From Prevotella sp. (lineage in GTDB: Bacteria; Bacteroidota; Bacteroidia; Bacteroidales; Bacteroidaceae): a stretch of 64,000 nucleotides of DNA. Made by a program: the position numbers and the translations under genes. Position 1 is the stretch's first letter. Every line of letters begins with the position of its first letter. Of the stretch, positions 1 to 64,000 are shown piece by piece. The DNA lies in contig JAFTFG010000006.1 in NCBI GenBank assembly GCA_017449675.1, forward strand, positions 124,001 to 188,000. Direction: 5' to 3'. The notes beneath the pieces are model-generated. The model had not been told where the DNA came from. It saw nothing but the letters and a program-made list of their open reading frames with translations, and did no database searches.

Positions 1-1
1 T

Positions 2-418
2 CTGGAAATAAAAAAAGAGTCTCTGGTAGGCGAAGGCATCCGTCCTGAATTCATTGCCCTGATTAATTATGGTATCGTGGGACTGATCCAACTGGCTCAC
101 GGTTTCTCGGATACAGTGGATATGCAACCAAGAGAGGCTATAGTGCTCTACGACCGTTACGCCAACGAGGCACTGCAACTGATGAAGCGTAAGAACCACG
201 ACTATGACGAGGCGTGGCGAGGTATGCGTGTCAGCAGTTATACGGATTTCATCCTCACCAAGATAGAACGTATCAAGGAGATAGAGAATCTCGGAGGCGA
301 CACGCTTGTAAGCGAGGGTATTGATGCCAACTACATGGATATCATCAACTATGCGGTCTTCGGAGCCATTAAGTTGAATGAGACAAACGACGAAGTCACT
401 TCGTCTGCCGAGGAATGA
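2..418 (+). CDS. DUF1599 (nucleotide modification associated) protein, 5' end missing
   Basis: The reading frame is open from base 2, so this is the 3' part of a gene that begins before the window; a GTG at 77 is in frame but need not be the start. The visible 138 residues hold one complete and one partial copy of the same motif: SLVGEGI followed by an INYGIVGLIQL helix near the start, and TLVSEGI followed by INYAVFGAIKL about 80 residues later. This tandem arrangement fits the DUF1599 family, whose members in Bacteroidota carry the domain twice; their biochemical role is not established. It overlaps the next gene by four bases (ATGA), which suggests translational coupling. Confidence 0.75.
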   Translation: MEIKKESLVGEGIRPEFIALINYGIVGLIQLAHGFSDTVDMQPREAIVLYDRYANEALQLMKRKNHDYDEAWRGMRVSSYTDFILTKIERIKEIENLGGDTLVSEGIDANYMDIINYAVFGAIKLNETNDEVTSSAEE

Positions 419-1572
419 CGAAAAAGATATTGGTAAATATCGCCCGTTTGATCGTCGCACTGACGTTTATCCTCTCAGGATTTGCCAAGGCAGTTGACCC
501 GATGGGTACACATTATAAAATAGCCGACTATCTGGCAGCCATACACGTGGGCACATTTATCCCAGACTTCGTGTCCCTTATTGCGTCTGTCATCCTGTCG
601 GCTGCTGAGTTCTGGCTCGGTATCTGTCTGCTCTTTGCCATCCGTCGTCGTGTGGTGACACGCATTATATTGATATGGCTGGCAATCATGACACCACTAA
701 CACTATGGCTGGCAATTGCCAATCCCATCAGCGACTGTGGTTGTTTTGGTGATGCAGTGGTACTCACCAACTGGCAGACATTTTGGAAAAACATCATCCT
801 ATTAGGCTGCGCACTACTAATCGCACGCTTTCCACTGGAGATGATGCGCTTCATCTCGAGATCGAACCAATGGATTGTGATGAATTTCACAGCCTTGTTC
901 ATTCTCATCGTGGCAGGACGGGCCCTTTACGACCTACCGTATTTCGATTTCCGTCCCTACCATATCGGTACAGACCTGCGGAAAGGGTGGCAGCAAATGA
1001 TGGAGGGCGAGGAGTCACCCTATACCGATTTATTTATTGAACGCGAGGACGGTACTGACATCACAGACTCTCTCCTGAATCTGAAAGGATATGTGTTTCT
1101 GATGGTGTCACCACACCTGGAGAAAGCCGACGAGAGCCAATTTGATAAGTTCAACCAGGTATTTGAGTATGCCCAAGAGAAGGGCTATCCGCTCTACGGA
1201 CTGACAGCCAGCGGCTCTAGGGCTATTGAACGTTGGAGGAATGGCACAGGTGCGGAATATGAGTTCTGTCAGACGGACGACATTGTCCTCAAGACGATGA
1301 TCAGGAGCAATCCTGGACTGATACTACTCCATGATGGAAAGATTATCCGCAAATGGAGCAATAACAACCTACCCGATGAGAGCGTACTCTCTGACAGGTT
1401 GGAGAAGACAGAAGCGGGGAAAATGCCCGAGGACTCTGTTCCCAAGAAGATCATGACGATCTTCCTCTGGTACATATTACCCCTTGTCCTTCTTACCATT
1501 GCCGATCGCCTTTGGGCCTGGTCAAAATGGATCAAGAAAAAAGAAAAGTCAAACAAGATATATCAATTTTAA
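415..1572 (+). CDS. DoxX/MauE-like membrane protein with C-terminal soluble domain (BT_3928-like)
   Basis: A 385-residue protein with four hydrophobic segments in the first 170 residues and a CGCFG motif near residue 105, the signature seen in MauE/DoxX-type membrane proteins linked to thiol redox. Residues from about 190 to 310 form a soluble domain that resembles a thioredoxin fold but shows no CxxC active site. A last hydrophobic segment lies near the C-terminus (around 345-365). It lies between the DUF1599 gene and tpiA, an arrangement I recall from other Bacteroidales. The family assignment is from pattern recognition; the exact function is unknown. Confidence 0.7.
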   Translation: MTKKILVNIARLIVALTFILSGFAKAVDPMGTHYKIADYLAAIHVGTFIPDFVSLIASVILSAAEFWLGICLLFAIRRRVVTRIILIWLAIMTPLTLWLAIANPISDCGCFGDAVVLTNWQTFWKNIILLGCALLIARFPLEMMRFISRSNQWIVMNFTALFILIVAGRALYDLPYFDFRPYHIGTDLRKGWQQMMEGEESPYTDLFIEREDGTDITDSLLNLKGYVFLMVSPHLEKADESQFDKFNQVFEYAQEKGYPLYGLTASGSRAIERWRNGTGAEYEFCQTDDIVLKTMIRSNPGLILLHDGKIIRKWSNNNLPDESVLSDRLEKTEAGKMPEDSVPKKIMTIFLWYILPLVLLTIADRLWAWSKWIKKKEKSNKIYQF

Positions 1573-1584
1573 AAAAAGAAAGAC

Positions 1585-2343
1585 ATGAGAAAGAAAATTG
1601 TAGCAGGCAACTGGAAGATGAACCTGAACCTGCAAGAAGGTGTTGCTTTGGCAAAAGAACTGAACGAGGCACTGGCTGCCGATAAACCCAACTGTGGTGT
1701 TGTCATCTGCACCCCATTCATCCATTTGGCCTCTGTGGCTCAGGTCATCAATCAGGAGGTGATTGGTCTGGGCGCAGAAAACTGTGCCGACAAGGAGAAG
1801 GGTGCCTTCACTGGTGAGGTATCTGCCGAAATGGTTAAGAGTACTGGTGCCCAGTATGTCATCCTCGGCCACTCAGAGCGTCGTGAGTACTACAAAGAGA
1901 CTCCCGAGATTCTGAAAGAAAAGGTACAGTTAGCTTTGAAGAACGGTCTGAAAGTTATCTTCTGTATTGGTGAGACTCTGGCTGAACGAGAGGCTAACAA
2001 GCAGAACGAGGTCGTGAAAGCAGAACTGGAAGGTAGTGTCTTCAATCTCAGTGAGGAAGACTTCCGGAAGATTGTAATTGCCTACGAGCCTATCTGGGCC
2101 ATTGGTACCGGTAAGACTGCCACAGCAGAGCAGGCTGAGGAGATTCACGCTTACATCCGCTCTATCATCGCCGAGAAATATGGCAAGACCGTTGCTGAAG
2201 ATACCAGCATCCTCTATGGTGGCAGTTGTAAGGCCAGCAATGCTCCTGAGTTATTCGCAAAACCCGACATTGATGGTGGTCTGATTGGTGGCGCATCACT
2301 GAAATGTGCTGATTTCAAAGGTATCATCGACGCTTGGAAATAA
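1585..2343 (+). CDS. tpiA: triosephosphate isomerase
   Basis: Interconverts dihydroxyacetone phosphate and glyceraldehyde 3-phosphate in glycolysis. At 252 residues it has the normal length for the family. The N-terminal GNWKMN carries the substrate-binding Asn and Lys, GHSERR the electrophilic His, and [11 protein letters not shown] the catalytic Glu; GGASL near the end is part of the phosphate-binding site. The start is set by the ATG of [13 protein letters not shown], 12 bases after the preceding stop, with a purine-rich stretch upstream. Cytoplasmic. Confidence 0.98.
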
Positions 2344-2353
2344 TCCCCATCCC

Positions 2354-2953
2354 ATGATACATCAATCCCTTTATCATCATCGATGGATGGTCACAGTCAT
2401 TCTGTGTATTGGTGTGCTGACGCATGCCAGTGCACAGACTTTTACTGAACGTGTTCAGAAGAAGGTGGAAGGAAAAGGGACGGTGACGATTCACCAAAGT
2501 GAAGACATCGATCAACTGGTAAATGATCCGAATGCCACAGGGACGCAACAGCCACCAAAGGGTAACGACGAAAAAAAGCCGACGGGAACGTCAAAGGGCA
2601 ATGAAACGGGAAAGAACACGTCGACGACAGAGCCTACTGCAACTGCACCTACAGAGACAGTACCTACAGAGACACCCGTCAAAGCGACTCAGAAAGTCAT
2701 GGGTTACCGTGTACAGGCTTTCGCTGGCGGCAACTCACGAAAAGACCGCCAAATGGCGGAACAGACCCGCAACAATATCAAAGCACAATTCCCCAACGTG
2801 TCTGTATATGTCCATTTCTACTCTCCACGCTGGATTTGTCGTGTAGGCAACTTCCGTACGTATGAGGAGGCTCACCAGATGATGGTCAGTCTTCAGAAAC
2901 TCGGATATAAACAAGCCTCTATCGTTAAAGGAAAAATAACTGTCGCATACTAA
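2354..2953 (+). CDS. SPOR-domain exported protein
   Basis: A 199-residue protein with an N-terminal signal peptide (hydrophobic core VTVILCIGVLTHASA, likely cleaved before Gln), a Thr/Glu/Lys-rich low-complexity linker at about residues 70-125, and a C-terminal SPOR-like domain (from GYRVQAFAGG to the end). SPOR domains bind peptidoglycan lacking stem peptides, usually at division sites. I chose the ATG at 2354, ten bases after the tpiA stop; an ATG at 2387 would give a shorter signal peptide, and in-frame codons further upstream lie inside tpiA. Its stop abuts the folE start. Confidence 0.8.
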   Translation: MIHQSLYHHRWMVTVILCIGVLTHASAQTFTERVQKKVEGKGTVTIHQSEDIDQLVNDPNATGTQQPPKGNDEKKPTGTSKGNETGKNTSTTEPTATAPTETVPTETPVKATQKVMGYRVQAFAGGNSRKDRQMAEQTRNNIKAQFPNVSVYVHFYSPRWICRVGNFRTYEEAHQMMVSLQKLGYKQASIVKGKITVAY

Positions 2954-3538
2954 ATGAATTCGGAAACAGAATACAGGGAAGGACTGGATAAACTGGCAAC
3001 ACATTATAAAGAAGTGTTGACACTCCTTGGAGAAGATGCCAATCGGGAAGGTTTGTTGAAGACACCTATGCGGGTGGCAAAAGCCATGCAGGTGTTGACT
3101 AACGGCTATGAGAAAGATGCCCACCAAGTACTGAAAGACGCACTCTTCAAGGAAGACTATAGTCAGATGGTGATTGTCAAAGACATTGACTTCTTCTCCC
3201 TCTGCGAGCACCACATGCTACCCTTCTACGGAAAGGCTCATGTGGCCTATATCCCCAATGGCTACATTACAGGGCTCTCAAAGATAGCCCGTGTGGTAGA
3301 CATTTACTCTCATCGCCTGCAAGTCCAAGAGCGTATGACACTCCAGATCAAGGAGTGTATTGAGCAGACCCTTCATCCATTGGGCGTGATGGTAGTGGTA
3401 GAGGCTCGACATATGTGCATGCAAATGCGTGGAGTAGAAAAACAGAACTCCATTACCACAACAAGTGATTTCAGTGGGGCCTTCAACCAAGCCAAGACCA
3501 GACAGGAATTTATGAATCTGATACATAATAACTCATAA
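2954..3538 (+). CDS. folE: GTP cyclohydrolase I
   Basis: Catalyses GTP to 7,8-dihydroneopterin triphosphate, the first step of tetrahydrofolate synthesis. It is 194 residues, close to the normal FolE length. CEHHMLPF supplies a zinc Cys and His residues, GLSKIAR is the conserved central motif, and CMQMRGV supplies the second zinc Cys. The ATG follows the upstream TAA directly, so the gene is very probably co-transcribed with tpiA and the SPOR gene. Confidence 0.97.
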
Positions 3539-3558
3539 ACTGACTCAAAACAAATCTT

Positions 3559-4131
3559 ATGCAACAAGACGCAAGAAATTCATACAGAACCAAACAGTCG
3601 CTTCCTCAGGAATTCTACCATAGTTGTCTGGGGAAAATTATCATTTTACTGATTTTCATCGTTATCCTGTTGGTGATTGCTATCATGACAGTTCCCACGA
3701 ATGAGAAGATGGAGCGTGAGATGATGGATAATATCCGTGAGTGCATCCAGCAGAACGATAGTATCAAGGGAGACGGTATTGACGATGCCGTAGCCAATTT
3801 CAGTCGCATCTTCACGGAGGCAGACACGACCTTCAACGACAAGGAGGCTATGGAGGCGTTCCACAAATACAACAAACTGGAGATTTACCGCCACACCTTC
3901 TATTCGACGGCCCGTCTCCGCAACAATCTGAGTGCGGAGGGTATCCGTGTGGGTATCGGTATCTACAATATCGTTATCCCTACCGTGAAATACAGTGACA
4001 TCATCCTGTTTGTCAGTACAATCAAGAACTACAACAAGACACGTCTCATTGATCCTGCACCACAAGATGAATATGTAGGTGAGAATCCCAATGTCACGGA
4101 GTATCACTATCTAGGTGACCCTGACCAGTAA
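3559..4131 (+). CDS. hypothetical single-pass membrane protein
   Basis: A 190-residue protein I do not recognise. A strong hydrophobic helix at about residues 26-44 (IIILLIFIVILLVIAIM) follows a short basic N-terminus; the rest is hydrophilic and probably periplasmic. It follows folE by 20 bases and ends shortly before the terminator of the opposing tRNA gene, so it is likely the last gene of the tpiA-folE operon. No catalytic motif is visible. Confidence 0.6.
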   Translation: MQQDARNSYRTKQSLPQEFYHSCLGKIIILLIFIVILLVIAIMTVPTNEKMEREMMDNIRECIQQNDSIKGDGIDDAVANFSRIFTEADTTFNDKEAMEAFHKYNKLEIYRHTFYSTARLRNNLSAEGIRVGIGIYNIVIPTVKYSDIILFVSTIKNYNKTRLIDPAPQDEYVGENPNVTEYHYLGDPDQ

Positions 4132-4156
4132 TTAGTAATTGATTACTTGGTAAGAA

Positions 4157-4194
4157 AGAAGTCCAAACTACTGACAATCAGTGTTTGGACTTCT
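4157..4194 (-). terminator. hairpin terminator downstream of tRNA-Pro
   Basis: Perfect 12-bp arms (AGAAGTCCAAAC, 4157-4168, and its complement at 4183-4194) with an inner 5-bp stem ACTGA/TCAGT. On the minus strand it lies just after the tRNA 3' end and is followed by TTTCTTACC. It may also stop plus-strand transcripts from the folE operon. Confidence 0.7.
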
Positions 4195-4199
4195 CTCTG

Positions 4200-4272
4200 T
4201 CGGGATTACTGGACTCGAACCAGCGACCTCGCGCCCCCCAGACGTGTGCGCTACCAACTGCGCTAAATCCCG
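4200..4272 (-). tRNA. tRNA-Pro (anticodon GGG)
   Basis: On the minus strand the sequence folds as a 73-base cloverleaf: acceptor CGGGATT/AATCCCG, D arm GCGC...GCGC, anticodon loop CTGGGGG with anticodon GGG, T arm GCTGG-TTCGAGT-CCAGT, discriminator A. The C1-G72 pair with A73 is typical of tRNA-Pro. CCA is not encoded. The anticodon stem CACGT/GCGCG has one A-C mismatch at positions 28-42. Confidence 0.9.
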
Positions 4273-4341
4273 ATTTGCGGATGCAAAGGTACGGCTTTAT
4301 TTCTGTATTTGCAAATTTTTAACGGACTTTTTTGTTTATTA

Positions 4342-4373
4342 TTTGCTTTTTTACTCACTAATTCGTACCTTTG
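4342..4373 (+). promoter_or_regulatory. Bacteroidota-type promoter for aroA
   Basis: TTTG at 4342-4345, a 20-base spacer, then TACCTTTG at 4366-4373, matching the -33/-7 consensus of the Bacteroidota primary sigma factor. The aroA ATG lies 31 bases downstream. Confidence 0.75.
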
Positions 4374-4404
4374 TAACGTTATAAGATAAATAAGGAACGC
4401 GAGA

Positions 4405-5661
4405 ATGACACAATATACTATCACGCCACCGAGCCATCTTCTGCATACTGCCAAACTACCCGCTTCAAAGAGTATCTCCAACAGGGCCTTGATTATCCAT
4501 GCCCTGTCGGGAGGACACATCCTGCCGGAGAACCTCTCTGACTGTGACGACACCGAAGTCATCATAAAAGCATTGGAAGACAACCCCCATGAGATTAATA
4601 TCAAGGCGGCAGGCACTGCCATGCGCTTCATGACCGCCTATCTGTCTGTGAAAGAAGGAGAGGAACATGTCCTGACAGGTACGGAACGCATGAAACACCG
4701 ACCAATCGGTATTCTGGTGGATGCACTGCGTTTCCTCGGAGCCGATATCACCTATCTGGGAGAAGAAGGCTACCCCCCACTCCTCATTCACGGAAAACAA
4801 CTGGAAGGCGGACTGTTAGAAGTTCCCGGGAACATCAGTTCACAATATATCTCTGCCCTCTTGATGATTGGGCCAGTCCTCAGCAACGGGCTGACGCTCC
4901 GACTAACGGGGGATATTATCTCACGGCCCTATATCGACCTGACATTATGGACCATGCGTGAATTTGGCGCTGATGCCGAATGGAGCGACTTTGAAACTAT
5001 TGAGGTGCATCCGCACCCCTATCAAGAGCGTACCTATTATATTGAGAATGACTGGAGCGGTGCATCCTACTGGTATGAGATGGTAGCCCTTTCCAAAGAT
5101 CCGGAGGCAGTAATACGCATGGAAGGACTGATGGACGGTTCCAAGCAAGGAGACTCCTCTGTACGCTATATTTTCAGTCTGTTAGGGGTAAAGACTTCAT
5201 TTGAGACCAAGCAACAAGGAATCCCCACTACCGTCACTATCCAACACTCAGGGCACTGTGTTCCCAGATTGGAATATGACTTTATCAATTCCCCTGATCT
5301 TGCCCAAACTTTCGTTGTCACCTGTGCCCTGCTAAACGTACCTTTCCATTTCAGAGGACTGTCAACACTCAAGATTAAAGAGACAGACCGTATCCAAGCA
5401 CTTAAGACGGAGATGCGTAAACTCGGGTATGTATTGAGAGATGTCCATGACAGCGAACTCATCTGGGACGGAGAACGATGTGAGCCGACTCTTTCTAACG
5501 GAATTGACACCTATGAAGACCACCGTATGGCATTGGCTTTTGCTCCTGCCACCCTCCAAATGGAATCATTGAGAATTAACAACCCACAGGTAGTCACGAA
5601 GTCATACCCCCATTATTGGGATGACCTGCAAGCCGCAGGATTTGAGATTGATCACAGATAG
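4405..5661 (+). CDS. aroA: 3-phosphoshikimate 1-carboxyvinyltransferase (EPSP synthase)
   Basis: Joins shikimate 3-phosphate and phosphoenolpyruvate to form EPSP in the shikimate pathway. The 418-residue protein has the N-terminal PASKSISNRAL substrate motif, a GTAMRF segment, SPDLAQT, KIKETDR and the C-terminal EDHRMALAFA segment, all at the expected order and spacing. Length is typical. It has its own promoter and is followed after eight bases by the porW-like gene, so the two are probably co-transcribed. Confidence 0.95.
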   Translation: MTQYTITPPSHLLHTAKLPASKSISNRALIIHALSGGHILPENLSDCDDTEVIIKALEDNPHEINIKAAGTAMRFMTAYLSVKEGEEHVLTGTERMKHRPIGILVDALRFLGADITYLGEEGYPPLLIHGKQLEGGLLEVPGNISSQYISALLMIGPVLSNGLTLRLTGDIISRPYIDLTLWTMREFGADAEWSDFETIEVHPHPYQERTYYIENDWSGASYWYEMVALSKDPEAVIRMEGLMDGSKQGDSSVRYIFSLLGVKTSFETKQQGIPTTVTIQHSGHCVPRLEYDFINSPDLAQTFVVTCALLNVPFHFRGLSTLKIKETDRIQALKTEMRKLGYVLRDVHDSELIWDGERCEPTLSNGIDTYEDHRMALAFAPATLQMESLRINNPQVVTKSYPHYWDDLQAAGFEIDHR

Positions 5662-5669
5662 ATGTCATC

Positions 5670-8600
5670 ATGGAGTTTGCCCTTATCATCATAGGATCCA
5701 TCATCATATTGGGTATCATTGCCGCCCTCTGCTCATGGGGTGACAACGATGAGCCTGTCGTGAAGGACGACGGTAACTGCACATCATGCAGTAGCAGGAC
5801 AGACTGTAAACTGGCCGACCTGGTAGAGAAAGGGAAGAAAACATGTCAACTCCTATTGATCATACTTGCCATCACCTCCTGCTCAACCAAGAAAAACACG
5901 GCAAACACTCGTTGGTGGCATTCCTTCCACGCCCGCTATAACACCTATTTTAACGGTTCTCAGGCTTTTATTGACGGTAGTCTGGAAAAGGAAACCGGTA
6001 ATCATGATGACCATACCCAACTGATTCCGCTCTATACTGTAGCCAACAAAAACAGTAAGGACCTTGGCAAAGCAAATTTCGACCGTGCGATAGAGAAATC
6101 CGAGAAAGCCATACGCAGACATAGCATCAAAGCCCGTCCTGCATGGAACAAACGAAGGAGAAAAACTCAAAAGGATATTGAATGGCTGAGTCGAAGGGAA
6201 TACAATCCCTTCCTCTGGCGTGCATGGCTTCTGCTAGGTAAGTCACAATTCCAGAAAGGAGAGTTTGAAGAAGCCTCCGCCACTTTCGGCTATATGGCAC
6301 GTCTCTACCAGACACAACCTATTATCTTGGCACGTGCACGTGCCTGGCAAGCCAAATGCTATGCAGAGATGGACTGGCTCTATGAGGCCGAGGACCTGAT
6401 TACCAAACAACGACGTGACTCCATCCCCTATAGGGCAACTGCAGACTGGGACTATACCCTAGCCGACTACCATATCCGCAGTGAGCACTGGCCGGAAGCC
6501 ACCGAATACCTCCGAAAGGCTATCCGGCATGAGCACCGCAGGAAACAACGGGCCCGCATGTGGTTCCTCCTGGGACAGATAGAGACTTTGCAAGGACATC
6601 GCCAACAGGCCTATGATGCCTACAAGCGTGTTATCCGCCTCAGCCCTCCTTACGAGTTGGAGTTCAATGCCCGTATCGCCCAGAGTGAGGTAATGGCTGC
6701 CACTGATGTCAAGAAGACCATCAGTAAACTAAGACGTATGGCAGCCTCCGACAACAACAAAGACTACCTTGATCAAGTCTATTATGCCATTGGTAATATC
6801 TACCTGACCCAACGGGACACCATTCATGCCATTGCTGCCTATGAACAAGGAAACAAGAAAGCGACACGTAATGGAACGGAAAAAGGTGTGCTGTTGCTCC
6901 AATTGGGTAATCTATACTGGCAACAGGAAAAATATGGTGACGCACGACGTTGCTATGGCGAGGCTATAGGTCTGCTCGACCGTGACCGCCCAGGCTATAA
7001 AGAACTGGCAGAGCGGTCGAAGGTATTAGACGAACTGGTACCCTTTACCGATGCTATCCATCTACAAGACTCCCTGCAACAACTAGCCGACATGCCAGAA
7101 GCAGAGCGTAACAAAGCCATCGATCGTGTCATTGCAGAACTCATCAAGAAAGAGAAAGAAGAGAGGCGGGCTCAACAGGAGGCAGAAGCAGAACAACAGC
7201 AACAGAATGGAGGTAGCAACCTGCCATCCACGCCCATCAACAACAAGCCAAGTACCCCCTCCTCACCACAAAGTAACCTGTGGTATTTCTACAATCCCCA
7301 AGCGGTCAGTCAGGGCAAGCAACGTTTCGAACAACTTTGGGGAAAGCGGCCCAATGCAGATAACTGGCAACGGTCAAACCTCACCGTACTGAAACTGGAT
7401 GGCGAAGAGGAGAGTCCAGAAGAATCTGAAGATGCAGAGGGAACGGAAAAGACGGATACCACGATGATTGAACCGACGGAGGCTACTGACTCATTAGCCA
7501 ATGATCCCCATACCCGTGAGTATTATCTCGCACAGATTCCTTTTACGGAAGAGCAGAAACAAGCCAGCGATGCTATCATCATGGAGTCTCTGCTACGCGC
7601 AGGCATCATCCTCAAAGACAAGTTGGACAACCTCACCTTGAGTTATCGGATGCTCTATCGCCTCGTCAACCAATATCCGCAATACGAGCACAATGATGAA
7701 GCATGGTATCATCTCTACCTCATCTATGCCCGTCAGGGAAGATGGACAGAGGCAGACATGGCTCTGGCACAGATGCAACAACAATACGCAGAGAGCCAAT
7801 GGACGATACTGCTATCAGACCCATACTATGCCGAGAACCAACGATTCGGCCAACATATCGAAGATTCAATATACGCTGCCACCTATGAGGCTTTCCGTGC
7901 AGAGCGTTATCAGGAGGTCACAGCCAATGTGGCACTCTCTGCCCAACGGTTCCCAACAGGAAAGAACCGTGCTAAGTTCTTGTTTATCGAGGGACTGAGT
8001 TTGCTAAACAACCAACAGGCAGACAGTTGTGTGGCACGGATGCGCCAGATTGTGGAACAGTATCCAGAAAGTGAGGTCAGCGACATGGCCGGTCAGATTG
8101 TCAAAGGCGTACAGCAGGGCAGACGACTGCAAGGTAACAGGATGACCGCCGATGATATCTGGAGGCAGCGGCAAAATTTGGAGCATCCGAATGATTCGAC
8201 CAATATCGACACGTTGAGTACAGAGCGAGACACACGCTACACCTTTATTTTAGCCTACTCGCCAGACAGTATTAACCAGAACCAACTGTTATACGACATT
8301 GCGAAATACAATTTCACCAGTTATCTGGTCCGTAACTTCGATATCAATATTGATACGGACGGACCTATCAGCAGGATGATGGTCAGCGGATTCAGGAGTT
8401 ATGATGAAGCACTGCAATACGCCCATCAACTCTCAGCCAACCTACAGATGAGTCAGCGACTGGCTGGCTGTCGACGCATTATCATTAGTGATCAAAACCT
8501 CCCGCTGCTGGGAACGGTCTTCAGTTATGACGACTACGACATCTTCTATCAAGAGGAACTGGCACCTGTTCCCCTACCCCAACAGCAACTGCTGACACAG

Positions 8601-8738
8601 CCAGACACTATTGTCGAAGAGCCGGAGGAAGAGGAGGAACAACAATCGCAAGAAACAAACGATGACGACTTCTTTGGTAATGACGCACCTCCACAGAATG
8701 TTGAGCCAGTTGACTTCCCTGACGATTTCTTCAGATAG
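5670..8738 (+). CDS. porW: PorW/SprE-like TPR protein of type IX secretion, fused N-terminally to a small Cys-rich membrane protein
   Basis: A 1022-residue frame. Residues 1-57 look like a small stand-alone Bacteroidales protein: one membrane helix (MEFALIIIGSIIILGIIAAL) followed by a Cys-rich segment with CTSCSSRTDC. At about residues 59-71 comes a second hydrophobic stretch ending in LAITSC, a lipobox, followed by CSTKKNTANTRWWH, which closely matches the mature start of PorW/SprE lipoproteins. TPR-type helices run from about 170 to 480, a low-complexity Gln/Glu/Pro linker from about 485 to 545, more TPR-like repeats from about 640 to 860, and an acidic Gln/Glu-rich tail. No stop separates the two parts and no in-frame ATG precedes the lipobox; a TTG at about 5854 could start a short signal peptide. 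PorW/SprE links the type IX ring and outer-membrane machinery. Function by similarity of sequence pattern. Confidence 0.7.
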   Translation: MEFALIIIGSIIILGIIAALCSWGDNDEPVVKDDGNCTSCSSRTDCKLADLVEKGKKTCQLLLIILAITSCSTKKNTANTRWWHSFHARYNTYFNGSQAFIDGSLEKETGNHDDHTQLIPLYTVANKNSKDLGKANFDRAIEKSEKAIRRHSIKARPAWNKRRRKTQKDIEWLSRREYNPFLWRAWLLLGKSQFQKGEFEEASATFGYMARLYQTQPIILARARAWQAKCYAEMDWLYEAEDLITKQRRDSIPYRATADWDYTLADYHIRSEHWPEATEYLRKAIRHEHRRKQRARMWFLLGQIETLQGHRQQAYDAYKRVIRLSPPYELEFNARIAQSEVMAATDVKKTISKLRRMAASDNNKDYLDQVYYAIGNIYLTQRDTIHAIAAYEQGNKKATRNGTEKGVLLLQLGNLYWQQEKYGDARRCYGEAIGLLDRDRPGYKELAERSKVLDELVPFTDAIHLQDSLQQLADMPEAERNKAIDRVIAELIKKEKEERRAQQEAEAEQQQQNGGSNLPSTPINNKPSTPSSPQSNLWYFYNPQAVSQGKQRFEQLWGKRPNADNWQRSNLTVLKLDGEEESPEESEDAEGTEKTDTTMIEPTEATDSLANDPHTREYYLAQIPFTEEQKQASDAIIMESLLRAGIILKDKLDNLTLSYRMLYRLVNQYPQYEHNDEAWYHLYLIYARQGRWTEADMALAQMQQQYAESQWTILLSDPYYAENQRFGQHIEDSIYAATYEAFRAERYQEVTANVALSAQRFPTGKNRAKFLFIEGLSLLNNQQADSCVARMRQIVEQYPESEVSDMAGQIVKGVQQGRRLQGNRMTADDIWRQRQNLEHPNDSTNIDTLSTERDTRYTFILAYSPDSINQNQLLYDIAKYNFTSYLVRNFDINIDTDGPISRMMVSGFRSYDEALQYAHQLSANLQMSQRLAGCRRIIISDQNLPLLGTVFSYDDYDIFYQEELAPVPLPQQQLLTQPDTIVEEPEEEEEQQSQETNDDDFFGNDAPPQNVEPVDFPDDFFR

Positions 8739-8760
8739 GATTTTGGGGTAGAAGCATACA
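8717..8760. repeat. direct repeat copy 1, spanning the porW stop codon
   Basis: CCCTGACGATTTCTTCAGAT-AGGATTT runs through the end of porW and reappears with few changes at 9122-9164, 405 bases downstream; the similarity extends past the stop codon to a shared GCATACA. Confidence 0.6.
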
Positions 8761-8818
8761 ACAATGGGGAACATTTTCCTGTCTGTCTTATTTTAAATAA
8801 GACAACCCCATGAAACAA

Positions 8819-8935
8819 AGCGTTCCACCCTATGGAACAAACAGGAAGGTGCCACCTTCGTGGGTCGAATGTGCCGCCTTCAACCCAAGGAAGTGCCGCC
8901 TTCGAGGGTCGAAGGTACGGGCTTCGTTGAGCAGC
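8819..8935. repeat. 22-bp degenerate tandem repeat array, locus A
   Basis: One unit of the GTTCC...GGAAC type (8819-8840) is followed, after seven bases, by four consecutive 22-bp units starting at 8848, 8870, 8892 and 8914. Their core is GTGCCGCCTTCGAGGG; the fourth is the variant GGTACGGGCTTCG. The same two unit types, the same 22-bp period and the same GGTACGGGCTTCG variant occur at 56683-56836. No protein-coding frame is convincing here. Confidence 0.7.
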
Positions 8936-8985
8936 ATGCCATGAAAAACGGTCACTAAAAACTACAATATCGCTGTTTTTCAACA

Positions 8986-9073
8986 AAATCTGCAAATCTG
9001 CCACAGAATCTGCAAATCCACAAACATCAGGTATTCAGAAACTTACACCGATTATTTGCAGATTTGCAGATTT
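8986..9073. repeat. long inverted repeat (hairpin), locus A
   Basis: AAATCTGCAAATCTGC at 8986-9001 is the exact reverse complement of 9058-9073, giving a 16-bp stem with a 56-base loop. The loop contains a further copy of ATCTGCAAATC (from 9009), so alternative pairings exist. The stretch between porW and the minus-strand cassette (8739-9135) otherwise holds only the repeat array, an AT-rich palindrome near 8790-8810 and the gene scar at 9122. Confidence 0.65.
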
Positions 9074-9121
9074 TTGCGATTTTAAAAATCACATGTATAT
9101 TTTGATAGAAGACAGGATTTA

Positions 9122-9164
9122 CCCTGACAACTTCATCAGATAGGATTTAGGAAATGTGCATACA
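9122..9164. repeat. direct repeat copy 2: scar of a porW-like 3' end
   Basis: In the plus frame this reads PDNFIR-stop, against PDDFFR-stop at the true porW end, and the similarity continues beyond the stop. It looks like the remnant of a duplicated gene end or of a recombination event that inserted the intervening 405 bases. Confidence 0.55.
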
Positions 9165-9243
9165 GATGGTATGCCAGAATGCTCAGAACAAATGCGGCAA
9201 GCAAGCAAACCACTATAATCATCTTTGCTATACGATCTTGCAT
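9136..9243 (-). CDS. putative 35-residue membrane peptide
   Basis: An ATG at 9243 (minus strand) opens a 35-residue frame with one clear membrane helix (MIIVVCLLAAFVLSILAYHLY) after a short charged N-terminus. It overlaps the end of the 82-residue gene by 16 bases, the spacing expected for translational coupling. Its stop lies inside the repeated porW-end scar, so the 3' end may have been altered. I recognise no family; that it is translated is an inference. Confidence 0.4.
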   Translation of the reverse strand: MQDRIAKMIIVVCLLAAFVLSILAYHLYAHFLNPI

Positions 9244-9476
9244 TTCCTTTCACTCACCATGAGATTTAACAAAGAGCCTATGAGGAGAACGACCCATACC
9301 ACATCAATAAGTGCTCCTTTCGCATAAATACTAACACTCAGTCCGATTACGGAAAGACATATATCAATGATATTTTCTTTTTTACTGCTCCTTAACAAGA
9401 ATAATAATGTTTTCTTGGGACTCACTATTAGCAAGAAAGCACATCCTATAAAGAATAATATAAACATGACTAACAC
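9228..9476 (-). CDS. hypothetical small membrane protein
   Basis: 82 residues with three hydrophobic segments (about residues 1-20, 37-53 and 56-72) separated by a basic SPKKT...RSSKKEN loop. It follows the outer-membrane-type gene by 48 bases on the same strand and is AT-rich like it. No family recognised. Probably a co-transcribed partner in a small accessory cassette. Confidence 0.5.
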   Translation of the reverse strand: MLVMFILFFIGCAFLLIVSPKKTLLFLLRSSKKENIIDICLSVIGLSVSIYAKGALIDVVWVVLLIGSLLNLMVSERKCKIV

Positions 9477-9524
9477 TATATATCATTGATGATTCTATCG
9501 CCTCCATATTTTCCCTTACAAGGG

Positions 9525-10067
9525 CTATATCTTAATTCCGAAAAAAATATAAACAAACCCGTGACTTGACATTGTTTCAATTCGTGAGTGTTCATATCTG
9601 TAGCCAACTCCGACAACACCAGCAAAATTTGACTTTCCAAGTCTTTGGTTAATTGAAACAGAGGTGTCATAGAAAGTGTATTTCCAGTCTGGGCTACCTA
9701 GAGTTCCTCCTATTTTCATTTTGAAGGGTATTGTGGTGTTTTCCTTATCTAGGATGTTATAGACCAAGCCACCAGATAATCCTGTACTATTAAAGTAAGT
9801 TTTGCTGTCTTTCGCATGATAAGACAATATCTCGAAACTCCCCAATGCATAAAGATCCCTATAAATACTGATGGCAGCGTCAAAGTTATATCCATGCATC
9901 GTCATCCCCTTATTACGAAAAGACGTGAGTGCATACACTTCTAAGTTCAACCTTACAGAACCTGGGCTTCCTTGTCCACATACACCAGTTGTACAAACCT
10001 CATCACCAGCCATACAGACCATAGAAGAAAGCATTGTCATTAATGTTATAAAGACTACTTTTTTCAT
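9525..10067 (-). CDS. exported protein, probably a small outer-membrane beta-barrel
   Basis: A 180-residue protein with a clear signal peptide (MKKVVFITLMTMLSSMVCMAG). The mature part starts with CTTGVCGQG and then shows alternating polar/aromatic strands and glycine turns with an aromatic C-terminus (FVYIFFGIKI), the pattern of small Bacteroidota outer-membrane barrels. No specific family recognised. The gene is AT-rich compared with neighbours and has its own promoter at 10125-10156. It may have been acquired. Confidence 0.55.
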   Translation of the reverse strand: MKKVVFITLMTMLSSMVCMAGDEVCTTGVCGQGSPGSVRLNLEVYALTSFRNKGMTMHGYNFDAAISIYRDLYALGSFEILSYHAKDSKTYFNSTGLSGGLVYNILDKENTTIPFKMKIGGTLGSPDWKYTFYDTSVSINQRLGKSNFAGVVGVGYRYEHSRIETMSSHGFVYIFFGIKI

Positions 10068-10124
10068 TTCTTTTTCTTTTTAGTTCACTTAATTTTTGAA
10101 TACTTGGATTTTGATTTCCGAGTG

Positions 10125-10156
10125 CAAAATTAAGAAAGGAGGGATGAGTGTCCAAA
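10125..10156 (-). promoter_or_regulatory. promoter for the minus-strand membrane-protein cassette
   Basis: On the minus strand TTTG (10153-10156), a 20-base spacer and TAATTTTG (10125-10132), a full match to the Bacteroidota consensus, about 57 bases before the start codon at 10067. Confidence 0.75.
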
Positions 10157-10160
10157 CAAT

Positions 10161-10282
10161 TAGCGTTGCAAAACGCCCTCGATGTTGCAAGTGAAAAATC
10201 GACAATAACAAACTGTAGGTCAGCGTGTTGCATTAAATGCAACGCATTTGCAACACGCTATTTTGCAACACTTGCAACGCTA
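10161..10282. repeat. nested inverted repeats built from TTGCAA words between divergent promoters
   Basis: TAGCGTTGCAA (10161-10171) pairs exactly with 10272-10282; AGCGTGTTGCA (10222-10232) pairs exactly with 10249-10259; TGTTGCAAGTG (10183-10193) can pair with the CACTTGCAAC region at 10269-10278. The DNA can form a two-layer structure or an alternative one. It fills the space between the divergent promoters at 10125-10156 and 10321-10328. Confidence 0.65.
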
Positions 10283-10320
10283 AAAACTGCAAAAAATGTT
10301 GAGATGTTGAGAATTTATTG

Positions 10321-10328
10321 TACTTTTG
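10321..10328 (+). promoter_or_regulatory. -7 element for the TPR regulator gene
   Basis: TACTTTTG matches TAnnTTTG; the upstream -33 element is weak. It overlaps in-frame codons upstream of 10351, which argues that translation starts at the ATG at 10351. Confidence 0.6.
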
Positions 10329-10350
10329 CAGTCAAATGCAGAAAAACAAA

Positions 10351-11919
10351 ATGAAGCCTTCCGTTTTTTTACTTTTTGCTATACTTTGCATAACCAGTTG
10401 CCAACATAACAACACCTTGCAGCAACTGAAAAACATTGATAGCATTGCTAACCATGGAGGAGACAAAAGTGCAATGGTGATGCTTGAGAATATTGCACCT
10501 GTGACCCTTGAAGATCAGGAGTGTGTTGCATATTATTGGCTTTTAAAGTATCGAACTCAAATTCGATTGCACAAAAAGATTGATTCCGTCGAACCGCTAG
10601 AGCAGTCGATTACATACTATAAAAAACACAAAAACAAGGAAAAATTGGCAAGAGCGTACGGATATAAAGCGCATGTCTTACAAGATTTGGGAGACGTAAG
10701 AAACGCTTCTTTAGCATTAAAGAATGCAGAAGTATTAATTGCAGACAATCCTAAAGAGAAAGAGTTAGCATTCCATATCTATACAAATTTAGCAAACATC
10801 AACTTTAATTCCAAAGAATTAGATTTTGCACTAAAACATAGTAAACTTGCTTTAAAAACAGCCTATCAGTCAAACAACATCTCTAACATTTCCTATGCTT
10901 TTATCAATATGTCTTCTGCATATTATACTATGAATAATAAAGACTCTGCCTCATATTATATAAGAAAATGTGAAAGTTTGATTAAAAAGATCCCAGTTAC
11001 GGAGCAAGTCGCATTTTATGATAACATTGGGTTATTTTTGATAGAAAAAGACGATACCTCTGCAATGGACTATTTAATGAAAGCATATAAAATCCAGCCC
11101 ACCCCCTACACGTACAGAGGTCTTGCCCGTATCTATTATAAAAAAGGAGAACGGGACAAGGCTGTGGAGATGTGGCATAAGGCATTAAAGACGGACAATC
11201 TATACCTGAAGGAGGAAATACTACAGGCACTCTATGACAGCCAACGGGAGGAAGGAGCATATAAAGAAGCCAGTGAGACGGCAATGCAAATTGCCGAACT
11301 GAAAGACAGCATTGCACAGAAAGAGAAAGAGGAGGACATCCGAGGACTACAGGAACAGTTTGAGCAGAATCAGAAACGGAAAGAAGAGAGGCATCTTTTC
11401 TATGTTGTCGTCTCTGCCATCTGCGTCTTCCTGCTGATAGCCATCGCCACCTCTGTTTACCTGCTCTATCGCAACACAAAAGGAAAGAAAAAACTTGCTG
11501 AGATGATACGACATCTGGAAGGATATCGCCAGCAACTGAAAGTGTTGGAGCAAGAGGGGAAATCAGACAGTAAAGAGGTAGAGAAACTGCATCAGAAAAT
11601 AGCAACGCTGCAAGCGAGACAGGGAGCCTTGCTGCAGAACGGGAAAGACCGCTATGAAGAGATTGCGCAAGGGGGCACTACCCTACGATGGAGTCGCAGC
11701 GACTTCGATGACTGCATAGAGTATTACAGGACTGTAGACACTCCTTTTGTCACTCACATGGAACAAGACTTCCGTCATTTATCTTCCAAATACATATTCT
11801 TTGCGATAATGGAACACTTAGGGAAGACAGATGAAGAACTGCAACACATGATGGCTATCAGCCAGAACACCATACGCTCATACCGCTCACGTATCAATAA
11901 AGCACAGATTACCACCTAA
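10351..11919 (+). CDS. TPR lipoprotein with transmembrane helix and C-terminal HTH-like region (putative regulator)
   Basis: 522 residues from the ATG at 10351; earlier in-frame starts lie on or too near the -7 element. A lipoprotein-type signal ends in LCITSC. TPR-type helices fill about residues 40-320, one membrane helix follows (around 350-372, FYVVVSAICVFLLIAIATSVYLL), then a coiled coil (380-430) and a C-terminal region ending in MMAISQNTIRSYRSRINKA, which resembles a LuxR-type recognition helix. This layout (periplasmic TPR sensor, one helix, cytoplasmic coiled coil and DNA-binding-like end) is common among Bacteroidota regulators. Eleven bases separate it from porX, so the two are probably in one operon. 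Confidence 0.7.
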   Translation: MKPSVFLLFAILCITSCQHNNTLQQLKNIDSIANHGGDKSAMVMLENIAPVTLEDQECVAYYWLLKYRTQIRLHKKIDSVEPLEQSITYYKKHKNKEKLARAYGYKAHVLQDLGDVRNASLALKNAEVLIADNPKEKELAFHIYTNLANINFNSKELDFALKHSKLALKTAYQSNNISNISYAFINMSSAYYTMNNKDSASYYIRKCESLIKKIPVTEQVAFYDNIGLFLIEKDDTSAMDYLMKAYKIQPTPYTYRGLARIYYKKGERDKAVEMWHKALKTDNLYLKEEILQALYDSQREEGAYKEASETAMQIAELKDSIAQKEKEEDIRGLQEQFEQNQKRKEERHLFYVVVSAICVFLLIAIATSVYLLYRNTKGKKKLAEMIRHLEGYRQQLKVLEQEGKSDSKEVEKLHQKIATLQARQGALLQNGKDRYEEIAQGGTTLRWSRSDFDDCIEYYRTVDTPFVTHMEQDFRHLSSKYIFFAIMEHLGKTDEELQHMMAISQNTIRSYRSRINKAQITT

Positions 11920-11930
11920 ATAAATTTTAT

Positions 11931-13472
11931 ATGACAAACGGACTATTACTCTGGGCCGATGACGAAATGGAACTACTCCATCCGCATCTGTTGTTCCTGA
12001 AGAACAAAGGTTATGAGATTGTAACCGTAACCAATGGCACAGATGCCATTGAGGAATGCCGTCAACGCACCTTCGACCTCGTCTTACTGGACGAGATGAT
12101 GCCTGGACTGACAGGACTGGAGACCCTTCAGCGTATCAAGGAACTGCAACCCACCGTTCCTGTTGTCATGGTGACCAAAAGCGAAGAAGAAGATATCATG
12201 AACCAAGCCGTAGGGCAGAACATCGCAGACTATCTCATCAAGCCAGTCAATCCTAATCAAATTCTGCTCACGCTCAAAAAACTCATCCATAAACGGGAGA
12301 TTGTGGCTGAGGTTACCCAGACAGCCTACCAACAACAGTTCCAACAACTCAGTATGCAGATGATGGACTGTAGGACCTGGGACGATTGGACAGAATTGTA
12401 TCGTCAACTGATACGTTGGGAACTCCAATTATCAGCCACAGACTCTGCAATGGCCGACATGCTGCGCATGCAGAAAGAAGAAGCCAATATCGGATTCGCT
12501 AAGTTCGTGAAGAAAAACTATATGGGGTGGTTGGAAAAGCGAGAGATGATGATGAGTCCTGATGTTTTCAAACAAAAAATATTCCCTACGCTCACAAAAG
12601 GTACGAAAATATTCCTCATCGTCCTTGATAACTTCCGTTATGACCAATGGAAGACCATTGAAACAGAACTGGCCGATTTTGAGATTGACGAACAGTTATA
12701 TTGCAGTATCCTGCCCACAGCGACACAGTATGCCCGCAATGCGATATTCTCAGGACTGATGCCCGACCAGATAGCCCGCATGTTCCCAGACCTATGGGTA
12801 GACGAAGACGAAGAAGAGGGCAAGAACCTTAATGAGGCCCCCCTTATCAAGACACAGATAGAAAGGTACAGACGGCATGATACCTTTTCTTATTATAAGA
12901 TTAACACCACAGAAGATGCGGAACGCTATATGAACCAGTTTACCACTCTGGAGAAAAACGACCTGAACGTGCTTGTCGTCAATTTCATTGATATGCTCTC
13001 ACATGCCAGAACAGAATCTAAGATGGTACGAGAACTGGCTCACGACGAAGCAGCCTATCGCTCACTGACCCTCTCTTGGTTCCGCCATTCTGTCATCTCT
13101 CAATTGCTGCGTCAACTGGCACAGACAGACTGTCAGATAATCATCACGACAGACCACGGGTCGATACGCACCAACTCACCTGTAAAGATTATCGGTGATC
13201 GAAACACCAATACAAATCTACGTTATAAACTAGGGAAGAATCTGGCCTACGACGATAAAGACCTCTTTGTCATCAAGGAGCCGCAGAAAGCATACCTGCC
13301 ATCCCCTAATATCTCAACCAGTTATGTATTTGCCACAGGAGACCGGTTCTTTGCCTACCCCAATAATTACAATTACTATGTCACATACTATCGGAATACC
13401 TTCCAACACGGAGGTATCTCCATGGAAGAGATGATGATACCCTTTATAACCCTTAAAGGAAAAAATCGATAA
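11931..13472 (+). CDS. porX: PorX-like response regulator with PglZ/alkaline-phosphatase-type domain
   Basis: 513 residues. The receiver domain (1-120) has the acidic pocket WADDE, the phospho-acceptor Asp54 in LVLLDEMMPG, and the conserved Lys in YLIKP. A helical linker follows, then a PglZ-type domain from about 220 with the catalytic Thr in LPTATQYAR and metal ligands in TTDHGS and the later FQHGG segment. PorX works with a PorY kinase and SigP to control type IX secretion genes in Porphyromonas and acts as an oligonucleotide phosphodiesterase there. No kinase gene is adjacent. Two bases separate it from tsaE. Confidence 0.92.
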   Translation: MTNGLLLWADDEMELLHPHLLFLKNKGYEIVTVTNGTDAIEECRQRTFDLVLLDEMMPGLTGLETLQRIKELQPTVPVVMVTKSEEEDIMNQAVGQNIADYLIKPVNPNQILLTLKKLIHKREIVAEVTQTAYQQQFQQLSMQMMDCRTWDDWTELYRQLIRWELQLSATDSAMADMLRMQKEEANIGFAKFVKKNYMGWLEKREMMMSPDVFKQKIFPTLTKGTKIFLIVLDNFRYDQWKTIETELADFEIDEQLYCSILPTATQYARNAIFSGLMPDQIARMFPDLWVDEDEEEGKNLNEAPLIKTQIERYRRHDTFSYYKINTTEDAERYMNQFTTLEKNDLNVLVVNFIDMLSHARTESKMVRELAHDEAAYRSLTLSWFRHSVISQLLRQLAQTDCQIIITTDHGSIRTNSPVKIIGDRNTNTNLRYKLGKNLAYDDKDLFVIKEPQKAYLPSPNISTSYVFATGDRFFAYPNNYNYYVTYYRNTFQHGGISMEEMMIPFITLKGKNR

Positions 13473-13474
13473 GC

Positions 13475-13882
13475 ATGGAAATCAGAATACAACATTTAGA
13501 CACCATCCGCAATGCCGCCCGTGAGTTTATCAACCATCTGGGAGACTCCCGTGTCTTTGCCTTCTACGGTAAGATGGGAGCCGGCAAGACAACATTTATT
13601 AAAGCCATCTGCGAGGAGTTAGGAAGTACGGATGTCATTACCAGTCCCACCTTTGCTATCGTAAACGAATATACAGGGGACGATGCTCCAATCTACCACT
13701 TTGACTTCTACCGTATCAAAAAACTGGAAGAGGTCTATGACATGGGCTACGAGGAATATTTCTACAGTGGTGCACTCTGTCTGATAGAGTGGCCAGAACT
13801 GGTAGAAGAAATCCTGCCCGACGATGCTATACGTGTCAGCATCACCGAGCAGGAAGATGGGAGCAGGCTCATCGCCTGGTAA
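13475..13882 (+). CDS. tsaE: tRNA threonylcarbamoyladenosine biosynthesis ATPase TsaE
   Basis: 135 residues, the normal length. The P-loop GKMGAGKTTF and the SPTFAIVNEY and HFDFYR segments are diagnostic of TsaE, which supports TsaB/TsaD in forming t6A37 on tRNAs reading ANN codons. It follows porX by two bases and converges with trxA, leaving only four bases between stops. Confidence 0.95.
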   Translation: MEIRIQHLDTIRNAAREFINHLGDSRVFAFYGKMGAGKTTFIKAICEELGSTDVITSPTFAIVNEYTGDDAPIYHFDFYRIKKLEEVYDMGYEEYFYSGALCLIEWPELVEEILPDDAIRVSITEQEDGSRLIAW

Positions 13883-13886
13883 CGAT

Positions 13887-14201
13887 CTATAACAAAGCCT
13901 CGAATTTCTCTTGTAACTTTGCCTTGGGTTGAGCACCGACAATCTTGTCAACCTGCTGGCCTCCTTTAAAGAACAAGATGGTAGGGATGTTGCGGATACC
14001 GAACTCCTGTGCCAGATCCTCGCATTCCTCCACATCACACTTTCCTACTGTGATACGACCATCATATTCCTCTGCCAGTTCTGAGATAACGGGGCCTACC
14101 ATACGGCAGGGGCCACACCATGTTGCCCAGAAATCAATTACTAATGGCTGACTGCCATTCTTCAGTGTCTCAAAATTCTCAGATGTGATAGTTACTTCCA
14201 T
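13887..14201 (-). CDS. trxA: thioredoxin
   Basis: 104 residues with the WCGPCRM active site near residues 29-35 and the cis-proline segment IRNIPTILFF, full-length for a cytoplasmic thioredoxin. It reduces disulfides in ribonucleotide reductase, peroxiredoxins and others. It lies 64 bases downstream of dnaE on the same strand and may be read through from it. Confidence 0.97.
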   Translation of the reverse strand: MEVTITSENFETLKNGSQPLVIDFWATWCGPCRMVGPVISELAEEYDGRITVGKCDVEECEDLAQEFGIRNIPTILFFKGGQQVDKIVGAQPKAKLQEKFEALL

Positions 14202-14265
14202 AGTCTGATTCGTTTAATAATAAAAAATGTATGTATGATTCTACTTAGCAAAAAGCATGCCACGA

Positions 14266-17200
14266 TTAGTTTATCTTATAATCCAAGGCAGGAGAATGGT
14301 CAATAAAACTGAGTAACGTACTCTTAACATCCACACCTTTAGAAGCACTCCGCATCAGCACATGTCCCTTACCCGTACTGTCAACCATCTGGAAATATAG
14401 TTTTGTTGAACCGGGATTGGCATTCACCAGTTCACTCAACTCCATTGCGACCTGCTCATCAAGCAGGTCTGCTGTCAGCGTAATAGTGATACGATCAATG
14501 GATCTTTCCTTTACTGTCTGCAGATATTCCACATTCTGCACCTTCAGTTCCTTGACATCACTATATTGGAATCGCTGCTGCATCTTAGCCGTTACATAGA
14601 CAGCAGCGCCAATGGTAAACATACCACTACGGTCTCCCCAGTCCTTACCAAAGAGTCCCAGTTCGCCAGAGCCGTCAAAATCTTCAATGACCACAAAGCC
14701 ACACGGTTCACCACGCTTAGTGAACTTCTGTCGCACATCGGTCACGATACCTCCGAAGATTACATCCTCACGATCGTTCAGTTTTTGTACATCAGCCAGT
14801 TCTGCACAATGCGTGTTACACAGATTCTCCAAGACAATACGGTATTCGTCAAGCGGATGGGCCGACAAATAGATACCGACCAAGTCACGTTCACGGTTCA
14901 GTCGCTCGATATCACTCCAAGGAACACCTTTGGGAATAGGCGGTGTCGCTATATCCACCTCGTTCTCGCCTCCAAAGAGCGAGTTACGCATCTGTTGCTG
15001 TTCCATCTGATACATCTGTCCATAGCGTACCAATGTGTCGAGGAATACCTCACCCTTATTATTCGTCGCAAAGAAATCCTCACGTGGAATACCAAAACTG
15101 TCGAAACCGCCACTCAGTGCCAGACTCTCGAAAGCCTTCCGATTGACATTAGAGAAATTAATGCGTTGAGCAAAATCGAAAATATTCTTATACAGTCCAT
15201 TTTTCTCCCGTTCCTTAATAATCGCCTCAGCAGCGGAATCGCCCATGCCCTTAATAGCAGCCAGTCCGAAACGGATCTCACCTTTCTTGTTGACACCGAA
15301 TTTCAAATAACTCTCATTCACATCAGGTCCCAAGGTATCGATACCCATTGCCTTACACTCATCCATCAGTTTGGTAATCTCAGTAATCTGGTCACGTCGA
15401 CGACTCATAATAGCCGCCATAAACTCCGCAGGATAGTTGGCTTTCAGATAGGCTGTCTGAAAAGCCACCCACGAATAACAGGCTGCATGAGACTTGTTAA
15501 AGGCATAGGAGGCAAAAGATTCCCAGTCGCCCCAAATCTTTTCGAGGATCTTGGGATCATGGCCATTTCTCACTCCACCCTCAATGAACTTGGGCTTCAT
15601 GGCATCAACAATATCCTTCTTCTTCTTACCCATCGCCTTACGGAGAGCATCACTCTCACCACGGGTAAAGTCTGCCAACAAACGTGACAGCAGCATCACC
15701 TGTTCCTGATAGACAGTGATACCATAAGTATCCTTTAGATATTTTTCCATAACAGGGATATCGTAAGTAATAGGTTCCTCTCCGTGTTTACGTTTGATAA
15801 ACTGAGGAATATACCCCATAGGTCCAGGTCTGTAGAGGGCGTTCATTGCGATGAGATCCTCAAAGACGGTAGGCTTCAGTTCACGGAGATATTTCTGCAT
15901 ACCCTGCGACTCAAACTGGAAGGTACCGACGGTCCGCCCCTCCTGATAGAGTTGATACGTCTTGGAATCATCAATAGGGATATGATCAAGGTCCACATCA
16001 ATACCTCGTGTTTGCTTGATAATAGCACAAGCCTCTTTCAACTCCGACAGGGTTTTCAGCCCTAAGAAGTCCATTTTTATCAATCCTGTTGATTCGATGA
16101 CATGCCCATCATATTGGGTACAGTTGGTCTTCTGGTCTTTGAAGTCAGGGTCATCGGCTGTTGAGACAGGTACCCAGTCACTGATAGGATCCCGGCAGAT
16201 AATGAAACCACAGGCATGGATACCAGTACCACGAACAGTACCTTCCAACATCTTGGCATAGCGGATAGTATTACGCAGAGCAGGGTCTTTGGAGGTCTCT
16301 GCTTCCTGTAGTTCACGCACAGCCCTGATGGCGTTGGGCAGATTCATCTTCGGGGTTTCCCCATTGACATCCGGCAAACGGTCAGGAATGGCTTTACACA
16401 AAGCATTTGACACGGCAATAGGGACTTTCTCCACACGGGCTACATCCTTGATGGAGTTCTTGGTGGCCATCGTCGCATAGGTAATGATATGGGCACAATT
16501 CTCATGACCATATTTATCTTCTACCCATTTCAGGACCTTCCCTCGACCGTCATCATCAAAGTCTGTATCAATATCCGGCAAGGAGATACGGTCAGGGTTC
16601 AAGAAACGCTCAAACAGCAGATCATATTTCAGAGGGTCAATTTTAGTAATACCCAAGCAATAGGCCACTACACTTCCTGCTGCGGAACCACGACCGGGTC
16701 CCACCATTACTCCCAACTCATCACGGGCGGAATTGATAAAGTCCTGTACTATCAAGAAGTAACCTGGGAAACCCATCGTCTTCATGATATGGAGTTCAAA
16801 CCGAATACGATCATCCACTTCCTTAGACAGCGGTTGGGGATATCTCTTTTTAGCACCCTCATAAGCAAGTTCTGCCAAATAGTCCGCCTCAAACTTGATT
16901 CTGTATAGTTTGTCATAGCCCCCCAACTTCTTGATTTTCTTCTCTCCCTCTTCCTGGGGAAGTTGGTTCTCCCCATTCTCGTCACTGGTAAACTCGTCAA
17001 AGAGTTGCTGTTCCGTAAATTTCTGTCGCCATTCCTCCTCTGTGCCAAATGATTCTGGTATCGGGAAGAAAGGCATGATAGGATCGTGGTCGAGACTGTA
17101 TATCTCCACCTTATCTAATATATCACAGGTATTGGCAAGTGCCTCCGGGACATCCGAGAAGATGGCATTCATCTCTTCTCGCGTCTTAAACCACTCCTGT

Positions 17201-17985
17201 TTGGAATACAGCATACGGGTAGGATCATCCAGATCTTTTCCTGTCGACAGACAGAGCAGATGGTCGTGCGCCTCGGCATTCTCCTGATCCACGAAATGGG
17301 CATCATTCGTACAAACCAGTTTGATGCCGTATTCTTTGGCCAGTTCTATCATGACCTTGTTCGCTTTCTGCTGTAAAGGGAACGTCTCCCGATTAGCACG
17401 GATAGCAGGATCAGTCACCTCATGCCGCTGGAGTTCCAGATAATAGTCATCCCCAAACAGATGATGATACCATTCTACGGCCTCACGCGCTCCGGCGATG
17501 TCATCATCGAGGATCTTACTAGGGACCTCACCGGCAATACAGGCAGAGCAAACAATCAGGCCCTCATGATATTTCTCCAGATCAATACGGTCTGTACGAG
17601 GACGCATATAATAACCGTCGACCCAGGAATTACTGACAAGTTTGATCAGGTTCTTATATCCCTGATAGTTTTTGGCAAGGACTATCAAGTGATAGCCACT
17701 CATATCTTCCTTACCCCTTCTCAGTTCCTTTTCTCCATGACGTGACACATACATCTCACAGCCAAAGATAGGCTTAAACGGTTCCAGATTTTCCTTCTTA
17801 CGTTTTTTATTGATACCACCTACATAGTCATGAAATTCCTTGATACCAAACATATCGCCATGATCCGTAATCGCCATGCCACGCATGCCATTACCAATGG
17901 CCTTGTCTACCAATTTTTTAATACTCGACTGTCCGTCAAGAATCGAGTAATAAGTGTGTACATGTAAGTGAACAAAGTCTTCCAT
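14266..17985 (-). CDS. dnaE: DNA polymerase III subunit alpha
   Basis: The 1239-residue replicative polymerase. The N-terminal PHP domain starts with HLHVHTYYSILDG; the palm carries GPGRGSAAGS and the catalytic PDIDTDFDDDGR; helix-hairpin-helix and OB-fold regions follow in the C-terminal third (the OB segment around IFGGIVTDVRQKFTKRG). It is full-length with no frameshift. A long plus-strand open frame over its middle is antisense shadow. The start is the ATG of MEDFVHLHVH. Confidence 0.97.
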   Translation of the reverse strand: MEDFVHLHVHTYYSILDGQSSIKKLVDKAIGNGMRGMAITDHGDMFGIKEFHDYVGGINKKRKKENLEPFKPIFGCEMYVSRHGEKELRRGKEDMSGYHLIVLAKNYQGYKNLIKLVSNSWVDGYYMRPRTDRIDLEKYHEGLIVCSACIAGEVPSKILDDDIAGAREAVEWYHHLFGDDYYLELQRHEVTDPAIRANRETFPLQQKANKVMIELAKEYGIKLVCTNDAHFVDQENAEAHDHLLCLSTGKDLDDPTRMLYSKQEWFKTREEMNAIFSDVPEALANTCDILDKVEIYSLDHDPIMPFFPIPESFGTEEEWRQKFTEQQLFDEFTSDENGENQLPQEEGEKKIKKLGGYDKLYRIKFEADYLAELAYEGAKKRYPQPLSKEVDDRIRFELHIMKTMGFPGYFLIVQDFINSARDELGVMVGPGRGSAAGSVVAYCLGITKIDPLKYDLLFERFLNPDRISLPDIDTDFDDDGRGKVLKWVEDKYGHENCAHIITYATMATKNSIKDVARVEKVPIAVSNALCKAIPDRLPDVNGETPKMNLPNAIRAVRELQEAETSKDPALRNTIRYAKMLEGTVRGTGIHACGFIICRDPISDWVPVSTADDPDFKDQKTNCTQYDGHVIESTGLIKMDFLGLKTLSELKEACAIIKQTRGIDVDLDHIPIDDSKTYQLYQEGRTVGTFQFESQGMQKYLRELKPTVFEDLIAMNALYRPGPMGYIPQFIKRKHGEEPITYDIPVMEKYLKDTYGITVYQEQVMLLSRLLADFTRGESDALRKAMGKKKKDIVDAMKPKFIEGGVRNGHDPKILEKIWGDWESFASYAFNKSHAACYSWVAFQTAYLKANYPAEFMAAIMSRRRDQITEITKLMDECKAMGIDTLGPDVNESYLKFGVNKKGEIRFGLAAIKGMGDSAAEAIIKEREKNGLYKNIFDFAQRINFSNVNRKAFESLALSGGFDSFGIPREDFFATNNKGEVFLDTLVRYGQMYQMEQQQMRNSLFGGENEVDIATPPIPKGVPWSDIERLNRERDLVGIYLSAHPLDEYRIVLENLCNTHCAELADVQKLNDREDVIFGGIVTDVRQKFTKRGEPCGFVVIEDFDGSGELGLFGKDWGDRSGMFTIGAAVYVTAKMQQRFQYSDVKELKVQNVEYLQTVKERSIDRITITLTADLLDEQVAMELSELVNANPGSTKLYFQMVDSTGKGHVLMRSASKGVDVKSTLLSFIDHSPALDYKIN

Positions 17986-18084
17986 TAAATGATTTTTGTA
18001 GATTTTGAGCCGTAAAGTTACACTAAAAAGACGAAATAACCAAAATTTTTACGAATAATGAACCAAGAATTAAGAATTATTTTA

Positions 18085-18092
18085 TACCTTTG
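18085..18092 (+). promoter_or_regulatory. -7 element for psd
   Basis: TACCTTTG matches TAnnTTTG and overlaps an upstream in-frame TTG at 18090, which therefore cannot be the translation start; the ATG at 18129 lies 36 bases downstream. No clear TTTG -33 element. Confidence 0.6.
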
Positions 18093-18128
18093 CATTTGGA
18101 ACAAAGGAAACTATCGAAGTTACTACTC

Positions 18129-18827
18129 ATGGGAGAAAGAATCCAAAAAATAAAGAAACTGAAGAAAATCAGAATACACCGTGAAGGGACTAATGAACTG
18201 ACTATCGGCATGTTGCTGCTATTAGGTATCGGTGCCCTCCTATGGTATAGGATCGACACTCCGATACCCTTCTGGGTATTCATCATTATCTTTGGCACCG
18301 TCTGGGCTTTGGCACTTAATTTCTACCGTTGCCCTATCCGTTATTTCAATGGAGATACGGAGAAACTGGTCGTCGCACCTGCCGATGGCAAGATTGTGGT
18401 CATCGAAGAGACGGAGGAGAATGAGTATTTCCATGACAAGCGACTGCTCATCAGTATTTTCATGAGCCCTCTTAACGTTCATGCCAACTGGTTTCCCGTT
18501 GATGGCAAGGTGAAGTTTGTGCATCATCAGAATGGCAACTACCATAAGGCATGGCTCCCTAAGGCGAGTGAGGAGAACGAACATGCGGATATCATGATAA
18601 CCACCCCTGACGGTGAGGATATTCTGGTGCGTCAGATTGCAGGAGCGATGGCCCGCCGTATCGTCACTTATGCCAAACCGGGTGAGGAATGCTATATCGA
18701 CGAGCACCTGGGATTCATCAAACTCGGATCGCGTGTTGATGTATACCTCCCAGTGGATGCTAAGCCCTGTGTCATTATGAACCAACCGACGACAGGAGAT
18801 CAGACTGTCATCGCAAAACTAGCATAA
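18129..18827 (+). CDS. psd: phosphatidylserine decarboxylase proenzyme
   Basis: 232 residues starting at the ATG at 18129. Converts phosphatidylserine to phosphatidylethanolamine. The chain is cleaved at the Gly-Ser of [12 protein letters not shown] near residue 200, the Ser becoming the pyruvoyl cofactor; conserved [15 protein letters not shown] and [12 protein letters not shown]-like segments are present (here [12 protein letters not shown]). The short length fits the archaeal-type/PSD-A group common in Bacteroidota. One or two N-terminal hydrophobic segments (residues 22-60) anchor it. It is directly followed by pssA, so consecutive enzymes of the pathway are co-transcribed. Confidence 0.95.
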
Positions 18828-18842
18828 CTATTATTAATCATC

Positions 18843-19526
18843 ATGAAGAAACATATCCCCAATACGATTACCTGCTGCAACCTCATCTCTGGTTGTATTG
18901 CAACCTATTGGGCTTTCTGCGGAGTATGGGATGTCGCTTTACTATTCATCATCATTGGAGCCGTCTTTGACTTTTTCGACGGTATGAGTGCCCGTCTGTT
19001 GGGTGTCTCCTCCCCCATCGGAAAAGAACTTGACTCACTGGCTGATGACATCACCTTCGGCTTTGCTCCATCTGCCATTCTCTTCGACTTCCTGAAGAGT
19101 GGCATCGACTATCTCCCTTGGCACTATTTGTCATATGCAGCATTTGTGATGGCTGCTTTCTCAGCACTGCGCCTCGCCAAATTCAACCTGGACGAGCGGC
19201 AGGCGATGGGATTCATCGGACTACCAACCCCTGCTAACGCCCTCTTCTGGAGTTCACTGCTGGTAGGAGCCGGTGATTTGCTTGCGTCATCACCCTATCT
19301 GTACTATACTGTTTTTGCGGGTATTTTCATCAGTTCATACCTTCTGGTCTCTGAAATTTCGATGTTTGCCCTCAAGTTCAAGCACTGGGGATGGAAAGGT
19401 AATGAGATTAAATATCTCTTCCTGCTGACCTGCATCCCGCTACTTATCTTCTTCGGCATCAGCGGACTGGCTATTATCATTGCATGGTATATCCTCCTGT
19501 CCGCCATCACAAACAAGCGTCAATAG
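18843..19526 (+). CDS. pssA: CDP-diacylglycerol-serine O-phosphatidyltransferase
   Basis: 227 residues with several membrane helices. The CDP-alcohol phosphotransferase signature is visible as FFDGMSARLLG followed by GKELDSLADD, with the four conserved Asp residues. It makes phosphatidylserine, the substrate of the psd product encoded 15 bases upstream. Confidence 0.95.
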   Translation: MKKHIPNTITCCNLISGCIATYWAFCGVWDVALLFIIIGAVFDFFDGMSARLLGVSSPIGKELDSLADDITFGFAPSAILFDFLKSGIDYLPWHYLSYAAFVMAAFSALRLAKFNLDERQAMGFIGLPTPANALFWSSLLVGAGDLLASSPYLYYTVFAGIFISSYLLVSEISMFALKFKHWGWKGNEIKYLFLLTCIPLLIFFGISGLAIIIAWYILLSAITNKRQ

Positions 19527-19548
19527 AAACCACTAATACCCTAAAACT

Positions 19549-19932
19549 ATGAAAGAAAACATGGGACTTATCATCTTTATCTTCTTCGTGGTCGTATTTA
19601 TTCTCCTGCTTACCGGCGGACACATCATCAAATCCATTAAGAAAGCCAAGACAAAGGCAAAGAAAGCCGCAGACCGCAAAGACCAGAAATATCGGGAAGA
19701 GACAGGACGGCAGCAACGGCAATACCACTACAGCGGACGCACTACAGAACCGGCATCCGGAAGACCACGGGCCGAGGAAGAGGCAACGGTAGAGGACAAA
19801 CAGGAGGAACCCGTAGAGATTCATACGAAGACCGCCACTGGCGAGACCATTATCGACCGACGTGCAGAGCGTGAGAGTAAGAAAATCTACGAGGACACTG
19901 AAGGAGAATACGTTGAGTTCAGTGAGGAATAA
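19549..19932 (+). CDS. DUF4834-like small membrane protein
   Basis: 127 residues: one membrane helix near the N-terminus (MGLIIFIFFVVVFILLL), then a basic, Lys-rich cytoplasmic segment and an acidic Glu-rich tail. The layout and its place after pssA fit the Bacteroidota DUF4834 family, of unknown function. It converges with pyrH nine bases later. Confidence 0.6.
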   Translation: MKENMGLIIFIFFVVVFILLLTGGHIIKSIKKAKTKAKKAADRKDQKYREETGRQQRQYHYSGRTTEPASGRPRAEEEATVEDKQEEPVEIHTKTATGETIIDRRAERESKKIYEDTEGEYVEFSEE

Positions 19933-19941
19933 CCTGTTGAC

Positions 19942-20652
19942 TTAAGGGTGTACTAGCGTACCGATATCCTCCCCTGCCATCACCTTCTTCAGGTTACCTA
20001 CGATATCCATGTTGAACACATAGATAGGCAGGTTATTATCCTGACACATACAGATGGCTGTCAGGTCCATTACCTTCAGACCACGAGCAAGCACTTCCTT
20101 GTAAGTAATCTCATTAAACTTCGTTGCCGTAGGATCCTTTTCCGGGTCTGCGGTATAGACACCATCCACACGGGTTCCCTTCAGCATCACGTCAGCCTCA
20201 ATCTCGACACCACGCAGACTACTACCCGTATCGGTCGTGAAATAAGGACTGCCGGTACCAGCGGAGAAGATGCAGACATATCCCTGCTCCATCGCCTCAA
20301 TAGCCTTCCACTTGTTATAGAACTCACCGATAGGTTCCATACGGATAGCCGTCATGACCTTATTCTTGACACCTATTGCCCCTAAGGCTGAACTCAGGGC
20401 CAGTGAATTGATAACAGTAGCACACATACCCATCTGGTCGCCCTTTACACGGTCAAATCCTTTCTGCGAGCCACTCAGTCCGCGGAAGATATTACCACCA
20501 CCGATGACAATACCGATCTGTACTCCCATCTCGCTCACCTCTTTGATCTGACGAGCATAATCACTCAAACGTTCCGGATCGATACCGTAACCTTGTTTTC
20601 CCATCAAACTCTCTCCTGAGAGTTTCAACAAAATCCTCTTAAATCTTGCCAT
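19942..20652 (-). CDS. pyrH: UMP kinase
   Basis: 236 residues. Phosphorylates UMP to UDP. The N-terminal KRILLKLSGESL, the IGGGNIFRG loop, and the GTGSPYFTTDT and VDGVYTADPEKDPTA segments are typical of the bacterial PyrH amino-acid-kinase fold. Length normal. Confidence 0.97.
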   Translation of the reverse strand: MARFKRILLKLSGESLMGKQGYGIDPERLSDYARQIKEVSEMGVQIGIVIGGGNIFRGLSGSQKGFDRVKGDQMGMCATVINSLALSSALGAIGVKNKVMTAIRMEPIGEFYNKWKAIEAMEQGYVCIFSAGTGSPYFTTDTGSSLRGVEIEADVMLKGTRVDGVYTADPEKDPTATKFNEITYKEVLARGLKVMDLTAICMCQDNNLPIYVFNMDIVGNLKKVMAGEDIGTLVHP

Positions 20653-20685
20653 AATCTTTCGTTATTTATTGTCAATATTTCGATA

Positions 20686-21387
20686 TTAGGTTATAAACTG
20701 AACTTCCTTAAACGCATAACGGCATGGCTGCCCGTCCTCTTTGACCAGCAACAGATGACCGTCCTCCTCCACATCCTTGAACATAGCCATGAAAGCACCG
20801 TTCTGATCACAATAAGGATGATAGCCCTTACGACGATAAAGCCTGCTCACATACTGTGCCTTAACATCCCTGCCGATATACTCGGAGAATCTGCGTAACA
20901 CACTGTGCAACAACAACTCCCTGTCTGTCTCATAACCGTGAATCTGCCAGAGAGAGACAGGATTAGGGGCATCACTATGAAATTGGCGCTGGTTCACATT
21001 GATACCCACCCCGATGATGGAGTCCCTGATATACTGTCCGGCTATGCGGTGCTCAATAAGGATGCCACATATCTTGGCATCTCGCCAATAGATGTCATTG
21101 GGCCACTTAATACTCACATCCCCGATCTGCTCTTCCAGAGCATCCGCAATAGCAAGTGAGACAGCCATCGAGATAGAGAACTGTCGATGAGCAGGAATCC
21201 CATGAGGATGGCAGAGAATGGAAAACAACAGATTCATACCCTTTTCTGACTCCCAGGAGTTAGAGCCTTGCCCCTTCCCTGCCGACTGATAGTCAGCCCA
21301 GACGACCATATCCTCCGTACCACGATGCTCACGAAGCCAATGATTCGTGGAGTCCGTCTCATCGATATGTATGATTTTCCAATCCAT
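20686..21387 (-). CDS. birA: biotin-acetyl-CoA-carboxylase ligase
   Basis: 233 residues from the ATG at 21387. It lacks the N-terminal DNA-binding domain of E. coli BirA, so it is a plain ligase. DETDSTNHWL, GKGQGSNSWES and SIKWPNDIYW are the biotin/ATP motifs. Note GQGSNSW, where many homologs have GRGRxxxxW. A longer in-frame extension upstream overlaps tadA and is rejected, because the -7 box TATCTTTG lies four bases before this ATG. It probably starts on a leaderless transcript. Confidence 0.92.
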   Translation of the reverse strand: MDWKIIHIDETDSTNHWLREHRGTEDMVVWADYQSAGKGQGSNSWESEKGMNLLFSILCHPHGIPAHRQFSISMAVSLAIADALEEQIGDVSIKWPNDIYWRDAKICGILIEHRIAGQYIRDSIIGVGINVNQRQFHSDAPNPVSLWQIHGYETDRELLLHSVLRRFSEYIGRDVKAQYVSRLYRRKGYHPYCDQNGAFMAMFKDVEEDGHLLLVKEDGQPCRYAFKEVQFIT

Positions 21388-21427
21388 GCTGCAAAGATAC
21401 GAAAATAATTTGTATCTTTGCAGCATG
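21385..21427. promoter_or_regulatory. perfect palindrome carrying divergent birA and tadA promoters and both start codons
   Basis: CATGCTGCAAAGATAC (21385-21400) is the exact reverse complement of 21412-21427, with an 11-base spacer. Each arm holds a -7 box TATCTTTG, then CAGC, then ATG. With transcription expected a few bases after the box, both mRNAs should have essentially no leader. Confidence 0.8.
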
Positions 21428-21877
21428 ACAGCAGAAGAACAACAAAAAAAAGATGAACAGTATATGCGCAAGGCCTTGGCAGAAGCGCAACAGGCACTGG
21501 AAGAAGGAGAGATACCCATCGGTGCCGTCGTGGTATGCCAAGACCATGTCATTGCCAGGGCTCATAACCTGACGGAGGCCCTTCATGACGTGACAGCACA
21601 TGCTGAGATGCAGGCTATCACGGCTGCCGCTAATGAGTTGGGAGGGAAATACCTGAATGAATGTACCCTTTATGTCACGATAGAGCCTTGTACCATGTGC
21701 GCCGGAGCCTTGGGCTGGTCACAGATTTCCCGTATCGTCTACGGTGCGACAGATGAGAAAAGGGGATTTCATGAATATGCGCCACATGCTCTTCATCCCA
21801 AAACAACAATTACTGCCGGCATCTTAGAAGAAGAATGCCGACAGTTCATGCAAGATTTTTTCCGTCAGAAAAGATAA
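21425..21877 (+). CDS. tadA: tRNA-specific adenosine deaminase
   Basis: 150 residues from the ATG at 21425. Deaminates A34 of tRNA-Arg(ACG) to inosine. HAEM supplies the zinc His and catalytic Glu, PCTMCAGA the zinc Cys pair. It could alternatively be a related nucleoside deaminase, but overall length and the ARAHNL segment favour TadA. The next gene converges with a four-base gap. Confidence 0.93.
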   Translation: MTAEEQQKKDEQYMRKALAEAQQALEEGEIPIGAVVVCQDHVIARAHNLTEALHDVTAHAEMQAITAAANELGGKYLNECTLYVTIEPCTMCAGALGWSQISRIVYGATDEKRGFHEYAPHALHPKTTITAGILEEECRQFMQDFFRQKR

Positions 21878-21881
21878 ACCG

Positions 21882-22232
21882 TCAGATAAACTTAGCGATT
21901 GTCTCCAGACACTTATGACTACTAACAGGTTTCGACAGGAAATCATTACAGCCAGCCTTGACTGCTTCCTCCTTATCGGTATCGAAAGCATTAGCCGTTA
22001 AGGCAATAATGGGTAGGTCCGTAGTTTTCTCCCTGATTCTGCGAGTTGCCTCCAAACCATCCAGTACAGGCATCTTCAAATCCATAAGCACCAAATCAGG
22101 TGTCTCTGTCTCTACCATATCTACGACCTCCTGACCATTACGAGCACGCACGTACTCGTAATGGTTCTTCAGGAGATAGGTCATCAGTATGTAATTACTG
22201 TCATTATCTTCGGCGATTAATATCTTCTTCAT
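21882..22232 (-). CDS. stand-alone response regulator receiver protein
   Basis: A 116-residue receiver domain only: acidic pair AEDND, phospho-acceptor Asp in LVLMDLKMP, conserved Thr/Ala in IALTANAF and Lys in FLSKPVS. No output domain. It begins two bases after the transporter stop on the same strand and is probably co-transcribed with it. The resemblance is to the receiver of hybrid kinases; its partner is not in the window. Confidence 0.9.
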   Translation of the reverse strand: MKKILIAEDNDSNYILMTYLLKNHYEYVRARNGQEVVDMVETETPDLVLMDLKMPVLDGLEATRRIREKTTDLPIIALTANAFDTDKEEAVKAGCNDFLSKPVSSHKCLETIAKFI

Positions 22233-22233
22233 C

Positions 22234-23703
22234 TCAACGGTCTTTTTTCCATAGTTTAGTCATATCCTCCAGTGTCTTGCCTTTGGTCTCAGGAACCAGT
22301 TTCCATACGAACAATGCAGCAATAACACATATCACACCATAGAGACCGTATGTAAACCAATGACCAAAGTCATCACCCTCGGTCAGATGCATATTGAACA
22401 TCGGTACGAACGAAGAAGAGACGATAAAGTTAGATATCCACTGGAAGGCGACGGCAATAGCGACGGCAGCACCACGAATTGTATTGGGGAAAATCTCTGC
22501 GATGAGTACCCAGCAGATGGGCCCCCATGAGAACATGAAGGACGCTGAGTAGATCAGCAGAGAGGCTGCTGTAATCAGTTCCATACCGGCATGTCCGAAG
22601 GTCAGGGCTACGCCAAAGGCACCCAGAGCCATTCCCAGCGAGCCCCATATCAGCAGTGGCTTGCGTCCCCATTTCTCTACAGTGAAGACAGCCACCAGTG
22701 TGAATGAGATATTGATGATACCCATGAAGACGGTTAATATCATCGGATTATCCATACCCATATCACCAAAGATACGAGGAGCATAGTAGAGTACGGCATT
22801 GATACCCACAGCCTGCTGGAAGACGCTGAGCATGATACCTATGAAGATACACATCGCACCGTAGGTCATCAGTTTCTCCGTCTTCACAACCATCGTCTCC
22901 TTGATATCCTTGAGGATCTGCTCTGCCTTAGAAGAGCCGTTGATCTTCGACAGGATACCTAATGCCTTCTCGTCCTTACCAATGCTTACAAGATAACGTG
23001 GAGTCTCCGGCACGAAGCAGATGAGCAGGGCAAAGAGTCCTGCAGGTACTGCCTCCGATCCGAACATATAACGCCAACCGGTAGTCACCGTCCACTGGGC
23101 TGCGGGATTGATTGCGGCAATGCCCTTACCCATCTCCTCTACAAGCGGCTGGATATGGTCACCCAGTATGAAGAAGTTGACGAAGTATACCACCAACTGA
23201 CCGAAGATTATCGCAAACTGGTTCCAACTGACGAGCATACCACGGATATTAGAAGGAGCCACCTCACCGATATACATCGGACATATAGCAGAGGCCAGAC
23301 CGACACCGACACCACCGATGACACGATAGATATTAAACATGATGAGCAGGGAATAAGTGGGCTGACCATACTCAAAAAACATAAACTCGGGATCCATCGA
23401 GCCAAGGGCTGAGATAAAGAACAGGATACCGGCAATGATAAGGGATTTCTTACGACCCAGATTGGTAGCCAGCATACCGGAAATCGCTGATCCGATAATA
23501 CATCCGATAAGGGCTGAGGCAGACGTAAACCCATGCCATCCGTCTGTATAGGCGAAATCTTTGGCTTCCATAAAGAAAGCCTGCAGACCCTTCTCAGCAC
23601 CTGAGATAACAGCGGTATCGTAACCAAAAAGCAGGCCTCCTAGTACGGCGACCATGACAATAGAAATAAGGTAGGCTTTGCTACCGGCTTGTGATTGTTC
23701 CAT
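22234..23703 (-). CDS. MFS sugar porter (XylE-like sugar:proton symporter)
   Basis: 489 residues with about twelve membrane helices. Sugar-porter signatures are present: GYDTAVISGA in helix 1, GRKKS after helix 2, PETPRYL, GRKPLLIWG and the C-terminal PETKGKTLEDM. I chose the ATG at 23703 because the longer frame begins on the -7 element. The substrate cannot be fixed from sequence; xylose, glucose or arabinose are likely. Confidence 0.88.
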   Translation of the reverse strand: MEQSQAGSKAYLISIVMVAVLGGLLFGYDTAVISGAEKGLQAFFMEAKDFAYTDGWHGFTSASALIGCIIGSAISGMLATNLGRKKSLIIAGILFFISALGSMDPEFMFFEYGQPTYSLLIMFNIYRVIGGVGVGLASAICPMYIGEVAPSNIRGMLVSWNQFAIIFGQLVVYFVNFFILGDHIQPLVEEMGKGIAAINPAAQWTVTTGWRYMFGSEAVPAGLFALLICFVPETPRYLVSIGKDEKALGILSKINGSSKAEQILKDIKETMVVKTEKLMTYGAMCIFIGIMLSVFQQAVGINAVLYYAPRIFGDMGMDNPMILTVFMGIINISFTLVAVFTVEKWGRKPLLIWGSLGMALGAFGVALTFGHAGMELITAASLLIYSASFMFSWGPICWVLIAEIFPNTIRGAAVAIAVAFQWISNFIVSSSFVPMFNMHLTEGDDFGHWFTYGLYGVICVIAALFVWKLVPETKGKTLEDMTKLWKKDR

Positions 23704-23745
23704 GTTTTTATAAAGGGTTATGTTACTATTTTTCTTAATTAAATA

Positions 23746-23753
23746 CAAAAGTA
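23746..23753 (-). promoter_or_regulatory. -7 element for the sugar porter gene
   Basis: On the minus strand TACTTTTG, 42 bases upstream of the ATG. No convincing -33 match. Confidence 0.55.
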
Positions 23754-23796
23754 ATGCTTTTTTGGCAAATTCCTTGCTAATCTGCTACTTTTTAAC

Positions 23797-23804
23797 TAAT
23801 TTTG
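23797..23804 (+). promoter_or_regulatory. -7 element for metF
   Basis: TAATTTTG, preceded 20 bases earlier by CTTG as a partial -33. The metF ATG at 23832 lies 27 bases downstream, which rejects the upstream in-frame start at 23802. Confidence 0.6.
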
Positions 23805-23831
23805 TCGGAAGATATTTGTATTTATGCGATA

Positions 23832-24788
23832 ATGACTGTAGCAGATTATATTAAACAAGATACCGGTGAGCGACGCTTTTCCTTCGAGGTGCTACCCCCG
23901 CTGAAAGGAAACGGAACGGAGGCTCTGTTTCAGACCATTGATAAACTGGTGGCGTTCAACCCTGCGTTTATCAATATCACGACCCACCACTCGGAGTATG
24001 TCTACAAAGAGTTGGAGAACGGACAGTTTGAGCGGCTGCGCATCCGCCGCCGCCCCGGAACGATAGCCATTGCCGCTGCCATCCAGCAGCGCTATCACAT
24101 ACCTGTTGAGCCCCATATCATCTGTAGCGGGACGACCATTGAGCAGATTGAGTATGAGTTGCTAGACCTCCAGTTCCTGGGTATCCGCAACCTGATGCTG
24201 TTACGCGGTGACAAAGCCAAGGAAGACAGTCGCTTTACCCCCACCCCGGGAGGACACGCCCATACCACAGACCTCATCAAACAGGTCGTACGCTTCAATG
24301 AAGGCTTCTTCGCCGACGGCACGCCCATCAAGCACCCGGGGACAAAGTTCGACTTCGGGGTAGCCTGTTATCCAGAAAAACATGAGGAGGCACCTAATCT
24401 GGAACGAGATATGGAGTATCTGAAACAAAAACAGGACCTGGGAGCACAGTATGCTGTGACCCAGTTATTCTACGATAATGAGAAATTCTTCTCCTTCGTG
24501 GAGCAGGCACGGCGGATGGGTATCACCATCCCCATCATACCGGGTATCAAGCCTATGGCCAAACTAAGCCAGTTGACGGTGGTGCCCAAGACATTCCATT
24601 GTGACATCCCAGAGCCACTGGCCAAGGAGATAGCCAGATGCACGACAGATGAAGAGGCTCGGCAACTAGGTATTGAATGGACGACACAACAATGCCGCGA
24701 ACTCTATGAGCACGGTGTCAAGAACATCCATTTCTATACGGTATCTGCCGTCGATTCCGTCGTAGAGATTGCCAAACGATTACTTTAA
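23832..24788 (+). CDS. metF: methylenetetrahydrofolate reductase
   Basis: 318 residues. Reduces 5,10-methylene-THF to 5-methyl-THF for methionine synthesis. FSFEVLPP near the N-terminus holds the catalytic Glu, NITTHHSEY and LRGDKAKED are family motifs, and YAVTQLFYDNEKF and IPIIPGIKPM follow at the expected positions. Somewhat longer than the E. coli enzyme (296), as usual in Bacteroidota. Confidence 0.95.
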   Translation: MTVADYIKQDTGERRFSFEVLPPLKGNGTEALFQTIDKLVAFNPAFINITTHHSEYVYKELENGQFERLRIRRRPGTIAIAAAIQQRYHIPVEPHIICSGTTIEQIEYELLDLQFLGIRNLMLLRGDKAKEDSRFTPTPGGHAHTTDLIKQVVRFNEGFFADGTPIKHPGTKFDFGVACYPEKHEEAPNLERDMEYLKQKQDLGAQYAVTQLFYDNEKFFSFVEQARRMGITIPIIPGIKPMAKLSQLTVVPKTFHCDIPEPLAKEIARCTTDEEARQLGIEWTTQQCRELYEHGVKNIHFYTVSAVDSVVEIAKRLL

Positions 24789-24799
24789 CCGATCGCCAC

Positions 24800-24829
24800 G
24801 ACGGGAACTATAGTCACTATAAAAACGAT
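24800..24829. repeat. short ACTATA repeats in the metF-holB spacer
   Basis: GGAACTATAGTCACTATAAAAA in a 48-base spacer; a related, longer run occupies the next spacer at 25943-25977. Confidence 0.45.
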
Positions 24830-24836
24830 AACGAAG

Positions 24837-25943
24837 ATGTTCGACCAAGTCATAGGACAACAGGAAGCACAAGACAGACTACTGCAACTAGAACAGGAGC
24901 AGCGGTTACCACATGCACTGATGCTCTGTGGCCCTATGGGCTGTGGTAAGATGGCATTGGCGATGGCTTTTGCCAGACACCTGTTAGGTCGTACGACCAA
25001 TGACGAGGCGATGCTGGCCAGATGGGAGCATCCGGATCTGCATTTCACCTATCCGACCATCAAACTCCCGTCCATGAGTGCCGATCATAAACCCGTGTCT
25101 GATGATTTCGCACGAGAGTGGCACGAACTGGTCATGGCAGGTCCTTATTTCACCATGACCGAATGGTTGGAGGTCATGGGAGGAGAGAATCAGCAAGCCA
25201 TCATTACGGCAGGTGAGAGTGATGCCCTTATTCGCAAACTGTCACTGAAGTCGAGCCAGGGTGGCTATAAGATCAGTCTCATCTGGCTACCTGAGCGCAT
25301 GAACATCGAATGCGCCAATAAGATACTGAAACTATTAGAGGAGCCGCCACAGCAGACCCTCTTCCTGCTCGTATGCGAAGAGCCGGAGCGCCTTCTGGAA
25401 ACCATCCGCAGCCGTGTACAGCGTATTGACATTAAACGGATAGCGGAAGAAGACATTCTCCAGGCACTCATCAGTAGAAGAGGAATCAACGAGGATAATG
25501 CCCGACGCATCGCACGGATGGCCAACGGCAGTTGGTTGAAAGCCCTGGAAATGCTGAATGCCGACTCTGAGAACGAACTCTTTCTCGATATGTTCCAAAC
25601 CCTGATGCGACTGGCTTATCAGCGTAAGGTCAAGGACTTAAAGGCATGGAGCGAGCGCATGGCAGCGATGGGACGAGAGAGACAAAAGCGCTTTCTGGAG
25701 TATTTCCTACGCCTTATTCGTGAGAACTTCATCTATAACTTCCAAGAGCAAGAACTCTGTTATATGACGCAACGGGAAGAAGACTTCGCCAAGAACTTTG
25801 CCCGTTTTGTCAATGAGAAGAATATCATCCCCATCAGCGAACTGGTCAATCTCGCCATCAGGGATATCGGACAAAATGCCAATGCCAAGATTGTGTTCTT
25901 CGACATGGCCTTGCAAATGATTGTACTATTAATAAACAAATAA
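24837..25943 (+). CDS. holB: DNA polymerase III subunit delta'
   Basis: 368 residues. Clamp-loader stator subunit. An AAA+ P-loop-like GPMGCGKMAL lies near residue 30, a variant lacking the usual Ser/Thr after Lys, in keeping with a subunit that need not hydrolyse ATP. LLEEPPQQTLFLLVCEEPERLLETIRSR is reflected by the motifs KLLEEPP and TIRSRVQ (sensor 1 region and SRC-like motif). It precedes the ricT-like gene, the order seen in many bacteria for holB and ricT. Confidence 0.92.
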   Translation: MFDQVIGQQEAQDRLLQLEQEQRLPHALMLCGPMGCGKMALAMAFARHLLGRTTNDEAMLARWEHPDLHFTYPTIKLPSMSADHKPVSDDFAREWHELVMAGPYFTMTEWLEVMGGENQQAIITAGESDALIRKLSLKSSQGGYKISLIWLPERMNIECANKILKLLEEPPQQTLFLLVCEEPERLLETIRSRVQRIDIKRIAEEDILQALISRRGINEDNARRIARMANGSWLKALEMLNADSENELFLDMFQTLMRLAYQRKVKDLKAWSERMAAMGRERQKRFLEYFLRLIRENFIYNFQEQELCYMTQREEDFAKNFARFVNEKNIIPISELVNLAIRDIGQNANAKIVFFDMALQMIVLLINK

Positions 25944-25977
25944 CTATAGGTACTATGATACTATAGGAACTATAAAA
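25943..25977. repeat. degenerate ACTATAGG tandem repeat in the holB-ricT spacer
   Basis: Four near-tandem copies: ACTATAGGT, ACTATGAT, ACTATAGGA, ACTATAAAA. Same word as in the metF-holB spacer. Confidence 0.5.
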
Positions 25978-25986
25978 AGACAGAAT

Positions 25987-27102
25987 ATGGAGAAAAAAGA
26001 CCTAGAGATAAAAATCGGATGTGACCGCGGCCTCTGCCATCGTGCGGTAGGCCGACAGGACAAACAACTGAACACCTACGACTGGTTGGCCGACGTGCCT
26101 GGCAATACAGACACGACCGACTTGGTGGAGGTACAGTTCAAGCACACCCGGAAGGGTTACTATCATAATGTCAACAACCTGGACTTGAAGAAAGGTGACA
26201 TCGTCGCCGTAGAAGCAAACCCCGGTCATGACATCGGTGTCGTCACCCTGACCGGTCGTCTGGTGAAACTGCAGATCAAGAAAGCCAACCTCAAGAGTGC
26301 TGATGATATCAAACGTATCTATCGTATTGCACGCCCTATCGACATGGAGAAATACCATGAGGCGAAACGCCGTGAGCACAACACGATGATAGAGAGTCGA
26401 CAGATCGCCAAGGGACTGGGTCTGAAGATGAAAATCGGGGATGTGGAATATCAGGGAGACGGTAATAAGGCTATCTTCTATTATATTGCCGATGAGCGTG
26501 TCGACTTCCGCCAGTTGATCAAAGACCTGGCCGCTACCTTCCACGTCCGTATTGAGATGAAACAAATCGGTGCCCGTCAGGAAGCCGGTCGTATCGGAGG
26601 TACCGGTCCCTGCGGACGTGAGTTATGCTGTGCCACCTGGATGAAGAACTTCATCAGTGTGGGTACCAGTGCTGCCCGTTTCCAGGACATCTCTCTCAAC
26701 CCCCAGAAACTGGCCGGTATGTGTGCCAAGTTAAAGTGCTGTCTGAACTATGAGGTCGACGACTATGTGGAAGCAGGACGTAAACTACCTCCCAAGGAGG
26801 TCATCTTACAGACACAGGATGCGGATTACCACTTCTTTAAGTCAGACATTCTCGCAGGACTGGTCTCTTACTCTACCGACAAGAACATCGCCGCCAATCT
26901 GGAGACCATCACTGCGGAGCGTGCCAAACAGATTATCGAGATGAACCGCAAGGGAGAGAAACCCTTGTCGCTACAAGAAGACGGAAAGAAACAGGAGCCC
27001 AAGCGTCCCCTTGACCTGGCCACCCAGGAGAATATCAACCGTTTCGATAAAGCCAAGAAGAAAAAGAAGAAGCATAAGAGACCCAAGGATGCAAAAGCGT
27101 AG
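25987..27102 (+). CDS. PSP1-domain protein (RicT/YaaT-like)
   Basis: 371 residues. The PSP1 C-terminal domain spans about residues 35-270, with CGRELCCATW and MCAKLKCCLNYE, the Cys clusters that bind an iron-sulfur centre in the Bacillus RicT complex. An extra CDRGLCHRA lies at the N-terminus, and a Lys-rich tail (KKKKKKHKRPK) at the C-terminus. In Bacillus the complex affects RNase Y processing; the Bacteroidota role is unknown. Its position after holB supports the assignment. Confidence 0.85.
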   Translation: MEKKDLEIKIGCDRGLCHRAVGRQDKQLNTYDWLADVPGNTDTTDLVEVQFKHTRKGYYHNVNNLDLKKGDIVAVEANPGHDIGVVTLTGRLVKLQIKKANLKSADDIKRIYRIARPIDMEKYHEAKRREHNTMIESRQIAKGLGLKMKIGDVEYQGDGNKAIFYYIADERVDFRQLIKDLAATFHVRIEMKQIGARQEAGRIGGTGPCGRELCCATWMKNFISVGTSAARFQDISLNPQKLAGMCAKLKCCLNYEVDDYVEAGRKLPPKEVILQTQDADYHFFKSDILAGLVSYSTDKNIAANLETITAERAKQIIEMNRKGEKPLSLQEDGKKQEPKRPLDLATQENINRFDKAKKKKKKHKRPKDAKA

Positions 27103-27562
27103 ACACACCTTATTATATATAGGACTGGGGGTGGTTCTCTTTCTCATCTCATGCAATAGCAGGACCTTCTATAACCGCTATCAGCATGTGCCCATTACCG
27201 GATGGGAAAAGAACGACGCTGTAACCTTCGGTATACCGCCTATCCGACAGGATGGCAACTATCAGGAGACGATAGGTCTACGCATCAATGGCACCTATCC
27301 CTTCATGGGTCTTACCCTCATCGTTGACCATACGATCTATCCCTCTCTGGAGACACATAGCGACACCCTGAGTTGTAGTCTGATTGACGAGGAGGGGGGC
27401 ATCAAAGGAAAGGGAGTCGTCCATTATCAATACAGTTTCCCAATCAACACCCTCACCCTACAGGAGGGTGACTCCCTAAGTATCAATGTCCATCATGACA
27501 TGAAGAGAGAAATCTTGCCGGGTATTGCCGATATCGGGATTATCCTGACCAGGCAACCCTAG
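27089..27562 (+). CDS. gldH: gliding-motility-type lipoprotein GldH
   Basis: 157 residues from the ATG at 27089, which overlaps the ricT-like gene by 14 bases. A signal peptide ends in the lipobox FLISC. The mature sequence starts NSRTFYNRYQHVP and continues with beta-rich segments, matching GldH, a small lipoprotein needed for gliding in Flavobacterium and widely kept in non-gliding Bacteroidota. Its stop overlaps the rodA stop on the other strand by four bases. Confidence 0.82.
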   Translation: MQKRRHTLLYIGLGVVLFLISCNSRTFYNRYQHVPITGWEKNDAVTFGIPPIRQDGNYQETIGLRINGTYPFMGLTLIVDHTIYPSLETHSDTLSCSLIDEEGGIKGKGVVHYQYSFPINTLTLQEGDSLSINVHHDMKREILPGIADIGIILTRQP

Positions 27563-29022
27563 GAGCGGATCAGATGACGACTGGCATCGATACGCAGGAA
27601 GATAAACAGAAGGATGGTGAAGCCCCATAATGAAGAGCCGCCATAACTGAAGAACGGTAAGGGAATACCGATGACAGGTGTCAGACCTAATACCATTCCC
27701 ACATTGATGAACACATGGAAGAGGAAGATACTCACCACGCAATAGCCATAGACCCGTCCGAAGCGGAAGGGTTGTCGTTCCGACAGACGGATCAGTCGGA
27801 GTATCAATGCCAAGAACAACAAGAGAACTCCTGCGGAGCCCAGAAAGCCCTCCTCCTCGCCGACAGTACAGAAGATAAAGTCTGTGTCCTGTTCCGGCAC
27901 GAACTTCAACTTGGTCTGGGTACCATTCAGGAAGCCCTTACCTTCCAGACCGCCCGATCCGATGGCTATCTCACTCTGATGGACATTATACCCTGCACCA
28001 CGCAGGTCCTCTTCCAGTCCTAACAGGACATTGATACGTGTGCGCTGGTGATCCTCCATCATGTTATTCAGGATAAAATCAGCCCCATAGAAGAAACCAA
28101 GTGACCCCAGGGTGAAGAGTGCTATGAAGTAATAGTTACGTATCCGTGAACTCAGTGCCTCCCATACCAGATAGCCTATCAGGAAGATGGTCATGGCCAA
28201 TTGGATATAGACAATATCAAAAGGTATCTTCAATAATAACAGGGAGAAGAGGGTGATTCCCAGACAATAGAGTCCGATACGCCAGGCCAGTTTCTTGTTC
28301 CTGCCATAGACCCATACCATGCCGGATGCGAACAACTGGATCATCAATAATACGGCAAACTTGCCGAAGGAAGTCGGTGAACCGGCCATATACACCTCCG
28401 CATAACGGATACCCACCACGAAGTAAATCACCATAGCAACACCCGTAAACAGAATGGAGCCGGGCATTCCCTCACGATAGAACATCAGGAAGAACGACAG
28501 GTATACGAGTGCCGACCCCGTCTCACGCTGTAATACGATAAAGACCATCGGAAACAGAATAATCGCCAGTGTTGCGGCGAAATGTTTCCACTGATGGATA
28601 TTATAACCATAGGTCGACATGAATTTCGCCAAGGCCAAGGAGGTGGCAAACTTGGCAAACTCTGCCGGTTGCAGACGCAACGGTCCTAAGACCAGCCAGG
28701 AACGGGACCCTTTGATGGCATGTGTGTTGAAGATGGTGGCAAACAACAACAGGAGGAACAGTCCGTAGATGATATAGGCAAAGGTATCGTAGAAACGGTC
28801 GTCCGACATCAGGATGGTAAAGCCCAATACGATGGAGGTACCGATCCATATGATCTGCATACCCGAACGAGTATCCAGACTGAAGATATCCGTATTACCA
28901 TACGAATAACTGGCACCACACACACTGATCCACCCAAATGTCAGAAGGGCGATATATATCAAGATCGTCCACCAGTCGATGGAGCGCAGTACACTGGTCT
29001 CTCTACCTGCTTGTGTTGCCAT
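27559..29022 (-). CDS. rodA: rod-shape peptidoglycan glycosyltransferase RodA
   Basis: 487 residues with about ten membrane helices (SEDS family). The conserved RSWLVLGPLRLQPAEFAK segment and the late PLPFFSYGGSS motif are present. It polymerises glycan strands with PBP2 during elongation. It is longer than E. coli RodA (370) because of an inserted hydrophobic region around residues 190-330, usual in Bacteroidota. It overlaps the upstream PBP2 gene by 20 bases. Confidence 0.93.
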   Translation of the reverse strand: MATQAGRETSVLRSIDWWTILIYIALLTFGWISVCGASYSYGNTDIFSLDTRSGMQIIWIGTSIVLGFTILMSDDRFYDTFAYIIYGLFLLLLFATIFNTHAIKGSRSWLVLGPLRLQPAEFAKFATSLALAKFMSTYGYNIHQWKHFAATLAIILFPMVFIVLQRETGSALVYLSFFLMFYREGMPGSILFTGVAMVIYFVVGIRYAEVYMAGSPTSFGKFAVLLMIQLFASGMVWVYGRNKKLAWRIGLYCLGITLFSLLLLKIPFDIVYIQLAMTIFLIGYLVWEALSSRIRNYYFIALFTLGSLGFFYGADFILNNMMEDHQRTRINVLLGLEEDLRGAGYNVHQSEIAIGSGGLEGKGFLNGTQTKLKFVPEQDTDFIFCTVGEEEGFLGSAGVLLLFLALILRLIRLSERQPFRFGRVYGYCVVSIFLFHVFINVGMVLGLTPVIGIPLPFFSYGGSSLWGFTILLFIFLRIDASRHLIRS

Positions 29023-30859
29023 AGGCGATATGTCTGTTTTGGAACTCCCTGGCTTTATTTTCAGAAGCCTCCGAGAGTTTCCCGTGAATATACTGTTCCA
29101 TAATCAGTCCACCGATAGGTACACCATAGGTGGCACCCCATCCGCCGTTCTCGACATAGACGGCGACAGCGATTTTGGGGTTATCCATCGGAGCGAAACC
29201 CATAAACACCGAATGGTCATGTCCCCGGTTCTGGGCCGTACCGGTCTTACCGCATGCCATGAAGTCGTATTTCGCCAACTCATGACAGGTACCTCCCGTA
29301 GCAGAGGCCCGCATACCCGCCACGACATAGTCGTAGGCCTCCCGCTTAGCCAGCGTATAATGCTTTCTGGTAAAGGCCGTGTCAAGCGGTTCTCCCTCTA
29401 CCTTCTTCACCACATGGGGTACATAGTAATAACCGCGATTAGCGATGGTCGCCCCCAGATTAGCGATCTGTAGAGGAGTCGCATTCACCTCACCCTGTCC
29501 GATGGCAATAGAGATGATGGTCAATCCGTTCCACGACTTATTATAATTCTTGTCGTAGTACTTCGCATTGGGAATCAGTCCTCGTTTCTCTCCGGGGAGG
29601 TCAACCCCCAAGGGATAGCCGAACCCCATGCTCACCATATAGTCACGCCATTTGTTCAGCGCATTCTGCACGGACTTGTATTTGGAGATGTTCTGGTTGA
29701 TCATATAGTAGAGTCCCCAACAGAAATAACCGTTACAGGAAGTGGAGAGAGCCGGAACCAGTGACAAGGGGGAGGCATGACCGTGACAACCGACATGCAG
29801 GCCCTTGAAGTTAAAGCCGTGTCCGCAAGGATAGGCTGTCTGGGTCGGATGCAGGATACCCTCGCTCATAAAGGTCAGTCCCTGGGTGGTCTTAAAAGTA
29901 GAACCGGGAGGATACTGTCCCATGATACTACGGTTCAGCAACGGTTTCCATACGTTCTGACTGAGCAGTCGATGGTTCTTCGAACGGGCACGTCCCACCA
30001 TCATACGGGGGTCGTAGGAGGGAGAGGACACCATACAGAGTATCTCACCGGTAGAGGGTTCTATGGCGACGATACTGCCTATCTTACCCTCCATCAGTCG
30101 CTCACCCAGAGCCTGGAGATCGGCATCAAGACTCAGTGTCAGGTTCTTACCCGCCACCGGCCGACGGTCGAAGGCTCCATTCTGGTAACGTCCCTGTATA
30201 CGTCCATGAGCATCCCTCAACAATATCTGCATTCCCTTCTCCCCGCGTAACTGTTTCTCGTAACTGCGCTCTACACCCAGTTTACCGATATAGTCACCCG
30301 GGATATAGTAGTCGTCCGCCTCTATATCCTTCGGTGACACTTCCGCCACGTCACCCAACACATGGGCCGCATAGGGGTACTGGTACTGGCGGATACTACG
30401 ACGCTGGATATAGAAACCGGGGAAGCGCAGCATCTTCTCCTGGAAGACGGAGAAGTCCTTGTCAGACAACTGACTCATGAACATCTGCTGAGTAAAGCGA
30501 CTATAACCGGGGTTCTTCGCACGGTCTTTGATATCAGCCATGCGCTTGTCGAATTCCGCCTTGGTGATATTCAATGCCTGACAGAACTCCAAGGTGTCCA
30601 GATGGTCCTTGGCCTCATTGATGACCACCATGATATCATAGGCCGGCTGGTTGTAGACCAGTAGTTTCCCCTTACGGTCACTGATCACACCGCGTGACGG
30701 GTATTCTATTTTCTTGAGGAAAGCATTGGAGTCGGCATTCTTCTTGTAGTCATCACTCATGATCTGCAAGACGAAGAGTCTAATGATATAGATCACAACG
30801 ATAGCCACAGCAATACCGCTGATGACATAACGCCTATACTCGATGTCGTAGTCTTTCAT
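29003..30859 (-). CDS. mrdA: penicillin-binding protein 2 (elongation transpeptidase)
   Basis: 618 residues: one N-terminal membrane helix, a dimerisation/pedestal domain, then the transpeptidase. PGSTFK carries the active-site Ser, STSCNG is the SxN motif and CGKTGTAQN the KTG motif. It cross-links peptidoglycan in side-wall growth with RodA. Overlaps mreD by four bases at its start. Confidence 0.95.
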   Translation of the reverse strand: MKDYDIEYRRYVISGIAVAIVVIYIIRLFVLQIMSDDYKKNADSNAFLKKIEYPSRGVISDRKGKLLVYNQPAYDIMVVINEAKDHLDTLEFCQALNITKAEFDKRMADIKDRAKNPGYSRFTQQMFMSQLSDKDFSVFQEKMLRFPGFYIQRRSIRQYQYPYAAHVLGDVAEVSPKDIEADDYYIPGDYIGKLGVERSYEKQLRGEKGMQILLRDAHGRIQGRYQNGAFDRRPVAGKNLTLSLDADLQALGERLMEGKIGSIVAIEPSTGEILCMVSSPSYDPRMMVGRARSKNHRLLSQNVWKPLLNRSIMGQYPPGSTFKTTQGLTFMSEGILHPTQTAYPCGHGFNFKGLHVGCHGHASPLSLVPALSTSCNGYFCWGLYYMINQNISKYKSVQNALNKWRDYMVSMGFGYPLGVDLPGEKRGLIPNAKYYDKNYNKSWNGLTIISIAIGQGEVNATPLQIANLGATIANRGYYYVPHVVKKVEGEPLDTAFTRKHYTLAKREAYDYVVAGMRASATGGTCHELAKYDFMACGKTGTAQNRGHDHSVFMGFAPMDNPKIAVAVYVENGGWGATYGVPIGGLIMEQYIHGKLSEASENKAREFQNRHIAYGNTSR

Positions 30860-31362
30860 CCTCGTTTGTTGGCAAGAGTCTCAAACGTCAGTATCAGTAG
30901 CATGGTAATCAGGGTACTGCCTACCACGCACTTCACCCACTCCATCCAGTTGAAGAAATTAAAGGCTTCCAACAGGAAGAAGGCAAGACAATGGAGGGTG
31001 ACCAGGAAGGAGGAGTAGTAGAGATACCTCATCATACCGATAGTACGCATGGAGGGTTTCAGGTCCTCCACTGAGTCACGCGGGACAAAGAGTTCGAAGA
31101 AGTAGGGCTGTATCACCCCAACAAGTGTCAGCGAGGCGGCCGTCAGTCCCGGTGTATTATAGGCAATATCCACCACCAGACCGAGGGCGAAACTCCACAG
31201 CAGGATAGCCCATTTAGGATAGTTACGAGGAAAGAGGAGTACGAAATAGACATACAGCAAGGGGGTGGCACAGTCAAACAGATGAATGCGTCCCAACACC
31301 AATATCTGTACCAGTGCGAATGCGACAAACAGGCCGGCTTTTCTGATGAGGTCTATTGACAT
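30856..31362 (-). CDS. mreD: rod shape-determining protein MreD
   Basis: 168 residues with five or six hydrophobic helices. Identified mainly by position between mreC and the PBP2 gene, and by size and topology; the sequence itself is poorly conserved, as usual for MreD. Confidence 0.88.
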   Translation of the reverse strand: MSIDLIRKAGLFVAFALVQILVLGRIHLFDCATPLLYVYFVLLFPRNYPKWAILLWSFALGLVVDIAYNTPGLTAASLTLVGVIQPYFFELFVPRDSVEDLKPSMRTIGMMRYLYYSSFLVTLHCLAFFLLEAFNFFNWMEWVKCVVGSTLITMLLILTFETLANKRG

Positions 31363-31365
31363 ACC

Positions 31366-32232
31366 CTATTCCTTAACATTTAACTTCAACGAATCCCTTG
31401 CAGACTGTAACAGACGGGCCCGCTCCGCAATCGTCTTGTCGTTGATGACTACCACGTCACGCAGTCGTCCGAAGTCCGTCGACAAACGCACCTTCACACG
31501 ATACGACAGGCCGTCGGCAGAATTATAGACCGTCTCTATCTTACCCACGAGGACTCCCGGAGGGAAAATCGAGGAGTAGCCGTTGGTCTCCACCCAGTCG
31601 CCGCGCTTGAAACGGGCATGACGGGGGATATCCTCCAGATAGGCGACACCCGCATCCTTACCATCCCAGCGTAACACACCGAAATAGCCTCGTCCACGGA
31701 TGGCACAACTGATACGTGAGGAGGTGTTCAGCACGGGGATCACAACAGTATAATGGTCGGACACCAGATAGGTCACACCTACGATACCATGACCGCTGGC
31801 CACACCCATTCCTTCCTCCACGCCGTCGTCGGCACCGCAATTGATGGTCAACAGGTTCTCCTGCTTGTTCAACTCATTGGTCACCACCTTGGCCGGCACC
31901 AACTGGTACCGCTTGAGGAACTGCATCTCCTTGGCCCACAAGTCGGTGGTGTCCTCCACCATCTCCCCATAGAGTCGACGCAACTGGGTAACCTGCCGTT
32001 CCAGATAGAAATTACGCCGGGTCAGTTCCTCGTTCACACGAATGAGCGAGAAATAAGACTCCACCTCTGCTCTCCCTTCGCTGACCTTGCCGGCTGCGTA
32101 ATTGGCGGATGAGAACCATACGCTGCCCTGATAACTGTTATACTGAAACAGCAATATCAGACTAATCACTTCCAGCAAGACAAAGAGAAACCAGTGGTGG
32201 TATTTCTGTAGAAACTCCAGCAGGTTACGCAT
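31366..32232 (-). CDS. mreC: rod shape-determining protein MreC
   Basis: 288 residues: short cytoplasmic start, one membrane helix (residues 14-32), a coiled coil (about 55-100) and a periplasmic beta-rich domain with GIVGVTYLVS and FPPGVLVGKI motifs. It scaffolds MreB, RodA and PBP2. Three bases before mreD. Confidence 0.92.
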   Translation of the reverse strand: MRNLLEFLQKYHHWFLFVLLEVISLILLFQYNSYQGSVWFSSANYAAGKVSEGRAEVESYFSLIRVNEELTRRNFYLERQVTQLRRLYGEMVEDTTDLWAKEMQFLKRYQLVPAKVVTNELNKQENLLTINCGADDGVEEGMGVASGHGIVGVTYLVSDHYTVVIPVLNTSSRISCAIRGRGYFGVLRWDGKDAGVAYLEDIPRHARFKRGDWVETNGYSSIFPPGVLVGKIETVYNSADGLSYRVKVRLSTDFGRLRDVVVINDKTIAERARLLQSARDSLKLNVKE

Positions 32233-32239
32233 TCTTCAC

Positions 32240-33262
32240 TTATCGCATCAAGAAAGAGAAACGGTCTACATTCTTCAAGGCCACACCGGCACCCTTGGCA
32301 ACAGAATGCAAGGGGTCTTCTGCGATATGGAACTGAATATTGATCTTGTTCGTCAGACGCTTGTCGAGTCCGCGTAGCAACGCACCGCCTCCCGTCAACC
32401 AGATTCCGTTCTTCACGATATCAGCATACAACTCAGGAGGAGTGTTCTCCAAGGCGGAGAGGACGGCATTCTCAATCTTGGCGACCGTCTTGTCGATACA
32501 ATGGGCAATCTCCTGATAACATACAGGCACCTCCATCGGCAGGGCCGTGATACGGTTAGGACCATGTACGGTATAGTCCTCGGGAGCCTCATCACCCAGG
32601 TCTGTCAGGGCAGAACCCACATGAATCTTGATACGCTCGGCCATACGCTCACTCACCTTCACGTTATGCTGACGAGCCATATACTCCTGGATGTCGGCCG
32701 TCAGGTCGTCACCGGCAGTACGGATGGAGTTATTGCTGACAATACCTCCCAGTGAGATCACGGCAATCTCCGTCGAACCACCACCGATGTCGACAATCAT
32801 ATTACCCTCTGGGGCCTCTACATCGATACCGATACCGATAGCGGCAGCCATCGGCTCGAAAATCAGATACACATCACGACCATCTGCATGCTCCGCAGAG
32901 TCACGGACGGCACGAAGTTCCACCTCGGTAGAACCGGAAGGAACACCTATCACCATACGCAGGGAGGGGGAGAACAGACGACTGCCCGTATGCACCATCT
33001 TGATCAGTCCACGCATCATCTGCTCACAAGCCGAGAAGTCGGCAATCACACCATCACGCAAGGGACGGATGGTACGGATATTGTCGTGTGTCTTCTCATA
33101 CATCATCTTGGCCTCGTTACCTACCGCAATCATCTTGTCGGTACGACGGTCGAGGGCTACTACCGACGGCTCATCAACCACAATCTTATCATCACTGATA
33201 ATAATGGTATTAGCCGTTCCAAGGTCCATGGCTATCTCTTGAACAAAACTGAAAAATCCCAT
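32240..33262 (-). CDS. mreB: rod shape-determining actin-like protein MreB
   Basis: 340 residues. Phosphate-1 motif MDLGTANTII, phosphate-2 IVDIGGGSTEIAVIS and adenosine motif LTGGGALLRGLD are all present. It forms membrane filaments that direct wall synthesis. First gene of the mreBCD-mrdA-rodA run; 34 bases after the purH-type gene, which is probably in the same transcript. Confidence 0.97.
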   Translation of the reverse strand: MGFFSFVQEIAMDLGTANTIIISDDKIVVDEPSVVALDRRTDKMIAVGNEAKMMYEKTHDNIRTIRPLRDGVIADFSACEQMMRGLIKMVHTGSRLFSPSLRMVIGVPSGSTEVELRAVRDSAEHADGRDVYLIFEPMAAAIGIGIDVEAPEGNMIVDIGGGSTEIAVISLGGIVSNNSIRTAGDDLTADIQEYMARQHNVKVSERMAERIKIHVGSALTDLGDEAPEDYTVHGPNRITALPMEVPVCYQEIAHCIDKTVAKIENAVLSALENTPPELYADIVKNGIWLTGGGALLRGLDKRLTNKINIQFHIAEDPLHSVAKGAGVALKNVDRFSFLMR

Positions 33263-33296
33263 ATTATTTTCTACCTATTTATGTTTACGTAATCTA

Positions 33297-33890
33297 CTAT
33301 TTTGAAAACCAATTGTGAATGGCAGTATCATAATGACTGCTTACGCCAAAGGCACGAGTAGCGAAATCACGACGCTGGGCCTTGGTAGTCTCGGCACCCT
33401 GCTTGTTCAGGATATCAAGCAGTACACCATATTCTGCCTTAGAGGGTATAATCACCACATCATTGAAATTCTTGGCTCCTGCACGGATCAGTGAGATACC
33501 GCCGATATCAATCTTCTCGATGATATCTTCCTCAGAGGCACCACTGGCTACCGTCTGCTCAAAAGGATAGAGGTCGACAATCACCAGGTCGATCTCAGGA
33601 ATCTCATACTGAGCCATCTGCTCACGGTCGCCCTCGTTCTCACGACGACCCAAGATACCACCGAATACTTTCGGATGTAAAGTCTTCACACGACCTCCTA
33701 AGATGGAAGGATAGGTCGTCACGTTCTCTACTTTCTCGCATGCATAGCCGAGACTCTCAATAAATGTCTGAGTGCCACCCGTTGACAAGAATTTCACACC
33801 CTCGTCATTGAGTTTCTTGAGCAACTCTTCCAGCCCATCCTTGTGAAATACGGAGATGAGCGCTGTCTTAATCTTCTTTGTATCTGCCAT
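33297..33890 (-). CDS. purH: IMP cyclohydrolase domain of PurH, encoded alone
   Basis: 197 residues covering only the MGS-like IMP cyclohydrolase half of the bifunctional PurH (ALISVFHKDG, FLSTGGT, SILGGRVKTLHPK, IDIGGISLIRAGAKN). It stops cleanly after NWFSK, and no transformylase sequence follows; mreB starts instead. The AICAR transformylase is encoded alone at 58295-59482. The cyclohydrolase closes the purine ring to IMP. A 16-base palindrome (33894-33909) lies just before the start codon and could influence translation. Confidence 0.9.
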   Translation of the reverse strand: MADTKKIKTALISVFHKDGLEELLKKLNDEGVKFLSTGGTQTFIESLGYACEKVENVTTYPSILGGRVKTLHPKVFGGILGRRENEGDREQMAQYEIPEIDLVIVDLYPFEQTVASGASEEDIIEKIDIGGISLIRAGAKNFNDVVIIPSKAEYGVLLDILNKQGAETTKAQRRDFATRAFGVSSHYDTAIHNWFSK

Positions 33891-33920
33891 AAAAATATAA
33901 CGTTATATTCAATTGGGGTG

Positions 33921-33928
33921 CAAAGTTA
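33921..33928 (-). promoter_or_regulatory. -7 element for the purH(N)-mreBCD-mrdA-rodA run
   Basis: On the minus strand TAACTTTG, 30 bases upstream of the ATG at 33890. No clear -33. The rest of the 366-base stretch up to 34256 shows only the hairpin at 34163 and the promoter at 34222. Confidence 0.6.
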
Positions 33929-34162
33929 CAAAAAAGACCGCATACCGCATCACATTTTCACCAAAAAAAATCCTCTCTTAAAAAATTAATAATGTATGTC
34001 AAGCGAAGAAACAGGGTCCTATCACACCTTCACTTATTCACTCACAACACCTCTGACAGATTGTTTCACGCATTAGACAAGAACTGCTTTTTTAAGATAA
34101 TTAAAAACAAGGTCCCATTCCGCATTCTCCCTTCGTAGGATGCCCGTCTACTAAAAAGAAAC

Positions 34163-34201
34163 GTCATTGCGTAAAAAATGGGTGCTTTTTTACGCAATGA
34201 C
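34163..34201. repeat. perfect 16-bp inverted repeat upstream of the leucine-rich-repeat gene
   Basis: GTCATTGCGTAAAAAA (34163-34178) and its exact complement (34186-34201) around a 7-base loop. It ends 20 bases before the -33 box. It has an A/T-rich inner stem like a terminator but lies upstream of the promoter; an operator or a small insertion is possible. Confidence 0.6.
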
Positions 34202-34221
34202 ACTTTTTCCCGGCTCAGAGA

Positions 34222-34253
34222 TTTGGGAAATTTCCAGGAAATTCCTATCTTTG
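34222..34253 (+). promoter_or_regulatory. promoter of the leucine-rich-repeat gene
   Basis: TTTG (34222-34225), 20 bases, TATCTTTG (34246-34253). The ATG at 34257 follows after only three bases, implying a leaderless transcript. Confidence 0.75.
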
Positions 34254-34256
34254 CCC

Positions 34257-37199
34257 ATGGCCACCAATTGGGGCGACTTCAAGAGTTATGAGTTCACCAT
34301 CGCCACAAAACTGGCCGAGACTGCCGACGACTGGGAGAGCATACGCCGCTACCGCTACAGTGCAAACGAAGGGGATTGGCAAATTAGACCCAAGGAGGAA
34401 AAAGAGTTGTTTGGGGACTACAAGTACGAGCAAGACCTTACTTTGTTTGGCTTGTATGACTTGGAAGGAGTAACAAGCAAAACCCTTTGGGTTAAAGTCT
34501 CGCTGACGGGCACGTCACAAGGTAGCATCATCATCTATGAATCGAAAACGGATGACCCTGACTATAGGGAAGAATATACGCCCATCGACATCACGAAAGG
34601 TGCCCACTTCACGGTGACCGTCAACGAGCCTGGCTCGCTGAAGCAGCGGCTGACCAACGCCGTATTCCAGACCGACGAGGACCTAGTGGACTACCTGACC
34701 GTCAAGGGTAAACTGGGTGGTGCCGACATCGCCTACTTGCAGGCACAGGAGGGACTGGTGTCGCAGTTACAGTATCTTGACATCTCGGAGGTAGAACTGG
34801 TATACGACGACGAGCCGTACTACCAGAACGGAACTAGCAGTTTCTATAGCAAGCACACCAACATCTTCACGCTCTCTGCCGAGAACAAGGACGAGAAAGG
34901 TCCCTATGGCGGTTTGCAAGGACAGGTGTCTGTCAGCAGTACCTATTGTCGTCGCAACGACCTGAGCCATGCCTTCGAGAAGATGCAGTATCTGAAGGAG
35001 TGCTATCTGCCCAAGACGCTGCCTGCCGTTGGTGATGGTATGTTCAACCAAACTCGCATCTGTAAGGTGGGCATGCCCACGTCACCTACCTACATCGGCG
35101 ACTATGCTTTCTACGATGAGAGTGCCAATTGGGAAGGCGGTGAAAATCTGCCGGGAGGGTTGCTGACCACTATTGACATTCCTGCCTCGGTGGGGCGCAT
35201 CGGAGAAAGAGCGTTCATGGGGCAGCCACTACAGGCTGTTGAAGTGGGTGCAGTAACGGTCTTTGGCGAACACTGTTTCAGCAGAACCTGTCTGAAAAGC
35301 ATTCAGTTGAGCGATAAGGTGGAGTCGATACCCGTTGGAATGTTCGAAGAGTGCAAGAAATTGCAAACTATCAACATTCCAGCCAGTGTCGTGGAAATCG
35401 GCGAGAAGGCTTTCTATAACTGCGAGAAACTGACCTCTGTCACGACGGGCGATGGCATCAAGAAGATTGGCGCAAATGCATTTGCAGACTGCCGTAAACT
35501 GACAGAGATGACCATAGCCTCCACCGTCGAGGAGATTGGCTACCGTGCTTTCTACAACGTGCCGTATGTGGAGAACATCGCTGCCGAGAACGGTGTCAAG
35601 TATATTGGCAAGGTGGCCTATGCACGTGACTGGCAGACCGCCGGTGCCGAACTCAACATCAAGGAGGGTACGGTGTCTCTGGCTGACCACTTTGCATATG
35701 ATGTCGAATCACTGACCAGCATCGAACTGCCCGAAAGTCTGGAGAAGATTGGCGACCGTGCATTCTACAATTGTACCAAGTTACGCCGCATCACCATCCC
35801 GAAGAACGTGACATACATAGGCGGTGAAGCGTTTGAGTATAGTGCACTGGTGCGTGTCTACTACAATGCCATAGACGTAGAAAATGTGAATAACGGTTGG
35901 TCTTCATCCCCGTTCCCAGAGAGCATCACCCGTGTCATCATCGGCGAGGGTGTCAAGAGTATACCCGCCAACTTGTTTAATGGTTGCAAGAACATCGCCC
36001 GTGTGGAGATGCCCAGTACGGTGGAGCGCATCGGTGACTATGCCTTTGCAAACTGCACGTCGTTGGTGAGCATCGACCTACCCGCAACCTTGTCCTATCT
36101 CGGGAAATACAGCCTCGCCTGTGGCAGTCTTACTTCTGTCATGTCGTACATGCAGAATCCGATGACACTGTTTGAACCAGACATTAGCGGCATCGCCCCC
36201 GATGCTAACGGCAGCATATTTTCAAACGTCGAAACTCCCTTTGGCAGTAATGCTGGATATGTGATATACATAAACAATGGCAGCGTTACCTCCTGGGAAG
36301 TCGAACAGAATTCGCAGATTCCACTGCTGAAGGTTCCCAACGGTTCGCTCGCAGCCTATACTGGCGACAAAACATGGACAGCCCAGTTCCAGAAGATAGA
36401 GCAGTTCGATGGTGCCTCCAGCACCGAGACTATTGCTGAGACGACGACAGTGAGCGTCAGCAATACCGTTACCGAAGAAACTGACCTGACAAGTGCGATG
36501 ATGGGCAGCGTCTACGTCACCTTAGACACCGAGGGCAGCGGTGACGGCTACAACGCCACCGAGGGCTGTCTGGTCATCAACTCCACCACGAGCGAAGAGG
36601 GACTGGCGGCTGCTACTGCCGACGGTGCCGACGACCTGACGGTGAAGAACCAGTTCAACGGACTGATTCTGGAGGTGCCGGGCAGTAAGGGAAAGATCAT
36701 CGTAGACTGTCAGACACTTGGTCAGAATGTCGTCTTCGTGAAGATCGGCGATGCCGCACCTCAGAAGATCAACACGAATAGCCGTCAACAACTATCCGTT
36801 CCTTACGATGTGCAGAAGGACACCCGCATCTACATCTATGCCGCCAAGTCTGCTGCGGAGGCCAACAACAGTGATTCCCGAGCAGCCTACGCCAACGACG
36901 ATGCCGTCAAGATCTACGGGATGACCGTCCAGATAGACAACAAGGCCCTGCAGCCCGGCGATGCCAATGCCGACGGCGAGGTGAACGTGACGGATATCGT
37001 GGCAACGGTGAATAAGATCATGGGCCATGAGGATGCGTCGTTCAATATCGAGGCGGCTGACGTGAATAGCGACGGGGAGATCAACGTGACGGATATCGTG
37101 ATGATGGTGAATATCATCATGACCAGCGGCTCCCGCTATGACCAGCAAGCGGTCAAGGCCATGCTGAAAGACCATGGCTTTATCTTCAAAGGCGAGTGA
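34257..37199 (+). CDS. BspA-like leucine-rich-repeat protein with C-terminal dockerin-like domain
   Basis: 980 residues from the ATG at 34257; an open frame to 34167 exists but contains the promoter. The centre (about residues 220-650) is a run of BspA/TpLRR-type repeats with words such as IGEKAFYNCEKLTSV, IGDRAFYNCTKLRRI and IPASV. A beta-rich region follows (700-900). Residues about 905-955 hold two dockerin type I-like half-sites: GDANADGEVNVTDIV and ADVNSDGEINVTDIV, each with the Ca-binding D-x-N/D-x-D-G pattern. No signal peptide is visible at the N-terminus, which is odd for a protein type that is normally on the surface. Such proteins bind host or matrix factors in oral Bacteroidota. 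Confidence 0.75.
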   Translation: MATNWGDFKSYEFTIATKLAETADDWESIRRYRYSANEGDWQIRPKEEKELFGDYKYEQDLTLFGLYDLEGVTSKTLWVKVSLTGTSQGSIIIYESKTDDPDYREEYTPIDITKGAHFTVTVNEPGSLKQRLTNAVFQTDEDLVDYLTVKGKLGGADIAYLQAQEGLVSQLQYLDISEVELVYDDEPYYQNGTSSFYSKHTNIFTLSAENKDEKGPYGGLQGQVSVSSTYCRRNDLSHAFEKMQYLKECYLPKTLPAVGDGMFNQTRICKVGMPTSPTYIGDYAFYDESANWEGGENLPGGLLTTIDIPASVGRIGERAFMGQPLQAVEVGAVTVFGEHCFSRTCLKSIQLSDKVESIPVGMFEECKKLQTINIPASVVEIGEKAFYNCEKLTSVTTGDGIKKIGANAFADCRKLTEMTIASTVEEIGYRAFYNVPYVENIAAENGVKYIGKVAYARDWQTAGAELNIKEGTVSLADHFAYDVESLTSIELPESLEKIGDRAFYNCTKLRRITIPKNVTYIGGEAFEYSALVRVYYNAIDVENVNNGWSSSPFPESITRVIIGEGVKSIPANLFNGCKNIARVEMPSTVERIGDYAFANCTSLVSIDLPATLSYLGKYSLACGSLTSVMSYMQNPMTLFEPDISGIAPDANGSIFSNVETPFGSNAGYVIYINNGSVTSWEVEQNSQIPLLKVPNGSLAAYTGDKTWTAQFQKIEQFDGASSTETIAETTTVSVSNTVTEETDLTSAMMGSVYVTLDTEGSGDGYNATEGCLVINSTTSEEGLAAATADGADDLTVKNQFNGLILEVPGSKGKIIVDCQTLGQNVVFVKIGDAAPQKINTNSRQQLSVPYDVQKDTRIYIYAAKSAAEANNSDSRAAYANDDAVKIYGMTVQIDNKALQPGDANADGEVNVTDIVATVNKIMGHEDASFNIEAADVNSDGEINVTDIVMMVNIIMTSGSRYDQQAVKAMLKDHGFIFKGE

Positions 37200-37224
37200 C
37201 CGCTTGCCGCCTTCAGGCCAGAAG

Positions 37225-37270
37225 AAAAAAAAGAAACACCTGCAAGTCATTGACTATGCAGGTGTTTCTT
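37225..37270 (-). terminator. hairpin terminator of tRNA-Met, likely bidirectional
   Basis: 14-bp perfect stem (37231-37244 with 37257-37270). On the minus strand it is followed by a run of T residues (complement of 37225-37232), directly downstream of the tRNA. It also lies just after the leucine-rich-repeat gene. Confidence 0.8.
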
Positions 37271-37272
37271 CG

Positions 37273-37346
37273 TAGCGGGAGGGGGACCCGAACCCTCGAC
37301 CTCCGGATTATGAATCCGACGCTCTAACCAGCTGAGCTACCCCGCC
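37273..37346 (-). tRNA. tRNA-Met (anticodon CAT)
   Basis: On the minus strand a 74-base cloverleaf: acceptor GGCGGGG/TCCCGCT, D arm GCTC...GAGC, anticodon stem TCGGA...TCCGG-type with loop TTCATAA, discriminator A, no encoded CCA. It looks like the elongator Met species, though tRNA-Ile2 (modified CAT) cannot be excluded. The T loop reads TTCGGGT, so position 58 is G instead of the near-universal A, and the T stem GAGGG/CCCCC has one A-C mismatch. Confidence 0.88.
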
Positions 37347-37433
37347 ATCGTAGGTGATTCTCTTCGAATCGGCTGCAAAGGTACAATATTCTTTTCAATT
37401 CACAAAACTTTTTCAAAAAAAAGAAATAAATTC

Positions 37434-37464
37434 TTTGTTTTATGCTCATTTAGTCGTATCTTTG
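37434..37464 (+). promoter_or_regulatory. promoter for the START-like gene operon
   Basis: TTTG (37434-37437), 19 bases, TATCTTTG (37457-37464). The ATG at 37489 lies 24 bases downstream. Confidence 0.72.
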
Positions 37465-37488
37465 CACAAAGATATAACCTGTTTGGAT

Positions 37489-37896
37489 ATGCATAAACAC
37501 ATTCTGAAGAAGGAATACCCCCTGTCGGCCAAGTCTCCGAAGATTGTCTGGGACATGATCAGCAATGCCGCCGGACTGCAAAAATGGATTGCCGACGTAG
37601 TAAAGGAAAACGGAGACGAACTGATATTCACGTGGGGACACCCGTGGACCGAGCGTGACACCAAGGTATCGAAGGTTCTTGAACTGGAGAAATATAGTCA
37701 TATCAAAATGAAATGGGACTACCAGGAAGACGACCCTGATGCCTATTGGGAGATGCGTATCGAGCAGAGTGAGTTGACCGGCAACCTGAATCTGTTGATC
37801 ACAGACTATGTAGACGCTGAGGACCTGGACGACCTGAGCGAACTATGGGATGCCAATATGGAACGGCTGCATCGTGTCAGCGGATTCCTATTATAG
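37489..37896 (+). CDS. START-like (SRPBCC fold) domain protein
   Basis: 135 residues from the ATG at 37489 (upstream in-frame codons precede the promoter). The alternation of strands with WDMISNAAGLQKWIADVV near the start and a C-terminal amphipathic helix (DLSELWDANMERLHRVSGFL) fits the SRPBCC/AHSA1-like fold annotated as START-like in Bacteroidales. Ligand unknown. It is followed after 13 bases by the LptF/G gene and may act with it; that is inference. Confidence 0.72.
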   Translation: MHKHILKKEYPLSAKSPKIVWDMISNAAGLQKWIADVVKENGDELIFTWGHPWTERDTKVSKVLELEKYSHIKMKWDYQEDDPDAYWEMRIEQSELTGNLNLLITDYVDAEDLDDLSELWDANMERLHRVSGFLL

Positions 37897-37909
37897 ACCG
37901 CACACATCC

Positions 37910-39877
37910 ATGCTTCGCATCAAGAAATTAGACATATTTATTACCAAGCAGTTCGGACTGCTCTTCATTGGAACGTTCTTCATCTGTCAGTTTGTACTGA
38001 TGATGCAGTTCCTATGGCGTTATGTCGACGAACTGATTGGTAAGGGACTCTCACTGGAGGTCATGGCACAGTTCTTCTGGTATATGGGACTGATGCTGAT
38101 GCCCCAGGCTTTCCCGTTGGCTATCCTGCTGAGTTCACTCATCGCCTTCGGTAATCTGGGAGAGAGTTCGGAACTGACTGCCATCAAGGCCGCCGGTATC
38201 TCCCTCCTGCAAGCCATGCGCTCACTGATCGTCATTGTCGTCATTATCTCCGGCATCTCCTTCTATTTCCAAGAGGTCATCGGTCCTAAGTCATTCATCT
38301 CCTTCCGCCAACTGCTGATGTCCATGCAACAGAAGAATCCCGAGGTAGAGATTCCAGAGGGTATCTTCTACGACGGTATCAGCGGCTCCAATATCTACGT
38401 GCAGAAGAAGAATATGGAGACTGGCATGCTCTACGGTATCATGATCTACCGGATGAACGGAGGTTATGAGGATGCCGCTGTCATCCTGGCCGACTCAGGC
38501 AGGATGCAGACGACAGAGGAGAAGAAGCACCTGCTGCTGACCCTGTATAGCGGAGAGTGGTTTGAGAACATGCGGTCCCAGGACGTGGCCGGCTCGGCCA
38601 ACGTACCCTATCGCCGTGAGACCTTCTCACATAAGCGTATCGTCCTTGACTTCGACGGTGACTTCAATATGGCGGATGCCGACTGGATAGCGGGGGATGC
38701 CCGCTCTAAGGGGATGGGCAAGATCCTGCACGACCTGGACTCTATCCGGGAGTTCAACGACTCGGTGGGACACCAGTTCTATTTCGAGGCCAAGCACACA
38801 GGGTTCTATATCCCAGCCATCAGCAAGGCAGACTCCGTCAAGGCACTGGCTGCCGTCAAGAAAGACAGTATTAACTTCGACTCCCTCTACAGTAAACTAC
38901 CGCCCGATGCCAAGCAGCGAGTGATGAAAGCCGCCGTCAACGAAGCCCAGATAGCCAGTTCGGACCTGAGTTTCAAGGCCGACTACTCAGAGGCCCTCAA
39001 CCATAACGACCTCCTACACATGATAGAGGCCATCAATAAGGTGACAGTATCCCTGTCATGTCTCATCTTCTTCTTTATCGGTGCGCCGTTGGGAGCCATT
39101 ATCCGAAAAGGAGGACTGGGTGTCCCCGTCATCATCTCCGTATTGGTGTTCATCGTGTATTATATCCTAGAGAATACCGGTATGAGGATGGCCCGCGACA
39201 ATATCTGGACCGTATGGTTCGGAAAGATGCTGGGTACCTGTGTACTGACTCCTATTGCCGTCTTCTTCACCTACAAGGCCAACAACGACTCTGTGGTGTT
39301 CAATATCGACCTCTACAAACAGGCCGTCTTCAAGATGTTGGGACTGCGGAGCAAGCGACATGTCAGTATGAAGGAGGTCATCATCGAGGATCCCGTCTAT
39401 ATGGCGGACTCCTACCACCTGCTTCGCATCAGTCAGGAGATAGAGCAATACAGTACGGAGCATCAGTTGCTCCGCCTGCCCAATCCTATCAAGGTATTCT
39501 TCCGACCGGGTGACGACCAGACGATCCGTCGGATCAGCGAGGAACTGGAGGAGGTCATCGAAGACCTGTCGAACACCAAGGACAGCGGTATACTGACCTA
39601 CCTCAACCGCTACCCCTTCGTGGCGATCCATGCCCATACCCGCCCGTTCCGTCAGAAATGGCTGAACGTCATCACGGGTCTGTTCCTGCCGCTCGGTGTG
39701 TTCTTCTACCTGAGGATGTGCCGTTTCCGTCTGCGCCTGAGAAAAGACCTGGCCACCATTTCGCACACCAACGAGTTGATCGTACAGCGGATTGCAGAGA
39801 AACACCCTGGTACACCCGCCACCTTGGAAGAACTCCAAAAGATGCCGTTTATCATCGACCTTATTAATAATAAATAA
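37910..39877 (+). CDS. LptF/LptG-family lipopolysaccharide export permease
   Basis: 655 residues from the ATG at 37910. Three N-terminal membrane helices, a large periplasmic beta-jellyroll-type region (about 120-380), three more helices (about 385-480, including GAPLGAIIRKGGLGVP, a YjgP/YjgQ family signature), then a Bacteroidota-type C-terminal cytoplasmic extension with a last hydrophobic segment near 600. With LptB it drives LPS out of the inner membrane. One gene may stand for LptF or LptG; sequence alone does not decide. Confidence 0.88.
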   Translation: MLRIKKLDIFITKQFGLLFIGTFFICQFVLMMQFLWRYVDELIGKGLSLEVMAQFFWYMGLMLMPQAFPLAILLSSLIAFGNLGESSELTAIKAAGISLLQAMRSLIVIVVIISGISFYFQEVIGPKSFISFRQLLMSMQQKNPEVEIPEGIFYDGISGSNIYVQKKNMETGMLYGIMIYRMNGGYEDAAVILADSGRMQTTEEKKHLLLTLYSGEWFENMRSQDVAGSANVPYRRETFSHKRIVLDFDGDFNMADADWIAGDARSKGMGKILHDLDSIREFNDSVGHQFYFEAKHTGFYIPAISKADSVKALAAVKKDSINFDSLYSKLPPDAKQRVMKAAVNEAQIASSDLSFKADYSEALNHNDLLHMIEAINKVTVSLSCLIFFFIGAPLGAIIRKGGLGVPVIISVLVFIVYYILENTGMRMARDNIWTVWFGKMLGTCVLTPIAVFFTYKANNDSVVFNIDLYKQAVFKMLGLRSKRHVSMKEVIIEDPVYMADSYHLLRISQEIEQYSTEHQLLRLPNPIKVFFRPGDDQTIRRISEELEEVIEDLSNTKDSGILTYLNRYPFVAIHAHTRPFRQKWLNVITGLFLPLGVFFYLRMCRFRLRLRKDLATISHTNELIVQRIAEKHPGTPATLEELQKMPFIIDLINNK

Positions 39878-39898
39878 TGTGTAACTACAACTAGAGAT

Positions 39899-41110
39899 AT
39901 GGAGAATTACAAACTAAATACCGTAGAGGAAGCCCTAGAAGATTTCCGCCAAGGGAAATTCGTGATTGTCGTGGACGACGAAGACCGTGAGAACGAGGGT
40001 GACCTGATCTGTGCAGCGGAGAAAATCACGCCGGAGATGGTGAACTTCATGCTGAAGAACGCACGAGGACTGCTCTGCGCACCTATCACCATCAGTCGCA
40101 GCCAGGAACTGGACCTTCCCCATCAGGTACAGGACAACACCTCACTGCTGGGTACTCCTTTCACGGTGACCATCGATAAGATCGAGGGATGCAGCACGGG
40201 GGTCTCCGCCCACGACCGTGCCGCCACCATCAAGGCACTGGCCGACCCCGCTTCGACTCCCAAGACCTTCGGACGGCCCGGACATGTCAACCCCCTCTAT
40301 GCCCAAGATAACGGTGTGCTGCGCAGAAGTGGACATACGGAGGCAGCCATTGACCTCTGTAAACTGTCCGGTCTTTATCCTGCCGGTGCCCTGATGGAGA
40401 TCATGAACGACGACGGTACGATGGCACGCCTGCCGCAACTGGTGGCCTTCGCCCAACAGTATGACATGAAGATCATCACCATCAAGGATATGATTGCCTA
40501 CCGACTCCGTAAAGAGTCACTGATCGAGGTCGGCGAAGAGGTGGATATGCCCACAGACTACGGACACTTCAAACTCATCCCCTTCCGACAGATCAGTAAT
40601 GGACTGGAGCACCTCGCCCTCATCAAGGGAGAATGGGCTGACGACGAACCAGTTCTGGTACGTGTCCACTCCTCCTGCATGACTGGTGACATCCTCGGTT
40701 CCAAGCGCTGTGACTGTGGCGAACAGTTGCATAAAGCCATGCAAGCCATCGAGAAAGAAGGAAAAGGCGTGGTCATCTACATGCAACAGGAAGGACGCGG
40801 TATCGGACTGATGAACAAGATCGCAGCCTATAAGTTACAGGAAGAGGGCCTCGACACGGTAGATGCCAATATACACCTGGGCTTCAAGCCTGACGAACGG
40901 GACTATGGCTGCGGTGCTCAGATGCTACGCCATCTGGGGGTTCATAAGATGCGACTGCTGACCAACAACCCCGTGAAACGAGTCGGTCTGGAGGCTTACG
41001 GACTGGAGATTGTAGAGAATGTCCCCATCGAGGTAACCCCTAACCCATATAATATAAGGTATCTGGAGACCAAGAAAAACCGCATGGGACATATCCTTCA
41101 TCTGAAATAG
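39899..41110 (+). CDS. ribBA: bifunctional 3,4-dihydroxy-2-butanone-4-phosphate synthase / GTP cyclohydrolase II
   Basis: 403 residues. The RibB half (1-205) has [11 protein letters not shown] and the [13 protein letters not shown] segment; the RibA half has the zinc Cys cluster in [19 protein letters not shown] and QEGRGIGL. It makes both riboflavin precursors from ribulose 5-phosphate and GTP. Follows the LptF/G gene by 21 bases, probably same operon. No FMN riboswitch in the short spacer. Confidence 0.97.
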
Positions 41111-41176
41111 TGTTGGTTTTTCCTTGCTTTTCGTTAAAAAATGGCCTATTTCTTTCTTCGAAAAGAATAAAATGAT

Positions 41177-41184
41177 TACTTTTG
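41177..41184 (+). promoter_or_regulatory. -7 element for the aminotransferase gene
   Basis: TACTTTTG, 28 bases upstream of the ATG at 41213. Weak -33. Confidence 0.55.
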
Positions 41185-41212
41185 CAGTTAATTAGAAACA
41201 CTAACAACAAAT

Positions 41213-42406
41213 ATGGCACAATTATCAGACCGTTTGCAGCGACTGGCTCCCTCAGCCACGCTTGCTATGTCACAGAAAAGTTCTGAGATGAAGGCACAAG
41301 GCATCGACGTGATCAATATGAGCGTCGGTGAGCCTGACTTCAATACACCCGATCATATCAAACAGGCTGCGAAACTCGCCATCGATGAGAACTATTCCAG
41401 ATACTCACCCGTTCCCGGATACCCCGACCTGCGTCAGGCTATCGCCAGGAAACTGGAGCGTGAGAACCATCTGCACTACCAGCCGTCGGAGATCCTGGTG
41501 TCGAACGGTGCCAAGCAGAGCGTCTGTAATACCGTGATGGCTCTGGTCAACCCGGGCGATGAGGTCATCATCCCAGCCCCCTACTGGGTCAGTTATCCGC
41601 AGATGGCCTTGCTGGCAGGCGGCAAACCCGTCATCGTAGAGGCCGGCTTTGAACAGAACTTCAAGATCACCCCGGAGCAACTGGAGGCCGCCATTACTCC
41701 CAAGACCCGTATGCTCATCCTCTGCTCCCCCAGCAATCCTACAGGCAGTGTCTATAACAAGGAAGAACTGGAAGGCCTCGCCAATGTCATCAAGCGCCAT
41801 GACGACCTGTTTGTCCTGGCCGACGAGATTTACGAGCATATCAACTACGTGGGATGCCACGAGAGTATCGCCCAGTTTGAGGGTATGAAAGAGCGCAGCA
41901 TCATCGTCAACGGTGTGAGCAAGGCATATGCCATGACCGGGTGGCGCATCGGATATATCGCCGCTCCTGAATGGATCGTCAAAGGATGTAACAAACTACA
42001 GGGACAATACACCAGCGGACCGTGCTCCGTGAGTCAGAAGGCCGCAGAATTCGCCTATACCTCCAGTCAGGAGTGCGTGGAGGAGATGCGTAAAGCCTTT
42101 GAGCGCCGCCGTGACCTGATCGTCAAACTCGCCAAGGACATCCCCGGCCTGGAGGTCAATGTACCGGAAGGAGCCTTCTACCTCTTCCCCAAGTGCAGCA
42201 GTTTCTATGGTAAGAGTGATGGTGAGAAAGTCATCAACAACTCCAACGAACTGGCCCTTTATCTGCTGGAGAAAGGACATGTGGCAACGGTTGGCGGAGA
42301 TGCCTTCGGAGACCCTGATTGCTTCCGCATGAGTTACGCCACGAGTGATGAGAATATCATCGAAGCAATGCGCAGAATCAAGGACGTATTGGCGCAACTT
42401 CATTAA
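41213..42406 (+). CDS. pyridoxal-phosphate aminotransferase, aspartate type (class I)
   Basis: 397 residues. SVGEPDFNTPDHI near the N-terminus, PYWVSYP, CSPSNPTGS with the PLP-binding Asn, LADEIYEHINY with Asp/Tyr, and the Schiff-base Lys in NGVSKAYAMTGWRIGY are all visible; MSYATSDENI carries the carboxylate-binding Arg nearby (CFRMSYA). Closest to the Ib aspartate aminotransferases; substrate specificity (Asp versus other amino acids) is not certain. Confidence 0.92.
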   Translation: MAQLSDRLQRLAPSATLAMSQKSSEMKAQGIDVINMSVGEPDFNTPDHIKQAAKLAIDENYSRYSPVPGYPDLRQAIARKLERENHLHYQPSEILVSNGAKQSVCNTVMALVNPGDEVIIPAPYWVSYPQMALLAGGKPVIVEAGFEQNFKITPEQLEAAITPKTRMLILCSPSNPTGSVYNKEELEGLANVIKRHDDLFVLADEIYEHINYVGCHESIAQFEGMKERSIIVNGVSKAYAMTGWRIGYIAAPEWIVKGCNKLQGQYTSGPCSVSQKAAEFAYTSSQECVEEMRKAFERRRDLIVKLAKDIPGLEVNVPEGAFYLFPKCSSFYGKSDGEKVINNSNELALYLLEKGHVATVGGDAFGDPDCFRMSYATSDENIIEAMRRIKDVLAQLH

Positions 42407-42465
42407 AAATCGAAGATAAACAAGTTAAAAGTTCTTAAACGGGCGATTAAACCGCCGTAATTTGT

Positions 42466-42473
42466 TATCTTTG
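42466..42473 (+). promoter_or_regulatory. -7 element for the exbB-tonB cluster
   Basis: TATCTTTG, with the exbB ATG 58 bases downstream. No good TTTG at the usual -33 distance. Confidence 0.6.
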
Positions 42474-42531
42474 CCGAAAGATATATCACAACTTTATTTA
42501 ATTAATAACTAAAATTTAAACATTCAAAATT

Positions 42532-43359
42532 ATGGCAACTACACAAAAGGCTGCGGCCCCAGCCAAGAAATCGGGCTTCCAAGGTGTTAAGGCAGCATGG
42601 ATTATTCTCGCTATCTGCTGTGCAGCAGGTTATGGTGTTTGGTATTTCGTAATGGGTAACCCCGACAACTTCGTTGGCGGCGACCGCAGCGGACATCCTG
42701 CAAACCTGTTAGGTACTGTATATAAAGGAGGTTTCGTAGTAGGTCTGATCCTGACTCTGCTCTTCACCGTTATCTGTCTGGGTATTGAGCGCTTCTTCGC
42801 CATCAAGAGTGCTTCTGTTAAGATCAACCTCGCCAAGTTCACCGCTCAGGTTAAGGACTTGATCAAGGCTCAGAAGTTTGCTGAGGCTGACGCTCTCTGC
42901 GACAAGATGCAGGGTTCTGTAGCCAACGTTGTAAAGGCTTCTATTCAGATGTACCAGTCTGTTGAGGGCGACACCACTCTGAAGAAGGCTGCTAAGATTG
43001 CCAAGATCCAGCAGGCTCACGAGGAGGCTACCCAGTTGGAGATGCCTACCCTTCAGATGAACATGCCTATGGTTGCTACCATCGTTTCTCTGGGTACCCT
43101 GACCGCTCTGTTCGGTACTGTGCTCGGTATGATCGGATCATTCCAGGCTCTGTCTGCTGGTGGTGGTGCTGACTCTATGGCTCTGTCTGCCGGTATTTCT
43201 GAGGCTCTTGTAAACACTGCATCTGGTATTTTGACCTCTTGGGTTGCTACCGTTGTTTACAACTTCTTCTCTAACAAGATCGACAAGTTGACCTACGCAC
43301 TCGACGAGATTGGTTTCACAATCGCCGCTACATACGATTCTAACCACAACGAGGCTTAA
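42532..43359 (+). CDS. exbB: MotA/TolQ/ExbB proton channel protein
   Basis: 275 residues with three membrane helices (about 17-37, 62-87 and 180-235 counting the two late ones together). LGTLTALFGTVLGMIGSFQAL is reflected by the motifs GTLTALFGTV and GMIGSF, followed by AGISEALVNTASG, the TolQ/ExbB signature. Uses the proton gradient with ExbD to energise TonB. Codon use is notably different from neighbours (gct/tct/gtt-rich), as in highly expressed genes. Confidence 0.93.
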   Translation: MATTQKAAAPAKKSGFQGVKAAWIILAICCAAGYGVWYFVMGNPDNFVGGDRSGHPANLLGTVYKGGFVVGLILTLLFTVICLGIERFFAIKSASVKINLAKFTAQVKDLIKAQKFAEADALCDKMQGSVANVVKASIQMYQSVEGDTTLKKAAKIAKIQQAHEEATQLEMPTLQMNMPMVATIVSLGTLTALFGTVLGMIGSFQALSAGGGADSMALSAGISEALVNTASGILTSWVATVVYNFFSNKIDKLTYALDEIGFTIAATYDSNHNEA

Positions 43360-43395
43360 TTTTTAACCATTTAAAACTCAAAAACCAGTTTTAGT

Positions 43396-44013
43396 ATGGC
43401 TAAAATTAAGATACAGAAAAAAGACAACTGGATTGACATTACACGTCTGTCAGACGTCAAGACACTGCTTCTGTGTTTCTTCATGTTGACCTCAACATTC
43501 TTGACACCTGAGCCCGTGCAGGTCACTGCGCCAAACTCCGTGTCAGAGTTGAAGATTCCTGAGCAGGACGTGCTGAACATTCTGGTGACACCAGAGGGTC
43601 GTGTCTATTGCGGTACGGAAAACAAGAACAACATGCAGGCAATGCTTGACATCATGACTGACAAGTTTGGTGTGAAACTCAATGCCAATCAGATCAAGCA
43701 CTTCCGTGAGGATGCTATGGTTGGTGCCAGCATGTCGCAAATGGCTGCGTACCTCAACCTCGAACCAGAGAAGATGGGCGAGGAAATCCAGAAACTCGGT
43801 CTGCCCCTCGATAGTATCAAGGGTGGAAAGAGCGAATTCCAGGAGTGGGTCACTGCGGCCCGCGAGGCTAACCCTGACATCAAACTCGCCATCAAGTGCG
43901 ACTCCAAGACTCCTTATGCATCTATTAAGAAGTTGATGTCAGAACTTCAGGACATGAACGAGAACCGTTTCCAACTCATTACGAATCTCGATGTTAAACG
44001 TTTAAGCGACTAA
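43396..44013 (+). CDS. ExbD/TolR-type biopolymer transport protein (first copy)
   Basis: 205 residues. One N-terminal helix with the channel Asp in LSDVKTLLLCFFML, then a periplasmic domain that carries an insertion of about 60 residues compared with a standard ExbD, ending in the AIKCDSKTPYASIKKLMSEL segment typical of the family. Follows exbB by 36 bases. Confidence 0.88.
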   Translation: MAKIKIQKKDNWIDITRLSDVKTLLLCFFMLTSTFLTPEPVQVTAPNSVSELKIPEQDVLNILVTPEGRVYCGTENKNNMQAMLDIMTDKFGVKLNANQIKHFREDAMVGASMSQMAAYLNLEPEKMGEEIQKLGLPLDSIKGGKSEFQEWVTAAREANPDIKLAIKCDSKTPYASIKKLMSELQDMNENRFQLITNLDVKRLSD

Positions 44014-44020
44014 TAGTATT

Positions 44021-44686
44021 ATGGCAAAAAAGAATTTAAGTAAGCAGAAGAAAATGGATACCCGCGTGAACTTCACGCCGATGGTAGACATGATGATGCT
44101 TTTGATCACGTTCTTCATGCTGTGTACTACACTGGCCAAGCCGCAGGCAATGCAGTTGACCATGCCGTCAAACGATGACACGAAGAATCTGAATGAAGAT
44201 CAGAAGCAGGTAACCAAGGCTTCTCACACCATCACCCTCTATCTTGGCTCTAACGACAAGGTATGGTATATTGCCGGTCTTCCCAACTACGATGATCCCT
44301 CATGCGTTAAGGAGACCACCTACGGCAAGGACGGTATTGAGAAGGTCCTCAATGAGCACACCACCGAGGAAGGTATCAACCCGATTGCAAAGATCAAGAT
44401 GGCAAAGAAGGAACTTGATGCCAAGAAGAATGAGTATAACTCAAAGATGACTGACGAGCAGTATCAGGAAGCCCTGAAGAAACTGAAGAAGGGTGAACTC
44501 CCCAATGGAGAGAAAGTTCCTACGATGACCGTCATCATCCGTCCTCTGAACACTGCTACCTATGAGAACATGGTGGCAGCCCTCGATGAGATGCTGATTA
44601 GCAATGTTGATAAGTACGTCATTGACAATGTCGACAAGATGAGTGACGATGATAAGGCACTCATCCAGAAGGCCGGTGTCAAGTGA
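44021..44686 (+). CDS. exbD: ExbD/TolR-type biopolymer transport protein (second copy)
   Basis: 221 residues. N-terminal TPMVDMMMLLITFFMLCTT contains the channel Asp; the periplasmic domain contains a Lys/Glu-rich stretch (about 125-160) and the family end TVIIRPLNTATYENMVAALDEM in part. Seven bases after the first exbD copy. Two unequal ExbD proteins with one ExbB is the usual Bacteroidota arrangement. Confidence 0.9.
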   Translation: MAKKNLSKQKKMDTRVNFTPMVDMMMLLITFFMLCTTLAKPQAMQLTMPSNDDTKNLNEDQKQVTKASHTITLYLGSNDKVWYIAGLPNYDDPSCVKETTYGKDGIEKVLNEHTTEEGINPIAKIKMAKKELDAKKNEYNSKMTDEQYQEALKKLKKGELPNGEKVPTMTVIIRPLNTATYENMVAALDEMLISNVDKYVIDNVDKMSDDDKALIQKAGVK

Positions 44687-44712
44687 TTAACCCCTAAAAT
44701 GCACAAAGAACT

Positions 44713-45546
44713 ATGGCAAAAATAGATCTTATAGACAATGGCTGGGTCGACCTCGTATTCGAAGGTAAGAACCAAGCATACGGAGCTTATCAATTGCGCA
44801 AGAACACCGGCATGCGTAACCTCAAGGCGATTATCTCTATGTTCGTCGGTTTCGCTATCATCGCCGCCATCGTTATCGCCAAGGTTTCTATTGAGAACTA
44901 CATCGCATCACAGAATGCAGCCATCGAGGCAGATGTAGAACTCCAGAGCCTGGCCGAGAAGAAGGAAGCCAAGGTAGAGAAGAAAGACGAACCAGAGCCC
45001 GAGAAGATTGAGGTGGAGCGTGTGAAAAGCTCTGTAGCCTTTACCGTACCTGAAATCAAGAAGGATAATGAGGTGAAGGAAGATCAAGAGATGAAGTCTC
45101 AGGAAGAACTGCAAGAGACCAACACCGCTATCGGTGCCTTCAACGTAGAAGGTAACGACGAGACAGCCGGTGAGGTATTGAAAGCAAAGGAAGTGATTGC
45201 TGAACCGGAGCCTCCAAAGGTGGAAGAGACGAAAGTCTTCGACGTGGTTGAGCAGATGCCTTCGTTCCCTGGTGGACAGGCAGCACTGATGTCTTGGCTG
45301 AGCAGTAATATCAAGTATCCTGTTGTAGCAGAAGAGAATGGCGTACAGGGTCGCGTTGTTTGTACCTTCGTGGTTGAGCGCGACGGTTCTATCACCGACG
45401 TTAAGGTTGTCCGTGGTGTTGACCCCTCACTGGATAAGGAGGCTGTGCGTGTGCTCAAGCAGATGCCGAAATGGATTCCTGGTAAGCAGAACGGTTCATC
45501 CGTACGTGTAAAGTACACTGTTCCTGTAACCTTCAGACTTCAGTAA
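44713..45546 (+). CDS. tonB: TonB energy transducer
   Basis: 277 residues: cytoplasmic start with the Bacteroidota motif FEGKNQAYGAYQLR, one membrane helix (about 37-57), a Glu/Lys/Pro-rich periplasmic linker (75-175) and the C-terminal TonB domain (about 180-277) with FPGGQAALMSWL, IKYPVVAEENGVQGRV and the YTVPVTFRLQ end. It passes energy from ExbB/ExbD to outer-membrane transporters such as SusC-type proteins. Confidence 0.95.
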   Translation: MAKIDLIDNGWVDLVFEGKNQAYGAYQLRKNTGMRNLKAIISMFVGFAIIAAIVIAKVSIENYIASQNAAIEADVELQSLAEKKEAKVEKKDEPEPEKIEVERVKSSVAFTVPEIKKDNEVKEDQEMKSQEELQETNTAIGAFNVEGNDETAGEVLKAKEVIAEPEPPKVEETKVFDVVEQMPSFPGGQAALMSWLSSNIKYPVVAEENGVQGRVVCTFVVERDGSITDVKVVRGVDPSLDKEAVRVLKQMPKWIPGKQNGSSVRVKYTVPVTFRLQ

Positions 45547-45549
45547 TTG

Positions 45550-46503
45550 ATGATGAACGTATTCAACAAAACCGTTGGATTCACACTAACTTTAGGCTTG
45601 CTCCTCGCTTGTGGGAGCAAGCCTAATCCTGAAAAGGAAGAGGCCTATCAGAAGGCTGCGGAGGCATTCGTATCCGATGAGAGTTTCTTTCCTATCCTTG
45701 ACGAAGAACTCTTCTATTTCAACAGCCAGCGTCTGGACACGATCGGTGTGAACTACATGAACGAGCAGGAAGCCGTAGAGAAACTGATGAAGTTAGAGAC
45801 ATGGCTGGCGTTCACGACCCGTGATTTCACGGCAAAAGAGAGAAAGAGCCTGATAGACCGTAAGTATATGCCCCGTGCTATTCCCATAGCCTACGACGGT
45901 CTTTCCATTATCGTCAACAACACGAACCCCGACAGTTGCATCACCATCAAGGATTTTGCACGTATACTGCGGGGAGAAGTGACACAATGGGGTGAGATTT
46001 ATCCCAACTCGAAACTGGGAGCGATAGATGTCGTCTTCGACAATCCTTTATCAAGCACCGTACGATGGTGCGTGGACTCCATTCTCGGAGGTAAGGAGTT
46101 TACCAATCCGAATATCGGAGCCGTCAAGACCAGTGCCGCAGTGATTGACTACGTAGAGAACCACAAGAACGCCCTGGGCATCATCGGTTCCAACTGGTTG
46201 AATGACAAGCGTGATACCACGAATGTCACCTTTAAGAAGAATATTAGCGTGATGGGTGTGTCAAAACTGGACTCTGCCACCAAGGCAAACAGTTGGAAGC
46301 CCTATCAATACTATTTATATAATGGCAATTATCCGTTGCGCCGGACGATCTATGCGTTGCTGAACGACACACGTAATGGTACCCCTACCGCTTTTGCACA
46401 CTTCTGTCAACTGCCTAAGGGTCAACTGGTCATCCTCCGTTCGGGTTTGCTGCCCCGTTCTGCGAATATGAACGTACGACAGGTGATTGTCAATAAGGAA
46501 TAA
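45550..46503 (+). CDS. PstS-like periplasmic substrate-binding lipoprotein
   Basis: 317 residues starting at the ATG at 45550 (a second ATG follows at once). Lipobox LLLACGS near residue 20. The remainder has the PstS/SphX-type fold cues: AYDGLSIIVNNTNPD, ITIKDFARILRGEVTQWGEI, and ALGIIGSNW. No ABC permease or ATPase is adjacent; instead it sits three bases after tonB. Whether it binds phosphate is unproven; in this context it may serve the TonB complex or another ligand. Confidence 0.8.
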   Translation: MMNVFNKTVGFTLTLGLLLACGSKPNPEKEEAYQKAAEAFVSDESFFPILDEELFYFNSQRLDTIGVNYMNEQEAVEKLMKLETWLAFTTRDFTAKERKSLIDRKYMPRAIPIAYDGLSIIVNNTNPDSCITIKDFARILRGEVTQWGEIYPNSKLGAIDVVFDNPLSSTVRWCVDSILGGKEFTNPNIGAVKTSAAVIDYVENHKNALGIIGSNWLNDKRDTTNVTFKKNISVMGVSKLDSATKANSWKPYQYYLYNGNYPLRRTIYALLNDTRNGTPTAFAHFCQLPKGQLVILRSGLLPRSANMNVRQVIVNKE

Positions 46504-46575
46504 ACGAATGTGACGTTTTTACGTCATACCCATAGAGACTGGAAACAAGAAGTATAACAAATCATAAAAAGGATT

Positions 46576-47997
46576 ATGAAAACAATGAAATATCTCGTAA
46601 TGGGAGCACTGATGTTAGGATTCGGTACTCCGGTCATGGCACAGGACGGCTCTAAGGCCGACATTGCTGCCGTTAAGCAAATCATTAGTAGCAAACCCGC
46701 AGACCTCAACAAGGTGATGAAGCCCTACTACAAGGCTAACAAGAAAAACGCCGAGAACCTGCTGGCCTTCGGTCGTGCATTCTATGAGGCAAATGACACT
46801 GCCAATGCCCATACCTATGCATTATATGCCTTGGAGGCTTCCAAGAACAAGTATGCTCCTGCCTATGTCCTCTTAGGTGACATCGCTGCCCTTGCTGATG
46901 ACGGCGGTGCTGCCGCAGCCCAGTATGACCAGGCTATCTATTATGACAAGAAACTGGTCGAGGCCTACCGTAAGTATGCGATGGTTTATCGTAAGATTGA
47001 CCCAAGAGGTGCCGCCCAGAAACTCGATGAGTTGAAGGCTAACTGCCCTGAGGTGAGCGTTGATGCCATCAAAGGCCATATCTTCATGGTCGGTGGTGAT
47101 GAGAAGGCCGCCTATAATGAGTTCAAGAAGGTACCCATCCAGCAACTTGACAAGGACTATCTGAATGAGTTCGCCCGTGTCAGTTACTTCCAGGGTCACT
47201 ATGATGATGCCCTTGCCGCTTGTCTGGAAGGTCTGAAGGACAAGCCCCGCAATGCTACCTTCACCCGTCTGGCTATGTTCAGCAACTATGAGTTGAAGAA
47301 CTACGAGGCTGCCAAGGATTACATCTATAAGTATTTCAATGAGACCGACAGTGCCAAGTTCTCTGAGTACGACCACTACTACTCTGCACTGATCTATGAT
47401 GCCCTTGGTGAGAAAGAGAATGCTTACGGTCAATACGACATGGCTCTGAAACTCGTGAAGGACGACTCCATGATTAAGCGTTGGACCATTCTGAAAACCC
47501 TCTCTGACGCTCACCTGAAGGATAAGAACTTCGAGAAGGCCATCTCGTATTATCAGGATTTCACCGGTTGCAAGCCCGGTCTGAACTTTGACGACGAGGA
47601 GGCTCTGGCAAATATCTACTCCAAGTATGCTGAGGCTGATGCCGCCAGAAAGGTTGAACTTACCAACAAGGCAGCCGATGTCTATGCAACGCTGGCAGAG
47701 AAATATCCTATCCAGAAGGCTTATTCGATGTATATGCGTGCTAATATGAGAAACAAGTTGGACAACAACATGGAGAAGAGCCTTGCCAAGCCCGACTACC
47801 AGAAAGTGATTGAGGTACTGGCATCAAAGGGTGATCGCACCAAGGGTGAGAACACCATGCTGAAGACCGCATACCACTATATGATGTTCAACGAGTATAT
47901 CAACAAGAACGTTGCTGGTGCCAAGGGATATGCCGAGAAGATTCTCGCCATCGACCCGGCCTATCAGCCTGCTATTGAGATTCAGAACTTGAAATAA
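46576..47997 (+). CDS. exported TPR protein of the TonB cluster
   Basis: 473 residues with a signal peptide (MKTMKYLVMGALMLGFGTPVMAQD) and tetratricopeptide repeats through most of the length. It follows the PstS-like gene and ends before a terminator, so it is the last gene of the exbB-tonB operon. This association is conserved in Bacteroidales as far as I recall; a role as periplasmic scaffold for the TonB system is inference. Confidence 0.8.
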   Translation: MKTMKYLVMGALMLGFGTPVMAQDGSKADIAAVKQIISSKPADLNKVMKPYYKANKKNAENLLAFGRAFYEANDTANAHTYALYALEASKNKYAPAYVLLGDIAALADDGGAAAAQYDQAIYYDKKLVEAYRKYAMVYRKIDPRGAAQKLDELKANCPEVSVDAIKGHIFMVGGDEKAAYNEFKKVPIQQLDKDYLNEFARVSYFQGHYDDALAACLEGLKDKPRNATFTRLAMFSNYELKNYEAAKDYIYKYFNETDSAKFSEYDHYYSALIYDALGEKENAYGQYDMALKLVKDDSMIKRWTILKTLSDAHLKDKNFEKAISYYQDFTGCKPGLNFDDEEALANIYSKYAEADAARKVELTNKAADVYATLAEKYPIQKAYSMYMRANMRNKLDNNMEKSLAKPDYQKVIEVLASKGDRTKGENTMLKTAYHYMMFNEYINKNVAGAKGYAEKILAIDPAYQPAIEIQNLK

Positions 47998-48007
47998 CAA
48001 TAAGGAG

Positions 48008-48047
48008 AGGGGCGCAAGACTGGTCATCCAGACTTACGTCCCTTTTT
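48008..48047 (+). terminator. terminator of the TonB cluster
   Basis: GGGGCGCAAGACTGG and CCAGACTTACGTCCCT form an imperfect 15-bp stem with a G-U pair and two mismatches, followed by TTTTT. Confidence 0.65.
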
Positions 48048-48059
48048 CACCATAAGCCA

Positions 48060-50096
48060 ATGACTCGAAACAGGACACGCTACTTTCTCCCTATCTTATG
48101 TATCAGTCTTCTGCTGATACTCTGTGCCTGTGCGGAACGTAGCAATGTCATTTCAGGTCAAAGCAACACCTCCGACCAACAAGACTCCCTCATCCAGGCA
48201 CTCATCGACGAGAATCCTGACAGGGCCCTGACACTTGTCGACAGTCTGACACAACTGCATCAGATTCCTGAGGCGAAGGCCGACTTCTTCCGGGGACAGA
48301 CCCATTACAGGCTAGGTCAGGAACTGACAGCCGAACTCTATTACAAGCGTTCACTGACAGACGATGCGTTATATCAAGAGAATCCCCCTACCTATTATTA
48401 TGTCATTGACCAACTCTCCACCATTCTCACACGGAAAGGAGATCAGGACGGAGCATTAACTATTTCAACCAAGGGATATGCCATCGTCAAGAATGACACC
48501 ACCCAGACAGGACGGTTCTGGACGGCAATCATTCTCCACGATATCGGTTACAGCCAGATGCAGTTGGGACATAAGGAACAGGCTGAGAAGAGTTTCATGG
48601 AAGCATGGAACAGTCTGAAAGGCCTTGTCAACGAAAGTCCTACCTTCGACCATCTGCATATGTGGTCACGCATCACTTATAATATCATCGATGCTTATAC
48701 GAGTACGGAACAGTTTAAGGAGGCTGACACGTGGCTACAGCAGGGTGACGAGGCCATAGGACGTATGACGGCATCCCCCGACTGTCCTACCGCTACCGCT
48801 GAGGAGTATATCGCCGGCCTGAATACCCATAAAGCCTTGGTCTACCTCAAGACTGGACGACGGGCAGAAGCCGAGAAGGCATACCAACGCTTCCTGGGTA
48901 CCACCTATTCCAAGACCGGGTCAGGAACGATAGAACATTGTGAGTACCTCGAACTGGCAGGACGATGGAAAGAGATGGCCGATCTCACCCCTAAAGTAGA
49001 CTCTATCGTACAGTCATGGGGGACCCCACCGTCACTCTACTATCTGAAGTCATACCTGACCCCCTACCTCAAGGCATATATCTATTCTGGTCGTCATCAT
49101 GAGGCCCTGCAAATGAGTGAGCGACTCGTCAACCTCACAGACTCTATCTACAATTACGAGCGCCAGCATAACGCCGCTGAACTAGCCATCATGTATGAGA
49201 CACAAGAGAAAGAGAAACAGATTGCCGAGCAACAGACGATGCTGAAGAACCAGCGTTACTTTGCAGTGCTCATTGCGATCCTAATCATGCTAATCTCTTT
49301 CGTGATCATCACCCTCTTGCGCCTCCGTAATGCCAAGCGACTCTCAGAGAAGAATCAGGAACTGGAGGAGAAAAACCGTGAACTGACCATCGCCAATGAA
49401 CGGGCTGAGGAGTCGTCACGTATGAAGACAGACTTCATCCAGCAGATCTCTCATGAGATCCGTACACCGCTGAACATATTAAGCGGCTTCACACAGGTGT
49501 TGACAGCCCCCAAAGTGGAACTGACTGATGAGGAGCGGAAGGATATCAACACCCGCATCAATACCAATACGACCCGTATCACAGAACTGGTCAACAAGAT
49601 GCTGGAACTCTCTTATATCCATAGTAAGACCGTCATTGAGCGGACAGACGAGGTGACGACCGTACAGATTGCCGCACAGGCCACAGAGAACTCTGACATC
49701 AGCCATGCCACCCATCTTATTTACAAGTTGGAGTTCGACCCAGCGGCAGATAAGATGATACGCACCAATGCTGAGTCGGCGGCACGAGCACTCACCCTCT
49801 TGTTGAACAACGCAGCGAAGTTCACCAAAGAAGGGGGTGCTGAACTGCGTATCACCCTTGACGAGACGAGGAAGATGGTGGTCTATACCGTGACAGATAC
49901 CGGTATTGGCATACCACCGGAAGAGGCGGAGCATATCTTCGAGGAGTTCCTGCAACTCGACAATTACTATGATGGTACGGGAATCGGTCTGAGTGTCGCC
50001 CGTAGTATCGCCCACCGACTAGGCGGTGATATCTATCTCGACACCACTTATCAGGGAGGAGCCCGCTTCGTATTCACCCTTCCCGACGAAGCATAA
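48060..50096 (+). CDS. TPR-containing sensor histidine kinase
   Basis: 678 residues: lipoprotein-like signal (LLLILCACAE), periplasmic TPR domain (about 40-385), one membrane helix (about 397-420), coiled coil, then the kinase. FIQQISHEIRTPL is the H box, NNAAKFT the N box, TDTGIGIPPEE the G1 box and GTGIGLSVARSIAHRLGG the G2 box. No receiver or DNA-binding domain is attached and no response regulator is adjacent. Its signal and partner are unknown. Confidence 0.9.
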   Translation: MTRNRTRYFLPILCISLLLILCACAERSNVISGQSNTSDQQDSLIQALIDENPDRALTLVDSLTQLHQIPEAKADFFRGQTHYRLGQELTAELYYKRSLTDDALYQENPPTYYYVIDQLSTILTRKGDQDGALTISTKGYAIVKNDTTQTGRFWTAIILHDIGYSQMQLGHKEQAEKSFMEAWNSLKGLVNESPTFDHLHMWSRITYNIIDAYTSTEQFKEADTWLQQGDEAIGRMTASPDCPTATAEEYIAGLNTHKALVYLKTGRRAEAEKAYQRFLGTTYSKTGSGTIEHCEYLELAGRWKEMADLTPKVDSIVQSWGTPPSLYYLKSYLTPYLKAYIYSGRHHEALQMSERLVNLTDSIYNYERQHNAAELAIMYETQEKEKQIAEQQTMLKNQRYFAVLIAILIMLISFVIITLLRLRNAKRLSEKNQELEEKNRELTIANERAEESSRMKTDFIQQISHEIRTPLNILSGFTQVLTAPKVELTDEERKDINTRINTNTTRITELVNKMLELSYIHSKTVIERTDEVTTVQIAAQATENSDISHATHLIYKLEFDPAADKMIRTNAESAARALTLLLNNAAKFTKEGGAELRITLDETRKMVVYTVTDTGIGIPPEEAEHIFEEFLQLDNYYDGTGIGLSVARSIAHRLGGDIYLDTTYQGGARFVFTLPDEA

Positions 50097-50122
50097 AAAA
50101 AGGCTTTCCTTTCGGAAAGCCC
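50095..50122 (-). terminator. terminator of the ferredoxin gene
   Basis: Stem GGCTTTCC/GGAAAGCC (50102-50109 and 50114-50121) with a 4-base loop; on the minus strand a run of seven T follows (50095-50101), overlapping the stop codon of the histidine kinase gene. Confidence 0.8.
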
Positions 50123-50147
50123 TATGTTCATTTCAACGCATCTTGAC

Positions 50148-50318
50148 TTATGCCGGCAGGCTGATAGCCTCTGACGGACAAACGTCAGCACATGTACCGC
50201 ACTCTGTGCAGACATCAGGGTTGATAGAATACTTATCGCCCTCAGAGATTGCTCCTGCGGGGCACTCATCGATACATGTTCCACATGCGATGCAGTCATC
50301 ACCAATTACGTATGCCAT
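50148..50318 (-). CDS. 2x[4Fe-4S] ferredoxin
   Basis: A 56-residue protein starting MAYVIGDDCIACG. Two CxxCxxCxxxCP motifs are visible: CIACGTCIDECP and CTECGTCADVCP. This is the classic clostridial-type bacterial ferredoxin with two 4Fe-4S clusters, an electron carrier for anaerobic metabolism. It is monocistronic, with its own promoter (50368-50375) and terminator. Confidence 0.96.
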   Translation of the reverse strand: MAYVIGDDCIACGTCIDECPAGAISEGDKYSINPDVCTECGTCADVCPSEAISLPA

Positions 50319-50367
50319 AATCTTTATCGTTTAAAAAGTTAATACTAAATACTCATTATTTGTGATG

Positions 50368-50375
50368 CAAAGATA
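50368..50375 (-). promoter_or_regulatory. -7 element for the ferredoxin gene
   Basis: On the minus strand TATCTTTG, 49 bases upstream of the ATG at 50318. Confidence 0.65.
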
Positions 50376-50464
50376 GGAATATTTTTTGATATCTACCTAA
50401 TTTTAGGGAGATATTTTCATAATTTATACGGTGTCGAAATAATAAACACCCCTTTATCCACGTT

Positions 50465-51223
50465 ATGTTTTATGTGAAAAGTAAACGTTTATCTCTCATC
50501 AGCCTGCTACTGATAGGCGTACTCTGCGGATACGCACAGCAGCGTAAGGTGCAATACAAGCCTTATATTGATTTGCGCCCCCTACATTTCGGTATTGTAG
50601 TGGGCACCCATTTACAGGATATCGAATTTGAGAATGTGGGGTTACAGACCCTTGTCGACGAGGAAGGGAACGTCAGTGAGCATCTCATCGTGACAGATGC
50701 CGACAAATGGAATCCCGGCTTTTCCGTCGGTGTACTTGCGGAGTTACGCCTTCATGATAACTTCGCCTTACGCTTCTCCCCCTCCATGCACTTCGGAGCC
50801 AAGCATCTCACCTTCCTCGACCTCATGAATCTCGATGAGGAAGGTCGTCCGCAGAAGGTCACACAAGACCTGAAGAACACGTATGTCGGACTGCCCCTCA
50901 ACATCAAGTTCAGTGCCCCACGCTGGAACAATTACCGTCCGTTCATCTCTGCCGGTATCAGCGGAATGATCAACCTCACAGGCGGCGGAGAGGACTATAT
51001 CAGTCTGAAACGGTTCAGTTCTATGCTGGAGGTAGGTATCGGCTGTGACTTCTACCTGCCGTTCTTCAAACTCATTCCCGAATTGAAATTCTGCTACGGC
51101 CTGGGCAACACACTGGATACCAACCATATCAATGAACTGCGCGATACCAACCATCGGGCCTATGCAGGCAGTGTCAGCAGCGCGCAGTCCAAAATGATAA
51201 TGCTCTCGTTCTATTTCGAGTGA
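50465..51223 (+). CDS. porT: PorT-like outer-membrane beta-barrel protein
   Basis: 252 residues with an N-terminal signal peptide (core LISLLLIGVLCGYA, cleavage before QQ). The mature part opens with DLRPLHFGIVVGTHLQDIE and continues as an eight-stranded-barrel pattern ending in MIMLSFYFE. The opening and the length match PorT/SprT, which is needed for type IX secretion in Porphyromonas and Flavobacterium. A generic outer-membrane beta-barrel protein is the alternative. Confidence 0.72.
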   Translation: MFYVKSKRLSLISLLLIGVLCGYAQQRKVQYKPYIDLRPLHFGIVVGTHLQDIEFENVGLQTLVDEEGNVSEHLIVTDADKWNPGFSVGVLAELRLHDNFALRFSPSMHFGAKHLTFLDLMNLDEEGRPQKVTQDLKNTYVGLPLNIKFSAPRWNNYRPFISAGISGMINLTGGGEDYISLKRFSSMLEVGIGCDFYLPFFKLIPELKFCYGLGNTLDTNHINELRDTNHRAYAGSVSSAQSKMIMLSFYFE

Positions 51224-51240
51224 TGCGTTATCAGTTACGC

Positions 51241-52131
51241 TTACTTCTTAAGTAGATTCAAGACCATCTTTCCCACGAAGATAGCATGCTTTCCGTTCTG
51301 GTCGACAGGCACCTGCTTGCCGTCCATATCAGTCAGATATTCCAACTTCTTGAAATAGGTGTGGGTATGGCCACCCAATACCAGATCGATATACCGTGAG
51401 CGAGGAACGAAGTACTGGTCGTCCTCGCCCCGATTACTGTTCCAGCCAAGATGCGAGAGACAGATGACCACGTCACACTTCAAGTCTTTCTTCAGCATCG
51501 TAGCCGTCTCGAGAGCCACCTTGGCAGGGTCCAGATACTTCACACCCACACAGTTCTTGGCAGATACCAGTCCCTCCATCTTGGGTGACAGACCGAAGAC
51601 ACCGATCTTCACCCCTTGACGCTTGAGGATAATATAAGGTTTCACCAGTCCCTCGCAGGGAGTCCCCGTGAAGTCATAGTTGGCACATACAATAGGGAAC
51701 TTAGCCAGACGGAACGTACGGGCCATCTCCTCCAGTCCGAAATCAAACTCATGGTTACCGATCGTCACGGCATCATACCCCATCAAGTTCATCAGTCCGA
51801 TCTCCACATCACCCTTGAACATGGTGTAGTAAGCGGAGCCCTGGAAGAAGTCACCACTGTCGAACAACAAGAGATCGGGACATTTCCGACGCTCTTCCTT
51901 CAGCATGGCGATACGGCGCAAGGCACCTGCCCTACCCGCTTTCATCGTATCCGGCAACTGGTCGTTGATGGGTAATATCGTACTGTGGGTATCATTCGTA
52001 TGCAGAATGACCAGTTGCTTTTGCGCCCCCACTGTTAAAGGTAAAAAGGTAAAAAGGTAAAAAGGTAAAAACATCATTACCGTTCTTACGACCTTATTAT
52101 ATATATACCAGTTTGTCTTCATTGTCATCAT
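51241..52131 (-). CDS. metallophosphatase (N-terminal half of a 5'-nucleotidase/UshA-type enzyme)
   Basis: 296 residues. Signal peptide followed by the metallophosphoesterase motifs LHTNDTHS, LFDSGDFFQGS, IGNHEFDFG, CLSHLGWN and VLGGHTHTY, i.e. the complete dinuclear-metal site of UshA-type enzymes. The C-terminal nucleotidase domain is missing here and is encoded by the gene just upstream. The signal-peptide core is encoded by four exact copies of an 8-bp repeat (52040-52071). Starts at 52131, 52128 and 52122 are possible; 52131 lies two bases after the upstream stop. Confidence 0.88.
   Translation of the reverse strand: MMTMKTNWYIYNKVVRTVMMFLPFYLFTFLPLTVGAQKQLVILHTNDTHSTILPINDQLPDTMKAGRAGALRRIAMLKEERRKCPDLLLFDSGDFFQGSAYYTMFKGDVEIGLMNLMGYDAVTIGNHEFDFGLEEMARTFRLAKFPIVCANYDFTGTPCEGLVKPYIILKRQGVKIGVFGLSPKMEGLVSAKNCVGVKYLDPAKVALETATMLKKDLKCDVVICLSHLGWNSNRGEDDQYFVPRSRYIDLVLGGHTHTYFKKLEYLTDMDGKQVPVDQNGKHAIFVGKMVLNLLKK
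52040..52071. repeat. 8-bp tandem repeat (GGTAAAAA)x4 inside a signal-peptide coding region
   Basis: Four exact copies. On the minus strand TTTTTACC repeats encode FLPFYLFTFLP in the metallophosphatase signal peptide. As eight is not a multiple of three, gain or loss of one unit shifts the frame. A degenerate four-unit relative lies at 62823-62854 in the TolC-like gene. Confidence 0.85.
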
Positions 52132-52133
52132 CT

Positions 52134-52895
52134 TTACTCTTTTATTGTAACACGTCCCTCGATCTGCGAGTCTACCATCTTGCCCTGCTTGTTCTGCTCA
52201 CGGAAATAATCCATAATGATAAAGCGGGTATTATTCTCCACCTTCTGGGGGGAGTTGATATTTCTGCTCTTCTTGAAGGTCACCATCTTATCCGTACCCC
52301 CCAACAGATAGTCAATCGTAGCGACACGATAGTCTTTCTGCGGCTCTATCTCCTGTCCGTTGAGTGTGGCACTGACCAGTTTACCGTCCCTGGTGATCAC
52401 CATACGCACGGAATGGCTCACTCCCTCACCGCCTACTGATGCCATCTCGGAGAAGAGTTGTAGCACCTCAGCCCCGGAGAGGGTGGCAAAGGCGATCTTG
52501 TTCTCGAAGGGAGCGACATCCAGCACATCACCATAGGTCACATCACCCTTCGGCAGGTCGGCACGCACCCCTCCCATATTATACACGCCGAAGTCGGGCT
52601 GCTCCCCATAATCCTTCGCTGCCCACACGAGGATGTCCGCCAATAGGTTGGAGAGTTCACTCTCAGGACGATGGGGACTCATATACCTGGCGGAGCGACC
52701 CACCTTCGGTCCCATAATACTATCCACGATGTGTTTATAATACTGTAGGAAGGCTGTTCCTTCAGCATCAGGATGCCGGTCGTAACGGGCATCCACCAGA
52801 ATACGTGAACGCTCAACAGACCCCACTTCGTAATGTGTCTTACATCCCGTCCATACCAAGGGCACCAAAGCCCATAAAAACATGTATCTTCTCAT
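52134..52895 (-). CDS. 5'-nucleotidase C-terminal-domain lipoprotein
   Basis: 253 residues from the ATG at 52895; longer in-frame codons reach into the rplS promoter region. Signal peptide with lipobox LVWTGC. The rest is the substrate-binding/nucleotidase domain of UshA (SPHRPESELSNLLADILVW, GGVRADLPKGDVTYGDVLDVAPFEN in part, and KDYRVATIDYLLGG). It is encoded first in the operon, before the metallophosphatase half, so the domain order is reversed relative to a single-chain UshA. The two probably act together in the periplasm on nucleotides. Confidence 0.88.
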   Translation of the reverse strand: MRRYMFLWALVPLVWTGCKTHYEVGSVERSRILVDARYDRHPDAEGTAFLQYYKHIVDSIMGPKVGRSARYMSPHRPESELSNLLADILVWAAKDYGEQPDFGVYNMGGVRADLPKGDVTYGDVLDVAPFENKIAFATLSGAEVLQLFSEMASVGGEGVSHSVRMVITRDGKLVSATLNGQEIEPQKDYRVATIDYLLGGTDKMVTFKKSRNINSPQKVENNTRFIIMDYFREQNKQGKMVDSQIEGRVTIKE

Positions 52896-52953
52896 TGTCA
52901 GTGTTTTAGTGTCGACAAATATACAAAGAAAAATTAAAAAAAACAAGTTTTTA

Positions 52954-52985
52954 TTTGGTTTTTTATTCACTTCTTCGTACCTTTG
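52954..52985 (+). promoter_or_regulatory. promoter of rplS
   Basis: TTTG (52954-52957), 20 bases, TACCTTTG (52978-52985). It leaves an untranslated leader of about 85 bases, long enough for autoregulation, though I see no strong fold. Confidence 0.75.
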
Positions 52986-53074
52986 CACCCGCTTTCCGCG
53001 TAATCGCTGGCAGGAAGTCACGAGTTGCCTGTTATGTTGCGTTGGAACGATACAACAATTTAATGATTAAAACA

Positions 53075-53437
53075 ATGGATTTAATTAAAGTTGCTGAAGA
53101 AGCATTTGCAACCGGCAAACAGTTCCCAGAGTTCAAGGCTGGTGATACGATTACTGTCGCTTACAAAATTATCGAGGGTACTAAGGAGCGTATCCAACTC
53201 TACCGTGGTGTAGTCATCAAGATTAACGGTCATGGTGAGAAGAAGCGCTTCACTGTTCGTAAGATGTCCGGTACCGTAGGTGTAGAGCGTATCTTCCCTA
53301 TCGAGTCACCCAACATTGAGAGCATCGAGGTTAACAAGGTTGGTAAGGTACGTCGCGCTAAACTTTACTATCTGCGCAAACTCACTGGTAAGGCTGCACG
53401 TATCAAGGAGAAGCGTCGCAACATTGCCGCTGAGTAA
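53075..53437 (+). CDS. rplS: 50S ribosomal protein L19
   Basis: 120 residues from the ATG of [12 protein letters not shown], the usual Bacteroidota start; an ATG four codons earlier (53063) is possible. [39 protein letters not shown] and [17 protein letters not shown] are conserved. It lies at the 30S-50S interface. Confidence 0.97.
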
Positions 53438-53460
53438 TCCATCCTACCTTCAAAGCATAA

Positions 53461-53488
53461 AGAGACACTCTTCCGGGTGTCTCTTTTT
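53461..53488 (+). terminator. rho-independent terminator of rplS
   Basis: AGAGACAC (53461-53468) and GTGTCTCT (53477-53484) form an 8-bp stem followed by TTTT. Confidence 0.8.
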
Positions 53489-53530
53489 GTTTATGTCATC
53501 CTATTATCGTATCTTGGCAATTATTTATAC

Positions 53531-54682
53531 TTATTCGCCTTTCGGGGTATGGGAATGATTAAGATGCAGGCGTACGCCAAATTCGAGGGAAGGTGACAAC
53601 GGGTGCTCTTTGTAGTAATGCTGTAGTGAGGTGCCATCATTGAAATAATAGCCCAGTGACGGCTCCAGGTAGAAACCAGCCAGGCGTGTGACATGATATT
53701 CCGCACCCACAGCCGCATTGACAGACCACTGCCACGGTTGGGCGTTGGTACACTTCTCCAGCATCGCACCACCGGAGACATACACTTGGAAACGACTGGC
53801 CGACCATAGTCTGTACGACAAACCAAGGGGTACACCAAGATAATGTAGTCTCTGGATGTAAGTATCATTCTGACGAGACTTTCCCCTGAACTTAGAATAC
53901 AGATAGGTGTAGTTGATGCCACTGTAGAACGTGAGACGGGGAGTCAACTGGTAATGCAGATTCAGTCCGAAACGGATGGGAAGATGATGTTCCGATATAT
54001 ATTCGGTCTCTTGTGCGGCTGGCTCCGTGTGTTTTCCAGGATTGGTAAGTATCATACCTGCCCAGGTGTCGTTGCTAGGGTTCGGCGTGTACGTCTTACT
54101 CATCACATTAGCCGCCAGGAGCCCACTCGATGCGTTGACTCCCAATGACCATTTATGGGATGGCGTTGTGGTAACCTCCTCCATTTGTATGACGGTCTTT
54201 TTCTTTTGCGCCACCGTTTCCTGAGTGATCGACTTTGACTCTTCCTCCTGTTGCTTCTTCGCTTGCTGTTCTTCTACTTGTTGCTCTGCCTCCTGCAACT
54301 CTTCCGCTTGTCGCTCTTCTGCCTGTATTGTCTTATGGTGAGGATTAGTGGTCCGGATTTGGGCTACAACGGGAGTCTGCTGCGGTTCTTCGTTGACCAC
54401 CGGATCCGTTTCCTCTTGCTGTTGCGGCACAGACTGCCGGTGTGCCACTTCTACCTGTAAAGGTTGCTCACTGTCATGATACGGATAGAGGGCGAAGAAA
54501 CCCACCAGCAACAGGATGGTGGCTGCCACTGCCCAGAGCCAGCGACGGGTGACCGCAGACTGACGGACAGGTTCTGTGGAGAAGCCCATCTGTTGACTGA
54601 TGTCTTCCCAAAGTCCTGCAGGCGGTGTCTTCTCATGCCCCGCTAACTTCTGTCTGAGTTTATCTGTCCAATCTTCTTTCAT
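53531..54682 (-). CDS. anti-sigma-like membrane protein with outer-membrane barrel-type C-terminal domain
   Basis: 383 residues. The N-terminal 50 residues (WTDKLRQKLAGHEKTPPAGLWEDI) resemble the cytoplasmic part of Bacteroidota proteins paired with ECF sigma factors. One membrane helix follows (about 49-66), then a Gln/Glu-rich coiled coil (about 80-165) and a C-terminal beta-rich domain from about 175 with a PorT-like barrel pattern, ending LEFGVRLHLNHS. It overlaps the sigma gene by four bases (ATGA). An anti-sigma role is inferred from that pairing; how a barrel domain can be joined to an inner-membrane helix is unexplained. Confidence 0.65.
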   Translation of the reverse strand: MKEDWTDKLRQKLAGHEKTPPAGLWEDISQQMGFSTEPVRQSAVTRRWLWAVAATILLLVGFFALYPYHDSEQPLQVEVAHRQSVPQQQEETDPVVNEEPQQTPVVAQIRTTNPHHKTIQAEERQAEELQEAEQQVEEQQAKKQQEEESKSITQETVAQKKKTVIQMEEVTTTPSHKWSLGVNASSGLLAANVMSKTYTPNPSNDTWAGMILTNPGKHTEPAAQETEYISEHHLPIRFGLNLHYQLTPRLTFYSGINYTYLYSKFRGKSRQNDTYIQRLHYLGVPLGLSYRLWSASRFQVYVSGGAMLEKCTNAQPWQWSVNAAVGAEYHVTRLAGFYLEPSLGYYFNDGTSLQHYYKEHPLSPSLEFGVRLHLNHSHTPKGE

Positions 54683-55221
54683 CGTTCCTCGTCAATTATC
54701 TCCTTGATTCTTCTTGCCAGTAATTGTTTTGCATGATAGAGTTGGGTGGCAGATGTCGTCTCCTTGATACCAAGTAGTTCGGCTATCTTCCGATGGCTAT
54801 AACCCTCGAAAATGTAGAGATTCACGACTGTTCGATAGCCGTCAGGCAGTTCACTGATCAACTGATGTAGATCGTCAGCAGTGATGCGCTCTATCTCGGG
54901 GGCATCGTCTGTCGCTTGCCTGACGCTGTCCTCTTGCAGGTCGGTGAGCATCAACTTTTTGCGGTCTCGCAGAAAGTGGAGCGCTTCGTGGGCAACCACC
55001 CTTGCCATAAAACCCTCAAACGACGATTCGTCATGATACTCAAAGTTCTGCATGCTCGTGAAGATCTTCACAAAACTGTTCTGCAACACGTCCTTCGCAT
55101 CATCTTCGTCAGGCACATAGCGATAGCAGACCGATGAGAGCCGTCCGACATAGCGCCGGTATAACTCGCTCATCGCCCGTTGATCTTTTTGCTGTATGCG
55201 CTCAACGAGTCGTCTTAGCAT
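54679..55221 (-). CDS. ECF-family RNA polymerase sigma factor
   Basis: 180 residues. Region 2 (RAMSELYRRYVGRLSSVCYRYVPDEDDAKDVLQNSFVKIF, seen here through AMSELYRRYVGRL and DAKDVLQNSFVKIF) and region 4 (LPDGYRTVVNLYIFEGYSHRKIAELLGI) are clear, region 3 is missing, as in ECF factors. It is co-encoded with a membrane partner that probably holds it inactive. The target genes are unknown; the divergent serpin gene is a candidate. Confidence 0.92.
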   Translation of the reverse strand: MLRRLVERIQQKDQRAMSELYRRYVGRLSSVCYRYVPDEDDAKDVLQNSFVKIFTSMQNFEYHDESSFEGFMARVVAHEALHFLRDRKKLMLTDLQEDSVRQATDDAPEIERITADDLHQLISELPDGYRTVVNLYIFEGYSHRKIAELLGIKETTSATQLYHAKQLLARRIKEIIDEER

Positions 55222-55251
55222 TTCAAATTCCCTTACTCTACATTAATAATC

Positions 55252-55259
55252 CAAAAGTA
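55252..55259 (-). promoter_or_regulatory. -7 element for the sigma factor gene
   Basis: On the minus strand TACTTTTG, 30 bases before the ATG at 55221. Confidence 0.5.
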
Positions 55260-55262
55260 CAC

Positions 55263-55321
55263 AAATCTTGTATGACAAGGGACGCATTTTAACTTCTTTA
55301 ACGATTTACCATACAAGATTT
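55263..55321. repeat. 12-bp inverted repeat between sigma factor and serpin genes
   Basis: AAATCTTGTATG (55263-55274) is the exact complement of CATACAAGATTT (55310-55321). The left arm also contains a small palindrome CTTGTATGACAAG. It lies between divergent genes and could be a shared operator or ECF promoter element. Confidence 0.55.
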
Positions 55322-55364
55322 TGCCCATTCCAGTATTATATGAACAAATAAAAACTCAAACGAT

Positions 55365-56684
55365 ATGAAAAAGAATAGTTTGTTATTAATAGGAATCGCT
55401 CTGCTGACCAGCGGACTGCAATCCTGCTCTTCTGCATTGATGGAAGAGGAACCTTTTGAAGAGGCTAAGGCACCTATCAACATGATGTCTGAATCGCAGC
55501 CTATTGAACTGACTCAGGAACAGAGTGTGTTAGTCTGCGACAACAATAAATTCACACTGAACTTCTTGAAGACGGTGAATGAAAAAGACCTCAGCGGCAA
55601 GAGTTTCATCTATTCGCCATTGAGTATCACCTATGTTCTGGGGATGGTGAACGAGGCTGCCACAGGAACTACGGAGAAAGAACTGGAACAAACGCTGGGC
55701 TTCCACGAGGGAGGTATTCAGGCTGTAAATGACTACTGTAAGAAACTGATTGACGGTTTACCGAAAGTCGATCCGAAGGTGACACTGAATATCGCTAATG
55801 CCATTTTCCTCAACAAAGAATACACCCTGATGGACCAGTTTCAGGAGAAAATGAAGACATACTATGATGCCAAAGCCGAAACCCTTGACTTTCAGGCACC
55901 AGGTACGCTTAACCACATCAACAACTGGTGCAACGAGAATACCAATGGTATGATTCCCACCATCCTTGACAAAGTGGACCCGGGGATGGTGTCATATCTG
56001 CTCAACGCCATCTATTTCAAGGCTGACTGGGCCTCGAAGTTCGATGTAAAGAATACCAAGACGGAGACCTTCACCACTGAGAGTGGTACTACCCAACTGC
56101 CCCTGATGCACCAGAACGTACTTATATCTTATCTCAAGACAGATACCTATTCTGCCGTTATCATCCCATACGGCTCAGGTCTTTGGAACATGACTGTGTT
56201 GCTGCCAGCGGAAGGAAAGACTACCGACGATGTGATAAGAGAGATAGCAGAAAGCAGTGTGCTGAATAATCGCGGTTGGTGTGGGACCGGGGGAGACACA
56301 TTCCAAGGTTATGAGGTGGACTTGAAACTACCTCGCTATGAGACAGATTCTGATACCAATACTTTAGGCGATGGCCTCATCGGTGTACTGAAGACGATGG
56401 GTATACGCCTTGCCTTTGATAGTCATTTTGCTGAAATACCCAATATGACCGGAAATCCTGTCTATATCGCCATGATGCGGCAGAAGGCAAAGATAAAAGT
56501 TAATGAGGATGGATCGGAAGCCGCTGCTGTCACCGCTGCCGGTATCTATGCAACATCTGCCAACGGGTCTTCTACCTATACCTATCCCAAGGCAAGGTTC
56601 CATGCTAACCGCCCCTTCGTCTATGTTATCCGTGAAGCCTCCTCAGGGGTCATCCTTTTCGTAGGTAAGTTCACGGGAGCATAG
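55365..56684 (+). CDS. serpin-family protease inhibitor lipoprotein
   Basis: 439 residues. Signal peptide ends in the lipobox GLQSC. The serpin fold follows from about residue 60: SFIYSPLSITYVLGMVNEAATG, NAIYFKADWASKF and the C-terminal FHANRPFVYVIREASSGVILFVGKF. The reactive-loop hinge reads EDGSEAAAVTAA, which keeps small residues at P12-P9 as in inhibitory serpins; by alignment to the hinge P1-P1' would be Thr-Ser within GIYATS. As an outer-surface lipoprotein it could protect against host or self proteases. Its stop codon is the first base set of a 22-bp repeat array. Confidence 0.9.
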   Translation: MKKNSLLLIGIALLTSGLQSCSSALMEEEPFEEAKAPINMMSESQPIELTQEQSVLVCDNNKFTLNFLKTVNEKDLSGKSFIYSPLSITYVLGMVNEAATGTTEKELEQTLGFHEGGIQAVNDYCKKLIDGLPKVDPKVTLNIANAIFLNKEYTLMDQFQEKMKTYYDAKAETLDFQAPGTLNHINNWCNENTNGMIPTILDKVDPGMVSYLLNAIYFKADWASKFDVKNTKTETFTTESGTTQLPLMHQNVLISYLKTDTYSAVIIPYGSGLWNMTVLLPAEGKTTDDVIREIAESSVLNNRGWCGTGGDTFQGYEVDLKLPRYETDSDTNTLGDGLIGVLKTMGIRLAFDSHFAEIPNMTGNPVYIAMMRQKAKIKVNEDGSEAAAVTAAGIYATSANGSSTYTYPKARFHANRPFVYVIREASSGVILFVGKFTGA

Positions 56685-56836
56685 GTGCCGCCTTCGAGGG
56701 GAGGAGGTACGGGCTTCGAGGGCCGCAGGTGCCGCCTCCGAGGGCAGGAGGTGCCGCATCCCTGGTTGTTCCCCACAGGGGAACAAGTTGCTTCGTACAG
56801 GGGAACACTTTATTCCATACGGGGGAACAAGTTGTT
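56683..56836. repeat. 22-bp degenerate tandem repeat array, locus B
   Basis: Seven contiguous 22-bp units start at 56683, 56705, 56727, 56749, 56771, 56793 and 56815 or within a base or two of these. The first four are GTGCCGCC-TTCGAGGG type (second unit is the GGTACGGGCTTCG variant); the following are of the type ending ACAGGGGAACA with internal TTCC. The array begins inside the serpin stop codon. Compare 8819-8935. Confidence 0.7.
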
Positions 56837-56977
56837 CCAGTATCTGGTTACTACCTTAAAGTGCCATTCCTTTCAAACGTACCTATATCTGGAACAACTC
56901 TTTCCACCCGTTTTTCGGTACCTTTCTGATTGTTTTTTAATGCCTTTCAGGTCGATTTTAGCCCCTATCTTACTCAT

Positions 56978-57045
56978 CTGCAACACATCTGCCACCCGTA
57001 ACACACTGATTATCAAACAGTGTTGCAGAATGGCAGATGTTGCAG
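56978..57045. repeat. long inverted repeat (hairpin), locus B
   Basis: CTGCAACACATCTGCCA (56978-56994) pairs with TGGCAGATGTTGCAG (57031-57045) with a two-base deletion; an inner stem AACACTG-type pairs ACACACTG with CAGTGTT. ATCTGCCAC is shared with the locus A hairpin. The stretch 56837-56977 shows no gene. Confidence 0.6.
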
Positions 57046-57071
57046 AGGATAAACATTTCTGGTAGGCGAAG

Positions 57072-57242
57072 TCAGCAATCACTCACCCTTGAAGATATTA
57101 CTTCTGCATACTCCTCTAGGATCTTATTAGATATGCATAGATTGAAATCGCCTGCAATAAACGCCTGCCAAATCTTATGATAGGCACTTCTTGAGGAAAT
57201 TGCCATGATAAGGCTATTGGTGTCAATGACAATATTGTCCAT
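57072..57242 (-). pseudogene. truncated PIN-family toxin
   Basis: From the ATG at 57242 the frame reads MDNIVIDTNSLIMAISS..., the start of a COG1569-type PIN-domain toxin with the first catalytic Asp in VIDTN and the KILEEY segment carrying a conserved Glu. It stops after 56 residues (SRVSDC), whereas such toxins are about 140 residues and need further acidic residues near the C-terminus. The lost part is replaced by the hairpin and repeat array of locus B. It begins five bases after the antitoxin stop, the normal gene order of this pair. Confidence 0.75.
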
Positions 57243-57247
57243 GTAGT

Positions 57248-57469
57248 TTACTTCTTATAAGGAGTACGCTCATGAAGTGTGCGGAAACTCTCAATTTTGT
57301 CATCTGACAGAGTTCCGTTTTCCCACATCTTATTAATCTCATTTTCTGCCTTTCGGGCAAAATAATCTGATATGGCTTGCTTCAAGTCACCCACAGCCTC
57401 AGGGGTATTAAAGACTGCCATCATCCTCAGCAATTCCTGCTGGGCTTCATTTAATACAGTTGCTGCCAT
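57248..57469 (-). CDS. antitoxin partner of a PIN-family toxin
   Basis: 73 residues from the ATG at 57469; the longer frame starts upstream of the promoter. MAATVLNEAQQELLRMMAVF and the SDYFARKAENEINKMWENGTL helix fit small Bacteroidales antitoxin-like proteins located directly before COG1569 PIN toxins. Helical, charged; no clear DNA-binding motif. It is intact while its toxin is broken. Confidence 0.7.
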   Translation of the reverse strand: MAATVLNEAQQELLRMMAVFNTPEAVGDLKQAISDYFARKAENEINKMWENGTLSDDKIESFRTLHERTPYKK

Positions 57470-57495
57470 AGTTACATTTTCTATTGTTTCAATCG

Positions 57496-57527
57496 CAAAT
57501 TTACACACTTTCGTTGAAACTTCCAAA
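57496..57527 (-). promoter_or_regulatory. promoter of the antitoxin-toxin pair
   Basis: On the minus strand TTTG (57524-57527), 20 bases, TAAATTTG (57496-57503), 27 bases upstream of the antitoxin ATG. Confidence 0.72.
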
Positions 57528-57607
57528 TTTCTTTGATAAAAAGTGGTACAGGCTGGGACCATTTAGTTATTTCAAATCACCTTTGAGTTCAATCGTATCC
57601 GTTTCGA

Positions 57608-57664
57608 TTTTAAATAATTCGAGATATATTTTGCTCTTTGCTTATTTAATCGTATCTTTGCAGA
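57608..57664 (+). repeat. 57-bp exact direct repeat, copy 1, carrying a promoter
   Basis: Identical to 58219-58275, 611 bases away. It contains TTTG, 19 bases, TATCTTTG and so is a complete promoter for the gene at 57696. Confidence 0.9.
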
Positions 57665-57695
57665 TGGAATAGACATCAACTATTCACTTTGCGAT

Positions 57696-58106
57696 ATGAC
57701 AGATAAAGGAGATATGACGATACCCGAAATGAGGTTGCGTCGAAAAATAATCAAAGAAGAAGCAAAGGCACTCTTGTTTGGGCAAGTACTTTCACACCCT
57801 TATTTTCCTCATGATATTTACATCAATATGTCAGGTATTAAGGAATGGCTAAACCAACCACATAAGCATTATGCAGAAAAGAACGAGGCCTTATTAAACT
57901 TACCGCAGTTATTATATGAATCAGAATATGTTAATGCCGTATTAGACCCTAAAGGCAGAAAGCATATTGCAGTTAGTCATCTCTTCCAAACAAAAATAGA
58001 AAGAGACAATAGTTGGATTATCATAAGCGAAACGATTTGGGGAGAATTTCTTGTACATAGTATCTCTGACAACATCCCCTATATATACGAAAGACAGGAC
58101 CTCTAA
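57696..58106 (+). CDS. hypothetical protein, possible BECR-fold (barnase/EndoU/RelE-like) nuclease domain
   Basis: 136 residues. The C-terminal 90 residues show a pattern I associate with phage-type BECR nucleases: IYINMSGIKEWLNQPHKHY, then a helix with LPQLLYESEYV, then alternating strands ending in WIIISETIWGEFLVHSIS. Candidate catalytic residues are the His pair in PHKHY and later charged residues. The match is from memory and weak. The gene has its own promoter inside the 57-bp repeat, no signal peptide, and no adjacent immunity gene that I can see. It is AT-rich relative to the flanking purine gene, consistent with acquisition. Confidence 0.5.
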   Translation: MTDKGDMTIPEMRLRRKIIKEEAKALLFGQVLSHPYFPHDIYINMSGIKEWLNQPHKHYAEKNEALLNLPQLLYESEYVNAVLDPKGRKHIAVSHLFQTKIERDNSWIIISETIWGEFLVHSISDNIPYIYERQDL

Positions 58107-58218
58107 ACCCTTCCCTCCGGAACTGCAATCCGACGCGGTATTCAGAAGCCCTGATATTTCTCGTTGCAAAGATAGTGAATATTATATAATTTTCCAAATA
58201 TATTCCCAACTTTTTTAT

Positions 58219-58275
58219 TTTTAAATAATTCGAGATATATTTTGCTCTTTGCTTATTTAATCGTATCTTTGCAGA
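58219..58275 (+). repeat. 57-bp exact direct repeat, copy 2: promoter of the AICAR transformylase gene
   Basis: Identical to 57608-57664. TTTG-N19-TATCTTTG, with the ATG at 58295 20 bases after the copy ends. Confidence 0.9.
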
Positions 58276-58294
58276 CAAATAAATTGGATATATA

Positions 58295-59482
58295 ATGAAA
58301 GAACTACAACTGAAGTACGGATGTAATCCGAACCAAAAGCCTTCTCGTATCTTCATGACAGAAGGCGAGTTACCCATCGAAGTGATTAACGGTCGTCCTG
58401 GCTATATCAATTTCCTCGACGCTTTCAATGCCTGGCAACTGGTGAAGGAGCTCAAAGCAGCCACCGGTCTTCCTGCTGCCGCCTCCTTTAAGCATGTCAG
58501 TCCTGCCGGAGCCGCCGTAGGACTGCCTTTAAGCGACACGTTGAAGAAAATCTACTTTGTGGATGACGTACAAGGTCTGGATGACTCCCCCATTGCCTGT
58601 GCCTATGCCAGGGCCCGTGGTGCCGACCGCATGTCAAGTTATGGCGACTTCGTAGCCTTGAGCGATACCTGCGATGCCACTACCGCACAACTTCTGAAGC
58701 GTGAGGTGAGCGATGGCGTGATAGCTCCCGACTATACCGCAGAGGCTATTGAGGTCCTGAAAGACAAGCGCAAGGGTACCTATAACGTGATTAAGATAGA
58801 CCCGAACTACCAGCCTGAGCCCGTAGAGCGCAAACAGGTGTTCGGCATCACCTTCGAACAGGGACGTAATGAGATCAAACTCGACGACCCCGCACTGTTC
58901 GAGAATATCCCCACTCAGAACAAGACCTTCACGGAGGAAGCCAAGCGCGACCTGATCATCGCCCTGATCACCCTGAAGTACACCCAGTCGAACTCCGTCT
59001 GCTATGTGAAGGACGGACAGGCTATCGGTATCGGTGCTGGCCAGCAGAGCCGTATCCATTGTACCCGCTTGGCTGGTAACAAGGCTGACATCTGGTGGCT
59101 CCGTCAGCATCCGAAAGTGATGGCTCTGCCTTTCAAGGAGGGCATCCGTCGTGCCGATCGTGACAACACCATCGACGTGTATATCTCAGAGGATGAGCAC
59201 GACGATGTATTACGTGATGGTGCTTGGCAGCAGTTCTTCACCGAGCAGCCTGAGGTATTGACCCTCGCTGAGAAGAAGGAGTGGATCGCCAAGAACACAA
59301 AGGTGGCTCTGGGCTCTGATGCCTTCTTCCCCTTCGGTGACAATATCGAGCGTGCCCATAAGAGTGGTGTGCAGTTCATTGCCCAGGCTGGCGGCAGTGT
59401 CCGTGACGACCATGTCATCATGACCTGCGACAAATACGGCATCGCCATGGCATTCACTGGTGTTCGTTTATTCCATCATTAA
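58295..59482 (+). CDS. purH: phosphoribosylaminoimidazolecarboxamide formyltransferase, stand-alone
   Basis: 395 residues corresponding to the AICAR transformylase half of PurH. LKYGCNPNQKPSRIF at the start, SFKHVSPAGAAVG with the catalytic Lys-His, ARGADRMSSYGDF, KYTQSNSVCYVKDGQAIGIGAGQQSRIHC in part, and the end GGSVRDDHVIMTCDKYGIAMAFTGVRLFHH region are diagnostic. It formylates AICAR with 10-formyl-THF. The cyclohydrolase half is separate, at 33297-33890. Confidence 0.95.
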   Translation: MKELQLKYGCNPNQKPSRIFMTEGELPIEVINGRPGYINFLDAFNAWQLVKELKAATGLPAAASFKHVSPAGAAVGLPLSDTLKKIYFVDDVQGLDDSPIACAYARARGADRMSSYGDFVALSDTCDATTAQLLKREVSDGVIAPDYTAEAIEVLKDKRKGTYNVIKIDPNYQPEPVERKQVFGITFEQGRNEIKLDDPALFENIPTQNKTFTEEAKRDLIIALITLKYTQSNSVCYVKDGQAIGIGAGQQSRIHCTRLAGNKADIWWLRQHPKVMALPFKEGIRRADRDNTIDVYISEDEHDDVLRDGAWQQFFTEQPEVLTLAEKKEWIAKNTKVALGSDAFFPFGDNIERAHKSGVQFIAQAGGSVRDDHVIMTCDKYGIAMAFTGVRLFHH

Positions 59483-59483
59483 T

Positions 59484-59681
59484 ATGGGTAAGGAAGACGA
59501 TTTCCAGTCGATACTGGAGAATGGTATCTCGTTTGGTCGTGGCGGTGGTCCCCGTAAGGAGGACGACAAGGTGAAGACCAAGGCGAAGAAGAAGAAATAC
59601 ATCACTGGTGCTCACGGTAGCGGCTCTGCACGACAGAAGGCCAAATACCGTGAGCAACGGGCTAACAGGCATAAGAAGTAA
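59484..59681 (+). CDS. small basic hypothetical protein
   Basis: 65 residues from the ATG at 59484, one base after the transformylase stop, so very likely co-translated. Acidic start, a FGRGGGPRKEDDK middle and a very basic end (KAKKKKY, RQKAKYREQRANRHKK). It may bind RNA or DNA by charge; no family recognised. Confidence 0.6.
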   Translation: MGKEDDFQSILENGISFGRGGGPRKEDDKVKTKAKKKKYITGAHGSGSARQKAKYREQRANRHKK

Positions 59682-59710
59682 GATGTATGATGTTAGATGT
59701 ATGAAGTAAA
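59680..59710. repeat. short direct repeat in the spacer before the GH53 gene
   Basis: AGATGTATGATGTT and AGATGTATGAAGT stand in tandem in a 46-base spacer. Confidence 0.45.
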
Positions 59711-59727
59711 ACCGAAATAATATTTAT

Positions 59728-61485
59728 ATGAAGAAAACTTTACTAACCTTTTTCCTTTGTGTGATTACTATCGCTGTCTCTGCCCAGAAATACGTGGGAG
59801 GAGACTTGAGTTTAGTACCTGCCTATGAAGCCGCAGGAGATGTTTGGTTGGATGCTGATGGTAATGCCATCAACACCCAATATAGCGACGGTATGCTGAC
59901 CTACGTTCACGATGTGGCAGGCTGGAATGCCATCCGTGTCAGACTATTGGTTGACCCCACTCAGGATGATGCCCCCGCCACCTGTCAGGACTTGGAGTAT
60001 GTGAAGAAACTGGGCAAGCGCATCAAAGATGCAGGAATGAGTTTCCTACTCGACATCTTTTACAGTGACACCTGGACAGATGTCAGTCAACAGTGGATTC
60101 CCACCAGTTGGGGCTATGACAGAAATACGGAGACGGCAACACTGGCTGCCAAAGTGAAGAGTTATACCACAGAAGTACTGAATGCCCTAAACGCCTACGG
60201 TGCCAAGCCCGATTTCATCCAGATTGGCAACGAAGTAAGTTACGGTATGCTGTGGGACAATATGACTGGAAAAAACAAAACGAATAGTTTCTCGACAGGT
60301 ATGACCTATGACGGTCAAAAGGCAAAGATTGAACGCTTTGCCACACTGCTCAAGGCAGCCGCAGAGGGGATAAGAGCCTCTGACTGTTCTACAGCCAAGA
60401 TCGTACTCCAATGCGAGCGCACAAAAAACAGCAATCACTGTCAGAACTTTTATAGTTGGGTTGAGAAGGCCGGATTTACCGACTATGACATCATTGGACT
60501 GAGTTATTATCCCATCTGGCACGGTACACTTAATGATCTGAAAACGACACTCAGCACCCTGTCCACAGCATTCCCCACCAAGGAGATACATATCGTTGAG
60601 GTTGGTTATTATCATACAGATTTCACACCAGGATCAGACGAGACAGACACCCGCAGCACTTGGCCTTATAGTCCTGCCGGACAGGCAGCATTCCTGAAAG
60701 ACCTTATTGCCACCTTGAAAACCTACGAAAAGGTTACTGGTCTTTATTATTGGCAACCCGAAGAGTGTGGTAATGGTGCCGACGAAGGCGGGACCAACCG
60801 TGTGATGGGTAACTGGGACAACAGGGGCTTCTGGCAAATCACTTGGAAGAGCGGCACACACACCCTAAGCAGTAAGGATGCCCTGATGACCCTGAAAACA
60901 TTCCTCGGTGGAGGCGATGAACCACAGGAGGAAGATGTCACAGATAAGTATATCGTCAATGCCTCATTCGACAGCGATATCAGCGGATGGACCAATACTG
61001 GAGGTACAGCACAATGGAAACAAAACACATGGTCACCCCTTTCCAACTACTGCGAATTTGCATGGACTGGCAATGCTATTGTAGATCAGGAAGTGGTACA
61101 GACACCTACCCTGCCAGCAGGTACTTACATACTTACTGTCAACTGTGCCTCAGATAATGGTTCAAAGGGAGTCTTTCTCATTGCAGGAGATCAAAGCAAG
61201 GAAATGACAGGAACAGGAAATGTTGAGACTTTCTCCGTTGAATTTACTGTTTCTTCTGAATCATCTGTCAAGATAGGACTTAAACTACTAAATACAACTG
61301 CCACATGGGTCAACTTCGACAACTTCAAGATAGTCAAGAAGGCAGCAACAGGTATCATCAACACCAAGTGGCAACCCGTCATCAATGATAATGCCTGGTA
61401 TACACTGGGTGGACAGAAATTATCCGCCAAGCCCACCTCGAAGGGCATCTATATCAACAACGGACGAAAGATCATCGTCAAATAA
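59728..61485 (+). CDS. arabinogalactan endo-beta-1,4-galactanase (GH53) with C-terminal carbohydrate-binding-like domain
   Basis: 585 residues. Signal peptide (LTFFLCVITIAVSA, cleavage before Q). GH53 TIM barrel from about 20 to 400: WNAIRVRL, FLLDIFYSDTWTD, FIQIGNEVSYGMLW with the acid/base Glu, IIGLSYYPIWHG and IHIVEVGYYH with the nucleophile Glu. A beta-sandwich, CBM-like domain follows (about 410-535), then a short tail WYTLGGQKLSAKP...GIYINNGRKIIVK. That tail is common on exported Prevotella proteins and may be a sorting signal. It cuts beta-1,4-galactan side chains of pectin. Confidence 0.9.
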   Translation: MKKTLLTFFLCVITIAVSAQKYVGGDLSLVPAYEAAGDVWLDADGNAINTQYSDGMLTYVHDVAGWNAIRVRLLVDPTQDDAPATCQDLEYVKKLGKRIKDAGMSFLLDIFYSDTWTDVSQQWIPTSWGYDRNTETATLAAKVKSYTTEVLNALNAYGAKPDFIQIGNEVSYGMLWDNMTGKNKTNSFSTGMTYDGQKAKIERFATLLKAAAEGIRASDCSTAKIVLQCERTKNSNHCQNFYSWVEKAGFTDYDIIGLSYYPIWHGTLNDLKTTLSTLSTAFPTKEIHIVEVGYYHTDFTPGSDETDTRSTWPYSPAGQAAFLKDLIATLKTYEKVTGLYYWQPEECGNGADEGGTNRVMGNWDNRGFWQITWKSGTHTLSSKDALMTLKTFLGGGDEPQEEDVTDKYIVNASFDSDISGWTNTGGTAQWKQNTWSPLSNYCEFAWTGNAIVDQEVVQTPTLPAGTYILTVNCASDNGSKGVFLIAGDQSKEMTGTGNVETFSVEFTVSSESSVKIGLKLLNTTATWVNFDNFKIVKKAATGIINTKWQPVINDNAWYTLGGQKLSAKPTSKGIYINNGRKIIVK

Positions 61486-61489
61486 ACAA

Positions 61490-61520
61490 AAAGCGGAGCG
61501 CTATCACAGTGCTCCGCTTT
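61490..61520. terminator. bidirectional terminator between GH53 and TolC genes
   Basis: AAAGCGGAGC (61490-61499) pairs with GCTCCGCTTT (61511-61520). On the minus strand TTTTTGTTT follows; on the plus strand only CGTTTC. Confidence 0.75.
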
Positions 61521-61546
61521 CGTTTCAATAACATGAGTGTGTTTAT

Positions 61547-62896
61547 CTAGAAATTCAGTTCCTTCCCCCGATAGAAATCCAGTAGAGTCGTCTGATAGAG
61601 GTATTCATAACGAGCCTGCACCAGATCACTCTCCGCTTTAAGGTAACGGTTCTTCGCCTCGTTGAACTCCGTGATATTCGCCTTCCCGTTCTCGTATTTC
61701 GCCTGAGCCAGTGTGAAGGCATCCTCACTCGACTGGCGGGCTGTCTCACAACTCTCATACTTCGCTTGAGCAGCCAACGCATTATAATATACCTGCTGTA
61801 TCTCCTTGTAGAGGGTCTTCTTCACGTTATCGAGTTGCAGTTGCTGTGTCTCACGGTCGATACGTGCCGAACGGATATTATTACGAGTCGAGAAGCGATT
61901 GAAGATAGGGATGTTCAGATTCAGTCCGATATACTGTGAGAAGTTATTCTTCAACTGTGTCCCGAAGTTATCCTGCTGCAGTCCACTCGTCTTATAATAG
62001 TTCGTCTGTAATCCCCCATTCAAGGAAAGGGTAGGATAAAGACCGGCCTGTGCTATCTTGATACTCTTCTCTGTGGCATCCAGTCGTAACTGTTCAGCCC
62101 TCACCTCCGGCTTGAAAACAAGAGCCTCTGCATAGATCTGGTCCGGATTACTCGGAATAGTCAGAATATTCTGATTAATCAGATTAGGACGAACGACAGA
62201 GAAGCCCTCTGGGGTGGGCAGTTCCAACAACTGGGTGAGACTCAGCAACGACAGTTGAAGGTTGTTCGCTGCCTGAGTTGCCGTCAACTGGCTCTGTGCG
62301 TGGGTGGCCTTCTGCTGCGACACCTCTGCCCCACTCGCCTTGCCATTCTCCAGAAACACCTCCAGACGGACGACCTGCATGGAGTCAATCTCCACCTGAC
62401 GCTTGGCCACATCAACAATCTCCATATCATAGAGGATCTGTACGTAGGCCTGTGCCACCTGCATCCGAATATCATTCTTCGCCTTCTCCAAATCCTGTGT
62501 CGCCGCCTCCAGGTTCAACTGGTTGAGTTTGATGGTATTGGGAATCTGAAAACCCGTAAACAACGGAACACTAGTGCCGAGGCTGAAAGACGTACTGCTG
62601 GTACTGCGGTTCGTATAGGTGTTATCCATCGTCAACCCACGACCAAAAGAGAAGGACTCTCCTACACTACCATTCAAATCAGGCAGTCGACTGTTCTTGG
62701 CCGTCGACAACTGCAACTCCTGTTTTCTTCGCTGGTTATCCCACTGTTGGATTGTCAGGTTATGACTGACGGCATACTCCGTACACTGGCGGAGCGTCCA
62801 CTGCTTAGACTGGGCATTTAAAGGTAAAAGGGTAAAGAGGTAAAAAGGTAAAACCTTCACCCACCCTTGAACCTTTATCTTATATATCTTCTTCAT
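61547..62896 (-). CDS. TolC-family outer-membrane efflux protein
   Basis: 449 residues. Signal peptide whose core (LPFYLFTLLPL, cleavage after NA) is encoded by a degenerate 8-bp repeat. The rest is a TolC-type pattern: two related halves of long helices and strands, with QWTLRQCTEYAVSHN, LSLNGGLQTNYY and a late YENGKANITEFNEAKNRYLKAESDLVQARYEYLYQ region. It forms the exit duct for an efflux pump with the adaptor encoded upstream (22 bases) on the same strand. Confidence 0.92.
   Translation of the reverse strand: MKKIYKIKVQGWVKVLPFYLFTLLPLNAQSKQWTLRQCTEYAVSHNLTIQQWDNQRRKQELQLSTAKNSRLPDLNGSVGESFSFGRGLTMDNTYTNRSTSSTSFSLGTSVPLFTGFQIPNTIKLNQLNLEAATQDLEKAKNDIRMQVAQAYVQILYDMEIVDVAKRQVEIDSMQVVRLEVFLENGKASGAEVSQQKATHAQSQLTATQAANNLQLSLLSLTQLLELPTPEGFSVVRPNLINQNILTIPSNPDQIYAEALVFKPEVRAEQLRLDATEKSIKIAQAGLYPTLSLNGGLQTNYYKTSGLQQDNFGTQLKNNFSQYIGLNLNIPIFNRFSTRNNIRSARIDRETQQLQLDNVKKTLYKEIQQVYYNALAAQAKYESCETARQSSEDAFTLAQAKYENGKANITEFNEAKNRYLKAESDLVQARYEYLYQTTLLDFYRGKELNF
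62823..62854. repeat. degenerate 8-bp tandem repeat in the TolC-like signal peptide
   Basis: Units GGTAAAAG, GGTAAAGA, GGTAAAAA, GGTAAAAC. Same unit and same encoded hydrophobic core as the exact array at 52040-52071, in an unrelated gene. Confidence 0.8.
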
Positions 62897-62917
62897 TACT
62901 TTAATTTTTTACCTTTC

Positions 62918-64000
62918 TTACTCCTCCTTTGTTTCTGCAACCACCTGCGGACCACGTACCTTATCCTTGGTGGTCAGTCCTTTCTTGATCTCGATATTCA
63001 CGCCATCACTAAGTCCGGTAGACACAGCACGACGCTCATATTCCCTTTGCGCACCCGTACCTTTTATAATATACACAAAGGTGGAGTCGCCAGAGAACTC
63101 TATCGCACTCTCCGGGATGGTAAGCACCTTCGCCACTTGGGCAAGGATAATCTCCGCATTAGCGGAATAGCCGGAACGCAACTTATCATCCTTCGCCACC
63201 TTCACCGCCGCCTTGATCTCAAACTGGTTGGCACCGTTATTCTCAACTGCCTTAGGAGAGATATACTCCAAAGAGGCATCGAACTTCAAGTCCTGTAAAG
63301 CACCAATAGTAATCTTCATCGGCATACCACTATACAACTGCCCTACCTCTGTCTCGTCGATATTACCACGGAAAATCAGGTCGTTCATATTAGCCACCGA
63401 GGCAATCGTGGTACCGTCATTGAACGTATTACTGTTGATGACGGAGTTACCCACCTTCACAGGGATATCAAGAATGACACCGCTGATCGTGGAGCGTACA
63501 AGCGTGGACGACGCACTGGCATTCGACCTTGACACACCGTCACGGACTACCTGTAAGGCATCCTGTGAGGCTGCCACCTCTTCCTTAGCCTGGTGCATTG
63601 CCTGTTTGATCTTGTCAAACTCATCAGCAGACACCAGTTGCTGATCGTAGAGGTTTTTCTCCCGTTCATAGTCTACCTGGGCCTGTTTCAGGTTGAGGTT
63701 TGCCAAACGCACCCGGCTCTCTGCGGAACTGAGTTGTGCCATATCGGGAATCACCTTTACCTTGGCAATCACCTCACCTGCCTGTACATAGTCGCCCGGT
63801 TCTTTCAACAGTTCGGTGATGATACCACTGATCTGCGGTTTGACATTCACCTCGTTGCGAGGCTCTATCTTACCCGTGATGATGGTGGTTTTCTTCACCT
63901 CCCCCATCTCAGGTGTGAACTCGTTATACACAATCTCCTTGGGTTGTGACTTCTGCCACAGGAACACAAACGTTCCAATGAAGATCAAAGCAATAATAGT
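62918..64000 (-). CDS. efflux periplasmic adaptor (HlyD/MacA-like), 5' end outside the window
   Basis: The frame stays open to the last base, so the start lies beyond 64000. Visible: the end of an N-terminal membrane helix (IALIFIGTFVFLW), the barrel-sandwich segments VKPQISGIITELLKEPGDYV and STISGVILDIPVKVGNSV, a long coiled hairpin between them, and beta-barrel segments with GMPMKITIGAL. With the TolC-like protein it should serve a MacB-type ABC pump or an RND pump; the pump gene is not in the window. The adaptor spacing favours the MacA type. Confidence 0.88.
   Translation of the reverse strand, partial: TIIALIFIGTFVFLWQKSQPKEIVYNEFTPEMGEVKKTTIITGKIEPRNEVNVKPQISGIITELLKEPGDYVQAGEVIAKVKVIPDMAQLSSAESRVRLANLNLKQAQVDYEREKNLYDQQLVSADEFDKIKQAMHQAKEEVAASQDALQVVRDGVSRSNASASSTLVRSTISGVILDIPVKVGNSVINSNTFNDGTTIASVANMNDLIFRGNIDETEVGQLYSGMPMKITIGALQDLKFDASLEYISPKAVENNGANQFEIKAAVKVAKDDKLRSGYSANAEIILAQVAKVLTIPESAIEFSGDSTFVYIIKGTGAQREYERRAVSTGLSDGVNIEIKKGLTTKDKVRGPQVVAETKEE

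Follow-up and report, generated by a model that had tools for sequence, protein, structure and literature searches.

A short run of tandem repeats and a long hairpin follow the porW gene of a Prevotella sp., and a similar set of parts lies at a second site of the same contig. What these composite loci are, and how they came to be dispersed, is the question addressed here. Both sites, termed loci A and B, are contained in the window (64,000 nucleotides; assembly GCA_017449675.1, contig JAFTFG010000006.1, positions 124,001 to 188,000). A sequence-only reading took them for copies of one dispersed, non-coding element with a single architecture, mobile or recombinogenic, and the analysis below bears this out as to the dispersal, the shared architecture and a probable mobility. 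What it missed is a parent element that carries VapE and DUF6078 genes. Judging from sequence comparisons, A and B probably arose as mosaics from one family of small, chromosomal, VapE helicase-based elements, and are non-autonomous in the manner of MITEs.

Composite loci in the window and across the source genome

Locus A is flanked by a 30-bp imperfect duplication of the porW 3' end, with copies at 8717-8746 and 9122-9151 on the plus strand that are identical at 26 of 30 positions. The second copy had been interpreted as a scar of broken gene DNA; it is instead a short copy of the end of porW. This diverged flank repeat is a candidate target-site duplication, and was found at locus A alone. 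Between the two copies lie a 21-bp palindrome, TGTCTTATTTTAAATAAGACA (8784-8804), which recurs at the edge of arrays L015 and L018; a single T-type (GTTCC..GGAAC) palindromic unit (8822-8838); four G-type 22-bp units on the plus strand (8845-8932, with starts at 8845, 8867, 8889 and 8911); and, on the same strand, a right end hairpin (8980-9110) whose outer part extends to ..AAAATCACATGTA. The hairpin has perfect 17-bp inverted arms (8985-9001 and 9058-9074) and a predicted fold of -29.5 kcal/mol (RNA parameters, without a shuffle control). Among 54 element end pairs, the closest to it is L230 from Prevotella sp. UBA2755 (score 75; runner-up 30).

At locus B, a plus-strand G-type array (56683-56760; TRF gives 56683-56757, 3.4 copies, period 22) begins at the stop codon (56682-56684) of a 439-aa gene. 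It is followed on the same strand by a T-type array of GGGGAACAAGTTGTTCC (56762-56840; TRF gives a GGAAC array at 56775-56839, 3.0 copies, period 22), a conserved internal tail segment containing ..TACCTTAAAGTGCCATTCCTTTCAAACGTACC.. (56843-56975), and a right end hairpin with the terminus ..CATTTCTGGTAG (56976-57065, the hairpin itself at 56976-57050), for which a fold of -32.0 kcal/mol was calculated, likewise with RNA parameters and without a shuffle control. The tail motif is present in eight fetched stretches of this genome (L013, L016, L017, L023-L025, L028 and L056), and was seen by eye in L057 as well. Both the array and the end of locus B lead to L055, an element described in the next section: L055 is the best autonomous match for the T-type array (score 38, then L191 with 35; median 12), and is the closest of the 54 end pairs to the locus B end (score 65; runner-up 50).

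The hairpins of A and B, which had been linked by a shared sequence, belong to two different end families, those of the L230 and L055 lineages. The rare unit variant that was thought to connect the loci stands in part. Within the window, GGTACGGGCTTCG occurs at A and B alone, whereas GGTACGGGCTTC was found 9 times in the 23 array loci of this genome, and is therefore a recurrent unit rather than a private link between A and B.

These parts are not confined to the window. In the source assembly (1.8 Mb, 54% complete), the 22-bp core GTGCCGCCTTCGAGGG has 53 matches with up to two mismatches, compared to one for the reversed control, and the hairpin core ATCTGCCATTCTGCAACAC has 21 matches with up to three mismatches, compared to one for its control; the arrays, unit and hairpins located at A and B are real. 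Twenty-five array loci were fetched, and two (L031 and L032; one 2-mismatch match each, without a second unit) were dropped, leaving 23. The array and an end hairpin of L055 or L230 type occur together in 15 of these, so that further copies with a hairpin do exist, as the earlier proposal demanded, but the co-occurrence is incomplete, with neither end hairpin in 8 of 23. L024 carries both ends (best match L055, score 64, next 42 among the 54 end pairs), and the other array loci are one-ended or array-only. A start at a stop codon, also part of the earlier description, holds for B and nearly for A, but is not a general rule: the 23 loci lie between convergent (8), co-directional (8) or divergent (4) ORFs, inside an ORF (1) or at a contig edge (2), according to a crude ORF table read by eye, some entries of which run across the array and are perhaps not real genes.

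One hairpin-less array locus sits inside a U32 peptidase ORF. In this gene, a G-type 22-bp array of ~35 residues is in frame and the ORF is intact in three genomes (L014 1964-2047, L166 and L169). Within G-type units, the arm changes are G/T (29), A/T (21), A/C (17) and G/C (7); compensatory change inside the units is not supported, the trend being in the opposite direction (odds ratio 0.30, p 0.026). Rfam at gathering scores identified two tRNAs in the window and nothing else. A second short repeat type consists of CTTGCCACGAAGCCCGTACC, G units and the hairpin TCCGTGAGGAGGCTCCTCACGGA (L016, L019, L027 and L030; L157 and L160); L160 has a variant of the hairpin, none was seen in L157, and several copies have TTTTTTATGCGCCATTTT or a variant in front. 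There are also 8-bp tandem arrays of AAAGGTAA at window positions 52037-52071 and 62820-62853 (4.4 and 4.2 copies).

The two-gene element L055 and its family

L055 is a 2.86-kb element on contig C5 of the same genome, in which convergent end hairpins 2.8 kb apart surround two genes. The order of its parts is end hairpin, DUF6078 gene (148 aa; 2.5e-36), 22-bp palindromic units, BT4734_N-VapE-DUF3874 gene (614 aa; PF05272 at 7.2e-33), and inverted end hairpin. Between the genes, a motif scan placed T-type units spaced 22 bp, including GGGGAACAAGTTGTTCCGTA, which is shared with locus B; TRF did not report this array. The match of L055 to the ends and units of locus B, within one genome, points to L055 as a parent of the derivatives. 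Locus B and L024 resemble MITEs relative to L055, in that they are short non-autonomous copies with ends common to a coding element of the same genome. A MITE parent encodes a transposase, whereas no transposase or integrase gene is present in the interior of L055, where the remaining ORFs of at least 80 aa overlap the two genes. L055 has two of the features of a VapE/Rep-helicase iteron replicon, namely a VapE-type helicase gene and directly repeated sites adjoining it. The VapE region matches PDB 7pds, "Similar to D. nodosus vapE" (E 5.8e-11), and also phage helicase/primase families. DUF6078 has four invariant cysteines (C18, C23, C29 and C58 in 45 aligned sequences), a conservation that suggests a metal site, and its weak resemblance to a lambda-repressor-like chain (E 0.071) is a lead only.

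A VapE search gave matches in 41 of 60 congeneric genomes. Contigs were scanned with 13 aligned full-length proteins, and the best 80 of 220 relatives were kept; their titles name Prevotella, Segatella, Prevotellaceae, Bacteroidaceae, Bacteroidales or uncultured bacterium. In 63 of 75 loci, VapE is preceded by a same-strand DUF6078 gene, and in 12 none is detectable (five of the 80, with less than 900 nt upstream, were left out). In the 300 nt before VapE, 22 is the best period in 56 of 78 loci, and another period in 22, compared to 1 of 187 control stretches; short flanks took 2 of the 80 loci out of this test, and 6 out of the test for ends. An array contains on average 8.5 palindromes with 5-bp arms (0.9 expected), and for 55 of 65 arrays the palindromes exceed those in 98% of 50 shuffles of the same array. 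Of 74 loci, 53 have inverted ends that score above every one of 296 shuffles, and 21 do not; compared to 592 pairs from mismatched loci, the ends exceed 99% in 40 of the 74. For the 53 end-positive elements, the median length is 2,807 bp (quartiles 2,754 and 2,883; range 2,368-3,165). In arm tests restricted to these 53 loci, self-folding above the 95% shuffle level was found for 79% of 102 single arms and for 16% of mixed-locus halves, and 11 was the best short period in 28 of 106 arms versus 8 of 106 shuffled. Half-sites in the printed arrays also alternate about every 11 bp. Half-sites of ~11 bp give substance to the earlier suggestion that a 22-bp spacing, or two helical turns, is meaningful.

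The layout recurs across lineages while the letters of units and ends change. For example, units of different lineages read GGAAC..GTTCC, GGGAAT..ATTCCC, GAAAAC..GTTTTC or TACCAA..TTGGTA, and ends read TCTGCCACxCTGCCACC, TATCACAATATCACC or CTACCACTCTACCACC. For L164, a derivative in G035, the best matches are L195, L197 and L220 for ends and for array alike. In Parabacteroides distasonis TSDC17.2-1.1, a 22-bp array of 4.8 copies lies between DUF6078 and a BT4734/BF3469 gene, and the inverted ends are weak (E 0.004). The array and the ends covary with the proteins significantly but weakly (Mantel r 0.14-0.27), and partial Mantel tests gave no consistent binder of either.

A several-kb repeated module in the single-contig genome G024 (L094-L097) contains a 698-aa VapE ORF four times at ~95% identity; these loci were kept out of the boundary work. 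Plasmid pTS1 of the spirochaete Treponema saccharophilum carries a DUF6078 gene (L292, 1922-2359) with no VapE annotated next to it, which hints at transfer between phyla. As to a viral origin, none of 186 candidate stretches in an IMG/VR scan encodes a relative; in INPHARED, 510 records match the VapE query (7 over 80% of it) and 4 match DUF6078. Three of the INPHARED matches were fetched; all are unverified clones from faeces, and one of them has a CRISPR-like array. MT836291.1 (L290), filed as a bacteriophage, contains a VapE element and a CRISPR-like array of ~66-bp period, and looks like a piece of bacterial chromosome.

G-type arrays and element sites in related genomes

A G-type GTGCCGCC array is located directly 3' of a small gene, which we take to be DUF4248, behind VapE at L063 and L149 (this genome and G166). 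The VapE gene there is of BT4734_N-VapE type and encodes 712 or 721 aa (Pfam on L063 alone), and alignment places the G array of G035 at the same spot behind a 744-aa VapE (L150). In two relatives (L145 and L146), G units flank a 399-aa VapE on both sides. No G array was found beside VapE in the 80 family loci, and two scattered single units were seen in one locus. Seven of 22 VapE places in five array-rich genomes have G units at up to five mismatches within the stretch fetched, a count that has no control and includes L064 (a weak, 41-residue VapE match) and the overlapping L139 and L151. At least 20 G-core matches occur in five of 398 congeneric genomes (G000, G035, G161, G166 and G233), and by eye the remaining genomes have at most 11 among the matches listed. 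VapE is 60-64% identical to that of L055 in three of the four array-rich relatives, and 37% at best in G161. Of 20 genomes compared by PorW, these four relatives are also the closest (86-90%, against 56% for the one after them), and shared ancestry, as a confounder, therefore explains part of the match.

Presence and absence differ among these relatives. An element 85% identical in G166 and G035 (L154/L156) has different surroundings in the two genomes, and the alignment stops at the element ends; in G035, the site that L154 occupies in G166 also contains a truncated copy, whose right flank matches that of the G166 copy. The left flank of L055 is collinear to 1813-1818 in G166, G233 and G035, beyond which the element is absent, and only rearranged pieces of the right flank were found in G035 and G161. 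Loss also occurs, as indicated by short pieces of the termini left at the L156 site in G166 and G233. At the locus A site, the next gene comes immediately after porW in G035 and G161; porW is followed by other DNA without visible units in G233, and by an element with both ends of another lineage in G166. Window positions 8805-8864 are 93% identical (60 bp) to this G166 element, downstream of which lies a TTCTTCAGACAGGAT stretch resembling the duplicated porW 3' end of the window. The locus B gene was found in one of four relatives, G161, which is collinear to 56683 and then has no array or hairpin. All of these comparisons are one-sided: a two-sided empty site with target duplication was not obtained among the relatives compared, and no consistent target duplication was seen by eye at the printed ends.

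Alternating CG palindromes (CACGCGCGCGCACGTGAG or GCGTACGC hairpins) stand beside L112, L153, L193, L220, L223, L257 and L063, possibly reflecting a target preference or a chromosomal terminator. In the source genome, L058 (G000:C15:1-4211) has an exact 141-base terminal overlap that makes it a 4,070-bp circle in the assembly graph. It carries a left element end and a G array, together with genes that are presumably sugar-isomerase-like, aminotransferase-like and a HipA/HipB-like pair, and is either an excised circle or an assembly loop.

Probable origin of loci A and B and comparison with known systems

In the VapE-based family from which A and B probably derive, the intact form is ~2.8 kb long, with an end hairpin made of pairs of ~11-bp half-sites, DUF6078, an array of 22-bp palindromic units, BT4734_N-VapE-DUF3874, and an inverted end hairpin. 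The arrays may act as an iteron-type origin, bound by VapE and/or the four-cysteine DUF6078 protein, and such binding would open the DNA for replication, with the end hairpins delimiting the stretch that is copied or moved. Derivatives such as A and B would keep the cis-acting parts alone, and could be copied in trans by VapE/DUF6078. A more far-reaching version, which we offer tentatively, is that these are a class of transposable elements without transposase or integrase, in which VapE and DUF6078 copy hairpin-bounded DNA from an iteron array according to lineage-specific array and end codes, A and B being parasites that carry the cis codes of two or three lineages.

It is also conceivable that ordinary MITEs are moved by an insertion-sequence transposase that recognizes the ends, with VapE and DUF6078 as passengers and the array as a minisatellite, as in BrickBuilt. 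In overall appearance, with inverted ends, an internal tandem array, about 20 copies and partial copies, the repeats here resemble BrickBuilt, whose ends are IS5-like (PMC4596501), and a terminal stretch, CTACA..GTTTTT or ACGTAATTTTT, appears by eye to be common to several ends here. We regard this account as rather unlikely, since the ends are ~100-bp hairpins with a lineage-specific motif, the array differs by lineage yet keeps 22 bp, and genes that were mere passengers would hardly persist between matched ends in 53 of 74 loci, in elements of nearly uniform size. In addition, a Y1 transposase, the one family searched, was not found in the 54%-complete assembly. The same result bears on the idea that these are palindromic repeats of REP/BIME type that depend on a RAYT (Y1) transposase, an idea to which the dispersed palindromes and a GTAG tetranucleotide at several element termini lend some appeal. 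PF01797 (Y1_Tnp) has no match in this 54%-complete assembly and matches 5 of 14 control genomes, which weakens the RAYT reading, and the parent that was found is a two-gene VapE element; we give this reading hardly any credence.

Quite improbable, too, are chromosomal regulatory or terminator modules, in which the hairpins would end transcription, the arrays would bind a host protein, and the VapE genes would be unrelated neighbours. Most array loci do fall between ORFs, which are convergent at 8 of the 20 loci that could be classified, and the hairpins fold stably in calculations without a shuffle control. Nonetheless, in those 53 loci the VapE gene pair has matched parts at either side, 4 of the 20 classifiable loci lie between divergent ORFs, and comparison of a few sites shows some relatives without the parts.

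The literature searched, to which subscription papers and preprints do not belong, yielded no account of VapE elements with hairpin ends and 22-bp arrays. DUF6078 and BF3469 are not mentioned there; BT4734 appears once in each of two papers, and the accessible part of one of them, PMC5862659, is silent on such elements. By annotation names, the BT4734/BF3469-family VapE genes of Bacteroidales share the protein family and domains, but the literature searched shows no link of these genes to hairpin ends, 22-bp arrays or small repeats. A derivation from VapE-based elements gives a testable identity to intergenic repeats present in many copies, and to a common gut and rumen Bacteroidales gene pair for which no described function was found. 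Should the model of helicase and hairpins prove right, bacteria would possess a transposable element that depends on a replication initiator and not on a transposase, and natural matched sets of proteins and DNA codes would be available for study.

SaPI Rep and the SCCmec helicase Cch2 belong to larger islands with integrases or recombinases. The element described here differs from SaPI and SCCmec in its hairpin ends and in having no recombinase gene in L055. The likeness consists of a helicase gene adjoining short repeats, and SaPI Rep and Cch2 are self-loading helicases that bind such iterons (PMC7581432). Their origins lie downstream, whereas the element here is 2.8 kb in size and has its array upstream of VapE in the DUF6078 lineage. 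RepA_N iterons, in PLE satellites and plasmids, are semi-palindromic direct repeats bound by a dimeric initiator; the initiator is of a different family, and the available part of PMC7145576 does not mention hairpin ends.

Within the accessible text of PMC4596501, BrickBuilt of Porphyromonas gingivalis is the closest described repeat, with 19 intergenic copies, 23-nt tandem units between a leader and a tail, inverted 12-nt IS5-like repeats (GAGACC..) as ends, and many partial copies. Its intergenic location, tandem units, inverted ends, many partial copies and Bacteroidales host are all shared with the element described here. GAGACC-type ends are not, as the readable printed termini, inspected by eye, carry CTAC.. 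or ACCACGTAA.. instead. BrickBuilt has 12-nt IS5-like ends and, in that text, no coding parent, whereas the element described here has ~100-bp hairpins, palindromic units and a VapE-DUF6078 parent.
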